DNA of 64,000 nucleotides, taken from positions 1-64,000 of the forward strand of contig JAQTNK010000017.1 of assembly GCA_028713915.1 (NCBI GenBank). Direction: 5' to 3'. Below the pieces are notes generated by a model. That model was not told where the DNA came from, searched no databases, and saw nothing but the letters and a program-made list of their open reading frames with translations. This DNA comes from Rhodocyclaceae bacterium. GTDB taxonomy: Bacteria; Pseudomonadota; Gammaproteobacteria; Burkholderiales; Rhodocyclaceae. The position numbers were made by a program, and so were the translations under genes. Positions 1 through 64,000 of this stretch are shown in pieces (the stretch's first letter is position 1; every line of letters starts with the position of its first letter).

Positions 1-309
1 GAGGAATTTCTGATCGTCGGGATCCTTGCAGCGCGGCAGCGGCGCGGCGGCGGCCGGCGCCGCGACGACCCGCGCGAGCGCGCCGTACGCGGCCAGCGCG
101 GCGCGCCGGCCCGCCGGCGCCAGCGCCAGCGCGAACTGCGGATAATCGAGCACGCGCTCGAATTCCCCCAGGCAGGCGGCGTTGGTGATGGCCTGCCAGC
201 GGCCCGCTTCGAGCGCGTGGCGCAGCGGCGCATAGCGGCTGTCGGTGAACACCCAGAGCGAAACCAGCACGTTCGTGTCGAGCACGACGCGCGCCGCTTC
301 CGCGCTCAC
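1..309 (-). CDS. PIN-domain protein (VapC-like putative toxin), partial, runs off the left edge
   Basis: Reverse-strand translation VSAEAARVVLDTNVLVSLWVFTDSRYAPLRHALEAGRWQAITNAACLGEFERVLDYPQFAL...RCKDPDDQKFL; LDTNVLVS and CKDPDDQKFL are PIN-family motifs; GTG start overlaps the phaC stop. Confidence 0.7.
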   Translation of the reverse strand, partial: MSAEAARVVLDTNVLVSLWVFTDSRYAPLRHALEAGRWQAITNAACLGEFERVLDYPQFALALAPAGRRAALAAYGALARVVAAPAAAAPLPRCKDPDDQKFL

Positions 310-2123
310 TGTTTCTTCTGCGCGTCGAGACGGAACTTGGCGAAGGAACCCGGCGCATCCTCGAGCGGCTTCAGCTTGCCCTTGGCGGGATCGCGCGCCG
401 CCACCTTGGCATCGTCGAGCTTCGATACCCAGGCCTGCCAGTCGGTCCACCACGAGCCTTCGTGCTGCTTGGTGCCGGCCATCCATTCGTCCGCGGCTTC
501 GGGCAACGCCGCCGGGCCGACCCAGTAGCCGTACTTGTTCGCCGCCGGCGGATTGACGATGCCGGCGATGTGGCCGGAGCCGCCGAGGACGAAGCGCACC
601 GGGCCGGTGAAGCGCCGGGCGCCGAGGTAGGTGCTCTTCCACGGCGCGATGTGGTCTTCGATGGTCGAGATGAAGTAGGACGGCGTCTTGATCTTGCCCA
701 GGTCGATCGGCACGCCGGCCAGCGTCAGGCCGCCGGGCTCCTTGAGCAGGTTGTTCATGTACATGTTGCGCAGATAGTAGCTGTGCATCGCGTACGGCAT
801 GCGCGTGGAATCCGAGTTCCAGAACAGGAGGTCGAACGGGAAGGGATCGCGGCCCATCAGGTAGTTGTTGACGACGAAGGACCAGATCAGGTCGTTCGAG
901 CGCAGCATGTTGAAGGTGCCGGCCATTTCCGTGCCTTCGAGGAAGCCGCGCTCCGCCATTTTCTTTTCCAGGCTGGCGACTTGCTGCTCGTCGATGAAGA
1001 CGCCCAGTTCGCCGGGGAAGGAGAAGTCGAGCATGGCCGTGAAGAAGGTGGCCGAGGCGATGCGCTTGTCCTTCTTCGCCGCCATGTAGGCGAGCGTGGT
1101 GCCGAGCAGCGTGCCGCCGAGGCAATAGCCGACGGCATTGATTTCCTTTTCGCCGGTCTGCTGGCAGACGACGTCGACGGCCGTCAGCGCCGCTTCGGTC
1201 AGGTAGTCCTCGAAGCCTTTCTTGGCGAGCTTGGCGTCCGGGTTCACCCAGGAGATGACGAAGACCGTGTGGCCCTGGTCGGTGGCCCACTTGATGAAGG
1301 AATTCTTCTCGCGCAAGTCGAGGATGTAGTACTTGTTGATCCAGGGCGGGAAGATCAGCAGCGGCCGCTTGTACTGTTCCTTGGTGCTCGGATTGAACTG
1401 CAGCAGCTGGATCAGGTCGTTCTGGAAGATCACCTTGCCCGGCGTCGTGGCGACGTTGCGGCCGAGCTCGAAGGCCGAGGTGTCGGTCATCTTGATGCGC
1501 AGCTGGCCGTCGCCTTCCTCGATGTCGCGCAGCAGATTGTTGAAGCCCTTGACCAGGTTCTGGCCGTGCGACTTGAGCGTCTCGCGGAACACTTCGGGAT
1601 TGGTGACGGCGAAGTTCGAGGGCGACAGCGCGTCGATGAACTGGCGCGTGAAGAAATTGACCTTCGCCTTCTCGTGGCTTTCCATGCCGCTGACGTTGCT
1701 GACGGCTTCATGAACGTGGCGCGCGGTGATCAGGTAGCTTTGCTTGATGAAGTCGAAGAGGAAATGCTGTTCCCATTCCTCGTCGCGGAAGCGGTTGTCG
1801 CCCTTGGCCGGCGCGGCGATGGGCGCGCCGTTGATGCCCATGAAGCGCAGCGTCGAATGCTGCCAGAGCGAGAAATAGTCCCACACCAGGTTCATCTGCG
1901 CCTGCGCCAGCTTGTAGGGGTTGGCCAGCATCTTCGCCATCATGTCCATGAAGGCCTGGGCCAGCCCGAGTTCGTCCTGCGGCGCGGCGAGGCCCTTGTG
2001 CATCTGGCGCTGCATGTGTTCGGCAATCAGCTTGGAAGAGCGCTGCGCCACTTCGGCGTAGGTCTTGGCCATTTCTTTGGGATCGGGCAACTGCGCCTTG
2101 GCGTCCGAGGTCGGGTGGGACAT
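306..2123 (-). CDS. phaC: Class I poly(3-hydroxyalkanoate) synthase
   Basis: Starts MSHPTSDAKAQLPDPKEMAKTY; contains PLLIFPPWINKYYILDLREKNSFIKW, NAVGYCLGGTLL (lipase-box-like Cys) and GSGHIAGIVNPP; the longer ORF start at 3035 is an out-of-gene extension. Confidence 0.95.
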   Translation of the reverse strand: MSHPTSDAKAQLPDPKEMAKTYAEVAQRSSKLIAEHMQRQMHKGLAAPQDELGLAQAFMDMMAKMLANPYKLAQAQMNLVWDYFSLWQHSTLRFMGINGAPIAAPAKGDNRFRDEEWEQHFLFDFIKQSYLITARHVHEAVSNVSGMESHEKAKVNFFTRQFIDALSPSNFAVTNPEVFRETLKSHGQNLVKGFNNLLRDIEEGDGQLRIKMTDTSAFELGRNVATTPGKVIFQNDLIQLLQFNPSTKEQYKRPLLIFPPWINKYYILDLREKNSFIKWATDQGHTVFVISWVNPDAKLAKKGFEDYLTEAALTAVDVVCQQTGEKEINAVGYCLGGTLLGTTLAYMAAKKDKRIASATFFTAMLDFSFPGELGVFIDEQQVASLEKKMAERGFLEGTEMAGTFNMLRSNDLIWSFVVNNYLMGRDPFPFDLLFWNSDSTRMPYAMHSYYLRNMYMNNLLKEPGGLTLAGVPIDLGKIKTPSYFISTIEDHIAPWKSTYLGARRFTGPVRFVLGGSGHIAGIVNPPAANKYGYWVGPAALPEAADEWMAGTKQHEGSWWTDWQAWVSKLDDAKVAARDPAKGKLKPLEDAPGSFAKFRLDAQKKQ

Positions 2124-2137
2124 GTGGGTCTCCTGGG

Positions 2138-3154
2138 TCAATGGATGTTGACGAAGCGGATGATGTCGTTGTCGACAACGCGCGTCATGGCGCGCGCCTG
2201 TTCTAGGTAAATCAGGTGGGCGATGGATTCGCCCAGGGCAAACATGGTCTGGTGCACGTCGGCGATGTCGCGCTCGAACAGCACCGGCAGCAGCTCGGTG
2301 GCGGTCTGCGGCGTCTCCGCGCAGGCGTTGAGCAGCACGCCGCAGCGCTCCTCGTGATGGGCGTGGAGTTGCGCGACGCGCTCGTGCAGGCCGCGGAACG
2401 GCTTGCCGTGCGAGGGCAGCACCAGCGTGTCCGCCGGCAGCGCGCAGAAGCGGTCGATCGAATCGAGGAAGTTGCCGAGGGCGTCGGCGTTGGGGGCGGC
2501 GGCGAAGGCGCTGACGTTGGTGGAAATGCGCGGCAGCAGCATGTCGCCGGAGATCAGCACGCCCAGTTCGGCGCAGTAGAGGCTCGCGTGTTCGGCCGAA
2601 TGGCCGAAGCCGGTGATGACGCGCCAGCGGTGGCCGCCGATCGCGAACTCCTCGCCGTCGAAGAGGCGGCGGAACGTGGCGGGGATGTCCGGCACGCCGC
2701 GGCCGTAGGCGTTGCCGCGCTTTTCCAGCGCCGCAATGCGCTCGGCGTCGAGCCCGTGGCGGCGGAAGAGGTCGGCCATGGCGGCGATGCTGTAGCCGGC
2801 GATCTGGTGCTTGATCAGTTGCGCCGTCGCGTACTCGCCCTGGGTCATCCACAGCGGGGCGCCGGTTTCCTGCTCGAGCCACGCCGCCAGGCCGAGGTGG
2901 TCGGGATGGAAATGGGTGACGATCTGCCTGGAGAGCGCATGCCCGGCCAGCACCGTGCGCCAGGCCTCTCTGACGGGATCGAGCGCGATGCCGGTATCGA
3001 CGGCGGCCCAGGCGTCGCCGTCCTCGACCAGCCACAGATTGACGTGATCGAGCACGTAAGGCAGCGGCATGCGCAACCAGCGCACGCCGGGCGCGACCTC
3101 GACGGCGCTGCCGGGCGCGGGAGTGGTTTCGTGGGTGTAGTGCAATTGCTGCAT
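2138..3154 (-). CDS. MBL-fold metallo-hydrolase
   Basis: THFHPDHLGLAAWLE metal-binding motif; GFGHSAEHASLYC; GDMLLPRIS. Confidence 0.85.
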   Translation of the reverse strand: MQQLHYTHETTPAPGSAVEVAPGVRWLRMPLPYVLDHVNLWLVEDGDAWAAVDTGIALDPVREAWRTVLAGHALSRQIVTHFHPDHLGLAAWLEQETGAPLWMTQGEYATAQLIKHQIAGYSIAAMADLFRRHGLDAERIAALEKRGNAYGRGVPDIPATFRRLFDGEEFAIGGHRWRVITGFGHSAEHASLYCAELGVLISGDMLLPRISTNVSAFAAAPNADALGNFLDSIDRFCALPADTLVLPSHGKPFRGLHERVAQLHAHHEERCGVLLNACAETPQTATELLPVLFERDIADVHQTMFALGESIAHLIYLEQARAMTRVVDNDIIRFVNIH

Positions 3155-3298
3155 GCCTGGACCTCGGTTTGATTCGGCTGGCGAAATCTGCTTAACTTCG
3201 CGCCGCCGCTTGAGTTTAATGCACGATTGTCGATTCTATGCGCTCCCGCTGGTGCAGTGCAACATAATGCCCTTCTTCCATCTCCGCGAGAACTTGCC

Positions 3299-3706
3299 AT
3301 GGGCGAGCCCACTTTCACCATCACCGAGCTGTCCCGCGAGTTCAACGTCACGCCGCGGGCGATACGCCACTACGAAGCCCAGGGATTGATAGTCCCGGAA
3401 CGCGTCGGCCAAAGCCGCATCTACTCCAAGCGCGACCGCACGCGGCTCAAGCTGACGCTGCGCGGCAAGCGCCTGGGCCTGTCGCTGGTCGAGATCAAGG
3501 AACTGATCGACATGTACGACACGGCACCCGACGAGTCGTCGCAGCTCGTCAAGGTGCTGGCCGTGCTGGCCAAGCGCAGGCAGGCGCTGATGCAGCAGCG
3601 CGAGGACATCGAGGCCGTGCTCGGCGAGCTCGACGCCTTCGAGCGCCAGTGCCGCGACATCCTCGCCGCCGCCGACGCAGGGCGGGCGCCGCGCCGCCGC
3701 GCATGA
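3299..3706 (+). CDS. liuR: MerR-family regulator, LiuR-like
   Basis: FTITELSREFNVTPRAIRHYEAQGLIVPERVGQSRIYSKRDRTRLKLTLRGKRLGLSLVEIKELIDMYD; located at the head of the liu genes. Confidence 0.8.
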   Translation: MGEPTFTITELSREFNVTPRAIRHYEAQGLIVPERVGQSRIYSKRDRTRLKLTLRGKRLGLSLVEIKELIDMYDTAPDESSQLVKVLAVLAKRRQALMQQREDIEAVLGELDAFERQCRDILAAADAGRAPRRRA

Positions 3707-3726
3707 CCGACAATGTATTGAAACCG

Positions 3727-3759
3727 AAGTTGACGTTAACGTCAACGTCAACTTAGAAT
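3727..3759 (+). promoter_or_regulatory. LiuR-type operator/promoter
   Basis: Perfect 18-bp palindrome GTTGACGTTAACGTCAAC (3729-3746) nested in AAGTTGACGTT...AACGTCAACTT; overlaps candidate -35 TTGACG (3730-3735) and -10 TAGAAT (3754-3759), an MerR-like layout. Confidence 0.75.
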
Positions 3760-3790
3760 GCCCGCCACCGCCACCCGAGGAGAATCGACG

Positions 3791-4267
3791 ATGACCGTGC
3801 CCCCGCCGCCCGCCGCGCCGCGCTTCGAGCCGCGCGACCCGCACTGGGCCGAGAAGGTGAAAGCCAGCTTCGAGCGCCAGCGCGTGATGGCCCTGATCGG
3901 CGCCACGCTCGCCGACATCCGTCCCGGCTGGTGCGAGATCCGCCTGCCCTACCGCGAGGATCTTTGCCAGCAGCACGGCTTTTTCCACGCCGGCATCACC
4001 ACCACCGTCGTCGACAGCGCCGCCGGCTACGCCGGCTTTTCGCTGATGCCGGCCGGCTCGTCGGTGCTCTCGGTCGAGTTCAAGATCAACATGCTGGCGC
4101 CGGGCGACGGCGAATTGCTGATCGCCACCGGCGAGGTGATCAAGCCCGGCAAGAATCTCGTCATCTGCCGCGGCGACGCCTATATCGTCAAAGGCATGAA
4201 GACGATCCACTGCGCGATGATGCAGCAGACGCTGATGACCATGCACGGGAAGAGCGAGGAGAGCTAG
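3791..4267 (+). CDS. PaaI-family (hotdog) thioesterase
   Basis: HGFFHAGITTTVVDSAAGYAGFSLMPAGSSVLSVEFKINMLAPG. Confidence 0.8.
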   Translation: MTVPPPPAAPRFEPRDPHWAEKVKASFERQRVMALIGATLADIRPGWCEIRLPYREDLCQQHGFFHAGITTTVVDSAAGYAGFSLMPAGSSVLSVEFKINMLAPGDGELLIATGEVIKPGKNLVICRGDAYIVKGMKTIHCAMMQQTLMTMHGKSEES

Positions 4268-4300
4268 GTGAAACCCTGGTTGATATCGGCAGTGGCGCGC

Positions 4301-4406
4301 GATCGGGCCGGCGGGGTGCCCTGCTGCGCTTCATGTCCCCCGTCGGCGGTGAAACCGCCTCCTCCTCCTTTACTTACGCGCAGCAGGGCACCCCACCGGC
4401 CCGATC
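4301..4406 (+). repeat. Large hairpin element A: 29-bp arms (28/29 complementary) around a 48-nt core
   Basis: Arms GATCGGGCCGGCGGGGTGCCCTGCTGCGC (4301-4329) and GCGCAGCAGGGCACCCCACCGGCCCGATC (4378-4406); core 4330-4377 TTCATGTCCCCCGTC-GGCGGTgaaACCGCC-TCCTCCTCCTTTACTTAC. Confidence 0.85.
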
Positions 4407-4456
4407 CGGAAGCACCGTGTAGTCTTGAAGTTCAAGGCACGCACCGAGGGTTCTGG

Positions 4457-4556
4457 CCACGGCGGGCGGGTGTCCGATTCCCGCAAGTAAAGGAGGAGGG
4501 CCGGCGCTTTTTCGGCCCGGGGGACATGGAGGGAATCGGACACCCGCCCGCCGTGG
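4457..4556 (-). repeat. Large hairpin element B: perfect 26-bp arms around a 48-nt core related to element A in inverted orientation
   Basis: Arms CCACGGCGGGCGGGTGTCCGATTCCC (4457-4482) and GGGAATCGGACACCCGCCCGCCGTGG (4531-4556); reverse complement of core 4483-4530 is TCCATGTCCCCC-GGGCCGaaaaagcgcCGGCCC-TCCTCCTTTACTTGC. Confidence 0.85.
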
Positions 4557-4637
4557 CGCGCGTCGCTGTCATAGGCGTCCAGCGCCCAAATCTCACTCAC
4601 GCTTCGCGGGTAACGCGACGCATCATGGAGCACTGAA

Positions 4638-5807
4638 ATGACCACTGGCCTCAATTTCGATCTCGGCGAAACCATTGACATGCTGCGCGACGCGGTGAAG
4701 GACTTCGCCGCCAAAGAGATCGCGCCGCGCGCCGCGCAGATCGACCGCGACAACGAATTCCCCGCCGACCTGTGGCGCAAGTTCGGCGACATGGGTCTCT
4801 TGGGCATGAGCGCCGAGGAGGAATACGGCGGCACCGGCATGGGCTATCTCGCGCACATCGTGGCGATGGAGGAAATCTCGCGCGCCTCCGCCTCCGTGGG
4901 ACTTTCCTACGGCGCGCACTCCAACCTCTGCGTCAATCAACTGCGCCGCAACGGCAACGCCGCGCAGAAGACGAAGTACCTGCCCAAACTCATTTCCGGC
5001 GAGCACGTCGGCGCCCTGGCGATGTCGGAACCGAATGCCGGCTCCGACGTCGTGTCGATGAAGCTGCGCGCCGAGCGCCGCGGCGACCGCTATGTGTTGA
5101 ACGGCGCCAAGATGTGGATCACCAACGGCGGCGACGCCGACACGCTGATCGTCTATGCCAAGACCGACCTCGCCGCGGGGTCGAAAGGCATGACCGCCTT
5201 CATCGTCGAGAAGGGCATGAAGGGCTTCTCCCACGGCACGCATCTCGACAAGCTCGGCATGCGCGGCTCCAACACCTATCCGCTGTTCTTCGACGATTGC
5301 GAAGTGCCGGCCGAGAACGTGCTCGGCGGTGAAGGCCAGGGCGTCAAGGTGCTGATGAGCGGCCTCGACTACGAGCGCGCCGTGCTCTCCGGCGGCCCGC
5401 TCGGCATCATGGCCGCCTGCATGGACGTCGTCGTTCCCTACCTGCACGACCGCAAGCAGTTCGGCCAGAGCATCGGCGAATTCCAGCTCATGCAGGGCAA
5501 GGTCGCCGACATGTACTCGACCTGGCAGGCGACGCGCGCCTACGTCTATGCCGTCGGCAAGGCCTGCGACCGCATGGACCACAGCCGCACCCTGCGCAAG
5601 GACGCCGCCGGCGCCATTCTCTACTCGGCCGAGAAAGCCACCTGGATGGCCGGCGAGGCGATCCAGACGCTGGGCGGCAACGGCTACATCAACGACTACC
5701 CGACCGGCCGCCTCTGGCGCGACGCCAAGCTCTACGAGATCGGCGCCGGCACGTCGGAGATTCGCCGCATGCTGATCGGCCGCGAACTGTTCAACGAGAC
5801 TGCCTAA
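4638..5807 (+). CDS. liuA: Isovaleryl-CoA dehydrogenase
   Basis: Acyl-CoA dehydrogenase family; [52 protein letters not shown] is IVD-like; first gene of the liu set. Confidence 0.88.
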
Positions 5808-5818
5808 AGGAACGCACC

Positions 5819-7003
5819 ATGAACAACGACCCCATCGTCATCGTCTCCGTCGCCCGCACGCCCATGGGCGCCTTTCAGGGCGATTTCGCCGCGCTGACCT
5901 GCGCCCAGCTCGGCAGTGCCGCCATCAAGGCCGCCGTCGCGCGCGCCGGCCTGCAGCCGGCGCAGATCGAGGAAGTCATCATGGGCTGCGTGCTGCCTGC
6001 CGGCCAGGGCCAGGCGCCGGCGCGCCAGGCGTCGCTCGGCGCCGGCCTGCCGCTGGCGACCGGTTGCACGACGGTGAACAAGATGTGCGGCTCCGGCATG
6101 CGCGCCACCATGTTCGCCCACGACATGCTGCGCGCCGGCACCGCCGACGTCATGCTGGCCGGCGGCATGGAGTCGATGACCAATGCGCCCTACCTGCTGC
6201 CGAAGGCGCGCAGCGGCTACCGCCTCGGCCACGGCCAGATGTTCGACCACATGTTCCTGGACGGCCTCGAAGACGCCTACCAGAAGGGCCGCCTGATGGG
6301 CACCTTCGCCGAGGAGTGCGCCGCGGCCTACGGCTTCACGCGCGAGCAGCAGGACGCCTTCGCCGTCGCCTCCACCACGCGCGCGCAGAACGCCATCAAG
6401 GGCGGCGCCTTCAAGTGGGAAATCACGCCGGTGACCGTGTCCGGCCGCAAGGGCGACATCGTCGTCGAGCACGACGAGCAGCCGCCGAAGGCGCAGCTCG
6501 ACAAGATTCCGGGCTTGAAGCCGGCGTTCAAGAAGGACGGCACCGTGACGGCCGCCAATTCCTCCTCGATCTCCGACGGCGCCGCGGCGCTGGTGCTGAT
6601 GCGCGCTTCGACCGCCGCGCAGCTTGGCGTGGCGCCGCTCGCCCGCATCGTCGGCCACGCCACGTTCGCGCAGGAGCCCAACCTCTTCACCACGGCGCCG
6701 GTCGGCGCGATGAAGAAGCTGCTGGCGAAGAACGACTGGAGCGTGGCTAGCGTCGACCTCTGGGAAATCAACGAGGCCTTCGCCGTCGTCACCATGGCGG
6801 CGATGCACGACCTGGAGCTGCCGCACGACAAAGTCAACGTCCACGGCGGCGCCTGCGCGCTCGGCCATCCCATCGGCGCCTCCGGCGCGCGCATCCTCGC
6901 CACGCTGATCGGCGCGCTGCGCACCTACGGCAAGAAGCGCGGCGTCGCCAGCCTGTGCATCGGCGGCGGCGAGGCGACGGCGATGGGCATCGAGTTGCTC
7001 TGA
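5819..7003 (+). CDS. Acetyl-CoA C-acetyltransferase (thiolase)
   Basis: NKMCGSGMRATMFAHDML active-site Cys; NVHGGACALGHPIGASGARI; CIGGGEATAMGIE. Confidence 0.92.
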   Translation: MNNDPIVIVSVARTPMGAFQGDFAALTCAQLGSAAIKAAVARAGLQPAQIEEVIMGCVLPAGQGQAPARQASLGAGLPLATGCTTVNKMCGSGMRATMFAHDMLRAGTADVMLAGGMESMTNAPYLLPKARSGYRLGHGQMFDHMFLDGLEDAYQKGRLMGTFAEECAAAYGFTREQQDAFAVASTTRAQNAIKGGAFKWEITPVTVSGRKGDIVVEHDEQPPKAQLDKIPGLKPAFKKDGTVTAANSSSISDGAAALVLMRASTAAQLGVAPLARIVGHATFAQEPNLFTTAPVGAMKKLLAKNDWSVASVDLWEINEAFAVVTMAAMHDLELPHDKVNVHGGACALGHPIGASGARILATLIGALRTYGKKRGVASLCIGGGEATAMGIELL

Positions 7004-7010
7004 GATCGTC

Positions 7011-7913
7011 TTGGCCGGCACCTACCTCAAGCTGGTGGTGACCATGCTGATCTGGGGCGGCACCTGGGTCGCCGGGCGCTATGCGGTGCTGGCAGCGCCG
7101 CCGCTCGGCATCGCCGTCTGGCGCTTCCTGCTCGCCAGCGGCGCCTTGCTGGCGCTGGTGGCGTGGCGCCACGGCGGCCTGCCGCGGCCGACGCGGCGCG
7201 AGTGGACGCTGATCGCGCTGCTCGGCGCGAGCGGCATTTTCCTCTACAACCTGTGCTTCCTCTACGGCCTGCAACGGCTCGCCGCCGGCCATGCGGCGCT
7301 GGTGGTGGCGTTGAATCCCGTGATGGTGACGCTCGCCGCGGCGTGGCTGGCGCACGAGCGGCTGACGCCGCAAAAGGCCGTCGGCAGCGCCATCGCGCTG
7401 GTCGGCTGCCTGACGGTGATCGGCCACGGCTCGCCCCTGGCGCCGCTCACCGGCGAGTTCGGCGGCGGCGAAGCGCTGATCGTCGGCTGCGCCGTGTTAT
7501 GGGCGACCTACACGCTGATCGGCCGGCGCGCGACGAAGACGCTTTCCGCGCTGGTCGTCACGGCCTACAGCAGCGCCGTCGGCTGGCTGCTGCTGCTGGC
7601 GACGGCGCTCATCGACGCTCCCGCGACGCTGCTGCCCGACTATGCGCCGCGGGTGTGGGGCGCGATCCTGTTTCTCGCGCTGCTGGGCACGACGCTCGGC
7701 TTCACCTGGTTCAACGAGGCAGTGGCGCGCATCGGCGCGGCGCGCGCTTCCATTTTCATCAATCTCGTGCCGGTGGCCGCCGTCCTGCAAGGCGCCTGGC
7801 TGCTCGACGAGCGGCTCGGGCTGTCGGTGCTGGCGGGCGGCGCCCTGGTGCTGGCCGGCGTCGTGCTGACGCAGCAGACCCTGCCGCCAATCCTTTCGGA
7901 GCAAACGCGATGA
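7011..7913 (+). CDS. EamA/DMT-family transporter
   Basis: Repeated hydrophobic segments typical of EamA ([61 protein letters not shown]). Confidence 0.85.
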
Positions 7914-9043
7914 TCCTCAACGAATCCCAACAAATGATCCGCGACACGCTGCGCGACTTCGCCCGCGAGCAGCTCGCGCCGAAGGCCGCCGCGTGGGACC
8001 GCGACGCCGTCTTCCCGGCGCAGGCGCTGCAGGAACTCGCGGCGCTCGGCGTCTGGGGCATGGCGGTGCCCGAGGAACTCGGCGGCGCCGGCCTCGATTA
8101 CCTGACGCTGGCCGTGGCGCTGGAGGAAATCGCCGCCGGCGACGGCGCGACGTCGACGATCCTCTCGGTGCAGAACTCGCTGATCTGCGGCATCCTCATG
8201 AAGTACGGCACGGCCGCGCAAAAGGCGCGCTGGCTCAGGGGCGCGGCGACGGGCGAGCTGCTCGGCTGCTTCTGCCTCACCGAGCCGCACGTCGGCTCCG
8301 ATGCGTCGGCGATCCGCACCAAGGCAACGAAGGACGGCGACCAGTGGGTGCTCGACGGCGTCAAGCAGTTCATCACCTCGGGCAAGAACGGGCAGATCGC
8401 CATCGTCTTCGCCGTCACCGATGCGGCCGCCGGCAAGAAGGGAATTTCCTGCTTCCTGGTGCCGACGAACACGCCGGGCTACGTCGTCGCGCGCATCGAA
8501 GAAAAGCTCGGCCAGCACGCCTCCGACACCGCGCAGATCGTCTTCGAAAACTGCCGCATTCCCGCCGACCACCTGATCGGCGCCGAGGGCGAGGGCTACC
8601 GCATCGCGCTGTCGAACCTCGAAGCCGGCCGCATCGGCATCGCCTCGCAAGCCGTCGGCATGGCGCGCGCCGCGCTGGAAGCGGCGGTGAAGTACGCGCA
8701 GGAACGCGAGGCCTTCGGCGTGCCGATCATCCAGCACCAGGCCGTGAGTTTTCGCCTCGCCGACATGGCGACGAAAATCGAGGCCGCGCGCCAGCTCGTC
8801 TGGCATGCCGCGACCCTGCGCGATGCCGGCTTGCCCTGCCTCAAGGAAGCGAGCATGGCGAAACTGTTCGCTTCCGAGATGGCGGAAAAGGTATGCTCGG
8901 ATGCCATCCAGATCCACGGCGGCTACGGCTACGTCAGCGACTTTCCGGTCGAGCGCATCTACCGCGACGTGCGCGTCTGCCAGATCTACGAAGGCGCGTC
9001 CGACATCCAGCGGCTGGTGATCGGCCGCGCTCTGGTTGCCTGA
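7910..9043 (+). CDS. Acyl-CoA dehydrogenase
   Basis: [32 protein letters not shown]...[20 protein letters not shown]...[35 protein letters not shown]. Confidence 0.92.
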
Positions 9044-9058
9044 ACCCAGGAGAACATC

Positions 9059-9660
9059 ATGCCCAATCCCATCGAGTTCTACTTCGATTTTTCCTCGCCC
9101 TATTCCTATCTCGCCAGCGAGAAGATCGACGCCATCGCCGCCAAGCACGGCCGCAAGGTCAAGTGGAAGCCGCTGCTGCTGGGCGTGGTCTTCAAGACCA
9201 CGGGCGCGGCGCCGCTGACGCAGGTGCCGCTGAAGGGCGACTACAGCCGCCGCGACTTCGCGCGCTCGGCCCGCTATCTCGGCGTGCCCTTCAATCTTCC
9301 CGAGAAATTCCCGGTGGCGACGCAAGCCGCGGCGCGGAGCTATTACTGGCTGCACGATCAGGACTGCGACCTGGCGCGCCGTTTCGCGCACGCCGTCTTC
9401 CGCGCCTATTACGTCGACGGCCGCGACATTTCCGATCCGGCGACGGTGCTGGAACTCGCGGCTGCTGCGGGCGCGGATCGCGCCGCGCTGGCGGCGGCGC
9501 TGGAGACGCCGGAAATCAAGGACCGCCTGAAGCGCGAGATCGAGGCGGCGATGGCCCGGGGCATTTTCGGCGCGCCCTACGTCATCGTCGACGACGAACC
9601 TTTCTGGGGCGCCGACCGGCTGCCGCAGATCGAGATGTGGCTGGAAAGCGGAGGTTTCTG

Positions 9661-9661
<1 letters not shown>
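9059..9661 (+). CDS. 2-hydroxychromene-2-carboxylate isomerase family (DsbA-like/kappa-GST fold)
   Basis: [20 protein letters not shown]...[26 protein letters not shown]. Confidence 0.85.
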
Positions 9662-11268
<1,607 letters not shown>

Positions 11269-11273
11269 TTTGA

Positions 11274-11337
11274 AACGCCGAGGCGCCGCGGCGCCGAGAA
11301 AGCCAGGAACTCTCGGCGCCTCGGCGTCTCGGCGGTT
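11274..11337. repeat. Intergenic palindromic hairpin with internal GCGCCGAG periodicity
   Basis: AACGCCGAGGCGCCGCGGCGCCGAGA (11274-11299) pairs with TCTCGGCGCCTCGGCGTCTCGGCGGTT (11311-11337), about 24 of 26 positions plus one bulge, 11-nt loop. Confidence 0.8.
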
Positions 11338-11352
11338 AAGAAGGGAGGCAAC

Positions 11353-12147
11353 GTGCACCAGAACATCCTCACCGAAATCGACGCCGGCGTCGGCATCGTC
11401 ACGCTCAATCGCGCCGATCGCCACAACGCCTTCGACGACCAGACCATCGTCGAGCTGATCGACGCCATGGACGCCATGGAGCGCGAGCCGGACGTCCGCG
11501 TCGTCGTGCTCTCCAGCACCGGCAAGAGCTTCTCGGCCGGCGCCGATCTCAACTGGATGCAGCGCGCCGCGGCGCAGGGTTTCGACGACAACTTGCGCGA
11601 CGCGCGCAACCTCGCCGAGATGCTGCGGCGCATCGCGCAAAGCCCCAAGCCGACGGTGGCGCGCGTGCAGGGCCCCGCTTATGGCGGCGGCGTCGGCGTC
11701 ATCGCCGCCTGCGACATCGCCGTGGCGACTTTCGACGCGCAGTTCGCGCTGACCGAAGTCAAGCTCGGCATCATTCCCGCGGCGATCAGTCCGCACGTCA
11801 TCGCCGCCATCGGCCAGCGGCACGCGCGCCGCTACATGCTGACGGCCGAGCGCTTCTCCGCCGCGGAGGCCTACCGCCTCGGCCTGATCCACGAGATGGT
11901 CGCCGACGCCGCCGCGCTCGACGAAGCCGTCGGCCAGCTCGTCGACAGCCTGCTCAGGAATGGCCCGCAGGCCCAGCGCGCCTGCAAGGCGCTGATCGGC
12001 GCGGTTGCCGGCCAGCCGCTCGCGGCCGAGGTGATCGAGGATACCGCGCAGCGCATCGCGAAAATCCGCGCCACCGACGAAGCGAAGGAAGGCATGGCCG
12101 CATTTCTCGAAAAGCGCAAGCCCAGCTGGATGGCGCGGACCGCATGA
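11353..12147 (+). CDS. liuC: Enoyl-CoA hydratase/isomerase family, probable methylglutaconyl-CoA hydratase
   Basis: LSSTGKSFSAGADLNWMQRAA; RVQGPAYGGGVGVIAACDIAVATFDAQFALTEVKLGIIPA; GTG start. Confidence 0.88.
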   Translation: MHQNILTEIDAGVGIVTLNRADRHNAFDDQTIVELIDAMDAMEREPDVRVVVLSSTGKSFSAGADLNWMQRAAAQGFDDNLRDARNLAEMLRRIAQSPKPTVARVQGPAYGGGVGVIAACDIAVATFDAQFALTEVKLGIIPAAISPHVIAAIGQRHARRYMLTAERFSAAEAYRLGLIHEMVADAAALDEAVGQLVDSLLRNGPQAQRACKALIGAVAGQPLAAEVIEDTAQRIAKIRATDEAKEGMAAFLEKRKPSWMARTA

Positions 12148-12269
12148 TGTTCGACAAGATACTGATGGCCAACCGCGGCGACCAGCCGCGCAGCGGCGCA
12201 GCGACGAAGTCAAATCGCCACGTGCGCGGAGCGCACCAGGCGATTGAGCCGCGGAGGAAGCATGTTTGA
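12147..12269 (+). pseudogene. Truncated duplicate of the liuD 5' end: 40-codon ORF MFDKILMANRGDQPRSGAATKSNRHVRGAHQAIEPRRKHV
   Basis: 12147-12181 ATGTTCGACAAGATACTGATGGCCAACCGCGGCGA matches the real liuD start at 12262 (ATGTTTGACAAGATCCTGATTGCCAACCGCGGCGA) at 32 of 35 positions by eye; ATGA overlap with the liuC stop. Confidence 0.8.
12213..12245 (+). repeat. Stem-loop just upstream of the liuD ribosome-binding site
   Basis: AATCGCC-ac-GTGCGC-gga-GCGCAC-ca-GGCGATT. Confidence 0.7.
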
Positions 12270-14271
12270 CAAGATCCTGATTGCCAACCGCGGCGAAATC
12301 GCCTGCCGCGTCATCAAGACCGCGCGCCGCATGGGCATCCGCACGGTGGCCGTGTATTCCGAAGCCGATGCCGGCGCACGCCACGTGCGCCTGGCCGACG
12401 AGGCCGTCTGCATCGGACCGGCGGCGGCGCGCGAATCCTACCTCGTCGCCGACAAGATTCTCGCCGCCTGCAAGCAGACCGGGGCGCAGGCCGTGCATCC
12501 CGGTTACGGCTTTCTCTCCGAGAACGAGGCGTTCGCGCAGGCCTGCGCCTGCGACGGCATCGTCTTCATCGGGCCGCCGGTATCCGCGATCCACGCCATG
12601 GGCAGCAAGTCGGAAGCGAAGAAGCTGATGGAAAAGGCCGGCGTGCCGCTCACGCCCGGCTACCACGGCGACGAGCAGGCGCCCGATTTCCTCCGGCAGC
12701 AGGCCGACCGCATCGGCTACCCGGTGCTGATCAAGGCGGCGGCCGGCGGCGGCGGCAAGGGCATGCGCGCGGTGTCGCAAAGCGCGGACTTCCTCGCTGC
12801 GCTCGCTTCCTGCCGGCGCGAGGCGCAGGCTTCGTTCGGCGACGATCACGTGCTGATCGAGAAGTACCTGCAGCGTCCGCGCCACATCGAGATCCAGGTC
12901 TTCGGCGACACGCACGGCAACGTCGTCTATCTGTTCGAACGCGACTGCTCGGTGCAGCGCCGCCACCAGAAAGTGCTCGAAGAGGCGCCGGCGCCCGGCA
13001 TGACGGCCGAGCGTCGCGCGGCGATGGGCAAGGCGGCGGTCGACGCCGCCAAGGCCGTCGGCTACGTCGGCGCCGGCACCGTCGAGTTCATCGCCAATCA
13101 GGACGGCACGTTCTACTTCATGGAAATGAACACGCGCCTGCAGGTCGAGCATCCGGTCACCGAGATGATCACCGGCCTCGATCTCGTCGAGTGGCAGTTG
13201 CGCGTCGCCGCCGGCGAACCGCTGCCGCTGGCGCAGGAGCAGCTGGCCATCCGCGGCCACGCGCTCGAGGCGCGCATCTACGCCGAGGACCCGGACAAGG
13301 GCTTCCTGCCGTCGACCGGCAAGCTCGTGCATCTGGCGCCGCCCGAAGAGACGCTGCATGTGCGCGTCGATAGCGGCGTCGAGCAGGGCGACGAAATCTC
13401 GCCGCACTACGACCCGATGCTCGCCAAGCTCATCGTCTGGGACGAGACGCGCGAACGCGCGTGCTCGCGCATGCTGCAGGCGCTGGCGCAGTACCGCATC
13501 GTCGGCGTCGCCAACAACGTCGGCTTCCTTTCAAGGCTGGTGGCCTGCCCGGCTTTCGCCCATGCCGACCTCGACACGGGGCTCATCGAGCGCCAGCAGG
13601 ATTTCCTTTTCGCCGCCGGCGCCGCGGCCGAACCGCCGCGCGAGGCGTGGCTGGCGGCGGCGCTCGCCGAACTGCTGCGCGAACAGGCCCTGGCCCGCGC
13701 AGCAGCGCAAGGCGACGATGACCCGCATTCGCCCTGGCACCTGCGCGACGGCTGGCGCATGAACAGCACCGCGCGCCGGGCGCTGCTCCTGCGCGCCGGC
13801 GATGCCGAGAAGTCGGTCGCCGTCGCCTACGGCGGGGGCGGCTTCGAGCTCGAACTCGACGGCCAGGCGACGCACGCTGCCGGCGAACTCCTGCCGGGCG
13901 GCCAGTTGCGCGCCGACCTCGGCGGGCGGCGCATCAATGCCACCGTCGTGTTGGCCGGCGAGAAGCGCCACGTCTTTCTCCACGGCCGCGCCTTCGCCTT
14001 CGCCGCCGTCGATCCGCTGTTCCACGCCGGCGAAGGCGGCGGTGCCGAGGGCGGGCTCACGGCGCCCATGCCCGGCAAGGTCATCGCGCTCATCGCCAAA
14101 CCCGGCGACGCGGTCGACAAGGGCGCGCCGCTGCTGATTCTCGAAGCCATGAAAATGGAGCACACCATCACCGCGCCGGCCGCCGGCGTCGTCAAGGCGT
14201 TTTGCTTCGGCGTCGGCGACCAGGTGACGGACGGCGCCGAACTCCTCGAGTTCGAGCCGGTCAAGAGTTGA
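12262..14271 (+). CDS. liuD: 3-methylcrotonyl-CoA carboxylase, biotin carboxylase/biotin carrier (alpha) subunit
   Basis: MFDKILIANRGEIACRVIKTARRMGIRTVAVYSEADA...EAMKMEHTITAP biotinylation motif. Confidence 0.93.
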   Translation: MFDKILIANRGEIACRVIKTARRMGIRTVAVYSEADAGARHVRLADEAVCIGPAAARESYLVADKILAACKQTGAQAVHPGYGFLSENEAFAQACACDGIVFIGPPVSAIHAMGSKSEAKKLMEKAGVPLTPGYHGDEQAPDFLRQQADRIGYPVLIKAAAGGGGKGMRAVSQSADFLAALASCRREAQASFGDDHVLIEKYLQRPRHIEIQVFGDTHGNVVYLFERDCSVQRRHQKVLEEAPAPGMTAERRAAMGKAAVDAAKAVGYVGAGTVEFIANQDGTFYFMEMNTRLQVEHPVTEMITGLDLVEWQLRVAAGEPLPLAQEQLAIRGHALEARIYAEDPDKGFLPSTGKLVHLAPPEETLHVRVDSGVEQGDEISPHYDPMLAKLIVWDETRERACSRMLQALAQYRIVGVANNVGFLSRLVACPAFAHADLDTGLIERQQDFLFAAGAAAEPPREAWLAAALAELLREQALARAAAQGDDDPHSPWHLRDGWRMNSTARRALLLRAGDAEKSVAVAYGGGGFELELDGQATHAAGELLPGGQLRADLGGRRINATVVLAGEKRHVFLHGRAFAFAAVDPLFHAGEGGGAEGGLTAPMPGKVIALIAKPGDAVDKGAPLLILEAMKMEHTITAPAAGVVKAFCFGVGDQVTDGAELLEFEPVKS

Positions 14272-14273
14272 TC

Positions 14274-15194
14274 ATGGCGCTCCCTCTCCAGGTCAAGATC
14301 GTCGAAGTCGGCCCGCGCGACGGCCTGCAAAACGAGAAGCAGGCGGTGGCGACGGACATTAAGGTCGAGCTCATCGCGCGGCTCGGCGACGCCGGCCTTA
14401 AGGCCATCGAGGCGACGGCCTTCGTCGCGCCGAAGTGGGTGCCGCAAATGGCGGACAATGCCGTGGTCATGGCGCGCATCGAGCGCCGCGCCGGCGTCGC
14501 CTACCCGGTGCTGGTGCCGAACGAAAAGGGACTCGATGCCGCGCTGGCGGCCGGCGCGCGCGAGATCGCGGTGTTCGGCGCCGCCTCCGAAGCCTTTTCG
14601 CAGAAGAACATCAACTGCTCGATCGCCGCATCGCTGGCGCGCTTCGCGCCGGTGGTGGCGAAGGCGCAGGCGGCGGACGTGCGCGTGCGCGGCTACGTTT
14701 CGTGCGTGCTCGGCTGCCCCTACCAGGGCGCGGTGGCGCCGGCGGCGGTGGCCGACGTGGCCGCGGCGCTCTACGACATGGGCTGCTACGAGGTGAGCCT
14801 GGGCGACACCATCGGCACCGGCACGCCGGCCGCCACCCAGGCCATGCTCGAAGCCGTCGCCCGCCGCGTGCCGCTGCAACAGCTTGCCGGCCACTATCAC
14901 GACACCTACGGCATGGCCATCGCCAACATCTACGCGTCGCTGGAACTCGGCGTCGCGGTGTTCGACGCTTCGATCGCCGGGCTGGGCGGCTGCCCCTATG
15001 CCGCCGGCGCCGCCGGCAACGTCGCCACCGAGGACGTGGCCTGGTTGATGCGCGGACTTGGCATCGATACGGGCCTCGATCTCGACCGGCTGGTCGCCGC
15101 CGGCGCCTGGATCTCGGCCCAGCTCGGGCGCGCGCCCAATTCCAAAGTCGCCCGCGCCTGGCTGGCGAAGCAGGCGCAGACGGCCGGCGCCTGA
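14274..15194 (+). CDS. liuE: Hydroxymethylglutaryl-CoA lyase
   Basis: VKIVEVGPRDGLQNEKQAV; VSCVLGCPYQGAVAP; GLGGCPYAAGAAGNVATEDV. Confidence 0.93.
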   Translation: MALPLQVKIVEVGPRDGLQNEKQAVATDIKVELIARLGDAGLKAIEATAFVAPKWVPQMADNAVVMARIERRAGVAYPVLVPNEKGLDAALAAGAREIAVFGAASEAFSQKNINCSIAASLARFAPVVAKAQAADVRVRGYVSCVLGCPYQGAVAPAAVADVAAALYDMGCYEVSLGDTIGTGTPAATQAMLEAVARRVPLQQLAGHYHDTYGMAIANIYASLELGVAVFDASIAGLGGCPYAAGAAGNVATEDVAWLMRGLGIDTGLDLDRLVAAGAWISAQLGRAPNSKVARAWLAKQAQTAGA

Positions 15195-15207
15195 GCGCTG
15201 CCCGGCG

Positions 15208-16131
15208 ATGACGCCCAAGCTGCCCGCTTCGCTGCGCGTCATCGAGCGCGGCTGGCTGTCGTCGAACAACGTGCTGGCCTTCGAGGGCGCGACGGCGACG
15301 CTGGTCGACAGCGGCTACGTCGGCCACGCCGAAGAGACCGTGGCCAGGGTGCGCGCCGCGCTGGCCGGGCGCACGCTCAGCCGCCTCATCAACACGCATT
15401 CGCACTCCGACCATATCGGCGGCAACCGCGCGGCGCAGCGCGCCTTCGGCTGCCGGATCGTCATTCCCGCCGGCATCGCCGAGCACGTCGCCGCCTGGGA
15501 CGAAGAGGCCTTGCTGCTGACGCCGGCACGCCAGCGCGGCGACCGCTTCATCCATGACGACGTCATGCACCCCGGCGAGGAGTTCGTCATGGGCGGTCTC
15601 GTCTGGCGCGCGCATCACGCGCCCGGCCACGACATGGAAGCGCTGGTGTTCCACTGCGCGGAGCGCCGCCTGCTGATCTCCGGCGACGCGCTCTGGCAGG
15701 ACGGCTTCGGCATCGTCTTCGGCGAGGTCATGGGCAAGCCCGGCGCCCTGCGCGCGACGCGCGAAACCCTCGACATGCTCGGCCGCCTCGCCGTCGATAC
15801 GGTCATTCCCGGCCACGGTGCGGCCTTCGCCGATGTCGACGCGGCGCTCGCGCGCGCCTACCAGCGCCTCGCCGCCTTCGAGCAGGATCCCGCGCGCATG
15901 GCGCGAAACGCCATCAAGGCCTGCTTCATTTTCAACCTGCTCGACCTGGGCAGCCTGCCGCGCAGCCGGCTCGAAGCCTACGTCGCCAGCGTGCCCTTCT
16001 TCGGCGACGTCGGCGCGCGCCTCCTCGGCCTGGACACCGATGCGCTGGCGCGCTGGCTGTATGACGAGCTGTGGCGCGCCAAGGCCATCGCCGCCGATGA
16101 CGGCATCATCGTGCCGACGATGGCGGCGTAA
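15208..16131 (+). CDS. MBL-fold metallo-hydrolase
   Basis: LINTHSHSDHIGGNRAAQRAFGC; HHAPGHDMEALVFHCAERRLLISGDALWQ. Confidence 0.85.
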   Translation: MTPKLPASLRVIERGWLSSNNVLAFEGATATLVDSGYVGHAEETVARVRAALAGRTLSRLINTHSHSDHIGGNRAAQRAFGCRIVIPAGIAEHVAAWDEEALLLTPARQRGDRFIHDDVMHPGEEFVMGGLVWRAHHAPGHDMEALVFHCAERRLLISGDALWQDGFGIVFGEVMGKPGALRATRETLDMLGRLAVDTVIPGHGAAFADVDAALARAYQRLAAFEQDPARMARNAIKACFIFNLLDLGSLPRSRLEAYVASVPFFGDVGARLLGLDTDALARWLYDELWRAKAIAADDGIIVPTMAA

Positions 16132-16267
16132 GAAGGCGCCGGCCGGCGGCGCCATGAAATACGGGATTTCGAGTATTCCGACTACCTAAGCCCGGGTATG
16201 GGCAGCCCCTTCTTGTTGCGGAACAATTGCTACACAAACAACAACCGCTGGAAGGAGGAGTAGCGCC

Positions 16268-17521
16268 ATGGACGAACATACGGAGAGTCCCGGACGCCGC
16301 CGCATGCTCAAGGCTGCAGCCGCGGCAGGCATCCTGCAGGCCACCGGGCCGTTCATCATCTCGGCCCGCGGCGAGCAGCCGATCAAGATCGGCCTCAACG
16401 ACCCGCTGACCGGAACCTACGCCGAGCTGGGCAAGAACGAGCAGATCGGCTGCGAATACGCGATCGAGCAGATCAACGCCAAGGGCGGCATTCTCGGCCG
16501 CCAGGTCCAGCTGCTGGTCGAGGATTCGACCAGTGCGGACACCGGCGCCGCCGTGCAGAAGGCGCGCAAGCTGATCGATCGCGACAAGGTCGACTTCCTG
16601 CTCGGCAACGTCAACTCGGCGATGGCGGTCGCCCTCGGCCAGGTCTCGAACGAGCGCCGCATCTACCATGTCGTCACCGGCGGCCACACCGATGCCGTGA
16701 CCGGCTCCGACTGCCACTGGAACGTCTTTCGCGTCTGCAACACGACGCGCATGGAAACCAATTCGGTATCGAAGACCCTGTTCAGCAAGTACGGCAAGAA
16801 GTGGTACTTCATCACCCCGGACTATGCCTTCGGCCACACGCTGCAGGAGGGCTTCGAGGCCGCCCTGAAACAGTACGGCGGCACCGAGGTCGGCGCCGAC
16901 CTGGTGCCGCTGGGCGCCACCGACTTTTCCTCCTACCTGATCAAGGCCCAGGCCGCCAAGCCCGACGTCATCATCTTCCTGCAAGCCGGCCAGGACATGA
17001 TCAATGCGCTCAAGCAGGCCGTGCAGTTCGGCCTCGACAAGCGTTTCCACATCGCCGGCGCGCAGCAGGAACTCGAGGTGCTCGACGGCCTGTCGCCCAA
17101 CGCCCGCATCGGCACCTGGGTCTTCGAGTGGTACTGGAACCAGCCCAACGTGCCGCACGTCGCCGAATTCGTCGCCGGCATCAGGAAGCGCAACAACGGC
17201 AAGGTGCCGACGGCGCGCCACTGGTTCGGCTACGTCGCCGCCTGGACCTGCGCGCTGGTCGCCAACCAGGCGAAGACGCTGGATGCCGTCAAGCTGGCCA
17301 AGGCGACCGAGAACTTCAAGCTGCCGCCCGAAGTCGCGCTGATGCCGGGCGAGACTTTCTATCGCGCCGGCGACCACCAGCTGATGCCGACCCTCTACGT
17401 CGGCCACGCCCAGGAAAAAGGCAGCGCGCCGGAAGACCTGTTCCATGTCGATGAACTGGTCAAGGGCGTCGACGCCGCCCTGCCGGTTTCCGAGACCGGC
17501 TGTCATATGAAGTGGAGCTAG
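16268..17521 (+). CDS. ABC transporter substrate-binding protein (HAAT/Liv-type), RR-type (possibly Tat) leader
   Basis: PGRRRMLKAAAAAGILQATGPFIISARGEQPIKIGLNDPLTGTYAELGKNEQIGCEYAIEQINAKGGILGRQVQLLVEDS. Confidence 0.88.
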   Translation: MDEHTESPGRRRMLKAAAAAGILQATGPFIISARGEQPIKIGLNDPLTGTYAELGKNEQIGCEYAIEQINAKGGILGRQVQLLVEDSTSADTGAAVQKARKLIDRDKVDFLLGNVNSAMAVALGQVSNERRIYHVVTGGHTDAVTGSDCHWNVFRVCNTTRMETNSVSKTLFSKYGKKWYFITPDYAFGHTLQEGFEAALKQYGGTEVGADLVPLGATDFSSYLIKAQAAKPDVIIFLQAGQDMINALKQAVQFGLDKRFHIAGAQQELEVLDGLSPNARIGTWVFEWYWNQPNVPHVAEFVAGIRKRNNGKVPTARHWFGYVAAWTCALVANQAKTLDAVKLAKATENFKLPPEVALMPGETFYRAGDHQLMPTLYVGHAQEKGSAPEDLFHVDELVKGVDAALPVSETGCHMKWS

Positions 17522-17563
17522 GCCGCGCGGCGCGCAGCCGCGGCCGGGCAGGCTGATCCGCCC

Positions 17564-17586
17564 GCGGCGCCGAACGCCGGCGCCGC
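17564..17586 (+). repeat. GC-rich stem-loop between the substrate-binding protein and permease genes
   Basis: GCGGCGCCG-aacgc-CGGCGCCGC, perfect 9-bp stem. Confidence 0.65.
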
Positions 17587-17665
17587 GGCCGCGGGCAGGG
17601 TCGTCGCCGCGCCGCAGGGGCTTGCCGGGCGGGCTTTATGGCAGCGGGAGGAGGTCGCCGCAGGT

Positions 17666-18535
17666 ATGACGCAACTGTTTCTTTTCAACGTCTTCAACGG
17701 TCTCATCATCGGCGCCTTTTACGCGCTGATGGCGCTCGGGCTGTCGCTGATCCTCAATCTCTCCGGCGTGATCAATTTCGCCCACGGCGGCTTCCTCGCC
17801 GTCGGCGGCTATCTTGCCTACACGCTCATGCCGTTCATCGGCTTCTGGGGCGCGCTCGCCGTCGCGCCGCTGCTGACGGCGCTGATCGGCCTGCTCGTCG
17901 AGTTCGTGCTGATCCGCCGCCTCTACGGCCGCGACCCGCTCTACAGCCTGCTGCTGACCTTCGGCCTGGCGTTCATCCTCGAGGATGGCACGCGCTATAT
18001 CTGGGGCGCGGCGACGGTGCCGTTCGATATTCCCGACTGGATGACCACGGCGCTGAGCGACCAGTTCTTCTTCCTCACCGGCTATCGCCTGTTCATGGTG
18101 CTGCTGGTGTTCGCCGCTGTCGCGGCGCTGTTCCTGCTGCTCAACAAGACCCGCCTCGGGCTGCGCATCCGCGCCGGCAGCGGCGACCTCGAGACGGTCT
18201 CGGCGCTCGGCGTCAATGTCCGCGTCCTGCGCAATCTCAACTTCGGCCTCGGCATCTACATGGCCGGGCTGGCCGGCGTGCTCGCCGCCGGCATGCTCGG
18301 GCTGCAGCCGACCATCGGCAGCGCGCTGATCATGCCCAGCTTCATCGCCATCATCGTCGGCGGGCTGGGGAGTTTGCCGGGAACGCTGCTGGGCGGCCTG
18401 CTCATCGGCGTCGCCTCGGGCGTCGTCACCGTCTTCTTTCCCTCGGCCAGCGAAGCCGTGATCTACGTCATGATGGGCGTCGTCCTGCTGGTGCGTCCGC
18501 GCGGCCTGCTCGGCGAGGAGGGGAGAGTCCAGTGA
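17666..18535 (+). CDS. livH: Branched-chain amino acid-type ABC permease (LivH family)
   Basis: NVFNGLIIGAFYALMALGLSLILNLSGVINFAHGGFLAVGGYLAY; IAIIVGGLGSLPGTLLGGLLIG. Confidence 0.88.
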   Translation: MTQLFLFNVFNGLIIGAFYALMALGLSLILNLSGVINFAHGGFLAVGGYLAYTLMPFIGFWGALAVAPLLTALIGLLVEFVLIRRLYGRDPLYSLLLTFGLAFILEDGTRYIWGAATVPFDIPDWMTTALSDQFFFLTGYRLFMVLLVFAAVAALFLLLNKTRLGLRIRAGSGDLETVSALGVNVRVLRNLNFGLGIYMAGLAGVLAAGMLGLQPTIGSALIMPSFIAIIVGGLGSLPGTLLGGLLIGVASGVVTVFFPSASEAVIYVMMGVVLLVRPRGLLGEEGRVQ

Positions 18536-19485
18536 AGGCGCTCGCCGGGCGTTACGTCGACCTCGCGATCTGGCTCGGCCTGGCGACGCTGCCGTACTGG
18601 ATCGGCGCCGCCGGCGGCTACACCTCGCTCGGCACGCGCGTCGTCGTCATGGCGCTGGCCGCCACCGCGCTCAACTTCCTGCTCGGCTTCACGGGCGTGC
18701 TGTCCTTCGGCCATGCCGCCTACTTCGGCCTCGGCGCCTATGGCGCCGGCATGACGATCAAATACCTGGTGCCGAGCACCGGGCTCGGCATCCTCGTCGG
18801 CGTCGCCGCCGGCACAGCGGCGGCGGCCATCGTCGGGGCGCTGATCGCGCGGCTGCGCGGCGTCTATTTCGCCATGGTGACCATCGCCTTCGGCCAGGTC
18901 TTCTACTTCATCGCTTTCCGCTGGAATGCGGTGACCGGCGGCGACGACGGCCTCTCCGGCTGGCGGCGGCTGCCGATCGATCTCGGCTTCGGCAGCATCG
19001 ACATCCTCGGCAACGACCAGGCCTTCTACTACCTGACGCTGGCCGGTTTCGCCGTCGCCGTCGCCGTGATGGCGGCGCTGCTGCGCTCGCCCTTCGGCCG
19101 CAGCCTGCTGGCCATTCGCGAGAACGAACGGCGCGCCCGTTTTCTCGGCATTCCGGTCGAGCAGCACATCTGGCTGTCCTTCGTCGTCTCCTGCTTCTTC
19201 GTCAGCCTCGCCGGCGCGCTCTATGCGCTGCTCAACAACTTCGCCGATCCGCACGACTTGCGCTGGGACCAGTCCGGCGACTTCGTCATCATGGCCGTCC
19301 TCGGCGGCATGCGCACGTTCTGGGGGCCGCTGGTCGGCGCCGCCATTTTCGTCGTGCTGCAGGACTACCTGTCGACCCTGACCGACAACTGGATGTCCCT
19401 CATCGGCGTCTTCTTCATTCTCGTCGTCATGTTCTTCCCGCGCGGCGTGCTCGGCATGCTGCGCCGCCGCAAGGCGACGTCATGA
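18532..19485 (+). CDS. livM: Branched-chain amino acid-type ABC permease (LivM family)
   Basis: NFLLGFTGVLSFGHAAYFGLGAYGAG; FVIMAVLGGMRTFWGPLVGAAIFV; GTG start overlapping the livH stop. Confidence 0.88.
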   Translation: MKALAGRYVDLAIWLGLATLPYWIGAAGGYTSLGTRVVVMALAATALNFLLGFTGVLSFGHAAYFGLGAYGAGMTIKYLVPSTGLGILVGVAAGTAAAAIVGALIARLRGVYFAMVTIAFGQVFYFIAFRWNAVTGGDDGLSGWRRLPIDLGFGSIDILGNDQAFYYLTLAGFAVAVAVMAALLRSPFGRSLLAIRENERRARFLGIPVEQHIWLSFVVSCFFVSLAGALYALLNNFADPHDLRWDQSGDFVIMAVLGGMRTFWGPLVGAAIFVVLQDYLSTLTDNWMSLIGVFFILVVMFFPRGVLGMLRRRKATS

Positions 19486-20227
19486 GCCTGCTGCAGGTCG
19501 ACAACGTCTCGCGCCAATTCGGCAGCCTGGTCGCCGTGCAGGGCGTCTCGATGAGCGTCGCAGCCGGTGAATTGCGCGCCGTGATCGGCCCCAACGGCGC
19601 CGGCAAGACGACGCTCTTCAACCTGATCAGCGGCTTCTTCCCGCCGACATCGGGGCGCATGACGTTCGACGGCCGCGACGTCACGCGCTTGCCGCCGCAT
19701 CGGCGCGTCGCCATCGGCATTGCGCGCACGTTCCAGATCACCGAAGTCTTCCCGGACCTGACGGTCGCCGAGAACCTGCGCATCGCCGTCGAAGCGGCCG
19801 CCGGCTACCGGCTGCGGCCGTGGCTGTCGCAGCGCGCCGCGCGCGAGGTGCGGGACCGCGTCGACGCACTGCTGGAACTTGGCAGCCTCGGCGCCAAGGC
19901 CGACCGCCCGATCGCCGAACTGCCGCACGGCGACCAGCGCGCCACCGAGATCATGATGGCGCTGGCGCTGCGCCCGCGCCTGCTGCTGCTCGACGAGCCC
20001 ACCGCCGGCATGGGCGACCAGGAGACCTACGACATCACCCGGCTGGTGCGCCGCCTGCACCAGGACCGCGAGCTTTCCATCGTCCTCATCGAGCACGACA
20101 TGCGCGTGATTTTCCATCTCGCCGACCGCATCCTGGTGCTCGCCGAAGGCAAGGTGCTGGCGGAAGGCACGCCCGCCGAGATCGCCGCCGACGAGCGCGT
20201 GCAGGCCGCCTACCTGGGGAAAGCGGC

Positions 20228-20231
<4 letters not shown>
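19482..20231 (+). CDS. livG: ABC transporter ATP-binding protein (LivG family)
   Basis: Walker A GPNGAGKTTLFNLISGFFPPTSG; LLLLDEPTAGMGDQET. Confidence 0.9.
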
Positions 20232-20947
<716 letters not shown>

Positions 20948-20966
20948 GCCGGTTTGCCTGGATCGG

Positions 20967-21515
20967 CTAGACGCTGCCGAGAATCTTCGCCGTAGCTTGC
21001 GCGTCGGCAAACACGCCGTGCAGCGCCGCGACGAAAGCGGCATGCACCTGCGCGGCGGCGACGGTGGTGGCGCCGAAAGTCAGGCCGCGCGTGGCGCAGG
21101 CGTCGTGAGCGAGCGTGATCTTGAAGCCGAGATCGAAGGCGGCGCGCGTCGTCGTGTCGATGCACATGTGGGTCATCATGCCGGCGATGACGAGATGGTC
21201 GGCGCCGGCCGCCTGGAGCGTTTCGAGCAGGGAAGTGGCGCGAAAGCTGTTGGGGAAATGCTTTATGACAATGACTTCGTCGGGCCGCGGCGCGACGCTG
21301 GCGTGAATCTCGGCGCCCACGGTTCCCGGCACCAGGTAGTTGGCCTGCGGCCGCGCCATCAGGTGCTGGACGTGGACGACGGGCAGGCGGCGGTCGCGAA
21401 AGTGCGCGAGCAAGGCCGCGGCGTTGGCCGCCGCGGCATCGCAGCCGTCGAGCGCCATGTTGCCGCCGGCGAAGTAATCGTTCTGGATGTCGATGATGAC
21501 GAGTGCGGAAGTCAT
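20967..21515 (-). CDS. Isochorismatase-like cysteine hydrolase
   Basis: MTSALVIIDIQNDYFAGGNMALDG; VIAGMMTHMCIDTTTRAAFDLGFK; ORF also allows a start at 21530. Confidence 0.88.
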   Translation of the reverse strand: MTSALVIIDIQNDYFAGGNMALDGCDAAAANAAALLAHFRDRRLPVVHVQHLMARPQANYLVPGTVGAEIHASVAPRPDEVIVIKHFPNSFRATSLLETLQAAGADHLVIAGMMTHMCIDTTTRAAFDLGFKITLAHDACATRGLTFGATTVAAAQVHAAFVAALHGVFADAQATAKILGSV

Positions 21516-21526
21516 GGGCGGAGTCC

Positions 21527-21654
21527 TCAAAGGGGAGCGTCGTTGCGGCGGCGAAATGCCTGCGTCAGGCCCTGGTAGCCCCAGGCGTCGGCGGGAACTT
21601 CGCGGACGATGACGTAGCTGGCGGCATCGAGCCTGCGATGTCGAGGTAGGGCAT
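21527..21654 (-). pseudogene. Probable tautomerase-family remnant (start and C-terminus in different frames)
   Basis: ATG frame begins MPYLDIAG; shifted frame reads DAASYVIVREVPADAWGYQGLTQAFRRRNDAPL*, reminiscent of small tautomerase C-termini. Confidence 0.45.
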
Positions 21655-21821
21655 GGGGCGCTCCTTCAGCGGGTTTTCGTTTCTTGCGTGATCGCTGCCA
21701 TCGTCGTATTCTTCATGCGCCATGTGCATGAACGGCGTCGTCGCTGCATCCGTTGCCACGATAGGCCAGTCGCTGCGGGCGGACAAACGACAATGCGGTA
21801 TGCGCGCCATGCGTAAAAGTC

Positions 21822-22745
21822 ATGTATAGGGATCTCCGCCGCCTGCCTTCGCTCGACCCGCTCAAAGGCTTCGATGCGGCGGCGCGGCACTTGAGCTTCA
21901 CCAAGGCCGCGGCGGAGCTTTTTCTCACGCAGTCGGCGATCAGCCGCCAGATCCAGACGCTCGAAGACCAACTCGGCGTGAAGCTCTTCCGCCGCGAAGC
22001 GCGGCGCTTGGCATTGACGCCCGCGGGCGAAGTCCTGCATCGCGCGGCGGGCGAAATGCTGGCGCGGCTCGCCGACGTCTGCGCCGGCCTCAAGGCGGCG
22101 CCGCGGCGCCCGCGCGTGACGGTGTCGGCGGCGGTCGGCATGGCTTCATTGTGGCTGGTGCCGCGGCTGGCCGCCTTCCAGGAAGTCGAGCCGGATCTCG
22201 ACGTGCTGATTTCCGCCGACAACCGTATCGTCGACCTCGAGCGCGAGGACATCGATCTCGCCTTGCGCTACATCGCGCCGGAAGTCGCGCCGCCGGGCGC
22301 GACGCTGCTGTTCGACGAAGTCGTCTTCCCGGTGGCGAGCCCGGCGACGGCCGCGGCGCTTCCCGCCGTGCTGCGCGCCCAGGACCTCGCCAAGCTGACC
22401 TTGCTGGTGTTCGAAAGCGGCAACAATACGCCCTGGCTGTCGTGGGAGCCGTGGCTCGCCGGCCTCGGGCTCGCCCACGCCGCGCCGCAGGCGGTGCTGC
22501 GCTTCAACCAGTACGACCAGATGATTCGCGCCGCCGAAGACGGCCGCGGACTGGCGCTCGGCCGCGGCCCATTGGTGGCGCAGGCCATCGCCGCGGGGCG
22601 CCTGCGGGCGCTCAGCGATGCGCGCCGGCGCATCGCCGCGCGCGCCTACTTTCTGGTGCGCTCGCCGCAGGCGCAGCGTCCCGAGGTCGAGCGCTTCGCC
22701 GCCTGGCTGGTCGGCGAGGCGAAGAAAATCGAGACGGCAGCCTAG
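21822..22745 (+). CDS. LysR-family regulator (GcvA-like)
   Basis: LPSLDPLKGFDAAARHLSFTKAAAELFLTQSAISRQIQTLEDQLGVKLFRREARRLALTPAG. Confidence 0.9.
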   Translation: MYRDLRRLPSLDPLKGFDAAARHLSFTKAAAELFLTQSAISRQIQTLEDQLGVKLFRREARRLALTPAGEVLHRAAGEMLARLADVCAGLKAAPRRPRVTVSAAVGMASLWLVPRLAAFQEVEPDLDVLISADNRIVDLEREDIDLALRYIAPEVAPPGATLLFDEVVFPVASPATAAALPAVLRAQDLAKLTLLVFESGNNTPWLSWEPWLAGLGLAHAAPQAVLRFNQYDQMIRAAEDGRGLALGRGPLVAQAIAAGRLRALSDARRRIAARAYFLVRSPQAQRPEVERFAAWLVGEAKKIETAA

Positions 22746-23281
22746 CCCAGGCGCGCGATGCCCGGCAGGAAGACCTCGGTCACCAGCAGCGGGTGGCCGT
22801 CGCGCAGGAAGCACGAACGACGTCCCCACAACACCGGCAGCGTTTCGCCGAGCGCCGCGGCGGCGCGGCGATGCAGCGGGTGCGCGGCGGTCAGGCGCTC
22901 GCAATGCAGGGCGCCGCGCACGATCTGCGGATCGGCGAACAGCGCGGCGCCGAGCGGACGTCCGCCCATGCCCGACGCCATGCGCCAGGAGCCGCGCAGA
23001 TGCCGCGGCGCAAGGACGGTGTGGGCGAAGACGACCGGCTGGCCGTCCGCCAGCAGCAGGACCTCGCGCGCCCAGGCTTGGTGCCCCGGCGCGAGGCCGA
23101 CGAGGCGGCGCTCGTCTTCGGTCGGCCGCGCCAGTCCGGTGCGCAGGACGCGCACGCGCAACACGCCGCAACGGGCGGCAATGCGGGCGGTGAGGGAACT
23201 GCTGTCCGTCAGCCAGGGGCGCAGGAACAGCGGCGCCCCGACCAGGAACGGCTGCGGTTTCCAGCGGCGGTCGGCTTGCAT
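22742..23281 (-). CDS. ubiC: Chorismate lyase
   Basis: MQADRRWKPQPFLVGAPLFLRPWLTDSSSLTARI...LVGLAPGHQAWAREVLLLADGQPVVFAHTVLAP...LGETLPVLWGRRSCF. Confidence 0.82.
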   Translation of the reverse strand: MQADRRWKPQPFLVGAPLFLRPWLTDSSSLTARIAARCGVLRVRVLRTGLARPTEDERRLVGLAPGHQAWAREVLLLADGQPVVFAHTVLAPRHLRGSWRMASGMGGRPLGAALFADPQIVRGALHCERLTAAHPLHRRAAAALGETLPVLWGRRSCFLRDGHPLLVTEVFLPGIARLG

Positions 23282-23345
23282 CGGCTGCAATGATCGGGAA
23301 AGGCCGCCGATGCTAACATAGGCGATCGCCTTGGATTTTCGCGCC

Positions 23346-24206
23346 ATGACCGCTCCTTGCTTGCAGCTCGTCCTCATCAGCGGCCTTTCCGGCTCGGGCA
23401 AGAGCATCGCCTTGAACGTGATCGAGGACGCTGGCTACTACTGCGTCGACAACCTGCCGGCGACGCTGCTGCCGCAACTCGTAGCCGAGTTGCAGCGCGA
23501 AGGCTATGCCCACGCCGCGGTGGCCATGGACATGCGCGGCGGCGCCAGCATCGCGGCGCTGCCCAAGCACTTGCGCGACTTGCAGGCGAATCCCGGCATC
23601 GATCTGCGCTTCATCTTTCTCGACGCGCGCGACGAAATGCTGATCCAGCGCTTTTCGGAAACGCGCCGCCGCCACCCGCTGGCGACGGACGACACCACGC
23701 TCGCCGAAGCCATCGCCGCCGAGCGCGAGGCGCTGGAAACCTTGGCCGGCCTCGGCCATCACATCGACACGAGCAACCTGCGGCCGAATGCCTTGCGCGC
23801 CTTCGTCAAGGAGTTCATCGACCTCGACGAAAGGGACGGGCTCACGCTGCTGTTCCAGTCTTTCGGCTTCAAGCATGGCCTGCCGATGGATGCCGACCTC
23901 GTCTTCGACGTGCGCTGCCTGCCGAACCCGCATTACGACCCGCAATTGCGCCCGCTCACCGGCTGCGATGCGCCGGTGATCGCGTTTCTCGAAGCCCAGC
24001 CCGAAGTCGCGCGCATGGCTGCCGACATCGAGCGCTTCGTCGGCGACTGGCTGCCGGCCTATATCCGCGACAATCGTTCCTATCTCACCGTGGCCTTGGG
24101 CTGCACCGGCGGCCAGCATCGCTCGGTGTATTTCGCCGAACGGCTCGCCTGGCATTTCAAGGACAAGGTGCGCGTGTTGGTGCGCCACCGTTCGCTCGCG
24201 CAATGA
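23346..24206 (+). CDS. rapZ: RNase adapter protein RapZ
   Basis: [60 protein letters not shown]. Confidence 0.95.
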
Positions 24207-24207
24207 A

Positions 24208-24669
24208 ATGAGCGGCCTGCCTCCCGTTGCCCCGCCCAGGGAAAGGGGCGACCACGGCGCACTGCGCCCGCAGGCGCCTGGCGGCATCGCCGCTACGGCG
24301 TGGCTGTCGCTGCTGCGGCCCGGCGACTGGCTGGTGGCGCTGCTGGCGCTGGTGCTGGTCGGCGCCTCGTTTCCGCTGCTGTGGCGCGGCGGCCCGGCGG
24401 AAAAGGCCGTCGTCAAGCGCGACGGCACGGTGGTCGCCGAACTGCCGCTCAACATCACCAAGCGCATCGAGGTCGCAGGCGCCATGGGCACATCGGTGAT
24501 CGAAGTGAGTCCGGGGCGCGCGCGTGTGGCCGCCGATCCGGGGCCGCGCCAGTATTGCGTCAAGCAGGGCTGGCTGACGCAGGCAAACGCCGTGGCGATT
24601 TGCGCGCCCAACCACGTGACGCTGGCGCTGGTCGGCGCCAGCAAGAGTTATGACAGCCTCAACTATTGA
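24208..24669 (+). CDS. NusG domain II-containing protein
   Basis: LLRPGDWLVALLALVLVG...VKRDGTVVAELPLNITKRIEV...RQYCVKQGWLTQANAVAICAPNHV. Confidence 0.75.
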   Translation: MSGLPPVAPPRERGDHGALRPQAPGGIAATAWLSLLRPGDWLVALLALVLVGASFPLLWRGGPAEKAVVKRDGTVVAELPLNITKRIEVAGAMGTSVIEVSPGRARVAADPGPRQYCVKQGWLTQANAVAICAPNHVTLALVGASKSYDSLNY

Positions 24670-25177
24670 ATTGGCGGTGGCTGCCGATGACCGCCGCGTC
24701 GCGCGCTACGCGGCGGCGGCGATCGTCCTGACCATCGCCGAAGCGGCGATTCCCTCGCCGCTGCCGGGCGTGAAGCCCGGCCTGGCGAACATCGTCGTGC
24801 TGATCGTGCTGTTGCGCCACGGCTGGCGCGAGGCGGTGTGGGTGTCGCTGCTGCGCGTCGTTGCCGGCAGCCTGATGATCGGCCAGTTTCTGGCGCCCGG
24901 ATTCTTCCTGAGCTTGGCGGGCACTTGCGCCAGCCTCGCCGCGCTGGCGTTTTCGGTGCGGCTGCCGCGCGCCTGGTTCGGCCCGGTCAGCCTGAGCATC
25001 CTCGCCGCCTTCGCCCATATCGCCGGCCAGGTGCTGCTGGCGCGCGTCTGGCTCGTACCGCACAACGGCGTGTTCTACCTCGTGCCGGTGTTCGCCGCGT
25101 CGGCACTCGTCTTCGGCGTCGTGAACGGCCTAGTGGCGGCGAAGTTCATCAACGACGACACGGCTTCGGCGCCATGA
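24650..25177 (+). CDS. Gx transporter / heptaprenyl diphosphate synthase component I-like membrane protein
   Basis: AIVLTIAEAAIPSPLPGVKPGLANIVVLIVLLRHGWREAVWVSLLRVVAGSLMIG. Confidence 0.8.
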   Translation: MTASTIELAVAADDRRVARYAAAAIVLTIAEAAIPSPLPGVKPGLANIVVLIVLLRHGWREAVWVSLLRVVAGSLMIGQFLAPGFFLSLAGTCASLAALAFSVRLPRAWFGPVSLSILAAFAHIAGQVLLARVWLVPHNGVFYLVPVFAASALVFGVVNGLVAAKFINDDTASAP

Positions 25178-25785
25178 ACAAGACCATTGCCGTCGCCTTC
25201 ACCGGCGCTTCGGGCATGCCTTACGGGCTGCGCCTCGTCGAGTGCCTGCTGAATGCCGGAGTGCGCGTCTGGCTGCTGTACTCGCAAGCCGCACAAATCG
25301 TCGCGAAACAGGAAATGGACCTGGTGCTGCCGGCCCAGCCGCGCGAAGTGCAGCGCCTGCTGTCCGAACGCTTCGGCGCGGCGGCGGGCCAGCTCAGCGT
25401 GTTCGGCCGCGATGACTGGAACGCGCCGCTCGCCTCGGGTTCCAATCCGGCCGATGCGTATGTCATATGCCCCTGCAGCATGGGCACGCTCGCCAAGGTG
25501 GCGGCGGGCATGGCCGACGATCTCGTCTGCCGCGCCGCCGACGTCACGCTCAAGGAAGGCCGCAAGCTGATCCTGGTGCCGCGCGAGACGCCGTTTTCGC
25601 CGATCCACCTCGAGAACATGCTGCGGCTGGCGCGCGCCGGCGCCGTCATCCTGCCGCCCAGTCCCGGCTTCTATCACCGGCCGCAGACGGTCGCGGAGGT
25701 CGTCGATTTCGTCGTTGCCCGCATCCTCGATCAACTCGGCGTCGCCCACGATCTGCTGCCGCGCTGGGGCGAACCGCCGGCGTGA
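25174..25785 (+). CDS. ubiX: Flavin prenyltransferase UbiX
   Basis: IAVAFTGASGMPYGLRLVECLL; VICPCSMGTLAKVAAGMADDLVCRAADVTLKEGRKLILVPRETPFS. Confidence 0.93.
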   Translation: MNKTIAVAFTGASGMPYGLRLVECLLNAGVRVWLLYSQAAQIVAKQEMDLVLPAQPREVQRLLSERFGAAAGQLSVFGRDDWNAPLASGSNPADAYVICPCSMGTLAKVAAGMADDLVCRAADVTLKEGRKLILVPRETPFSPIHLENMLRLARAGAVILPPSPGFYHRPQTVAEVVDFVVARILDQLGVAHDLLPRWGEPPA

Positions 25786-25914
25786 GCGCCGCGCGGCGCC
25801 GGTAAACGTCCTGCCGGCGCGGCTTTGGGGGCGTATGGCTTTCGTTGGATTGACGGATCGTCCGGGCCGGCGTAGCTTGCGCGGCACCGTTTTTCCGCCG
25901 CCCCCGCCCCCGCC

Positions 25915-26175
25915 ATGAGCACAGTTCTCCATCGCGTCGCCGAAATCGCCCAGACCTGGGGCCAGCGTGGAGACTTGTCCGAAAACGACCGCGGCTTTGC
26001 CCGCGAAGTGGGCGAGCTTGCCGCCTTCCTCTCCGGCCGGCCATTTCCCAACGAGGACGACGTGAGTTCTCTGCATCTCCTCGGTTGCCGCCTTTGCCGG
26101 CGCGTCGGCGCGGTCAAATGCGGGGAGCAGCAAAGCGACTGCTCGCTCGGCTTCGCCGCATCCAGCGGCCGCTGA
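25915..26175 (+). CDS. Hypothetical small protein
   Basis: 86-codon ORF MSTVLHRVAEIAQTWGQRGDLSENDRGFAREVGELAAFLSG...; no recognised domain. Confidence 0.4.
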   Translation: MSTVLHRVAEIAQTWGQRGDLSENDRGFAREVGELAAFLSGRPFPNEDDVSSLHLLGCRLCRRVGAVKCGEQQSDCSLGFAASSGR

Positions 26176-26189
26176 GTCCGTAATTCCGC

Positions 26190-26245
26190 TTGACGCCCTT
26201 GCGATCGGTCGTGTAACGTTACTGACTGAACGGTCAGTAAGTTAT
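26190..26245 (+). promoter_or_regulatory. Candidate sigma70 promoter and TetR-type operator for the efflux operon
   Basis: -35 TTGACG (26190-26195), 18 bp, -10 TAACGT (26214-26219); palindrome TTACTGAC-TGAACG-GTCAGTAA at 26219-26240. Confidence 0.7.
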
Positions 26246-26257
26246 CGGGAGGGGTCC

Positions 26258-26896
26258 ATGAAGTGTCTGTTTCGGCGCCGTCGCAAAGAGGCGCGCCCGG
26301 GCGAGCTTGTCGCCGCGGCCTTGGAGGTCTTTGTCGAGAAGGGTTTCGCGGCGGCCCGGCTTGACGACGTGGCCGCGCGGGCCGGCGTCTCGAAAGGCAC
26401 CGTGTATCTCTACTTCGACAGCAAGGAAGCCTTGTTCAAGGCCGTGATCGAAGCCGGGATGACGCCGGCCATCGAGGCGGCGGAGGCTTTGGCCAAGGAG
26501 ACGGGCAGGCCCGCCGCCGAACTGCTGCGCCGCTTTGTCGACGGCTGGTGGCGCATGGTCGGCGCCACGGCGCTGGGCGGCCTGCCGAAACTGCTGGTGG
26601 CGGAAGCGGGCAACTTTCCCGACATCGCCCGCTGGTTCCACGATGCCATGATCCGCCGCGCCCAGAAAGCCATGGCGCGGATCATCGAGGCCGGCATCGC
26701 CCGCGGCGAGTTTCGCGCGGTGGAGCCGGACCTCGCCGCCCGCATCTTCTTCGCGCCGATGTTTTCCTACCTGATCTGGCAGCGATCCTTCGGCGACGCC
26801 ATGTGCGAATTGCCGCCGCCCGAACGCTTCTTCGCCGCGGCCGTGGACCTCTTGATCCACGGCCTTGCCCACCCCGCCGCGGAGTCCCGGCCATGA
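26258..26896 (+). CDS. TetR/AcrR-family regulator
   Basis: AALEVFVEKGFAAARLDDVAARAGVSKGTVYLYFDSKEALFKAVI. Confidence 0.92.
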   Translation: MKCLFRRRRKEARPGELVAAALEVFVEKGFAAARLDDVAARAGVSKGTVYLYFDSKEALFKAVIEAGMTPAIEAAEALAKETGRPAAELLRRFVDGWWRMVGATALGGLPKLLVAEAGNFPDIARWFHDAMIRRAQKAMARIIEAGIARGEFRAVEPDLAARIFFAPMFSYLIWQRSFGDAMCELPPPERFFAAAVDLLIHGLAHPAAESRP

Positions 26897-27906
26897 CGCC
26901 GCGTGCCCTGCTTGCCCTGCCGTGCCTGTTCGCGCTTGCCGCATGCGGCGAACCGCCGCCGCCGCCGGCAACGGCCGCGGTGGTGAAGACGATCATCGCC
27001 GGCGCGCAACCGGCGTCCGTCGTCAGGACCTACAGCGGCGAAGTTCGCGCCCGCCATGAGACCACCTTGGCTTTTCGCGTCGGCGGCAAGATCGTCGAGC
27101 GCCTCGTCGATGTCGGCGCGGTGGTGCGGCCCGGGCAGGTGCTGGCGCGCATCGATCCGGCCGATCTGGCGCTGCAGGCCGGGCAGGCCGAGGCGCAGCG
27201 CGCCTTGGCGGAGGCCGATGCCCGGCGCTATCGCGATCTGCGGACGAAGAACTTCATCAGCCAATCGGCGCTCGACGCGAAGGAGACGGCCTTGCAAACG
27301 GCCGGCGCGCAAGCGGCGCTGGCGCGCAACCAGTCGGCCTATGCGGTGCTGCGGGCGGACAAGGCCGGCGCCATCGCCCAGGTATTGGCCGAACCGGGCC
27401 AGGTGGTGGCGGCGGGGCAGGGCGTGTTCCGCCTGGCCGAAGCCGGCGCGGTCGAAGTCGCCATCGCCGTGCCCGAATCCGGCCTGGCCGGCCTCAAGCC
27501 GGGGCTGCCGGCGCAGGTTGGCTTCTGGGCCGAGCGCAAGCCGCTCCCCGCCAGGCTGCGCGAACTTTCGCCGGTCGCCGATCCGGCGACGCGCACGTAT
27601 GCCGTGCGCGTCGCGCTGACGGCGGCCGATCCAGCGGTCGCGCTGGGCATGACGGCGACGGTGCGCTTTGCGCAGGACGGCGGCGATGCCCTGGTCGTAC
27701 CGCAGGCGGCGATCTTCCAGCAAGGGCAGCAGCCGGCGGTCTGGGTGGTCGGCGCCGACAACGCCGTGACCTTGCGCGCGGTCGTCCTCGGCAGCTACGA
27801 CGACGCCGGCGCGACCGTAACCGCCGGCCTCAAGCCCGGCGAGCGCATCGTCGCCGCCGGCGTGCATAAGCTCCATGCCGGCCAGAAGGTGCGGCCGCTG
27901 CAATGA
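26893..27906 (+). CDS. RND efflux periplasmic adaptor (MFP) lipoprotein
   Basis: LLALPCLFALAACGEPP lipobox; YSGEVRARHETTLAFRVGGKIVERLVDVGAVVRPGQVLARID. Confidence 0.9.
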   Translation: MTPRALLALPCLFALAACGEPPPPPATAAVVKTIIAGAQPASVVRTYSGEVRARHETTLAFRVGGKIVERLVDVGAVVRPGQVLARIDPADLALQAGQAEAQRALAEADARRYRDLRTKNFISQSALDAKETALQTAGAQAALARNQSAYAVLRADKAGAIAQVLAEPGQVVAAGQGVFRLAEAGAVEVAIAVPESGLAGLKPGLPAQVGFWAERKPLPARLRELSPVADPATRTYAVRVALTAADPAVALGMTATVRFAQDGGDALVVPQAAIFQQGQQPAVWVVGADNAVTLRAVVLGSYDDAGATVTAGLKPGERIVAAGVHKLHAGQKVRPLQ

Positions 27907-30900
27907 AGAAGATCAACCTCTCGGAGTGGTCGATCGAACATCCGTCGATGGTCATGTACCTGATGGTCGTGCTGATGATCGCGGGCGCGCTCTCCTATTT
28001 CAAGCTGGGCCGCGCCGAGGATCCCGATTTCACCTTCAAGGTCATGGTCGTGCGCACGCTGTGGCCGGGCGCGACGGCAACGGAAGTCGAGAACGAACTC
28101 ACCGAGCGCATCGAGAAGAAGCTCCAGGAAACGCCGTGGATCGACGTGCTGCGCTCGGCCTCGAAGCCGGGCGAATCGCTGGTGTTCGTGATCCTCAAGG
28201 ACTACACGCCGAAGGCCGAGGTGCCGGAATCCTGGCGCCAGGTGCGCAAGAAGCTCGATGACCTGCAAAGCACGCTGCCCGCGGGCGTGCAGGGACCGTT
28301 CCCGAACGACGAGTTCGGCGACGTCTCGGTGTCGATTTACGCCCTGACCGGCGACGGCTTCGATCTCGGCGCGCTGCGCGCCGAAGCCGACCGCATCGCG
28401 CGCGAACTCTACCGCGTGCCCGACGTCAAGAAAGTCGAGCTGCTCGGCGTCCAGGACGAAAAGATCTACGTCGAGGCGATCCCGGCCCGGCTCGCTTCGC
28501 TGGGCCTCACGCCCGCCGCGGTCTTCGACGCCATGCAGCGCCAGAACGTCGTGACGCCGGCCGGCTTCGTCGAAACGGCCAGCGACCGCGTGCGCCTGCG
28601 CGTCTCCGGTCCCTTCGCTGCCGTGGCGAAGATCCGCGACACGGATCTCGCCGTCGGCGGGCGCCATTTCCGCCTCGGCGACATCGCGACGGTGAGCCGC
28701 GGGTTCGCCGATCCGCCGAGCCCGCGCATGCGCGTCGCCGGCAAGGATGCCATTGGCATCGCCGTCGTCATGGCGAAGGGCGGCGACGTGATCCGCCTCG
28801 GCGCCAACCTGAAGCAGGAAATGCAGCGCCTGCAGGCCGACCTGCCGGCCGGCATCGACGTCCATGTCGTCGCCGACCAGCCCGAGATCGTCAAGAGTTC
28901 CATCGAGCTCTTCGTCGAGTCGCTGGCGGAGGCCATCGCCATCGTCCTCGCCGTGTCCTTCCTCAGCCTCGGCCTGCGCACCGGCACGGTCGTGGCGCTG
29001 TCGATTCCGCTGGTGCTGGCCATCGTCTTCCTGCTGATGCGCATCTTCGGCATCGACTTGCAGCGCATCTCTCTCGGGGCGCTGGTGATCGCGCTGGGCC
29101 TTCTCGTCGATGACGCCATCATCGCCGTCGAGATGATGGTGGTGAAGATGGAGCAAGGCTTCGACCGCGCCAAGGCGGCCACCTTCGCCTACACGTCGAC
29201 GGCGTTTCCGATGCTGACCGGCACCCTGATCACCGCCGCCGGCTTCACGCCGGTGGGCTTCGCGCGCTCGGCCGCGGGCGAGTACACGTTCTCGATCTTC
29301 GCCGTCGTGACGATTGCGCTGCTGGTGTCGTGGCTGGTGGCCGTCGTCTTTACGCCGTTCATCGGCTACAAGCTGCTCGATGCCGGCAAGCTGCTCAAGT
29401 ACGGCGCCGAGCATCACGGCGACATTTACGATACGCCCTTCTACCGCCGCTTCCGCGCCGTGCTGGTGTGGTGCCTGCGCCGCCGCTGGCTCGTCATCGG
29501 CGCCACGGTGGCGTTGTTCGCCATCGCCATGGTCGCCTTCAAGGTGGGCGTGCAGAAGCAGTTCTTCCCGGCCGCCAGCCGCGCGGAACTGCTGATCGAA
29601 TTGTGGCCGCCGCAAGGCGCCTCGCTGCTGGCGACCGACGCCGAGACCAAGCGCGTCGAGGCGCTGCTCGCCGGCGATGCCGCCGTCGTCAGCTCTTCCG
29701 CCTACGTCGGCAACGGCGCGCCGCGCTTTTTCCTGTCGCTCGACCAGCAGCTGTTCGCCGACAATTTCGCCCAGCTGGTCATCGTCACCAAAGGCATCGA
29801 GCAGCGCGAAGACCTCAAGCGCCGCCTGGAAGAGCGCTTCGCCGCGCCGGATTTCTCGTCCCTGCGCGCGCGCGTGCTGCGGCTCGAAAACGGCCCGCCG
29901 GTGGGCTATCCGGTGCAGTTCCGCGTCATGGGCGACGACCTCGAAAGCCTGCGCCGCGTCGCCGGCCAGGTGGCGGACGTGATGCGCGCCCACCCGAATC
30001 TGCAGGACGTGCAGTACGACTGGAACGAGAAGGTCAAGTCGGTGCGCGTCGACATCGACCAGGATCGCGCACGCCTGCTCGGCGTCTCGAGCCAGGATAT
30101 TGCGCTCGCGCTGCAGGGCTGGCTGGTCGGCACGACGATCACCCAGTACCGCGAGAACGACCAGCTGATCGATGTCGTCTGGCGGGCGTCCGGCGCCGAT
30201 CGCGGCTCGCTCGACCGCCTGCCCGATCTCGACGTCGTCGCCGCCGGCGGACGCCACGTGCCGCTCGCCCAGTTGGCGCGGCTCAAGCCCGAGCTCGAAG
30301 AGGGCATCATCTGGCGACGCGACCGCTTGCCGACCATCACCGTGCGCTCCGACATCGTCGGCAACCGGCAGGCGCCGATGATTTCGGCGGAACTCGAGCC
30401 GCGGCTCGATGCGATCCGGGCGACGCTGCCGCCGGGCTTTCGCATCGAGACGGGCGGCACCGTCGAGGAGTCGGCCAAGGGCGAGGACTCCATCAAGGCC
30501 GTCGTGCCGGTCATGGTGCTGGGCGTGATCACCTTGCTGATGATGCAGCTGCAAAGCGTCGGGCGGACCTTCATGGTGCTGCTCACCGCGCCGCTCGGCC
30601 TGATCGGCGTGGCCGCGGCGCTGCTGGTGTTCCGCGTGCCTTTCGGCTTCGTCGCCAACCTCGGCGTCATCGCGCTGATGGGCATGATCCTGCGAAACTC
30701 GGTGATCCTGGTCGACCAGATCAGGCAGGACGAGACGGCCGGCAAGAGCACCTGGGAGGCCATCGTCGGCTCGACCGTGCGCCGCTTCCGCCCCATCGTG
30801 CTGACGGCCGCGGCCGCCATCCTCGCCATGATCCCGCTCACCCGGCAGGTGTTCTGGGGGCCGATGGCCGTGGCGATCATGGGCGGATTGATATTCGCGA

Positions 30901-30965
30901 CGGCGCTGACCTGCCTGTTCCTGCCGGCGCTTTATGCCGCTTGGTACCGGGTGGAGGAAGAGTAA
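27903..30965 (+). CDS. RND efflux permease (AcrB/MexF superfamily)
   Basis: WSIEHPSMVMYLMVVLMIAGALSYFKLGRAEDPDF; LGLLVDDAIIAVEMM; 1020 aa. Confidence 0.93.
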   Translation: MKKINLSEWSIEHPSMVMYLMVVLMIAGALSYFKLGRAEDPDFTFKVMVVRTLWPGATATEVENELTERIEKKLQETPWIDVLRSASKPGESLVFVILKDYTPKAEVPESWRQVRKKLDDLQSTLPAGVQGPFPNDEFGDVSVSIYALTGDGFDLGALRAEADRIARELYRVPDVKKVELLGVQDEKIYVEAIPARLASLGLTPAAVFDAMQRQNVVTPAGFVETASDRVRLRVSGPFAAVAKIRDTDLAVGGRHFRLGDIATVSRGFADPPSPRMRVAGKDAIGIAVVMAKGGDVIRLGANLKQEMQRLQADLPAGIDVHVVADQPEIVKSSIELFVESLAEAIAIVLAVSFLSLGLRTGTVVALSIPLVLAIVFLLMRIFGIDLQRISLGALVIALGLLVDDAIIAVEMMVVKMEQGFDRAKAATFAYTSTAFPMLTGTLITAAGFTPVGFARSAAGEYTFSIFAVVTIALLVSWLVAVVFTPFIGYKLLDAGKLLKYGAEHHGDIYDTPFYRRFRAVLVWCLRRRWLVIGATVALFAIAMVAFKVGVQKQFFPAASRAELLIELWPPQGASLLATDAETKRVEALLAGDAAVVSSSAYVGNGAPRFFLSLDQQLFADNFAQLVIVTKGIEQREDLKRRLEERFAAPDFSSLRARVLRLENGPPVGYPVQFRVMGDDLESLRRVAGQVADVMRAHPNLQDVQYDWNEKVKSVRVDIDQDRARLLGVSSQDIALALQGWLVGTTITQYRENDQLIDVVWRASGADRGSLDRLPDLDVVAAGGRHVPLAQLARLKPELEEGIIWRRDRLPTITVRSDIVGNRQAPMISAELEPRLDAIRATLPPGFRIETGGTVEESAKGEDSIKAVVPVMVLGVITLLMMQLQSVGRTFMVLLTAPLGLIGVAAALLVFRVPFGFVANLGVIALMGMILRNSVILVDQIRQDETAGKSTWEAIVGSTVRRFRPIVLTAAAAILAMIPLTRQVFWGPMAVAIMGGLIFATALTCLFLPALYAAWYRVEEE

Positions 30966-31040
30966 AATCGCCTGCCCATGCCCGTTGCCGTCTCTTGCGG
31001 CGGAACTAACATACGAAGTACTAGCGAGTAGAGTCGTGCC

Positions 31041-31694
31041 ATGAATTTCGAGCAGGCCCGCTTCAATATGATCGAGCAGCAACTGCGTCCCTGGGAGGTC
31101 CTGGACGCGGCAGTGCTCGACTTGCTGTCCCTGGTCAAGCGCGAGGAATTCGTGCCGCCGGCGTGGCGCAATCTGGCCTATGCCGACCTGGAAGTGCCGC
31201 TCGGTCATGGCGCCGCCATGCTGGCGCCCAAGGTCGAAGCACGCGCCCTGCAGGCGCTTGGCTTGCGCAAGCGCGAGAAGGTGCTCGAAATCGGCGCCGG
31301 CTCGGGCTATTTCGCCGCCCTGCTGGCGGCGCGCGCCGAGCATGTCTGGACCGTCGAAATCGTGCCGCCGCTGGCCGAGCAGGCGCGCGCGAATCTGCAG
31401 CGCCAGGGTGTGGCCAACGCCGTGGTGGAAACCGGCGACGGCGCGCGCGGCTGGCCCGCGCACGCGCCTTACGACGCGATCGTGGTGTCGGGCGCGCTGC
31501 CCGTCGTGCCCGACGCCATGCTGGCGCAACTCAAGATCGGCGGCCGCCTCTTCGCCGTCGTCGGCGCGGCGCCGGCGATGACGGCGCGCCTGATCGTGCG
31601 CGAAGCGGAACACGCCTATCGCAGCGTCGGCCTCTTCGAAACGCAGGCAACGCCGCTGCAGAATGCGGCGCCGCCGGCGCGGGAGTTGATCTGA
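31041..31694 (+). CDS. Protein-L-isoaspartate O-methyltransferase family
   Basis: NFEQARFNMIEQQLRPWEVLD; VLEIGAGSGYFAALLAARAEHVWTVEI. Confidence 0.85.
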   Translation: MNFEQARFNMIEQQLRPWEVLDAAVLDLLSLVKREEFVPPAWRNLAYADLEVPLGHGAAMLAPKVEARALQALGLRKREKVLEIGAGSGYFAALLAARAEHVWTVEIVPPLAEQARANLQRQGVANAVVETGDGARGWPAHAPYDAIVVSGALPVVPDAMLAQLKIGGRLFAVVGAAPAMTARLIVREAEHAYRSVGLFETQATPLQNAAPPARELI

Positions 31695-32017
31695 TGCGGC
31701 AATTGACGCCACCGCAGCTGCACGACTGGCTCGCCGATCCGGCGCGGCAGAAACCCGTGCTGCTGGACGTGCGCGAGCCGTGGGAAGTGGAAGCCTGCCG
31801 CTTCGCCGGCGCGACGAGCATGCCGATGCGCGCGGTGCCGGCCCGCTACCGCGAACTCGACCGCGATGCCGAATTGGTGGTCGTTTGCCATCATGGCGCG
31901 CGCAGCTACCAGGTGGCGATGTTCCTCGAACAGCAGGGATTCACCAACCTCTATAACCTCTACGGCGGCGTGGCCGCCTGGGCGCAGCAAGTCGATCCGA
32001 CGATGCCCACCTATTGA
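31694..32017 (+). CDS. Rhodanese-like domain protein
   Basis: LLDVREPWEVEACRFAGATSMPMRAV; VVCHHGARSYQVAMFLEQQGFTNLYNLYGGVAAW. Confidence 0.9.
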   Translation: MRQLTPPQLHDWLADPARQKPVLLDVREPWEVEACRFAGATSMPMRAVPARYRELDRDAELVVVCHHGARSYQVAMFLEQQGFTNLYNLYGGVAAWAQQVDPTMPTY

Positions 32018-32029
32018 GCGGAGAACGGC

Positions 32030-33418
32030 ATGAAGAAGAAGACGGATTCTCAGGGAAAGCTCACGCGCCGCGGGCGTCATGCGAGAACCCGGATGCTCGT
32101 CGCGGTGCTGGCCGCCGGGCTCGCTGCAGGCACGGCCTGGGGCGCCGACTTGATCACGGTCTATCGCGACGCCCTCGCCTATGACGCCCAATTCGCGTCG
32201 GCCAAGGCCAGCGTCGAAGCCGGGCGCGAGAAGCTGCCGCAGGGACGTGCGGGACTTCTGCCGACCATCGGCCTGTCCGGCAATACCACCTGGAACGATA
32301 TCGACTACACGCTGCGCGGCACCGCGGGAACGTCGGTCAAGTACAACACCAACGGCTGGACGGCAACCCTGTCGCAGCCGTTGTTTCGCTGGCAGAACTG
32401 GCTTGCCTACAACCAGGGCGAATTGCAGGTGGTGCAGGCCGAGGCCCAGTTCGGCGCGGCCAGGCAGGACCTGATCGTGCGCGTCGCCCAGGCCTATTTC
32501 GACGTCCTGCTCGCCCAGGAAGCGCTGGCCACGACGCGGGCGCAGAAGGCGGCCATTGGCGAACAACTCGAAGCGGCCAAGCGCAACTTCGAGGTCGGCA
32601 CGGCGACGATCACCGACACCAACGAGGCGCAGTCGCGCTACGACCTGGCCGTCGCCCAGGAAATCGCCGCCGAAAGCGACCTGCTGGTCAAGCATCAGGC
32701 GCTGCGCCAGATCGTCGGCAAGGATCACGAGTTCCTCAAGAACCTCAGAGCCAATGTCCTGATCGGCCGCCCGCAACCGGACAACATGGACGCCTGGGTG
32801 GAAACGGCCGAGAGCGGCAATCCGTCCGTGCTGCTGTCCAAGGCCGGGCTCGAGATCGCGGCGCTCGAAGCGAAGAAGCAGCGCGCCGGGCATTATCCGA
32901 CCGTTGACCTGGTGGCCACGCGCGGGCGCGCATCCCAGAGCGCCACCATCGTTCCCATCCCCGGTTTTGGCGCCATCCCGGGCAGCGACACGGACAGCAC
33001 GACGGTCGGCGTGCAGCTGGCGATCCCGATTTTCTCCGGCGGCCTGGTCTCGTCCCGCGACCGCGAGGCGGTGTCCCTGCGCGAGAAAGCGGCCGCCGAC
33101 CTCGACAACGCCCGCCGCAGCGCCGCACTGCAGGCGCGGCAGTCCTATCTCGGCGTGACGTCGGGGCTTTCGCAGGTGAAGGCGTACGAGGCCGCGCTGA
33201 TTTCCTCGCAGTCGTCGCTCGACTCGAACAAGCTCGGTTACGAAGTCGGCGTGCGCATCAACATCGACGTGTTGAACGCCCAAGGCCAGCTCTACGACAC
33301 GCGCCAGAAGCTCGCCAAGGCGCGGCTCGACACGCTCAGTGCGCAGTTGAAGCTCAAGGCCGCGGCCGGCAACCTCACTGAAGACGACCTCGTCGCCATC
33401 AACGCGCTGCTGGAATAA
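32030..33418 (+). CDS. tolC: TolC-family outer membrane protein
   Basis: DLITVYRDALAYDAQFASAKASVEAGREKLPQGRAGLLPTIGLSGNTTWN...LSQPLFRWQNWLAYNQGE. Confidence 0.9.
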   Translation: MKKKTDSQGKLTRRGRHARTRMLVAVLAAGLAAGTAWGADLITVYRDALAYDAQFASAKASVEAGREKLPQGRAGLLPTIGLSGNTTWNDIDYTLRGTAGTSVKYNTNGWTATLSQPLFRWQNWLAYNQGELQVVQAEAQFGAARQDLIVRVAQAYFDVLLAQEALATTRAQKAAIGEQLEAAKRNFEVGTATITDTNEAQSRYDLAVAQEIAAESDLLVKHQALRQIVGKDHEFLKNLRANVLIGRPQPDNMDAWVETAESGNPSVLLSKAGLEIAALEAKKQRAGHYPTVDLVATRGRASQSATIVPIPGFGAIPGSDTDSTTVGVQLAIPIFSGGLVSSRDREAVSLREKAAADLDNARRSAALQARQSYLGVTSGLSQVKAYEAALISSQSSLDSNKLGYEVGVRINIDVLNAQGQLYDTRQKLAKARLDTLSAQLKLKAAAGNLTEDDLVAINALLE

Positions 33419-34658
33419 AGCGCTCGATCAGCGCGACATTGCGCGCCGTGGCGCCGCGGTGACTGGCGGCGAAGGCCTTGCCCTTGTTGCCGATGTCACG
33501 GCGCCGGGCGTCGTCGGCGAGCAGGGCCGTGGCCGTCGCGACCAGTGCTGGCGCGTCGCTCACGGCCAGCGCCGCGCCGCAGGCCAGCGCTGCCTGCGCC
33601 GCATCGCGGAAATTGAAAATCGATGGGCCGATCAGCACGGGCGTGCCGACCGCGCAGGGTTCGATGAGGTTCTGGCTGCCGTAATCGAGCAGGCTGCCGC
33701 CGACGAAGGCGACATCGGCGGCGGCATAGTAGGCGAACATCTCGCCCATGCTGTCGCCGATCCAGATATCCGTGTCGGCGGCAACGGCGCCCTCCGCCGA
33801 ACGCCGGCAGACCTTGTAGCCCCTGGCGGCGGCGAGCGCGGCGACCGCGGCGAAGCGCTGCGGATGGCGCGGCACGATGACGAGCAGGGCGCCGTTCTTC
33901 GTCCCGGCTTTCCAGGCGTCGAGTATCAGGGCTTCTTCGCCTTCGCGCGTGCTGGCGCAGAGGAAGATGGGGCGAGCGCCGCAACGCCGCCGGAATTCCT
34001 GCGCGCGCAGCAACTGTTCAGCCGGCGGCTCGATGTCGAACTTGAGGTTGCCGAAGACAGCGACGTCGTTCGCCCCCAGGTCGGCGAGGCGGCGCGCATC
34101 GTCGCTGCCGACGGCGGAGATCGCGCTCAAGCCCGCCAGGGCCTGGCGCGTCAGTCGCGGGAAGCGCGCATAGCGCCGCGCCGACTTTTCCGAGAGCCGC
34201 GCATTGACGAGCAGCAGCGGCACGCCGGCGGCGCGGCAGGCGGCGATGGCGTTGGGCCAGAGTTCCGTTTCCATGATGATGCCGACCTGCGGCCGGAAGT
34301 GGCGCAGGAAGCGGCGCGTCGCCCAGGGCGTGTCGTAGGGCAGGTAGCAGCGCGCGACGTCGGCGCCGAACAAGTCCGTCGACGTCTGTCGGCCGGTCGG
34401 CGTCATGTGGCTGAGAAGAATGCGGTGGCCGGGGTAGCGCGCGCGCAGGGCGGCCACCAGCGGTTGCGCGGCGCGGGTCTCGCCGACCGAGACGGCGTGA
34501 ATCCAGATCGTCGGCGCTTGTTCCGCCGCGGCGAAAAAACCGAAGCGCTCGCTCCAGTGGTGCAGGTATTGCGGCTGGCGCCGCGCCCGCCACAGCAGGT
34601 GCAGCGCAGCCCACGGCAGCAGGGCGAAAATGATGATGGAATAAAGAAAGCGCGGCAT
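33399..34658 (-). CDS. waaA: 3-deoxy-D-manno-octulosonic acid transferase
   Basis: IWIHAVSVGETRAAQPLVAALRARYPGHRILLSHMTPTGRQ; NLIEPCAVGTPVLIGPSIFNF. Confidence 0.92.
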   Translation of the reverse strand: MPRFLYSIIIFALLPWAALHLLWRARRQPQYLHHWSERFGFFAAAEQAPTIWIHAVSVGETRAAQPLVAALRARYPGHRILLSHMTPTGRQTSTDLFGADVARCYLPYDTPWATRRFLRHFRPQVGIIMETELWPNAIAACRAAGVPLLLVNARLSEKSARRYARFPRLTRQALAGLSAISAVGSDDARRLADLGANDVAVFGNLKFDIEPPAEQLLRAQEFRRRCGARPIFLCASTREGEEALILDAWKAGTKNGALLVIVPRHPQRFAAVAALAAARGYKVCRRSAEGAVAADTDIWIGDSMGEMFAYYAAADVAFVGGSLLDYGSQNLIEPCAVGTPVLIGPSIFNFRDAAQAALACGAALAVSDAPALVATATALLADDARRRDIGNKGKAFAASHRGATARNVALIERFIPAAR

Positions 34659-35623
34659 CAGCCCAACAGCGCGAGCGCGGCGGCGACGACTTCGCCCGCA
34701 GTGGGCGGCGCGTCGCGGCCGCCGAGATTGACGGCCTGCGGCCCGGCGTGGACGCCGGTGAGTTGCGGGTCGGACGCGCAGAACAGCGCCAGCGTCGGCC
34801 GGCCCAGCGCCGCCGCCAGATGGACGAGGCCGGTATCGACGCCGACGACCAGTTGCGCGCCGGCCAGGACTTCGGCAAGCTCGGCCAGCCCCAGCGTCGG
34901 CGCCGCGACGGCGCGTCCGAGGCGAGCGGCCAGGTGCGCCGCGCGCTGGCGTTCTTCGCCGCTGCCGCCCGGCAGCACGCAAACGAGGCCGGAGGCGACC
35001 AGCGCCAGGCCGAGCGCATGCCAGTCGGGATCAGGCCACAGCTTGTCGGCGCGCGAGGTGGCCGTGAGCAGCACGGCGTAATCCTTCTTCGGCAGCCACT
35101 GCGCCGACAGGGGCGGCGCGGCGATGCCGTAATCGAGCGTCAAGTCGACGACGTAGCCGGCGGCCGCGGCGGCCAGGCGCCGGTTGCGCTCGACGGCATG
35201 GAGCGGGCGCGGAATGTCGAAGGCGGCGTCATAGAAGCGCGCCGCAAGCGCCTCGCGCACCGTCGCGCGGCTGAAGCCGCAGCGGCGTCCGCCGGCCGCG
35301 AGGCGTGCCTGGCCGACGATCAGGCCGCTCTTCAGCAAGCCTTGCGTATCGATGACCAGATCGTAGGCGTGCTCTTGCAAGGCGCGCCGGAAGGCGGCGA
35401 TCTGCGTCCAGGTGGCGGGCGACAGCAGGCTGCGCCGCCAGCGGCGGACGGCCACGGGCAGGACGCGGTCGACGGCCGGGTGCAGGCGCGGCAGCGCCGC
35501 GAAGGACTCCTCCACGACCCAGTCGATTTTTGCGTCGGGGAAATGCCGTGCGAGATCGCTGACCACGGGCAGATTGTGGACGACGTCGCCGAGCGAGGAA
35601 GTTTTGACGAGAAGGATGCGCAT
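34658..35623 (-). CDS. waaC: Lipopolysaccharide heptosyltransferase I
   Basis: MRILLVKTSSLGDVVHNLPVVSDLARHFPDAKIDWVVEESFA; VGVDTGLVHLAAALGRPTLALF. Confidence 0.92.
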   Translation of the reverse strand: MRILLVKTSSLGDVVHNLPVVSDLARHFPDAKIDWVVEESFAALPRLHPAVDRVLPVAVRRWRRSLLSPATWTQIAAFRRALQEHAYDLVIDTQGLLKSGLIVGQARLAAGGRRCGFSRATVREALAARFYDAAFDIPRPLHAVERNRRLAAAAAGYVVDLTLDYGIAAPPLSAQWLPKKDYAVLLTATSRADKLWPDPDWHALGLALVASGLVCVLPGGSGEERQRAAHLAARLGRAVAAPTLGLAELAEVLAGAQLVVGVDTGLVHLAAALGRPTLALFCASDPQLTGVHAGPQAVNLGGRDAPPTAGEVVAAALALLG

Positions 35624-35680
35624 GGCCGATTGCGGCGCCAGAACGTACAATGGCACCCCGCCCGCGATTATAGCCGTCCC

Positions 35681-36439
35681 ATGCCCGCTGCCCGGCAGCC
35701 AGTTTCCGCCGTCCTCATCACCCGCAATGCCGCCTCGCAGATCGAGGCTTGTCTGCGCTCGCTCGATTTCTGCGACGAAATCGTCGTCGTGGATTCGGGC
35801 AGCGACGACGGCACGAGCGAGTTGGCGCAAGGATTGGGTGCCCGCGTGATCCAGGCCGCCTGGCGCGGCTTCGGGCCGCAGAAGCAGTTCGCCGTCGAGC
35901 AGGCGCAGCACGACTGGGTGCTGTGCATCGACGCCGATGAGCGCGTGAGCGAGGCGCTGCGTGCGAGCATCGAAGCGGCGCTCGGCGCACCGGTTCGACA
36001 CGCCTTTCGCTTCGCGCGCTGCAACCGCTTCATGGGCCGCTACCTGCGCCACGGCGAAGGATATCCGGACTGGAGCCTGCGCCTGTTCGACCGCCGCCAT
36101 GCGCGCTGGTCGGAGGATGTGGTGCATGAGAAGGTGATTGCCGAAGGCGAGGTGGGCACGCTCAAGGGCGACCTGATGCATGATTCGGCGGAAACGCTGG
36201 AGGGTTATCTCGCCAAGCAGAATCGCTATACGACGCTGGCGGCGGAGGCGGCGATAGCCAGAGGCAAGCGGGCCACGGCTGCGCGCATCCTGTTCGCCCC
36301 TCTCGTACGATTCATCAAATTCTATTTTCTGCGTCTTGGCTTTCTCGATGGGCTGCCGGGCCTTGTACACATCATGATCGGCTGCGGCAATAGCTTCGCC
36401 AAGTATGCGAAAATGGTAAGTTTCGTGGTGGAGAAATAG
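35681..36439 (+). CDS. Family 2 glycosyltransferase (WaaE/KdtX-like)
   Basis: [65 protein letters not shown]. Confidence 0.88.
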
Positions 36440-37446
36440 TGAAAGTTCTGATCACCGGCGCTGCCGGCTTCATTGGCATGCATGTGGCCGAACGCCTGCT
36501 GGCGCGGGGAGACGAAGTCGTCGGGGTCGATAATCTCAACGACTACTACGATGTCTCGCTCAAGCGGGCGCGGTTGGCGCGCCTGACGCCGAGCAAGAAG
36601 TTCCGATTTGCCCAGCTTGACATCGCCGACCGCGATGGCATCGCCGAACTTTTCGCTCGTGAGCGACCGCAACGGGTGATCAACCTTGCGGCTCAGGCCG
36701 GGGTACGCTATTCGCTCAAGAATCCGCACGCATACGTCGACAGCAATGTCGTTGGTTTCGTCAATATCCTTGAGGGATGCCGCAACGTAAATTGTGATCA
36801 TTTGGTGTTTGCCAGCAGTTCGAGCGTTTATGGCGGCAATACGCGTATGCCGTTTTCCGAGCATGACAATGTCGATCACCCCGTCAGTCTCTACGCTGCA
36901 ACCAAGAAGGCCAATGAACTCTTGGCACATGCCTATAGTCACCTCTACGGTCTGCCGGCAACAGGGCTGCGTTTCTTCACCGTCTATGGTCCATGGGGGC
37001 GTCCGGATATGGCGCTGTTCCTCTTCACGAAGGCCATTCTCGAAGGGCGCCCGATCGATATCTTCAATCATGGCAAGATGGTGCGCGATTTCACGTACAT
37101 CGACGATATTGTGGAAGGAGTGACCAGGGTGCTTGATCGCCCAGCTGCCGCCGATCCCGACTTCAACACGAACAGCCCAGATCCGGCCACAAGTTGGGCA
37201 CCTTTCCAGATATTCAACATCGGCAACTGCAGGCCGATAGAACTGATGACCCTTGTAGCGGCGCTTGAAGGTGCGCTCGGCAAACAGGCGAGAAAGAACT
37301 TCCTGCCCATGCAGGATGGAGACGTGAAGGCGACCTACGCAGACATTGGAGAGATGCGTGTTGCAACTGGGTTCTCGCCGGTGACGCCGGTGGTGGATGG
37401 AATTAGGTGTTTTGTTGACTGGTACCGGGGGTATTTCAACGCTTGA
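36439..37446 (+). CDS. NAD-dependent epimerase (UDP-glucuronate 4-epimerase-like)
   Basis: [89 protein letters not shown]. Confidence 0.88.
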
Positions 37447-37559
37447 GAATACTGATGGGTTTCCGTAAATGGACGAGAGTTTGTATAGTGATGGGCGCCA
37501 TTTTTCGGCATTTTATGGAGATAATTAAGATCGTGCACATCGACGAGAACCGCGAAAGA

Positions 37560-38447
37560 ATGACAGACCCAATTTCCCCGGATACACTTTTGGATCGGGT
37601 TGGCCTGCGATATGTTTGGCGCGTATTATCGTCTTGCAAAACTTGCATTACCGTTATTCCTTTGGTGTCAATCGCAGTGGGCATTGTCGCCTCGACGCAA
37701 TTTCTGCCTCTTTGGGAGGCTCGAGTGACGATTCAGATTGGACAGATCGGACAGCCGTCGATGGCGGGCGGGCACGCGGAACCGACGCTCATTGAGTCAG
37801 CGCCGCAAGTCCTGGCGCGGATAAAGGATCCTGGTTTCCAAAACATCGTACTAACGGATATGGCTGTGCCTCTTGATCAGGAAAATTTGGAGGCGACAAT
37901 ATTTCGTCACTCTATTCGAGCAAATTTAACCGCGGCAAATAGCAATTTCATCGAATTTAGAGTGCGTGGGCGTTCAAGGGAGGAAGCAAACCGCTTTGCG
38001 GAGGCCGTCGTGAAGCGCTTATCGAATGCGCACCAACAGCTAGCTCAATCCTCCATTCAGAGATTGTCCCGTCAATTGGAAAGCATCAGGGTGCACGTGG
38101 CCGATTTATCGCGCGCGCATAAAATACTTGTAGATATCTTACGGCGCCAAGATAGTAACGCGAATCCCCGGCCTGGTTTGTTGGAGACACTTTTTCAAAC
38201 GTCGATTGCGAATGGGCTAGATAGTAATTTGCGTGGATGGGAAGAGCTTGAACTCGCGTATGAGGAACAATTAAGTCCCATGCGGACATATCCAACTACG
38301 GCGTTTTCTAGCTACATCAACGACAAACCAGTAGCTCCTGAGAAGCTAACTATCGTTTTTATGGCGGGCGTGATAGGGCTGATTGTCGGAATAATTACGG
38401 CTTTCCTGCTGAAAGCGCGTACACGTGTAGCCCTCAATGGAAAATAA
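37560..38447 (+). CDS. Wzz-like polysaccharide chain-length determinant
   Basis: N-terminal TM segment (CKTCITVIPLVSIAVGIVAS), central coiled region and C-terminal TM (IVFMAGVIGLIVGIITAFLL); ORF open from 37443. Confidence 0.65.
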   Translation: MTDPISPDTLLDRVGLRYVWRVLSSCKTCITVIPLVSIAVGIVASTQFLPLWEARVTIQIGQIGQPSMAGGHAEPTLIESAPQVLARIKDPGFQNIVLTDMAVPLDQENLEATIFRHSIRANLTAANSNFIEFRVRGRSREEANRFAEAVVKRLSNAHQQLAQSSIQRLSRQLESIRVHVADLSRAHKILVDILRRQDSNANPRPGLLETLFQTSIANGLDSNLRGWEELELAYEEQLSPMRTYPTTAFSSYINDKPVAPEKLTIVFMAGVIGLIVGIITAFLLKARTRVALNGK

Positions 38448-38562
38448 CCATCAACCGTAATGTCCATGGCCATGGTGCGACGGACCGCTGTCTGAGTATC
38501 ACCTGATCTCTTTATCGATCATTAAAAAATTGTTTTCACTTTCAAAAAAGGAATGTTGAATT

Positions 38563-39573
38563 GTGAGATGCAAGCGAGGGAAAGTTTTAGTGACCGGGGC
38601 AGATGGCTTCATCGGGTCGCACTTAGTGGAGGCCCTTATTGCCAACGGATACGAAGTTCGTGCCTTCGTTCTCTATAATTCCTTTGGAAGTTGGGGCTGG
38701 CTGGATTCATGTTCGAAAGAAGTGATGGGTTGTTTTGAGGTCTTTGCGGGTGACATACGTGACCCTTACGGCGTAAAGAAGGCAATGGAGGGGTGTGACA
38801 TTGTCATGCATCTGGCCGCTCTAATCGCCATTCCTTATTCTTATCATTCGCCCGACACCTATGTCGATACGAATATCAAGGGAACACTGAATATTGTCCA
38901 AGCTGCACGGGAACTTGGTGTCGATAGAGTGATTCACACGTCTACTAGCGAAGTTTATGGGACGGCAAGATTTGTTCCTATCACAGAGGATCATCCTCTA
39001 CAAGGGCAATCTCCTTATTCCGCAACCAAGATTGGTGCCGACCAGGTCGCCATGTCTTTCTACAATGCGTTCGATACCCCGGTTGCTATCGTTCGACCTT
39101 TCAATACCTACGGCCCCCGCCAATCCGCCAGGGCGATTATTCCCACGGTGATTACTCAAATTGCTAGCGGCAAGCGAAAAATTCGGCTCGGTGCGATGCA
39201 CCCTACCCGTGATTTCAATTTTGTTCTAGACACGGTACGCGGCTTCATGTCCGTTGCTGAGTCCGATAAATCGGTGGGGGAAGTTATCAACATAGGAAGC
39301 AATTTCGAGATTTCTATCGGCGATACGGTGGAGTTGATCGCGGAAGCGATTGGTGTGGAGATCGAAATTGAAACCGACGCAGTGCGGCTGCGCCCTGAAA
39401 AGAGCGAAGTCGATCGTCTCTGGGCGGACAATGCCAAGGCCAAGAACCTGACGGGATGGGAACCGCTGTTCGGCGGTAGGGAGGGTTTTAAGCGCGGCTT
39501 GGCGATAACAGCCGCGTGGTTTGCAGATTCAGAGAACCTTAGGCGTTACAAGGCAGACATCTACAATATCTAG
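38563..39573 (+). CDS. legB: NDP-sugar 4,6-dehydratase (LegB-like SDR)
   Basis: KVLVTGADGFIGSHLVEALIANGYEVRAFVLYNSFGSWGWLDS; followed by aminotransferase, NeuC-, NeuB- and NeuA-like genes. Confidence 0.75.
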   Translation: MRCKRGKVLVTGADGFIGSHLVEALIANGYEVRAFVLYNSFGSWGWLDSCSKEVMGCFEVFAGDIRDPYGVKKAMEGCDIVMHLAALIAIPYSYHSPDTYVDTNIKGTLNIVQAARELGVDRVIHTSTSEVYGTARFVPITEDHPLQGQSPYSATKIGADQVAMSFYNAFDTPVAIVRPFNTYGPRQSARAIIPTVITQIASGKRKIRLGAMHPTRDFNFVLDTVRGFMSVAESDKSVGEVINIGSNFEISIGDTVELIAEAIGVEIEIETDAVRLRPEKSEVDRLWADNAKAKNLTGWEPLFGGREGFKRGLAITAAWFADSENLRRYKADIYNI

Positions 39574-39582
39574 ATCGCTTTA

Positions 39583-40761
39583 ATGATGACGCTAGACATA
39601 CTTGGGGTGATTGGCGCATTAAAGCGCGTTTTGCCGGAGGCAACCGGACCGGTTCCCTTGCACGAACCTTGCTTCGCGGGCAACGAATGGGTTTACGTGA
39701 AGGAATGTCTTGATACCGGCTGGGTCTCGTCAGTCGGCAAGTTTGTTGATCGCTTTGAACGCGACCTTGCCGCCTACACAGGGGTGAAGCGTGCCATCGC
39801 AGTGGTTAATGGTACGGCGGCGTTGCATGTATGTCTGAAGCTTGTTGGCGTGGAAGCGGGGGATGAGGTATTGATGCCGGCCCTGACTTTCGTCGCCACG
39901 GCCAATGCTATCTGTTATTGCGGGGCGAACCCCCATTTTGTGGATAGCGACGAGAAGACGCTGGGGCTCGATCCCTCGCTACTCGCCGATTATCTGGCCG
40001 AAATTGGCGACGTTCGTGTTGAGGGCTGTTTCAACAAGATCACCGGAAAGCGCATCAGGGCTATCGTGCCGATGCACACATTTGGCCATCCAGTTGACCT
40101 TGACATGCTAGCGGACGTTTGCGAACGATACCGCATCGAGATTGTGGAAGACGCGGCGGAATCACTCGGTTCGTTCTATAAAGGCCGGCACACTGGACAT
40201 CGAGGGCGGGTCTCGGCGTTGAGCTTTAATGGCAATAAGATCATTACCACTGGAGGCGGTGGCGCCATCTTAACAAACGATGAGAACTTGGGAGCGCTTG
40301 CCAAACACTTGACGACTACCGCTCGGATATCCCATAAATGGTCGTTCATCCATGACGAGGTTGGTTTTAATTACCGCCTTCCAAACATTAATGCGGCTCT
40401 CGGCTGTGCGCAACTGGAGCAGATATCGGCTTTTATCGGAAACAAGCGCGCCTTGGCGCAGCGCTACGCGGAGGCATTTGCGGGGGTGGCCGGCATCCGT
40501 TTCTTTACCGAGCCAGACTTTGCTTACAGCAATTATTGGCTGAACGCGCTGTTGCTCGACGAGGCGGATAGCACACAGCGTGACGCCTTGCTGGAGGCGA
40601 CCAACCAGCTTGGCATCATGACGCGACCGGCATGGACGTTGATGCACAAGCTCCCAATGTTCGCGGATTGTCAACGCATGAATCTTGCCGCAGCGGAAAA
40701 CCTCGAATGCAGATTAGTCAACATACCTAGCAGTCCGGTGTTGGGGATATGCAATGTCTAA
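39583..40761 (+). CDS. legC: DegT/DnrJ-family aminotransferase (LegC-like)
   Basis: VPLHEPCFAGNEWVYVKECLDTGWVSSVGKFVDRFERDLA; EIVEDAAESLGSFYKGRHTGHRGRVSALSFNGNKIITTGGGGAILT. Confidence 0.8.
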   Translation: MMTLDILGVIGALKRVLPEATGPVPLHEPCFAGNEWVYVKECLDTGWVSSVGKFVDRFERDLAAYTGVKRAIAVVNGTAALHVCLKLVGVEAGDEVLMPALTFVATANAICYCGANPHFVDSDEKTLGLDPSLLADYLAEIGDVRVEGCFNKITGKRIRAIVPMHTFGHPVDLDMLADVCERYRIEIVEDAAESLGSFYKGRHTGHRGRVSALSFNGNKIITTGGGGAILTNDENLGALAKHLTTTARISHKWSFIHDEVGFNYRLPNINAALGCAQLEQISAFIGNKRALAQRYAEAFAGVAGIRFFTEPDFAYSNYWLNALLLDEADSTQRDALLEATNQLGIMTRPAWTLMHKLPMFADCQRMNLAAAENLECRLVNIPSSPVLGICNV

Positions 40762-41929
40762 ACGCAAGGTTTGCGTTGTTACAGGTAGCCGCGCCGAATA
40801 TGGCTTGTTGTATTGGCTGATGAAGGAGATCCAATCCGACGGAGCCCTGGAGCTGCAACTCATCGCGACGGGCATGCACCTTTCCCCAGAATTTGGCTTA
40901 ACGTACAAGGTGATCGAGGAAGACGGCTTCACCATTGACGCGAAAGTGGAAATGCTACTCTCCAGCGATACACCGGTAGGCATTGCAAAATCTGTCGGCG
41001 TGGGTGTGATCGGCTTTGCCGATGCATTGGAACGGCTTAGACCGAGCGTCCTGGTCGTGTTGGGCGATCGATTTGAAGTTCTGGCGGCCGTGCAAACTGC
41101 TTTGGTGATGAACGTGCCGATTGCACATATATCTGGAGGTGAAATCACCGAGGGTGCCATTGACGATAGCATTCGTCATGCGATAAGCAAAATGTCGAAT
41201 TTCCATTTTGTGGCAGCAGAAGTCTATCGCCGTCGTGTAATTCAGATGGGCGAGTCGCCTAATCGGGTCCTCAACTATGGTGATCCGGGATTGGACAATT
41301 TCAGACGCCTACATTTACTGTCTCGGCGGGAGTTAGAAAAAGCACTAGATTTCCCTTTGGGCTCGCCATTGTTTCTGGTTACCTATCATCCGGTAACAGT
41401 AGGAAACGCTAACAATAGAGAAGCAACGCAGGCGCTACTCTCTGCCCTCGACCAGTTCCCGACAGCCCAAGTGATAATGACCAAACCCAATGCTGATGCG
41501 GGAGGCCGGACGATCTCTCGGATGCTTGAAGCGTACGCACAAAAACATCCTTGCAGAGTACATTTGGATACTTCGATGGGGCAGCTCCGCTATTTAAGCG
41601 CCATGCAGCACTGTGATGTGGTGATTGGGAACTCATCCAGCGGGATCGTAGAGGCGCCAGCCATAAAGAAGCCAACGGTAAATATTGGAAGCCGGCAAAA
41701 TGGCAGACTAAAAGCACAATCAATTATTGATTGTGGGGAAAATAGTGAAGCAATTGTGGGCGCAATTAATAAGGCCCTATCTGATGAGTTCAAGCAAGTC
41801 ATATGCCATACAGAGTCACTCTATGGTGACTGTAATGCTTCGTCAAGAATAAGGGACTTTCTCAAGCAGGTTGATAATGACAAACATGCAGGCAAGACGT
41901 TCTTTGATATTTCATTTCTTCTAAGTTAG
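40754..41929 (+). CDS. legG: UDP-GlcNAc 2-epimerase (hydrolysing), NeuC/LegG-like
   Basis: KVCVVTGSRAEYGLLYWLMKEIQSD; VLGDRFEVLAAVQTALVMNVPIAHISGGEITEGAIDDSIRHAISKMS. Confidence 0.85.
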   Translation: MSKRKVCVVTGSRAEYGLLYWLMKEIQSDGALELQLIATGMHLSPEFGLTYKVIEEDGFTIDAKVEMLLSSDTPVGIAKSVGVGVIGFADALERLRPSVLVVLGDRFEVLAAVQTALVMNVPIAHISGGEITEGAIDDSIRHAISKMSNFHFVAAEVYRRRVIQMGESPNRVLNYGDPGLDNFRRLHLLSRRELEKALDFPLGSPLFLVTYHPVTVGNANNREATQALLSALDQFPTAQVIMTKPNADAGGRTISRMLEAYAQKHPCRVHLDTSMGQLRYLSAMQHCDVVIGNSSSGIVEAPAIKKPTVNIGSRQNGRLKAQSIIDCGENSEAIVGAINKALSDEFKQVICHTESLYGDCNASSRIRDFLKQVDNDKHAGKTFFDISFLLS

Positions 41930-41935
41930 GCGTCA

Positions 41936-43009
41936 ATGCGTATCGGTGGGGAATTTGAAATACGCGGCCAATCACTTGCGAAGGCTTGTGCAAAGAGTCA
42001 TCCTTCGCAATGCGGTGCTTATGAACTTTGGGTGAATACGGGCCGCTCGGCATTATTGCTTGCCCTAAAGGAAATCGTCCGACAAGAGGGATTGAAGGAA
42101 GCCTGGCTACCAGCCTATATCTGCCCTTCGGTAATCGCACCCTTTGTGGACCAGGGATTTGCTCTGCATTTCTACTCGACAGGTGGCATAACAGAGAATC
42201 GCCAATCGCCTCCCTTGCCGGAAATCGGTGGGACGGTTCTGCTTGTTCACTATTTCGGAAGGAAAAATGATGCCGTCGTTAAATGGGTAAGAGAACAACG
42301 TAAAACGCGGCGCTTTTTCGTTATCGAAGATTGCGTCCAGGCGAGTCTGAATTCCAATGTGGGAGAGACTGGCGATTTTGTAATTACTAGCTACCGGAAG
42401 TTCCTTCCCCAGCCGGATGGCGCGTTACTGAGTTCGAGAACAGAAATTCATTGTGAACTTGAAGAGCCTGATGAGGCATTTGTTTCGGCAAAGCTCATTG
42501 GAAAACTGCTGAGGCAAACTTCTCGACAAGAAACGCATTATTTGCAGCTTCTGGAAGATGCGGAACAAAAGCTCGGAATGCTGCAGCCGCGTAAGATGTC
42601 GTGGTTGTCCTCGTATATGCTGCAACGGACGGACGTCGGAAGAATCGCCCAGATTCGCAGGAGAAATTGGCGTCGTTTGAACAAATGCCTGGTAGATAGG
42701 GGATTGCTTGCCCATCTTTCGCCCTTGTTTGATACCCTCGCCGATGGCGAGGTGCCGTTGGGGCTGCCAGTTCAAGTTAAAGAAGGGAAACGAGATGGCC
42801 TCAGACGGTTTCTTTTCGCGCATGAAATCTATTGTCCGGTTCACTGGCAACTAGAGCATTTAGAAACCATCAGCCAAAACTATCTTCAAGAAATCGCGCT
42901 TAGCCACAATATTATTACTCTACCCATAGATCAGCGGCTAGGAGGGAAGCAACTTGACTATATGGTAGAAGCCATTTCTGTCTATTTTTCAAACAGTGGG
43001 AAAATATGA
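41936..43009 (+). CDS. Divergent fold-type I PLP (DegT-like) protein
   Basis: WVNTGRSALLLALKEI; VIEDCVQASLNSNVGETGDFVITSYRKFLPQPDGALL (SxRK context of the PLP lysine). Confidence 0.6.
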   Translation: MRIGGEFEIRGQSLAKACAKSHPSQCGAYELWVNTGRSALLLALKEIVRQEGLKEAWLPAYICPSVIAPFVDQGFALHFYSTGGITENRQSPPLPEIGGTVLLVHYFGRKNDAVVKWVREQRKTRRFFVIEDCVQASLNSNVGETGDFVITSYRKFLPQPDGALLSSRTEIHCELEEPDEAFVSAKLIGKLLRQTSRQETHYLQLLEDAEQKLGMLQPRKMSWLSSYMLQRTDVGRIAQIRRRNWRRLNKCLVDRGLLAHLSPLFDTLADGEVPLGLPVQVKEGKRDGLRRFLFAHEIYCPVHWQLEHLETISQNYLQEIALSHNIITLPIDQRLGGKQLDYMVEAISVYFSNSGKI

Positions 43010-44079
43010 GCAAACGAGTATTTGTCATCGCTGAGGCGGGAGTTAACCACAATGGATCCTTAGATCTGGCGCTGGAGCTAATAGATGCCGCAGCCGTTGC
43101 GGGTGCGGATGCCGTCAAGTTTCAGACGTTTAAATCAGAAGCAGTAATAAGTCGTTTTGCAATTAAGGCTGATTACCAAATTCGGACGACCGGCAAAGAG
43201 GAAAGCCAGCTAGACATGGTAAAGAAATTGGAACTAGGTCTGGCTGCCCATCTGAAAATGTTGGAGCGATGTGCGCAGCACGGCATTCAGTTTCTCTCGA
43301 CACCCTTTGATTTGGAAAGTGTGGATCTCCTAGTGGATCACCTACACGTTTCCATGCTCAAGATTCCATCAGGCGAGATAACTAACGCCCCACTGATTCT
43401 TAGAATCGCCCGCACCGGGAAGCCAGTCATATTGTCAACCGGGATGAGTACCCTTGCAGAAATCGAACAGGCGTTGGGCGTACTGGCATTCGGCTATCTT
43501 TCTTGCGAGAGCAAACCGTCCTTGGAAGGGTTTTCCGAGGTCTATTTCTCTGAGGCAGGCCAACGTATTCTAAAAGAAAAAGTTTGGCTGCTGCATTGCA
43601 CGACTGAATACCCGGCGCCATTCGCTGATGTGAATTTGCATGCTATGGAAACCATGCGCAACGCGTTTGGGTTGCCGGTGGGCTACTCTGACCACACTGA
43701 GGGTTTCGTGGTACCTATAGCGGCAGTAGCGTTAGGGGCTGGAATTATCGAAAAACATTTCACATTGAATAGAAATCTTCCCGGCCCGGATCACAAGGCA
43801 TCCCTGGAGCCTATGGAACTGGCACAGATGGTGGCCGCTATTCGACAGGTCGAGGAAGCGTTAGGGAAAAGTGCAAAAATTCCAGCGCCTTCCGAGTTGA
43901 AAAACAAACCTATCGCCAGAAAAAGCCTGGTTGCTTCCGTACCGGTCCGGTGCGGCGAAATTTTTAGTGAGTGCAATCTTACCGCCAAACGACCGGGGAC
44001 AGGAATAAGCCCGATGCGCTATTGGGAATATATCGGAAAGCCGACGCAGCGTGATTATGCGGAAGACGAAGCGATTTAG
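43006..44079 (+). CDS. legI: Nonulosonic (legionaminic/sialic-type) acid synthase, NeuB/LegI-like with SAF domain
   Basis: VFVIAEAGVNHNGSLDLALELIDAAAVAGADAVKFQTFKSE; LPVGYSDHTEGFVVPIAAVALGAGIIEKHFTLNRNLPGPDHKASLEP. Confidence 0.88.
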   Translation: MSKRVFVIAEAGVNHNGSLDLALELIDAAAVAGADAVKFQTFKSEAVISRFAIKADYQIRTTGKEESQLDMVKKLELGLAAHLKMLERCAQHGIQFLSTPFDLESVDLLVDHLHVSMLKIPSGEITNAPLILRIARTGKPVILSTGMSTLAEIEQALGVLAFGYLSCESKPSLEGFSEVYFSEAGQRILKEKVWLLHCTTEYPAPFADVNLHAMETMRNAFGLPVGYSDHTEGFVVPIAAVALGAGIIEKHFTLNRNLPGPDHKASLEPMELAQMVAAIRQVEEALGKSAKIPAPSELKNKPIARKSLVASVPVRCGEIFSECNLTAKRPGTGISPMRYWEYIGKPTQRDYAEDEAI

Positions 44080-44090
44080 GCGGCCGAGAG

Positions 44091-45095
44091 ATGCTGCCTT
44101 TACAATTATCTGCTGAAGAAGCATTGGGATATTACCGGCGCCTGGATATCAGCCAGCGGGCGCCCTCCCTACACCCCGAGTACCTGTTGGCCGATGCTCA
44201 GCGATCCGCGACATTGATCCCTCGCTTTCTCGTGTATCAGGCTGGAGATCATTTCCATTACCACGCATTTCAGATGGAGGCGGTGCCTGAGGTGGGGCTA
44301 TTTGATATTCAGTCACCATATGGTTATGGTGGGCCTGTAGCGACAACCACTGCGCCCGCGTTCTTGAACAAAGCATGGAACGCCCATTGCCGCTGGTGTC
44401 AGGAAAATAATATATTGGCCGAATTTATTCGTTTCCATCCGCTTCTAGAGAATTGGCGCTATTTTTGTGGCGAAGCCCTGGATGATCGTCAGACCGTATG
44501 GATAGATTTGGCCGTGCCAGACCTAATGACCACCTATACCCCACGCGTAAGGACCTCCATTCGGAAGGCTATGAAAAATGGGCTTCGAGTGGAATGGTGC
44601 GATCGTCATTCCTTCTTGACGAGCTTTCCTCGCCTCTATGAAGAGACGATGCACAAATTGGCAGCGGATCAATTTTACTTTTTTTCGCCAGCGTACTTTG
44701 AGCGGATAACTAACCCTGAATTGGCCAGGCTGGCAATCTGTCGTGATGACAATAGCATATATGCTGCGGCTATTTTTCTCCATGGGTCAGAAATGGTTGA
44801 ATATCACCTATCTGCCTCTAACGAGGCGGGGAAGACCTTGGGTGCCACGAATTTGCTACTGCATGAGGCAGCCAATTGGGCGCAGCAGAGTGGCAAGAAA
44901 AAGCTGCATCTAGGCGGCGGAACCAGTGCTGCGCCGGAAAATCCGCTTTTCTTTTACAAAGCGGGCTTTTCGACGCACCGTTCACTGTTCAGAATAGGCA
45001 AAAAAATTCACCGACCGGGCGCGTATGCAGCGCTGAAGGCTGACTGGGCAAATCGCAAGGATCTTGCTGGAAACCGAATCTTATTTTATAGATAA
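44091..45095 (+). CDS. GNAT/FemAB-like acyltransferase
   Basis: HFHYHAFQMEAVPEVGLFDIQSPYGYGGP; EYHLSASNEAGKTLGATNLLLHEAANWAQQSGKKKLHLGGGTSAAPENPLFFYKAGFS. Confidence 0.7.
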   Translation: MLPLQLSAEEALGYYRRLDISQRAPSLHPEYLLADAQRSATLIPRFLVYQAGDHFHYHAFQMEAVPEVGLFDIQSPYGYGGPVATTTAPAFLNKAWNAHCRWCQENNILAEFIRFHPLLENWRYFCGEALDDRQTVWIDLAVPDLMTTYTPRVRTSIRKAMKNGLRVEWCDRHSFLTSFPRLYEETMHKLAADQFYFFSPAYFERITNPELARLAICRDDNSIYAAAIFLHGSEMVEYHLSASNEAGKTLGATNLLLHEAANWAQQSGKKKLHLGGGTSAAPENPLFFYKAGFSTHRSLFRIGKKIHRPGAYAALKADWANRKDLAGNRILFYR

Positions 45096-45106
45096 AGGGA
45101 GCAACA

Positions 45107-45775
45107 ATGGTTTGGGATCCAACTTGGGAAAACGTATTCTGCAATCAGTCTTGGGGTAAATATCCCGGCGAAGAATTAATACGATTTGTGGCGCGGAATT
45201 TCTACCATCATCAAGACCGCGACCAAATCAAGATCCTTGAAGTAGGTTGTGGCCCAGGGGCAAATCTTTGGTTTATGGCGAGGGAGGGCTTTTCCGTATA
45301 TGGAATAGATGGGTCGCAAGCCGCAATTAGTCAAGCCCTAGAGCGGCTTGGTCTCGAATGCCCCGGCTGGCTGGGGCAGCTGCATTGCGGAGATATACGG
45401 AATTTGCCTTTTGCGGATGGCATGTTCGATGCTGTGATCGATAATGAGGCAGTCTATTGTAATGATTATGACACATCAAAGGCCATATATTTCGAAATGG
45501 CGAGAGTCACTAAAGCCGGAGGTAAGTTCTATTCGCGGACATTTGCGTCGGAGAGTTGGGGTGACCAAACCGGAAAAGCCGTTGGACATAATGCGTGGGT
45601 GGCCGCGGATGGACCACTGGCGAATAAAGGGTTCTCCCGTTTCACAAAACGCGAAGAGCTCCCGGATCTAATCCAGGGATTCAACATTACCGAAGTCGAA
45701 TTGTTGATGCGAACGTACAATAATGAAGCCAACCAAATTCGTGAGTGGCTTGTAATAGGTGAAAAACAGAGCTAG
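45107..45775 (+). CDS. SAM-dependent methyltransferase
   Basis: IKILEVGCGPGANLWFMAREGFSVYGIDGSQAAISQA. Confidence 0.85.
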   Translation: MVWDPTWENVFCNQSWGKYPGEELIRFVARNFYHHQDRDQIKILEVGCGPGANLWFMAREGFSVYGIDGSQAAISQALERLGLECPGWLGQLHCGDIRNLPFADGMFDAVIDNEAVYCNDYDTSKAIYFEMARVTKAGGKFYSRTFASESWGDQTGKAVGHNAWVAADGPLANKGFSRFTKREELPDLIQGFNITEVELLMRTYNNEANQIREWLVIGEKQS

Positions 45776-45783
45776 GACATCTG

Positions 45784-46833
45784 ATGAAGGATTGGAAAAG
45801 CACACTGATTTCCCGCGACGCTAGTTTGCAACAGGCTATCGAGACCTTAGATGTGGGCTCGTTGCAAATTGCCCTAGTAGTGGATGTGGATCGACGCCTT
45901 TTAGGCACGGTAACGGATGGCGATATTCGGCGTGGCATCTTGCGAGGGATGTCCCTGAACCAATCGATCCAAGGGATCATGAATGTGCACCCCACAGTCG
46001 CAAGAGTAGATGAGAATCTTAGCGAGGTGCTGGTAAATATGCGGCGCAAACAGTTGCACCGCATTCCTGTTGTCGATGAACGAGGCTGCGTGATTGGCGT
46101 TAGATTGCTGGAGGAACTGACCCAGCCACACGGGCGTGAAAATTGGGTCGTTCTTATGGCTGGTGGATTAGGAAGCCGCTTACGCCCTTTGACCGATGGG
46201 TGCCCAAAACCGATGCTAAAAATTGGGGATAGACCGCTGTTGGAAACGATCATCGAGCGCTTCATCGAACAGGGGTTTAGGCGATTCTTTGTATCCGTAA
46301 ATTATATGGCTGATAGGATAAAAGAACATTTCGGAGACGGGGATAAGTGGGGCGCACAAATCCATTATCTCGAAGAAGATCGAAAGCTGGGCACAGCTGG
46401 CGCTTTAAGTCTATTGCCAGACAAACCCAGCGCGCCTATCTTGGTTATGAATGGCGATGTGCTGACAAAAATAAATTTTGCGCAGCTTCTGGACTTTCAT
46501 CGAGAGCATCACGCCCAAGCTACTATGTGCGTTCGGGAATATGATTTCCAAGTCCCCTATGGGGTGGTGAAAATCGATAATTGCCGCATTACTGGCATTG
46601 ACGAAAAGCCAATCCAGCGTTTTTTTGTAAACGCGGGCATTTACGTGTTGGAGCCAGAGGCGATGCAATATGTTCCGCAAGAAATGTTTTTCGATATGCC
46701 GTCGTTGTTTGAAACGCTTATAGGCGCAGGCAAAGAAACGGTAGTTTTCCCGATCCGTGAATATTGGCTTGATATCGGTCAGATGGCCGATTATGCCCGC
46801 GCCAACGGCGATTTTGCGCGGGTCTTTTCATGA
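45784..46833 (+). CDS. ptmE: CBS-domain nucleotidyltransferase (PtmE-like sugar-1-phosphate guanylyltransferase)
   Basis: N-terminal CBS pair (VDVDRRLLGTVTDGDIRRGIL; RIPVVDERGCVIGV) then VVLMAGGLGSRLRPLTDGCPKPMLKIGDRPLLETIIERF. Confidence 0.82.
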   Translation: MKDWKSTLISRDASLQQAIETLDVGSLQIALVVDVDRRLLGTVTDGDIRRGILRGMSLNQSIQGIMNVHPTVARVDENLSEVLVNMRRKQLHRIPVVDERGCVIGVRLLEELTQPHGRENWVVLMAGGLGSRLRPLTDGCPKPMLKIGDRPLLETIIERFIEQGFRRFFVSVNYMADRIKEHFGDGDKWGAQIHYLEEDRKLGTAGALSLLPDKPSAPILVMNGDVLTKINFAQLLDFHREHHAQATMCVREYDFQVPYGVVKIDNCRITGIDEKPIQRFFVNAGIYVLEPEAMQYVPQEMFFDMPSLFETLIGAGKETVVFPIREYWLDIGQMADYARANGDFARVFS

Positions 46834-47525
46834 TAAACGGTAAGGCAGTCTTGGGCATTATCCCTGCGCGCGGTGGCTCGAAAGGTGTGTTACGGAAGAA
46901 TATCCGCGCTGTGGCCGGCAAGCCATTGATTGCCTGGACGATTGAGGCAGCGAAGAAATCCGAATACATTGATCGCTTAGTGCTTTCCTCGGAAGATGCG
47001 GAGATCATTAGGGTTGCAAATGTTTGGGGTTGCGAAGTGCCGTTTGTGCGACCCGTTGAGTTGGCGCAGGATGGGACGCCGGGAATCGCCCCGGTGCTTC
47101 ACGCCCTGGACAACCTTCGCGGCTATGACTATGTGGTGCTACTTCAGCCCACTTCGCCGCTTCGTACGACCAGTGAGATCGATGGCTGTCTTGCGCTGTG
47201 CGAAGCACGGGGAGCACCCGCCTGCGTGTCCGTGACGGAGCCGGCGCATCATCCGCAATGGATGCACACAGTCGATGCAAATCAGCACTTGAAGCCGCTA
47301 GTGGAACACAGTGCGACCCGGAGACAGGATCTCCCGACCGTTTATGCCGTGAATGGAGCTGTCTATGTGGCCCAGGTTTCCTGGCTGCCTGATTCTCGCA
47401 GCTTTATTGGTGACGGGACGCTAGGTTACGTTATGCCCCCCCTGCACTCCCTCGACATTGATGTTGAAGAAGATTTGATTCTCGCGGAATGTCTGTTACA
47501 GAGAAGAGATGTTTGTCAAATTTAA
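46830..47525 (+). CDS. legF: Acylneuraminate/legionaminate cytidylyltransferase (NeuA/LegF-like)
   Basis: VLGIIPARGGSKGVLRKNIRAVAGKPLIAWTIEAAKKSEYIDRLVLSSED; VVLLQPTSPLRTTSEIDGCL. Confidence 0.88.
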   Translation: MINGKAVLGIIPARGGSKGVLRKNIRAVAGKPLIAWTIEAAKKSEYIDRLVLSSEDAEIIRVANVWGCEVPFVRPVELAQDGTPGIAPVLHALDNLRGYDYVVLLQPTSPLRTTSEIDGCLALCEARGAPACVSVTEPAHHPQWMHTVDANQHLKPLVEHSATRRQDLPTVYAVNGAVYVAQVSWLPDSRSFIGDGTLGYVMPPLHSLDIDVEEDLILAECLLQRRDVCQI

Positions 47526-47690
47526 CTTTATCAATGAGCTAAACCCGTCAGGCCTAAGAAGCAATATGCGAAAGAATTGGCGTAGTTTGGTTGTCGCCCT
47601 TATATCGTCGCTGCAATCAACCGAATCCAATCATCAAATGACCCCGGGTGTTTATCGCTAGGGTACCTAACTTAAGACGCTTGACAACCT

Positions 47691-49052
47691 ATGCGTGTCC
47701 TTTTTGTTGAGAATAAGCAGGCTACATTATTTTGGGAGAAAGTCGCTGAACGACTTAACTTAGATGGGCACCAGATTGCATGGATAGTTCAAAATCACAC
47801 ATTTAAGCCAAGGGTCGGTTCAGTTTATGTCATCCCATACCCGTCGCGATCGCAGCTTGATCCCGACGACACAGTCACCTCTCGTTGGGATCAAATTGTA
47901 CGTTCCGACCGCAACATTAACTACTATCGCGGTAATCCGCATCATTATCGATATTACGCGCATGAGATCGAAAGAATTCTCGACGCTGAGTCTCCCCATG
48001 TAGTCTTCGGCGAGGCGACGTTGTTTCATGAGCTACTTTGCGTCGAATATTGTCGGCAGCGCAATATTCCATATCTCAATCCGGAGGTAGCGCGTTACCC
48101 GGCGGGGCGCTTCGTATTCTATCGGTATGACTCGGTTGAGCCATTCGGGGGATCTGGAGAACCACTGACAGACGCCGATGCCTTATCGCTCGCATACGGC
48201 ATAGGACAAAGGAAAGCGAAGGTCGGGTCGTTATGGAATGATCCAGTGCGCTTTCAGCGACTTCGACAGGCATATAACCTTATGTTGATGTTTTGGTCGC
48301 GGTTCCAAGGCGAAAGTTATAATACGCCCTCGCTCTTGACGCGCATCGCGAACAACCGGAGCCTCGCTAAATCAAGAGAGAGGTGGGACTCAATCGCCGT
48401 AAAACGCCATGTCCACAATAAAGGCGGTTTTAGCTTGCTATATCCGCTCCATATGGCGCCGGAGGCGAGTATTGACGTACGTGGTAATGCATATCGTGAT
48501 CAGACTAAACTGATTGGCGACATATTGGCGGCGACGGATGGAAACACACGGATCGTCGTCAAGCCTAACCCGTTTTCCAAGTACGAGATGTGCACGGGTC
48601 TAATTGACCTAGTTGAGTCATCTGATCGACTTGTGCCAGTGCCGCATGCACGAAACATGGGTGATGTTTTCCCCGCGATCGATGCCATCGTAACTGTAGT
48701 GGGTACCGTTTCCATAGAAGCGGTCTTTGCGGGAAAACCTGTTGGCACGCTAGTTAGAACTGGGTTCAATAAGGTGCCAGCCTGTCGTTTCTTGCGGCTG
48801 CCCAGTGAGGTTGCCGAATTGGTCGATGACGTGCGCGAGCAACGTTTCCCGCGTGCAAACAATGCGGAGTGGATAATGCTTGCCAAGTGGCTTGTTCAGA
48901 CCAGTTACCCAGGTCTAGTTGCGAATCCATTCAGCATTCCGCAAAGTATTTTTCCGGACAATGTGGCCAGAGTGCATGCTGGTTTTTGCGATGTCATAAA
49001 TAATCTTGCCACGCCGCAGCGCAAAACGCCCGAGGTACAGCCTGAAAGATAG
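47691..49052 (+). CDS. Capsule-synthesis-type glycosyltransferase (KpsC/KpsS-like region)
   Basis: MRVLFVENKQATLFWEKVAERLNLDGHQIAWIVQN; GGFSLLYPLHMAPEASIDVRG; DAIVTVVGTVSIEAVFAGKPVGTL. Confidence 0.6.
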   Translation: MRVLFVENKQATLFWEKVAERLNLDGHQIAWIVQNHTFKPRVGSVYVIPYPSRSQLDPDDTVTSRWDQIVRSDRNINYYRGNPHHYRYYAHEIERILDAESPHVVFGEATLFHELLCVEYCRQRNIPYLNPEVARYPAGRFVFYRYDSVEPFGGSGEPLTDADALSLAYGIGQRKAKVGSLWNDPVRFQRLRQAYNLMLMFWSRFQGESYNTPSLLTRIANNRSLAKSRERWDSIAVKRHVHNKGGFSLLYPLHMAPEASIDVRGNAYRDQTKLIGDILAATDGNTRIVVKPNPFSKYEMCTGLIDLVESSDRLVPVPHARNMGDVFPAIDAIVTVVGTVSIEAVFAGKPVGTLVRTGFNKVPACRFLRLPSEVAELVDDVREQRFPRANNAEWIMLAKWLVQTSYPGLVANPFSIPQSIFPDNVARVHAGFCDVINNLATPQRKTPEVQPER

Positions 49053-49069
49053 TATCCCAATCACGAGCC

Positions 49070-50407
49070 ATGAGCCACATCTCTAACTTTGCCTTGCATA
49101 TTCCGGCGCCTATCGGCGTTGCATTCGCGGGTCTTCTGTTATACGGGATGATCTATGTAGTCGCTCCCGTGGAGATCATCGATGGCATTTCAATCGAGGC
49201 AATGACTTTCATTATTATGTCTTATGGTATGTTTATCGTCGGTTGTCTGTTGGGGGAAGTTGGCGGCGCTCCTGTGAAAAGAAGAACAACAAACGCGCCC
49301 GTATATTCCATACTGATAGCTCTTATAGCAACCACCATGCTTGGCGTTACGCTACGCATTGTTGATCATTATGTAGTGCGCGGCATGTCGCTCACTAGCA
49401 ATCTCTTTGAGAATCGCATGGCATTAGAGGCAACTAGTCCCGGATGGACCGCGGTTTTCGGGGCTGCCCTTTCATCGTTGGCAATAGTCCTACCTTTTTG
49501 TTACATGTCCCTTCGGCGTCATGAGCGCTCAGTTCCGCTACTATGCGTGGTTGTCATTTTGTTCGTATTCCCATCCGTGGATAGCCTTATAGTTGGTTCC
49601 CGATCCGTATTGGTAACTAATATATCGCTCTTGCTCCTTTATGGTTTTTGTTTCGGCTTGATTAGGCCTAATCTTAAAGGTGTAAGTGTTGTAGTGTCGC
49701 TCGCAGTTTTGCTGGTTACGTTCGGCGCGAAGATGTTCCTGAATCGTTTGGCTCTCATGGGTATGGATGTTGCGATGACAATCCACTATTCGTCCTATGC
49801 ACTTACGGTGCAGCCGGTGCCTTGGATCGAGGATGTGTTAACTAATGATTACCTTGGGGGAGCCGCGTTTGCATGGCTGCATGTGAGTCAATACTTTATT
49901 CACGGACTTTTTGAATTCGGATATCTTTACGATAACTTCGTGGGCGCGCACACGCTTGGTGCGATGACTTTCCATCCAATTTATCGATTGCTTGCGTTAG
50001 TGCTGGGTTTGCCAACTTACGATGAATTTGTATTGCCGGAACTACCGCGATACGGGGCATATTCAACTTTTTTTGGCCCAATCTACTTTGATTTCGGCTG
50101 GTTTTGGGGGGCGTTGGTCATGGGAATGTTCGGATTTTGCGCGCAAAGGTTATGGAAAGCTGCGGTGGGATCATTTCAAATGTTTACCCCTCTTTATTTA
50201 TACGTTGCGATCATAATATTTTTCGCGCCCGTAGATAACTTGATAGCCGATGGTCAAGGTCTATTTGCACTATGCGCTACGTTCGTTTACGCACTGTACG
50301 TTGGCTTTGCAAGCGCTAAAATGGCAACTGGCGATGCCCCGGCAGGTAACATAGCTGTGCGCGAGGTGGGTAATATCCATAGCCGAAATATGAGTTTCGA
50401 AAAATGA
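49070..50407 (+). CDS. wzy: Multi-TM O-antigen/exopolysaccharide polymerase (Wzy-like)
   Basis: Many TM segments; position between glycosyltransferase and flippase. Confidence 0.6.
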   Translation: MSHISNFALHIPAPIGVAFAGLLLYGMIYVVAPVEIIDGISIEAMTFIIMSYGMFIVGCLLGEVGGAPVKRRTTNAPVYSILIALIATTMLGVTLRIVDHYVVRGMSLTSNLFENRMALEATSPGWTAVFGAALSSLAIVLPFCYMSLRRHERSVPLLCVVVILFVFPSVDSLIVGSRSVLVTNISLLLLYGFCFGLIRPNLKGVSVVVSLAVLLVTFGAKMFLNRLALMGMDVAMTIHYSSYALTVQPVPWIEDVLTNDYLGGAAFAWLHVSQYFIHGLFEFGYLYDNFVGAHTLGAMTFHPIYRLLALVLGLPTYDEFVLPELPRYGAYSTFFGPIYFDFGWFWGALVMGMFGFCAQRLWKAAVGSFQMFTPLYLYVAIIIFFAPVDNLIADGQGLFALCATFVYALYVGFASAKMATGDAPAGNIAVREVGNIHSRNMSFEK

Positions 50408-51123
50408 AGAGCAATCCGGATCAGCAGTTTTACGATCAGGTCAATGTTCTCGATCAATCTCACATTGAATTTCAAGTCGGTATCGTTAGCCAGTATTTCA
50501 ATAGATATCAGCGCCTTTTGGAAACTCATTTTTCTGGCAAGACGGCAATACGTGTGCTGGAACTCGGTGCAGGAACCTGCTCACTGTCTCTATTAATAAG
50601 TCGTCTTGCTTTTGTCGGCGAGATTAGCTGTTGCGATATTTCTATTGAGCGAATGAAGGCGAGCTTGCCTTTCACCGCTACACTTGTTCCTTGTGAGTCA
50701 AGCAAATTACGCTTCGTTCAGGGTAACTTTGGAGAGGCGCTAAATTTCGAAGACGGCTATTTTGATCTTATCGTGTTTGATGGCGCATTGCACCATACTA
50801 GGTCGATGTGGGCGACGCTTAGCGAATGTTCACGCATAATGGATGGTAATGGTCTGCTCATCGCTCAGCGGGAGCAGTATCTCGGATTGCTCACCGCACA
50901 CCTGAAACTAAAGCAGCTACTACGAACGGACGAGGTTCGCAATGGCGTATCCGAGAATGCGTATTTGAAGGAACAGTATGAATATTATTTTCGGGCAACA
51001 GGATTTAATGTTAACTTCCTTCCTGTTGCAGAGACGCTGACGCAGAGTCTCCTGCTTCCCTTCAATGGATACTTATATAGCAAATGGGTGATTTTAGCAA
51101 CCAAGTCGCCACGATGTAGTTAG
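50404..51123 (+). CDS. Class I SAM-dependent methyltransferase
   Basis: AIRVLELGAGTCSLSLLISRLAFVGEISCCDISIERMKA; FDLIVFDGALHHTRSMWATLSECSRIM. Confidence 0.82.
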   Translation: MKSNPDQQFYDQVNVLDQSHIEFQVGIVSQYFNRYQRLLETHFSGKTAIRVLELGAGTCSLSLLISRLAFVGEISCCDISIERMKASLPFTATLVPCESSKLRFVQGNFGEALNFEDGYFDLIVFDGALHHTRSMWATLSECSRIMDGNGLLIAQREQYLGLLTAHLKLKQLLRTDEVRNGVSENAYLKEQYEYYFRATGFNVNFLPVAETLTQSLLLPFNGYLYSKWVILATKSPRCS

Positions 51124-51130
51124 CTGCCTT

Positions 51131-52477
51131 ATGGGCCTCGCAAAATTGTCCGCGGCCGTTTGGCAAAGACTGCTCCTTGTTATTTCAATGGCGACCCCTC
51201 GCGGGAAAGGTCAGGTTCTATCGCTAGGTGGCGGAGCATTTGGATTTTTGATCGCAAAGCTAGCGGTCTTCGTGGCCCCCCTGATGCTGATGCAGACGTG
51301 GAGCCTAAGCGATTACGGTACCTTCGAGTACGCACTATCCTGGGCTAGCATCATGGCAGTCCCGTTGACATTTGGGCTTACCGGGGCTTTGCCATATTTT
51401 GTAATTGAGCGCCATCGACCAGCATATCAATCGGTTGCCTATTTTCACTACGCCGTAGTGGCAATTTTACTGTTGGCGTTAGTGTGCGCGTACCTCGCAC
51501 TGCGGTTTTCAGTAGGCATGTATCTGGCAATGCTACTTTCGGGCGTCTTGGTCGTCCAACGCCTCAAATCCACGTGCTATCTCCTTGAGAAATCGCCAGC
51601 GCTAGCGTCTCTTACTGAGAGCGGTCTCTACGTTGTGATCGTGTTGTTTCTACTAGGCGGGCGAGCCTTATTTGTTTGGCATGTCGAAATTGGCTGGATG
51701 AGCGCGGTATTGACAGCCTATTTGCTGACCCTAATTACACCGGATCTCCTGAACTTGCCGACAAGTCGGCGCAAGTTTCTGGCTGTATTGGCGCGGTACA
51801 GACTGGCAATAGGGTTTGGCTTGCCGCTGATTCTCACGTCGATGCTTATGATTGGACTGATTAGTAGCAGCCGTATTCTGTTAGGCGAGTTTCTCAGCGT
51901 CGAGGCCGTGGCCGTTTATAGTCTATGCTTTCGCATTGTGTCGACTGTGGTCATCATTCACTCGCTCCTCAATACGTTACTGTTCCATAACTTGTACCAA
52001 GCTAAAGATGAGGCCTTTGACCGTTACTCGCTGAGCATTCTGGCTTCGCTCTTTTTTGCCGCTTTGATTCTGTTATTCGTTGCGCCGCTGGTGATGCCAT
52101 TTTTTGCGCCGAAAGCCGCTGCGTTGCTTTTAAAATATCGCAATATTTCCTGGGTCTTATCTTGCACTGTAGTATTTTGGGTGGCGACTGCTCAGCTTGA
52201 ACCATTGATATACCGGCATCGTCAAGCCAAATTACTTGCCATGCTCTTGCTTTGTATCGTAACTATCCTTTTCGGTACGGTTTGGCTATTGGGCAAAACT
52301 GGCAGGTTGTCCATATTGAATTTTTGCCAAATAAATATGCTGGTGCTTGCTGCACTATTAATGGGGCAGGTGATTATTTTGCGCAGCGTTGGGTTCAACC
52401 TGGTAAAAGTTCCAATATTTTCTGCTGCAATACTCGCTGGCTATTTTGCTGCATACGCTGTTACCTTATCCGCTTAA
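51131..52477 (+). CDS. wzx: Polysaccharide flippase (Wzx/MATE-like)
   Basis: Multi-TM protein LLLVISMATPRGKGQVLSLGGGAFGFLIAKLAVFVAPLMLMQTWSLSDYGTFEYALSWASIMAVPLTFGLTGALPYFV. Confidence 0.7.
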   Translation: MGLAKLSAAVWQRLLLVISMATPRGKGQVLSLGGGAFGFLIAKLAVFVAPLMLMQTWSLSDYGTFEYALSWASIMAVPLTFGLTGALPYFVIERHRPAYQSVAYFHYAVVAILLLALVCAYLALRFSVGMYLAMLLSGVLVVQRLKSTCYLLEKSPALASLTESGLYVVIVLFLLGGRALFVWHVEIGWMSAVLTAYLLTLITPDLLNLPTSRRKFLAVLARYRLAIGFGLPLILTSMLMIGLISSSRILLGEFLSVEAVAVYSLCFRIVSTVVIIHSLLNTLLFHNLYQAKDEAFDRYSLSILASLFFAALILLFVAPLVMPFFAPKAAALLLKYRNISWVLSCTVVFWVATAQLEPLIYRHRQAKLLAMLLLCIVTILFGTVWLLGKTGRLSILNFCQINMLVLAALLMGQVIILRSVGFNLVKVPIFSAAILAGYFAAYAVTLSA

Positions 52478-53061
52478 TGTGTTTGCTCCGCCGGAACGGC
52501 GGCTGAACGCCAGTTCGCATATCTTCGTCACGCGCATTGAATTCGGGACCGTCCTGTAACGTTGCATGAGCCTTTAAGCTTAGCCCTTCTACCGACTTTT
52601 GATGCTGCAGGCTCTGCGAGATGCGCGCAGTTCATTTCAGACGACTTGGGATCGACGGCGGCGGGTCTTGGACGCTATTTCATGCCGTCCAGTCAACCCG
52701 TTAATCCGAGCTGTGCTTCAAATTCGAACTCGCGCACCAATCACGAACATGTAAAATGTATAATTAGTCGGATAACCGCTTCGAGGTGCTTCTAATTAGT
52801 CGCGTACGCAGATCGAGAATTCTCACCCGCTGATGGTGCGCAGCTAGTCATGCACGGCTAGTGGTGCTGACCGATTCCCTTACTCCTAATAGGCCCACGG
52901 CGTCTGTCGAGAATTGCAACTTTTGCGATCATGCTAGCCATGCCACCAGTAAATCATTATCTTTTGATCTTACATATTTAATGCTCACAATTAGAGCGTG
53001 TTCTGATGAAATTAATATTCAATATCAAATATCTTACGATCTCTTCTGAAACGAGACAGAT

Positions 53062-54198
53062 GTGAGCCGGGTTCGTGTTCTGCACGTCTATCGGACCTAC
53101 TTCCCTGACCCACCCGGAGGGCTGCAGGAGGCAATTCGCCAGATCGCCGTGGCTTCGCGGGACTTCGACGTTGAGCCAAAGATTTTTGCGCTATCGCCCA
53201 GCCCCACCCCGATTGAGATTGAAAGACCTGAAGGCACGGTGGTGCGCAGCCGATCCTGGGCTGCTCCGGCTTCGTGTGACCTAGGGGCAGGAGGGGCATT
53301 CCGGCTCTTTGCCGATTTGTCTGACTGGGCCGACGTTATCCATTACCACTTTCCGTGGCCATTTGCGGATCTGCTGCATATGGCTGTTCGACCTAAGGCG
53401 TTGTCGATCATGACCTACCATTCTGACATCGTTCGCCAGAGGCTTCTTGGCCGGGTCTATGCACCGTTGATGGGCCGGATGCTGCGTTCGATGCATGCTG
53501 TGGTGGCAACATCGCCGGCCTACGCGCGCAGCAGTCCTGTCTTGTCGGCTTCGGACGTTGCGGCCCGGGTGCATGTGATTCCATTGGGGATCGACGACCG
53601 CTCTTATCCGGAGAAGGGCGATGAATCCATCCTCGCTCGTCTGGGGTTAACGTCGGACGAACGGTATTTCCTGTTTATCGGCGTATTGCGCTATTACAAG
53701 GGCTTGCACGCCTTGATCGAGGCCGCAGCATCAGTGTGCGCCCGCATTGTAATAGCCGGAACGGGGCCGGAGGAAAACGCGCTTAAGCAGCAGGTGCAAG
53801 ACCATGGGGCTCGGAACGTGGTTTTCGCGGGGCAGGTGTCAGACCCGGAGAAGGTCGCACTGCTCAGTCACTGCTATGGTTTCGTGCTGCCATCCCACCT
53901 TCGGTCCGAAGCTTTCGGCATGGTGCTCGTTGAGTCAGCCATGTTTGGCAAGCCCATGATCTCCTGCGAGATTGGAACAGGAACCTCGTTTGTGAATGCC
54001 GATGCCGAGACGGGGTTCGTGGTGCCGCCGGAAGATCCGAGGGCCCTTGCGGCAGCGATGAATCGGCTGCTAAGCGATGTTGCTTTGGCAGAAGGCTTTG
54101 GTAAGGCCGCAAGGCAACGCTTCGATAGTTTGTTCTCCGGTGAAGCATTGGGCAAAGCCTACGCTTCTCTCTACCGGCAAGTTGTAAGAGGGCGTTAG
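53062..54198 (+). CDS. Family 4 glycosyltransferase
   Basis: VLHVYRTYFPDPPGGLQEAIRQIA; FLFIGVLRYYKGLHALIEAAASV; LPSHLRSEAFGMVLVESAMFGKPMISCEIGTGTSFVN; GTG start. Confidence 0.9.
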   Translation: MSRVRVLHVYRTYFPDPPGGLQEAIRQIAVASRDFDVEPKIFALSPSPTPIEIERPEGTVVRSRSWAAPASCDLGAGGAFRLFADLSDWADVIHYHFPWPFADLLHMAVRPKALSIMTYHSDIVRQRLLGRVYAPLMGRMLRSMHAVVATSPAYARSSPVLSASDVAARVHVIPLGIDDRSYPEKGDESILARLGLTSDERYFLFIGVLRYYKGLHALIEAAASVCARIVIAGTGPEENALKQQVQDHGARNVVFAGQVSDPEKVALLSHCYGFVLPSHLRSEAFGMVLVESAMFGKPMISCEIGTGTSFVNADAETGFVVPPEDPRALAAAMNRLLSDVALAEGFGKAARQRFDSLFSGEALGKAYASLYRQVVRGR

Positions 54199-54199
54199 T

Positions 54200-55171
54200 T
54201 TGAAAGAACTCCGTGCTAACGGGACGGTATTGATCGCCGGCGCTACCGGTTTCATCGGCAGCCATCTCTTGCAGCCGGGGAACCGGGCGCTGGTGCGGAA
54301 CGCCAGTTCCCTGCCGGACAAAGTATCCGGTGATCTACTCGATCCGGCCTCCTTGCGGGTTGCCTGCACTGGCTGCGAGACCGTGTTTCACTGCGCCGGT
54401 TATGCCCATGCTTTTACCTCTTCCGATCCCAATATTCACTGGCGTATCAACTTCGAGGGCACGCGTAACCTGGTCGAAGCGGCAGGGCAGGCGGGGGTGA
54501 GGCGTTTCGTCTTTCTTTCCAGCGTGAAGGCTATGGCCGAGCCTGGCAACGAATGCGTTGATGAAAATTGGTGTGGAGAGCCCGTAACCTCCTACGGCAG
54601 GGCCAAACGTGCCGCCGAGCAAGCAGTTCTGGAAGCAGGCACAAAATACGGCATGCATGTAGTTAATCTGCGCTTGGCAATGGTGTATGGCACGGGCGGG
54701 CGCGGTAATCTAGAGCGTATGGTTCGTGGCATTCGTGCTGGTTGGTTCCCGCCGCTTCCAGAAACAGGGAATATGCGTTCGCTAGTGCATGTGAATGACG
54801 TAGTGGAGGTGATGCGTTTAGCAGCCGAGCACCCGGCGGCGAATGGCAGAACGTACATCGTGGCCGAACCACAGGCTTATTCAGGTCGCGAGATTTGCGA
54901 CACGATTCGCTCGGTCCTGGGTAAGGGCCCAGCAACCCTTAGAATTCCTGCCTTTGTGTTTCGGGCGGCAGGACGTATTGGCGATGGTGTGAGTGCGCTG
55001 CTGCATAGACAGTTGCCGATAAGTTCAGAAGTTGTCGATCGACTGCTAAGTTCGGCAGGTTATTCGCCGGCGCTAATTGAGCGCGAACTATGTTGGCGAG
55101 CCAAGGTGAGGCTGGCAGAAGGAATTAAGAAGATGCTTGCTGATGGAGGGCGTGACGCAAAGATCGCTTGA
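54200..55171 (+). CDS. NAD-dependent sugar epimerase/reductase (WbpV-like SDR)
   Basis: VLIAGATGFIGSHLLQPGNRALVRNAS; RFVFLSSVKAMAEPGNECVDENWCGEPVTSYGRAKRAAEQAVL. Confidence 0.82.
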   Translation: MKELRANGTVLIAGATGFIGSHLLQPGNRALVRNASSLPDKVSGDLLDPASLRVACTGCETVFHCAGYAHAFTSSDPNIHWRINFEGTRNLVEAAGQAGVRRFVFLSSVKAMAEPGNECVDENWCGEPVTSYGRAKRAAEQAVLEAGTKYGMHVVNLRLAMVYGTGGRGNLERMVRGIRAGWFPPLPETGNMRSLVHVNDVVEVMRLAAEHPAANGRTYIVAEPQAYSGREICDTIRSVLGKGPATLRIPAFVFRAAGRIGDGVSALLHRQLPISSEVVDRLLSSAGYSPALIERELCWRAKVRLAEGIKKMLADGGRDAKIA

Positions 55172-55260
55172 CGGCGCATTGGAGTTCGTCTCTGGCGCGG
55201 GTGCCAATGCATGGTGAAACGCTTCTGAAATCTGAGCTGAGATAATTTATATCGGTTAAT

Positions 55261-56226
55261 ATGCATTTATCACTTGTGGCCATCTTTCCCTCCCTCGCGT
55301 TTCTGCTCTGTGTTGCTCTATTGTCATGGCTGCTGCGGACAGGGCGTGCGCATGCTCTGGCGCTTGATGAGCCCAATCATCGCTCCTTGCATACGGCGCC
55401 GACGCCGCGCATCGGTGGGCTGGGAATTTTAGCGGGCGTGTTGCTGGCGATGGTTGGTGTCGGGGAAATCATGCTGGCATCGCTTATGCTGGGACTAGCA
55501 CTCGTTTCCTGGCTAGATGATCGAGGTCATGTATCGGTGCCGGTGCGCTTCGGGGTGCAATTCACGGCTGCCGTTGTCTGGGTAGGTTGCTTCGACCTGA
55601 ATCTGTGGTCGGCCGCGGTGCTGATCTCGCTGGTATGGATGACGAATCTTTACAACTTCATGGATGGATCAGATGGCTTGGCCGCAGGAATGGCGGTCTT
55701 TGGTTTCGGCGCCTACAGTGTCGCCGCCTGGCTGGGTGGCGATATGGCGATGACATTGTTGTGCGCTGCAATTGCCGCCGCAGCCTTAGGATTCTTACGG
55801 TTTAACTTTCCGCCAGCGCGCCTCTTCATGGGCGACGTGGGCTCGGTACCGCTTGGATTTGCGGCGGGGGCGCTGGGCTATCAGGGATGGTCGCTGTCGC
55901 TGTGGCCCTGGTGGTTTGCCCTGTTCGTCTTCTCTCCATTCGCGGTGGATGCGACGCTAACCCTCCTGCGTCGAGCCTTTCGGCGTGAGCGCGTATGGCA
56001 GGCGCATCGGGAACATTACTATCAGCGGCTGGTGCAGATGGGCTGGGGTCACCGCAAGACGGCGCTGGCGGAGTACGGCTTGATGCTGCTTGTTGCACTG
56101 TCGGCATTGGCGCTGGCGCGGATGAGCCTCACCGCGCAACTGGCCGGTCTGTCATGTTGGGGCGGGATGTACGCTCTGCTGGCATGGCGCATCGACCGTG
56201 CCTGGTTGGCATCGGGGCAGCGATGA
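55261..56226 (+). CDS. Undecaprenyl-phosphate glycosyl-1-phosphate transferase (WbpL/WecA family)
   Basis: DEPNHRSLHTAPTPRIGGLGILAGVLLA; WMTNLYNFMDGSDGLAAGMAVFG; ARLFMGDVGSVPLGF. Confidence 0.88.
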   Translation: MHLSLVAIFPSLAFLLCVALLSWLLRTGRAHALALDEPNHRSLHTAPTPRIGGLGILAGVLLAMVGVGEIMLASLMLGLALVSWLDDRGHVSVPVRFGVQFTAAVVWVGCFDLNLWSAAVLISLVWMTNLYNFMDGSDGLAAGMAVFGFGAYSVAAWLGGDMAMTLLCAAIAAAALGFLRFNFPPARLFMGDVGSVPLGFAAGALGYQGWSLSLWPWWFALFVFSPFAVDATLTLLRRAFRRERVWQAHREHYYQRLVQMGWGHRKTALAEYGLMLLVALSALALARMSLTAQLAGLSCWGGMYALLAWRIDRAWLASGQR

Positions 56227-58034
56227 ACGCACGAGCTCTTTTCGTATACGCGCATGATGTCGTTGCCGCTGCCGCCGCGTGGGCGATCGCCTATTGGCTG
56301 CGCTTCAATCTCGACGTGCCGCCACCTTATCGGGATGTGATGATCGACGCGCTGGGGCCGATGGTGGCTGTCCAGTCGATTTTCTTCCTCGTGTTCGGCC
56401 TCTATCGAGGCATGTGGCGCTTTGCCAGCCTGCCGGACCTGAAGCGCATCCTGATGGCGGCGGGACTCGGGTCGATGGCGGGACTGGCGCTGCTGTTCAT
56501 GCTGCACCGCCTGGACGATGTGCCGCGCTCCGTGCTGCTGCTTGATCCGCTGCTGCTGATCATGATGATGGGAGGCAGCCGCTTTTTCTATCGGGCGTGG
56601 AAAGACGGACATCTCTCATCACTGGATAATTTATCGGGCGAACCGGTGCTTGTGTTGGGTGCCGGCGACGCCGCGGCATCGCTGTTGCGTGATCTCAGGC
56701 ACAGCACGGATTGGCATGTCATTGGTTTATTGGATGATCGGCCGGAAATGGGCGGGCGCCAGATCAACGGCGTGACCATTCTCGGCCCGATATCGGAATG
56801 CCGCCGATGGGGCGGGCGCTTCGGTGCGGGAAAGGCGATCATCGCTATGCCTTCGGCCAGCCCGGCCCAACGGCGCCGCGCGGCGGAGCACGCGGTGGCG
56901 GCGGGGCTCAGCGTGCTGACGGTGCCGACCACTGCGGATATGCTTTCGGGAAAGATTTCGGTATCGCAAATCCGGCGGGTCGAACTTGAAGACTTGCTCG
57001 GGCGAGAACAGGTGCAACTCGACGATGAGGGCCTGCATCGGCTCCTGCAGGACAAGGTCGTGCTGGTCACTGGCGCCGGCGGCTCCATCGGCTCCGAATT
57101 GTGCCGTCAAATCGCGCGCTTTTCGCCGCGGCTACTGGTGTTCTACGAATTGTCGGAGTATGCGCTTTACGCGATGGAGCAGGAATTCGCGGGATGTTCC
57201 GTCGCCTGCGTGGTTGGCGATGTCAAGGACGCAGCGCGCCTTGCAGCGGTGTTCGCGCAGTACCGCCCCGACGTCGTCTTTCACGCCGCCGCCTACAAGC
57301 ACGTGCCGATGATGGAGAACGGCAACGCATGGCAGGCGGCGCGCAACAACGTGCTCGGTACCGTGCGGGTCGCGCGAGCCGCGCTGGACAGCGGCGTGGG
57401 CGAGTTTGTGTTGATCTCCACCGACAAGGCGGTGAATCCGACTAACGTCATGGGCTCTACGAAGCGGCTTGCGGAAATGGTCTGCCAAGCGCTGCAGGCC
57501 AGCAGCGCTACGACCCGCTTCGTCACCGTGCGCTTCGGCAACGTACTGGGTTCATCGGGCAGCGTGATCCCAAAGTTCCGCGAGCAAATCGCGAAAGGCG
57601 GCCCGGTGACAGTGACGCACCCGGACATCATCCGCTATTTCATGCTGATTCCCGAAGCCGCCCAGCTCGTCCTGCAGGCCGGCTTGATGGGGCGGGGCGG
57701 CGAGATTTTCGTCCTCGACATGGGCGAGCCGGTGAAGATTGTCGACCTGGCGCGTGACATGATCCGTCTTTCCGGATTCACTGAACATGACATTGGTATC
57801 ACTTTTTCCGGCTTGCGCCCCGGCGAAAAGCTCTACGAGGAGCTGCTCGCCGATGGCGAAGCGACGCTGCCGACACCGCATCCCAAACTGCGCATCGCCA
57901 AGCCGACAGAAGTTCCTGACAATGTTTGGCTGGCCGAACTCGAGGCGTGGCTTGCTCGGCCCCAACGCGACGAGATGGATGTCAAGACTGATCTCAAGCG
58001 TCTCGTGCCGGAATATTGCCCTGCTGTTCATTGA
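56223..58034 (+). CDS. wbpM: NDP-sugar 4,6-dehydratase (WbpM/CapD family)
   Basis: N-terminal TM region; VVLVTGAGGSIGSELCRQIARFSPRLLVFYELSEYALYAMEQEF; AAAYKHVPMMENGNAWQAARNNVLGTVRVA; VLISTDKAVNPTNVMGSTKRLAE. Confidence 0.9.
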   Translation: MNARALFVYAHDVVAAAAAWAIAYWLRFNLDVPPPYRDVMIDALGPMVAVQSIFFLVFGLYRGMWRFASLPDLKRILMAAGLGSMAGLALLFMLHRLDDVPRSVLLLDPLLLIMMMGGSRFFYRAWKDGHLSSLDNLSGEPVLVLGAGDAAASLLRDLRHSTDWHVIGLLDDRPEMGGRQINGVTILGPISECRRWGGRFGAGKAIIAMPSASPAQRRRAAEHAVAAGLSVLTVPTTADMLSGKISVSQIRRVELEDLLGREQVQLDDEGLHRLLQDKVVLVTGAGGSIGSELCRQIARFSPRLLVFYELSEYALYAMEQEFAGCSVACVVGDVKDAARLAAVFAQYRPDVVFHAAAYKHVPMMENGNAWQAARNNVLGTVRVARAALDSGVGEFVLISTDKAVNPTNVMGSTKRLAEMVCQALQASSATTRFVTVRFGNVLGSSGSVIPKFREQIAKGGPVTVTHPDIIRYFMLIPEAAQLVLQAGLMGRGGEIFVLDMGEPVKIVDLARDMIRLSGFTEHDIGITFSGLRPGEKLYEELLADGEATLPTPHPKLRIAKPTEVPDNVWLAELEAWLARPQRDEMDVKTDLKRLVPEYCPAVH

Positions 58035-58121
58035 CAGTGTCGTAGCCGCGGCGTTGATGGCCGCCGACAGAGGCACCAACCGAGCATCGGGATTCTTCGC
58101 CGCTCAAGGTAGACTGTGGCA

Positions 58122-58958
58122 ATGGCCACCTATGCAATCGGCGACATCCAAGGCTGCTACGACCCGCTGCGCCGCCTTCTCGACTACATCGGCTTCGATG
58201 CCGCCGACGACCGCCTCTGGTTCGTCGGCGACCTCGTCAATCGCGGCCCGCAATCGCTGGAGGTGCTGCGCTTCGTGCGCTCGCTGGGCGACGCCGCGCT
58301 CGTCGTGCTCGGCAACCACGATCTCCATCTGGTCATGCAGGCCGAGGGCTTCGGCAAGGCGAGCAAGGAAGATACGCTGGCCGACGTGCTGGCGGTGCCC
58401 GACTGCGCGGAGTTGATGGCCTGGCTGCGCGCCTGGCCGCTGTTCCACGTCGAGGGCGAGTACGCGATGGTGCATGCCGGTCTCCTGCCGCAATGGACGG
58501 TAGCGCAGGCGCAGGCGCTGTCCGACGAAGCGCACGCCGCGCTGGTTGCGCCGGACTACAAGGACTTCCTTTCCCACATGTGGGGCTCCGAGCCGGCGGC
58601 ATGGCGCGACGATCTCGCCGGCTGGGACCGGCTGCGCGTCGTCGTCAATGCGATGACCCGCATGCGCTTCTGCACGCCCGACGGCACGATGGAATTTCGC
58701 GCCAGCGGCGCCAAGGGGCCACCCGAGCGCGGGCCCGCCGGCTGCGTGCCGTGGTTCGATGCGCCGGGCCGCGCCAGCGCCGACCATACGCTGGTCTGCG
58801 GCCACTGGTCGGCGCTGGGCTTCAGGCAGGCTGAGAATCTGCTGGCGCTGGACTCGGGCTGTCTATGGGGAGGCAGCCTGACGGCAGTGCGCCTTGAAGA
58901 TCGTCGGGTATTCCAACTGCCGTGTCGGCGCCAGGTCGAGCCAAGCGGCTGGCAATGA
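58122..58958 (+). CDS. apaH: Symmetrical bis(5'-nucleosyl)-tetraphosphatase
   Basis: MATYAIGDIQGCYDPLRRLLDYIGFDAADDRLWFVGDLVNRGPQSLEVLRFVRSLGDAALVVLGNHDLHLV. Confidence 0.95.
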   Translation: MATYAIGDIQGCYDPLRRLLDYIGFDAADDRLWFVGDLVNRGPQSLEVLRFVRSLGDAALVVLGNHDLHLVMQAEGFGKASKEDTLADVLAVPDCAELMAWLRAWPLFHVEGEYAMVHAGLLPQWTVAQAQALSDEAHAALVAPDYKDFLSHMWGSEPAAWRDDLAGWDRLRVVVNAMTRMRFCTPDGTMEFRASGAKGPPERGPAGCVPWFDAPGRASADHTLVCGHWSALGFRQAENLLALDSGCLWGGSLTAVRLEDRRVFQLPCRRQVEPSGWQ

Positions 58959-59673
58959 GCGTGTGGGCGCGGTGCGCCAGCTGGCGCCTGTCCAGTCCGG
59001 CAGGATCGACGGCCGACAGGAAGGCGACATGGACGGTGAGTCCCGAGGCGGTGACGATGGCGCGCAGGCTCTGCCACAAGGTGGTTTCGCCGACGTAGGC
59101 TGCCGCCGGCGATGCCTTGCCGTCGCGCCCGGTGTAGCGCAAAGCCACCGGCAGCACCGGCGTACCCGCTTCGATGGCCGACTCGAACAGTGCGCTGTGG
59201 AAGGGCAGAACGGCGTCGCCGCACGTCGTCGTGCCTTCGGGATAGACGCCGACGCGCGTGCGGCGGCGGAGCGCGCGGACCAGGCATTCCTTCGTGCGCA
59301 TGGCGGCGGTGCGGCTGCCCCGTTCGAGAAAAATCGTTTCGGTGCGCGTGCTGAACCAGCCGATGACCGGCCAGTGGCGGACGTCGTCCTTGGAAACGAA
59401 AGCCGTCGGCGCCAGCGCGTTGATGGCGTAGATGTCCAGCCACGAAATGTGGTTCGCGACCAGAAGCCCGCTGCCCGGCGTGGCGCCCGCCACGCGCAGG
59501 CGCACGCCCAGCGTATCGAGCAGCTGGCGCGACCAGCGCGCCTTCAGGGCGCGCTGGGTTGTCAGGGAAAGAAAGCCGAACGTGCACACCACCGTCGCCA
59601 CGCCCCACAGCAGATGCAGGGCGAGGCGCGCGAGGCGGAAGACGGCGCGCAATTCGACGAAGACGACTCTCAG
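58822..59673 (-). CDS. 1-acyl-sn-glycerol-3-phosphate acyltransferase (PlsC/OlsA-like); start uncertain
   Basis: VANHISWLDIYAINALAPTAFVSKDDVRHWPVIGWFSTRTETIFLERGSR; VGVYPEGTTTCGDAVLPFHSALFE; no ATG at the plausible start (CTG 59673 or TTG 59652). Confidence 0.85.
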   Translation of the reverse strand: MRVVFVELRAVFRLARLALHLLWGVATVVCTFGFLSLTTQRALKARWSRQLLDTLGVRLRVAGATPGSGLLVANHISWLDIYAINALAPTAFVSKDDVRHWPVIGWFSTRTETIFLERGSRTAAMRTKECLVRALRRRTRVGVYPEGTTTCGDAVLPFHSALFESAIEAGTPVLPVALRYTGRDGKASPAAAYVGETTLWQSLRAIVTASGLTVHVAFLSAVDPAGLDRRQLAHRAHTLIASRLARPGADTAVGIPDDLQGALPSGCLPIDSPSPAPADSQPA

Positions 59674-60437
59674 CTTTGGCGCTCCACGAAATGGCGCGAA
59701 TAGCGGCTGTCGACGCGCGCCATGGGCATCATGATGAGCAGGTCGGCGGTATTGAAATCCGGGTCCCACGCCGGTTCGCCGCAGATCCAGGCGCCGGCGC
59801 GCAAGTAGCCTTTGAGCAGCGGCGGGACTTCGGGCTGCTCGGCCGGACTGATGCGTTCCAGGGGCAGCGGGCAGCGCGGGAAGACGCGGTATTCGGGCGG
59901 CGCCATGTGCGTTTCGGCGAGACGCTCGTAGATTCCTGCGGCGTTGTGGCCGCCGTCGCGCATGCCGATGCTGGCGCACCCGATCAGGTACTCATAGCCG
60001 TTCTGCTGCATGTAGCGGGCGAGCCCCGACCACAGCAGCGCGATGGTCGCGCCGGTGCGGTAGTCGGCGTCGATGCACGAGCGGCCCAGTTCGACCATGC
60101 GCGAGCGCAAGTGCGCAAGCCGCGTCAGGTAGAACTCGCTCTCGGAATAGTAGCTGCCGACCTCCGCTGCGCCTTCGGGCGAGAGGATGCGGTAGGTGCC
60201 GACGATGCGGCCGTTGTCCTCGTCGCGGACGATCAGATGCTCGCAATAAGGGTCGTAGAGGTCGCGGTCGACGCCCGGCGTGCGGGACGGCAGGCGGGCG
60301 CCCATTTCGTCGGCGAAGACGCGCCAGCGCAGCTTCTGGGCTTCGAGGATTTCGCTCTCGCTCTCGGCGAGGGCAACGTGCAGGCTGGGTCTGCGGCGAC
60401 CGGCGGACTCCCGCCGGCCAGGAACCAGATGTTCCAT
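59670..60437 (-). CDS. olsB: OlsB-like N-acyltransferase (hemolysin/GNAT family)
   Basis: LHVALAESESEILEAQKLRWRVFADEMGARLPSRTPGVDRDLYDPYCEHLIVRDEDNGRIVGTYRIL; MVELGRSCIDADYRTGATIALLWSGLARYM. Confidence 0.85.
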   Translation of the reverse strand: MEHLVPGRRESAGRRRPSLHVALAESESEILEAQKLRWRVFADEMGARLPSRTPGVDRDLYDPYCEHLIVRDEDNGRIVGTYRILSPEGAAEVGSYYSESEFYLTRLAHLRSRMVELGRSCIDADYRTGATIALLWSGLARYMQQNGYEYLIGCASIGMRDGGHNAAGIYERLAETHMAPPEYRVFPRCPLPLERISPAEQPEVPPLLKGYLRAGAWICGEPAWDPDFNTADLLIMMPMARVDSRYSRHFVERQS

Positions 60438-60522
60438 GAGTGCTCCTTGTCGTCGATGATGGACGGGAACACTCTAAGAAGCTCGCGTTGCCTGCTTGTT
60501 GCGCCTCGGTTGCGGTTAGGTT

Positions 60523-60978
60523 TCAGTGCGACACGCGCGTCGCGCCGCGGCCGGACAGCACGCGCACGCGTTCGCCGGGGCGGAATTCCTCGTCGGCTTC
60601 CTGGGTGACGGCGATCAACTGCCCATTGTCGAGCTTGACGGTGATCTCGAGGCCGGCCGCTTTGCTGACGTGGCCTTCGATGGCGTTTCCGGCCATGCCG
60701 CCGGCGACCGCGCCGAGCACCGAGCCGATGGTGCTGCCCCGGCCGCCGCCCACGTTGCTGCCTGCCACGCCGCCGACGATGCCGCCGGCGAGCGCGCCGA
60801 CCGGCGTTTTTTCGCCCTCGATGGTCACCGGCCGCACGCTTTCGACGACGCCCATGCGCACCACCATTTCGCCGCGTGCCTGGGATTGGGAATAGCTCGA
60901 ACCGGACTGGCTGCCGGCGCATCCCGCCAGCGCCAGGAGCGCGGCAGAAAAGACTGCAAGGGTACGTAAGTTGGTCAT
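60523..60978 (-). CDS. Glycine-zipper 2TM outer-membrane lipoprotein (SlyB/Pcp-like)
   Basis: MTNLRTLAVFSAALLALAGCAGSQSG lipobox; VGALAGGIVGGVAGSNVGGGRGSTIGSVLGAVAGGMAGNAIEG. Confidence 0.88.
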   Translation of the reverse strand: MTNLRTLAVFSAALLALAGCAGSQSGSSYSQSQARGEMVVRMGVVESVRPVTIEGEKTPVGALAGGIVGGVAGSNVGGGRGSTIGSVLGAVAGGMAGNAIEGHVSKAAGLEITVKLDNGQLIAVTQEADEEFRPGERVRVLSGRGATRVSH

Positions 60979-60989
60979 CGCATTTCCTC

Positions 60990-61925
60990 TCAAAGTTGCT
61001 CGCCGAACGCGGAACGGAAGCGCTCCGCGATTTCGGCTCGTGTCGGCTTGTGGTTCTGACCGCCGCGGTGCGCGATCTTGATCGACCCCATGAGTGAAGC
61101 GAGCCGGCCTGTCTTCAGCCACGGCCAGCCCTGGGCAATGCCGTAGAGCAGGCCGGCGCGGTAGGCGTCGCCGCACCCCGTCGGGTCGACAAGTTCATCC
61201 GCTTTAACGCTTGGAACGATGAGGCGTTGACCATCGCTGTAGATCTCCGAACCGTTGGCGCCCAACGTCACGATCAACGCCTTGACTTCATGCGCCAGGT
61301 CTTCGATCGAACGTCCGGTGCGTTCGGCCAGCAGTTTGGCTTCGTAGTCATTGACCGTGCAGTAGTCGGCGAGTTGCAGGAAGTCCAGCAGTTCGACGCC
61401 GTCGAACATCGGCAGCCCCTGGCCGGGATCGAAGATGAAGGGAATGCCGGCGGCGCGCAGGTCGCGGGCATGGTCGAGCATGCCCTGGCGGCCGTCCGGG
61501 GAAATGATCGCCAGCTTGACGCCGTCCGCCTCGGCAATGCTATTGGCATGGGACTGGTTCATGGCGCCGGGGTGGAAGGCGGTAATCTGGTTGTCGTCCA
61601 GATCGGTGGTGATGAAAGCCTGCGCCGTGAAGCTGCCGGCCATTTCCTTGACGTGGCGGGCGTCGAGCTGGAGGTGGCGCAGGCGTTGCAGGTAAGGGCC
61701 GCTGTCGTCGCCGATGGTGGCCATGATGAGCGGGTCGCCTTCCAGCAGCCGCAAGTTGTAGGCGATGTTGCCGGCGCAGCCGCCGTACTCGCGGCGCATG
61801 TCGGGAACGAGAAAGGCGACGTTGAGAATATGGATCTGCTCGGGCAGGATGTGGTTCTTGAAGCGGTCGTGAAACACCATGATGGTGTCGTAGGCGAGAG
61901 ATCCGCAGATGAGGGTCTTGGACAT
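60990..61925 (-). CDS. PfkB-family carbohydrate/adenosine kinase
   Basis: LICGSLAYDTIMVFHDRFKNHILPEQIHILNVAFLVPDMRREYGGCAGNIAYNL; VDPTGCGDAYRAGLLYGIAQG. Confidence 0.9.
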   Translation of the reverse strand: MSKTLICGSLAYDTIMVFHDRFKNHILPEQIHILNVAFLVPDMRREYGGCAGNIAYNLRLLEGDPLIMATIGDDSGPYLQRLRHLQLDARHVKEMAGSFTAQAFITTDLDDNQITAFHPGAMNQSHANSIAEADGVKLAIISPDGRQGMLDHARDLRAAGIPFIFDPGQGLPMFDGVELLDFLQLADYCTVNDYEAKLLAERTGRSIEDLAHEVKALIVTLGANGSEIYSDGQRLIVPSVKADELVDPTGCGDAYRAGLLYGIAQGWPWLKTGRLASLMGSIKIAHRGGQNHKPTRAEIAERFRSAFGEQL

Positions 61926-61931
61926 GGTCGG

Positions 61932-62852
61932 TCAGGGGTAGAAGAGATAAAGCTGGTAGCCGGCGGCTGGAATGCCGGGAGCGTCGACGGCGAGATTGAC
62001 GGCGAGATCGGCATTGGCGCCGAAGCCGGCGGCGCTGAGCGCCTGCGGCGCCAGGTAATCCGCGGGCGACAGCACGCGCCGCACCAGCGGCTGGTCGCCG
62101 GTGTCGGTGAGCGTGAGTTCCAGGTCCGGGTACTGCTGGGCGAAGGGCGCGCGATTCTTCAGCGTCGCCGACAGCGTCAGCGTGCCGCCAGGATCGGGCG
62201 ACAGGCTCGAGGTTTCGATGCCGATGAGTTCAGGCTTGCGCGGCAGCGAGACTTCGCAGCCCAGCGATTCGCAGATGGCAACGAGCGTGGGTCTTGTCGC
62301 CGGATACAAGACGGAAATCTCGGTGCGAAAGTGCATTGCCGCTTGCGCCGCGAACGTCATCAGCGCCGTCGCGCAGCCCAGCGCCCAGGGCCAGGCGCGG
62401 CGGCGGGGTTCCTCGTGCAGCAATGGCTCCAAGGCCGGCGGGGCTTCCGGGGCGATCTCGTCGCGGGACTCGTCGACAGGCGCGGCGGTCGGAACGATGT
62501 CCGTAGCGGTGCGGGCCGATGCCGCCGGTTCCGCGGCGGGCTCGGTCGCATCGTCGGCAGGTTCGGCTTCAATGACCGCTGCGGCAGTATCGACCGCGGC
62601 GGCATCGGCTTCAGCGTCGTCCGCCGCGCATGATCGAGCATCCGCGATCGGCTCCGCACCGGCCACGGCGGCGGCTTCAACTGCCGGCGGCGCAAGAGGT
62701 TCGAGCGACGGTGGCGGTGCCGCCTCGATCAGGGTATCGAGCGCATTGAAGGTTTCCTGGCACTGGCCGCAGCGCACGCGGCCCTGGCGTGCCTTCAGCT
62801 GCTCGGGCGTGACGCGGAAAGTCGTCGTGCAATGCGGGCAGCGGGTCAGCAT
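61932..62852 (-). CDS. Zinc-ribbon (MJ0042-type) / DUF3426-like protein
   Basis: MLTRCPHCTTTFRVTPEQLKARQGRVRCGQCQETFNALDTLIE; Ala/Glu-rich linker, TM segment, C-terminal domain. Confidence 0.85.
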   Translation of the reverse strand: MLTRCPHCTTTFRVTPEQLKARQGRVRCGQCQETFNALDTLIEAAPPPSLEPLAPPAVEAAAVAGAEPIADARSCAADDAEADAAAVDTAAAVIEAEPADDATEPAAEPAASARTATDIVPTAAPVDESRDEIAPEAPPALEPLLHEEPRRRAWPWALGCATALMTFAAQAAMHFRTEISVLYPATRPTLVAICESLGCEVSLPRKPELIGIETSSLSPDPGGTLTLSATLKNRAPFAQQYPDLELTLTDTGDQPLVRRVLSPADYLAPQALSAAGFGANADLAVNLAVDAPGIPAAGYQLYLFYP

Positions 62853-63748
62853 GGCGCCCGCATTCCTTCAAGCCTGACCCAGCCTTCCTGCGCGGCGCCG
62901 ACCTGCAAGTCGAGCCACGGCGCGTAGGCCTCGATGACGAGTTGGGCCTGGGTTTCCAGCACGCCGGACAGCGCGATGCGGCCGCCCGGCGCCACGCGGC
63001 CGGAGAGCAGCGGCGCCAAGACGCAAAGCGGGTTGGTGAGGATGTTGGCGACGACGCGATCGAAGGTTTCCGTCAGCGCCTGGCGCGTCTGGCGCAGCTC
63101 GATGGCGACGCCGTTGCGCTCGGCGTTGTCGCGCGCGGCGACGAGGGCGTTGTCGTCGATGTCGACGCCGAGGACGCTGGCGGCGCCGAGCTTCGCCGCG
63201 GCGATGCCGAGAATGCCCGAGCCGCAGCCGTAGTCGAGGACGGTTTCCTGGCCGGCAATGTTGGCGCAGAGCCATTCCAGGCACAGCCGGGTAGTCGGGT
63301 GGGATCCGGTGCCGAAAGCCATGCCGGGGTCGAGTTCCAGGCAGATGGCGGCGGGGTCGGGCGCGCTGTGCCAGGACGGCACGATCCAGAGCCGCTCGTT
63401 GATGCGAATCGGCTCGAACTGCGCTTGCGTGAGTTGAACCCAGTTCTCCTCGGCGACGTCGGCGAGTTCGATTTCCGGCAGGTCGAGGATGCCGACTTCG
63501 CGGCAAGCGGCGGCGATGCGCCCGATCAGGTCGCCATGGCTTTCCATCGGCTCGAACAGGGCAACGACGCGGCTCGTCGCCCAGAGCGGCGCCGCCGGGC
63601 AGCCGGGCTCGCCGAACTGCGGAGTCTCGCGCTCGGTGCCGGCGTCGGCATCCTCGATGCTGACCGACAGCGCGCCGCGGCCGAGCAGCGCTTCCGAAAG
63701 CGCCTCGGCGTGGGCGGCGTCAGTCAGCAGCGCGGCGCTGATCCACAC
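62846..63748 (-). CDS. prmA: Ribosomal protein L11 methyltransferase
   Basis: GMAFGTGSHPTTRLCLEWLCANIAGQETVLDYGCGSGILGIAAAKLGAASVLGVDIDDNALVAARDNAERNGV. Confidence 0.95.
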   Translation of the reverse strand: MWISAALLTDAAHAEALSEALLGRGALSVSIEDADAGTERETPQFGEPGCPAAPLWATSRVVALFEPMESHGDLIGRIAAACREVGILDLPEIELADVAEENWVQLTQAQFEPIRINERLWIVPSWHSAPDPAAICLELDPGMAFGTGSHPTTRLCLEWLCANIAGQETVLDYGCGSGILGIAAAKLGAASVLGVDIDDNALVAARDNAERNGVAIELRQTRQALTETFDRVVANILTNPLCVLAPLLSGRVAPGGRIALSGVLETQAQLVIEAYAPWLDLQVGAAQEGWVRLEGMRAPC

Positions 63749-63751
63749 GGA

Positions 63752-64000
63752 TCACTGGCCCTTGGCGGCTTCCGCGCGGGCGGCGAGCTTTTCTTCGAGA
63801 TAGTGGATGCTGCAGCCGCCCTTGACGAAGCGCTCGTCCAGCATCAGTTCCTGGTGCAGCGGGATGTTGGTCTTGATGCCGTCCACCATCATCTCCGACA
63901 AGGCGATGCGCATGCGGCGGATCGCCTGTTCGCGCGAATCGCCGTAGGCGATCACCTTGCCGATCATCGAATCGTAATTGGGCGGCACCGTATAGCCGGA
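63752..64000 (-). CDS. accC: Acetyl-CoA carboxylase biotin carboxylase subunit, C-terminal part (runs off the right edge)
   Basis: [67 protein letters not shown]; prmA neighbour. Confidence 0.93.

Follow-up and report, generated by a model that had tools for sequence, protein, structure and literature searches.

An apparently undescribed family of facing hairpin doublets with a single-strand folding constraint and an open frame across operon copies

Introduction

In a 64,000-nucleotide stretch of a Rhodocyclaceae genome (contig JAQTNK010000017.1; the window), two long hairpins face each other between a gene for a hotdog-fold thioesterase (3758-4267, stop codon TAG at 4265-4267) and a gene for an acyl-CoA dehydrogenase (4638-5807, ATG at 4638). 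What is maintained at this junction: a mobile repeat, a structured RNA kept by the host, or a small gene of which the hairpins are a by-product? A sequence-only reading of the window had noticed the pair and proposed selection on structure, with a new family of REPIN-like doublets and a core that colonizes palindromes among the possible origins. Here, we characterize the family to which the pair belongs.

Results

Two unlike hairpins form the ends of one element

Hairpin A (4301-4406) is of the GATCGGGCC type and hairpin B (4456-4557) of the GCCACGG/GCCAAGG type. The arms of A (4301-4329 and 4378-4406) are complementary at 28 of 29 positions, as had been read from the sequence, and those of B (4456-4482 and 4531-4557) form 27 perfect base pairs rather than the 26 first counted. 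Both pairs of arms enclose a core of 48 nt, in which two conserved internal-loop blocks, CATGTCCCCC and CTCCTCCTTTACTT, lie on either side of an inner stem. In A, these blocks are on the plus strand (4332-4341 and 4362-4375, respectively). In B, they are on the minus strand, with CTCCTCCTTTACTT at 4485-4498, reading as the Shine-Dalgarno (SD)-like AAGTAAAGGAGGAG on the plus strand, and CATGTCCCCC at 4519-4528, reading as GGGGGACATG. The block coordinates on opposite strands bear out the earlier description of facing hairpins with a common core, inverted in B relative to A and equidistant from position 4430. With up to two mismatches allowed, CTCCTCCTTTACTT occurs twice in the window, compared to 0.05 expected occurrences. 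A covariance model (R1), built from an alignment of 104 hairpins, matches A at 4300-4407 (83.7 bits) and B at 4454-4559 (91.5 bits).

Each hairpin folds far better than shuffled sequences (z -7.5 to -9.4), as does the whole 370-nt region (z -12.1). In the minimum free energy fold of 4268-4637, a 13-bp terminal inverted repeat, GGCAGTGGCGCGC at 4288-4300 with GCGCGTCGCTGTC at 4558-4570, closes a clover-like shape, and the spacer between A and B (4407-4455) contains a small hairpin of its own. Such MITE-type terminal repeats are also present in other copies, which have related GGTGCGCG and GGAGCGCG ends.

Across the family, the hairpins come in doublets whose two members are unlike and serve as the two ends of the element. 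With relaxed cores, 99 of 101 doublets are convergent and 2 are divergent. The cores of nearly all exact doublets are spaced 144-157 nt centre to centre; 54 exact cores have no partner at 130-175 nt, several of them having one at other spacings. When the arms were scored against two seed arms, one of each type was present in 71 of 90 doublets, and like-kind pairs numbered 6 and 5. The arms inside one doublet are no more similar than random arms, which indicates that the A and B hairpins fold separately. Each arm type is conserved among the copies within the window's genome, and drifts with compensation between lineages. The arms of A and B do differ from each other, as the sequence-only reading had it. 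Its suggestion of a core that colonizes palindromes is not supported: each arm type is passed on together with its core, and the two ends of a doublet are distinct. The blocks appear invariant in part because the search required them, but partner cores identified without this requirement still agree at 78-100% per base (79-100% for CATGTCCCCC), with no more than five mismatches allowed. Core A measures 44, 45 or 46 nt within one genome, compensated by the length of the spacer. In a variant from the genomes of family f13 (L026-L033 and L201), the inner stem is longer, with cores of about 51 nt, and the core spacing is 203-267 nt.

The family is widespread in Burkholderiales and Rhodocyclales

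The window's genome (G000) contains 24 occurrences of the exact core and 41 R1 matches, two of which are A and B; the earlier reading had proposed to look for such further copies. Another four members of the genus contain 117 (G187), 82, 23 and 26 R1 matches, some of these four genomes being incomplete. Outside the genus, a second genus of the family has 24 matches, and the two remaining genomes tried have 0 and 2. In public genomes, the exact core is found in at least 119 contigs from Burkholderiales, Rhodocyclales and some Xanthomonadaceae. Among the matches listed are Hydrogenophaga, Variovorax, Rubrivivax, Rhodoferax, Rhizobacter, Sulfuritalea and others, with Luteimonas, Lysobacter and Pseudoxanthomonas representing the Xanthomonadaceae. 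Exact-core searches favour intact cores in the sample, and the genomes are mostly drafts or metagenome-assembled genomes (MAGs), with some sites related by descent and not fully independent. Searches of viral contigs and phages gave no match, and plasmid matches are limited to six records, one of them inside an aromatic-degradation cluster. Rfam, with which a comparison had also been suggested, contains no family above its curated score; at curated and relaxed thresholds it returned nothing but chance microRNA-type matches to long hairpins. The open-access literature yielded neither the core sequence printed in such a setting nor anything relevant on similar betaproteobacterial repeats. The family is apparently undescribed.

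The element moves and avoids divergent gaps

The element moves, since related genomes show empty sites. The window locus is filled in G000 and G400 and empty in G187, G401, G402 and G411, where the two genes abut. Three sites filled in G187 are empty elsewhere: L222 in G000, G399, G401 and G411, L216 in G399, and L220 in G411. These polymorphic insertions, together with the multiple copies, support the REPIN-like doublet of an undescribed family that had been put forward.

The genes around 98 elements are co-directional in 67 cases, convergent in 26 and divergent in 5, compared to 147, 32 and 63, respectively, for 242 other gaps of at least 60 nt. Divergent gaps are thus avoided (p 4e-6). The flanking genes are diverse (137 Pfam families over 82 proteins, with at most three members each). 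A conserved neighbor gene was sought and none was found, and the 25 commonest Pfam families among these 82 proteins include no transposase.

Junctions of filled sites read TGAnATG on both sides, which is duplication-like, although the two sides are not identical. At the empty sites, the ancestral junction often already had an overlapping or adjacent stop and start codon, and this arrangement recurs at either junction of the filled sites. The operon form in the window's genus has ATGAAAC at the left and TGGAGCAACTGA at the right. The junction pattern may reflect duplication of the target, a feature that belongs to the operon form itself, or selection.

Relationship to REPINs and search for a mobilizing enzyme

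The closest known systems are REPINs, or REP doublets with their RAYT transposases (PMC3116915, PMC2817692, PMC6006769). Like these, the family consists of inverted hairpin doublets, non-autonomous and dispersed between genes, with compensatory changes and with singles as likely remnants. Unlike them, it has longer hairpins with a conserved internal loop, two unlike ends as a rule and a reading frame across operon copies. The GTAG- and CGTC-tagged palindromic repeats (PMC3733652) are similar in being palindromic, in forming inverted dimers, some of them heterodimers, and in their co-directional and convergent bias and structured spacers; the present family differs in size and sequence, has no tag tetranucleotide, and has heterodimers as the rule. 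Bacterial MITEs share the short length, multiple copies, terminal inverted repeats, lack of a transposase gene and polymorphic insertion. However, the ends of the present element are nested hairpins with covarying arms, and no parent insertion sequence was recognized between the widely spaced hairpin pairs described below.

Could the family be an ordinary REPIN, with a pair of REPs mobilized by a RAYT (TnpA_REP) transposase that has been lost from the genomes examined or escaped detection there? Its inverted doublets, single hairpins, intergenic position and co-directional and convergent bias, as in REPs (PMC3116915, PMC3733652), are what such an origin would give, and genes for Y1 transposases are present in five other element-bearing genomes. 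However, Y1_Tnp (PF01797) is absent from G000 (99.87% complete) and from G187 (99%), despite their 41 and 117 hairpins, and none of the seven Y1 loci examined carries the core. In the alignment of 104 hairpins, we saw no GTAG/GTGG-type (GT[AG]G) tag tetranucleotide at the hairpin foot, directly 5' of the hairpin; the purine strand 5' of the inner stem reads AAGTAAAGGAGGAG. The hairpins are about 100 nt long, compared to 21-65 nt for REPs. Finally, REPs are species-specific repeats (PMC6006769), whereas this core is common to several orders. The family works like a REPIN but departs from REPINs in tag, RAYT and species specificity, and we regard an ordinary REPIN as unlikely. At one locus outside these seven (L130 1559-2451), a Y1 (RAYT-like) gene (1762-2451) adjoins a single hairpin at a distance of about 100 nt, upstream of a glutamate synthase-like gene. 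This adjacency, which would fit a REPIN, could be due to chance.

Searches for Y1 genes, reverse transcriptases and neighbor genes revealed no mobilizing enzyme. A reverse transcriptase was rejected as mobilizer because PF00078 is missing from several element-bearing genomes. The lack of a Y1 transposase in the genomes where the family is commonest may point to a mobilizing enzyme not yet known. An autonomous version of the element was looked for between widely spaced hairpins and rejected. At L155 (4697-7370), facing hairpins with the same core lie 2.57 kb apart and enclose several small, functionally unassigned ORFs, with no recognized transposase. At L235 (505-2366, G187:C2), facing hairpins 1.75 kb apart surround a gene of the Fic/DOC family (979-2199), also with no transposase.

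One strand of each hairpin is constrained to fold

The 104 aligned hairpins show that pairing is under selection, as had been supposed from the window. In these sequences, 89% of cells pair, compared to 58% after shuffling, and double changes are present in 29 of the 31 pairs, with 949 doubly changed cells observed against 273 in shuffled data. The covariation score is 0.712, compared to 0.166 for shuffled and 0.08-0.13 for slid alignments; no shuffle of 500 reaches the observed value.

The mispairs are asymmetric. Read on the purine strand (AAGTAAAGGAGGAG ... GGGGGACATG), which in the window is the minus strand of A and the plus strand of B, there are 391 G.T and 28 A.C mispairs. In co-directional sites, the ratio is 102:7 for A hairpins and 91:3 for B hairpins, and it is 50:6 in a second set of hairpins picked by BLAST instead of by the core. 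The purine strand is also predicted to be the more stable in 101 of the 104 hairpins. Since the bias is equal in A and B, which are opposite in orientation to the gene, neither the direction of transcription nor that of replication explains it. The excess of G.T on the purine strand whatever the gene direction indicates that this is the strand that folds. The molecule under constraint is thus the purine strand in its folded form; it may be RNA or single-stranded DNA, RNA being favored since a G.U is counted as paired.

A resident RNA structure or processing element that the host retains for regulation, such as an RNase III site, a terminator or an attenuator, would explain the strong covariation, the G.U-type tolerance and a position just 3' of genes, and retention in orthologous pcc operons is in keeping with it. 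Yet the purine-strand bias is equally strong where this strand is antisense to the operon (102:7), the neighboring genes are unrelated and the sites are polymorphic within the genus. Core decay in operons is unbiased between strands, with the sense-strand core kept no better than the antisense core (32 versus 25, p 0.43), and an RNA function limited to the sense strand was rejected on this basis. Overall, we consider it improbable that the host keeps the hairpins as a regulatory RNA.

An open reading frame bridges operon copies

In the window, an ORF of 122 codons (4268-4636, plus strand) starts with GTG immediately 3' of the thioesterase stop codon, crosses both hairpins and ends with TGA at 4634-4636, one base 5' of the acyl-CoA dehydrogenase ATG, with GGAG at 4627-4630 within its end. 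In co-directional sites, the frame from the start codon nearest the upstream stop crosses the whole doublet in 30 of 39 cases (30 of 36 in a first count), compared to 14 of 78 for the two remaining frames at these sites (p 7e-10). Such a frame is open in 1 of 13 convergent sites. Of the 30 open frames, 27 stop between -16 and +8 nt from a start codon in the frame of the downstream gene; seven further sites in G187 also fit the pattern. These counts are approximate, since gene starts were taken from a simple caller script of our own and the genomes are mostly drafts or MAGs. At the thioesterase/acyl-CoA dehydrogenase junction of G399 (L181), a remnant in which an internal deletion has removed the whole of B and half of A nevertheless keeps a frame that is open between the upstream stop and the downstream ATG. 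A rare divergent doublet (L163, 2728-2978) is still within a bridge frame.

The peptide read from the core differs by lineage (AHVPR..SSFTSL, CPPS..PPPPLLT or LMSP..), with different frames being read. Thus, the frame is conserved and not the peptide. A real small-protein gene with the hairpins as its by-product, suggested by the open frame and its start and stop overlapping the neighbor genes, is very improbable given the differing frames, the variation in length of core A within a single genome (44, 45 and 46 nt), which the spacer offsets, the lack of a Pfam or NCBIfam match for ORF 4268-4636, and the convergent copies without such a frame (open in 1 of 13).

Discussion

We consider it probable that the pair in the window is a non-autonomous MITE/REPIN-like element of about 280 bp, with unlike hairpins as its ends, whose structure is kept while its sequence drifts and which carries a bridging frame in operons. 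The sequence-only reading had not included the bias towards the purine strand, the terminal repeats that close the fold, or the frame coupled across the doublet.

For such an element, a putative trans-acting enzyme would probably recognize the internal loop (AAGTAAAGGAGGAG / GGGGGACATG) of the purine-strand fold at both ends and move the element. The stems would then drift with compensation because pairing is the sole requirement on them, and the unlikeness of the two stems of one doublet would mean that two separate hairpins are maintained. Copies would persist between genes, mostly 3' of stop codons, while those in coding sequence or in divergent gaps would be lost or rare. In operons, copies would sit at the stop/start junction, in a frame that opens at the upstream stop and closes at the downstream start, so that ribosomes could traverse the hairpins and re-initiate. 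We interpret the open frame as translational bridging: ribosomes trailing the polymerase through the hairpins and re-initiating at the next gene would spare the operon polarity or cleavage of the hairpins, and we infer that this is why open-frame copies persist.

More tentatively, and with less confidence than in the element itself, we suggest that the element may bring its own translational bridge. The operon form would insert at stop/start junctions, carrying a start codon on one side and, on the other, an SD sequence together with a stop codon (ATGAAAC ... TGGAGCAACTGA in the window's genus); ribosomes would thread both hairpins and the operon would stay coupled, while the putative enzyme would recognize the one-strand fold as RNA or single-stranded DNA. 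The bridge frame would also account for some of the odd, short "hypothetical proteins" that annotation places between genes of an operon, as translated, non-functional spacers. It makes it testable how small mobile elements enter operons without silencing downstream genes, in a repeat family that is widespread in well-studied environmental betaproteobacteria and has a clear single-strand folding constraint.

Some copies may be useful, as the element is stably kept in several species at the carboxylase-gene junction of one pcc operon (L025, L072, L079, L081, L104 and L159). In these copies, core A mostly has a symmetric deletion and core B is intact.
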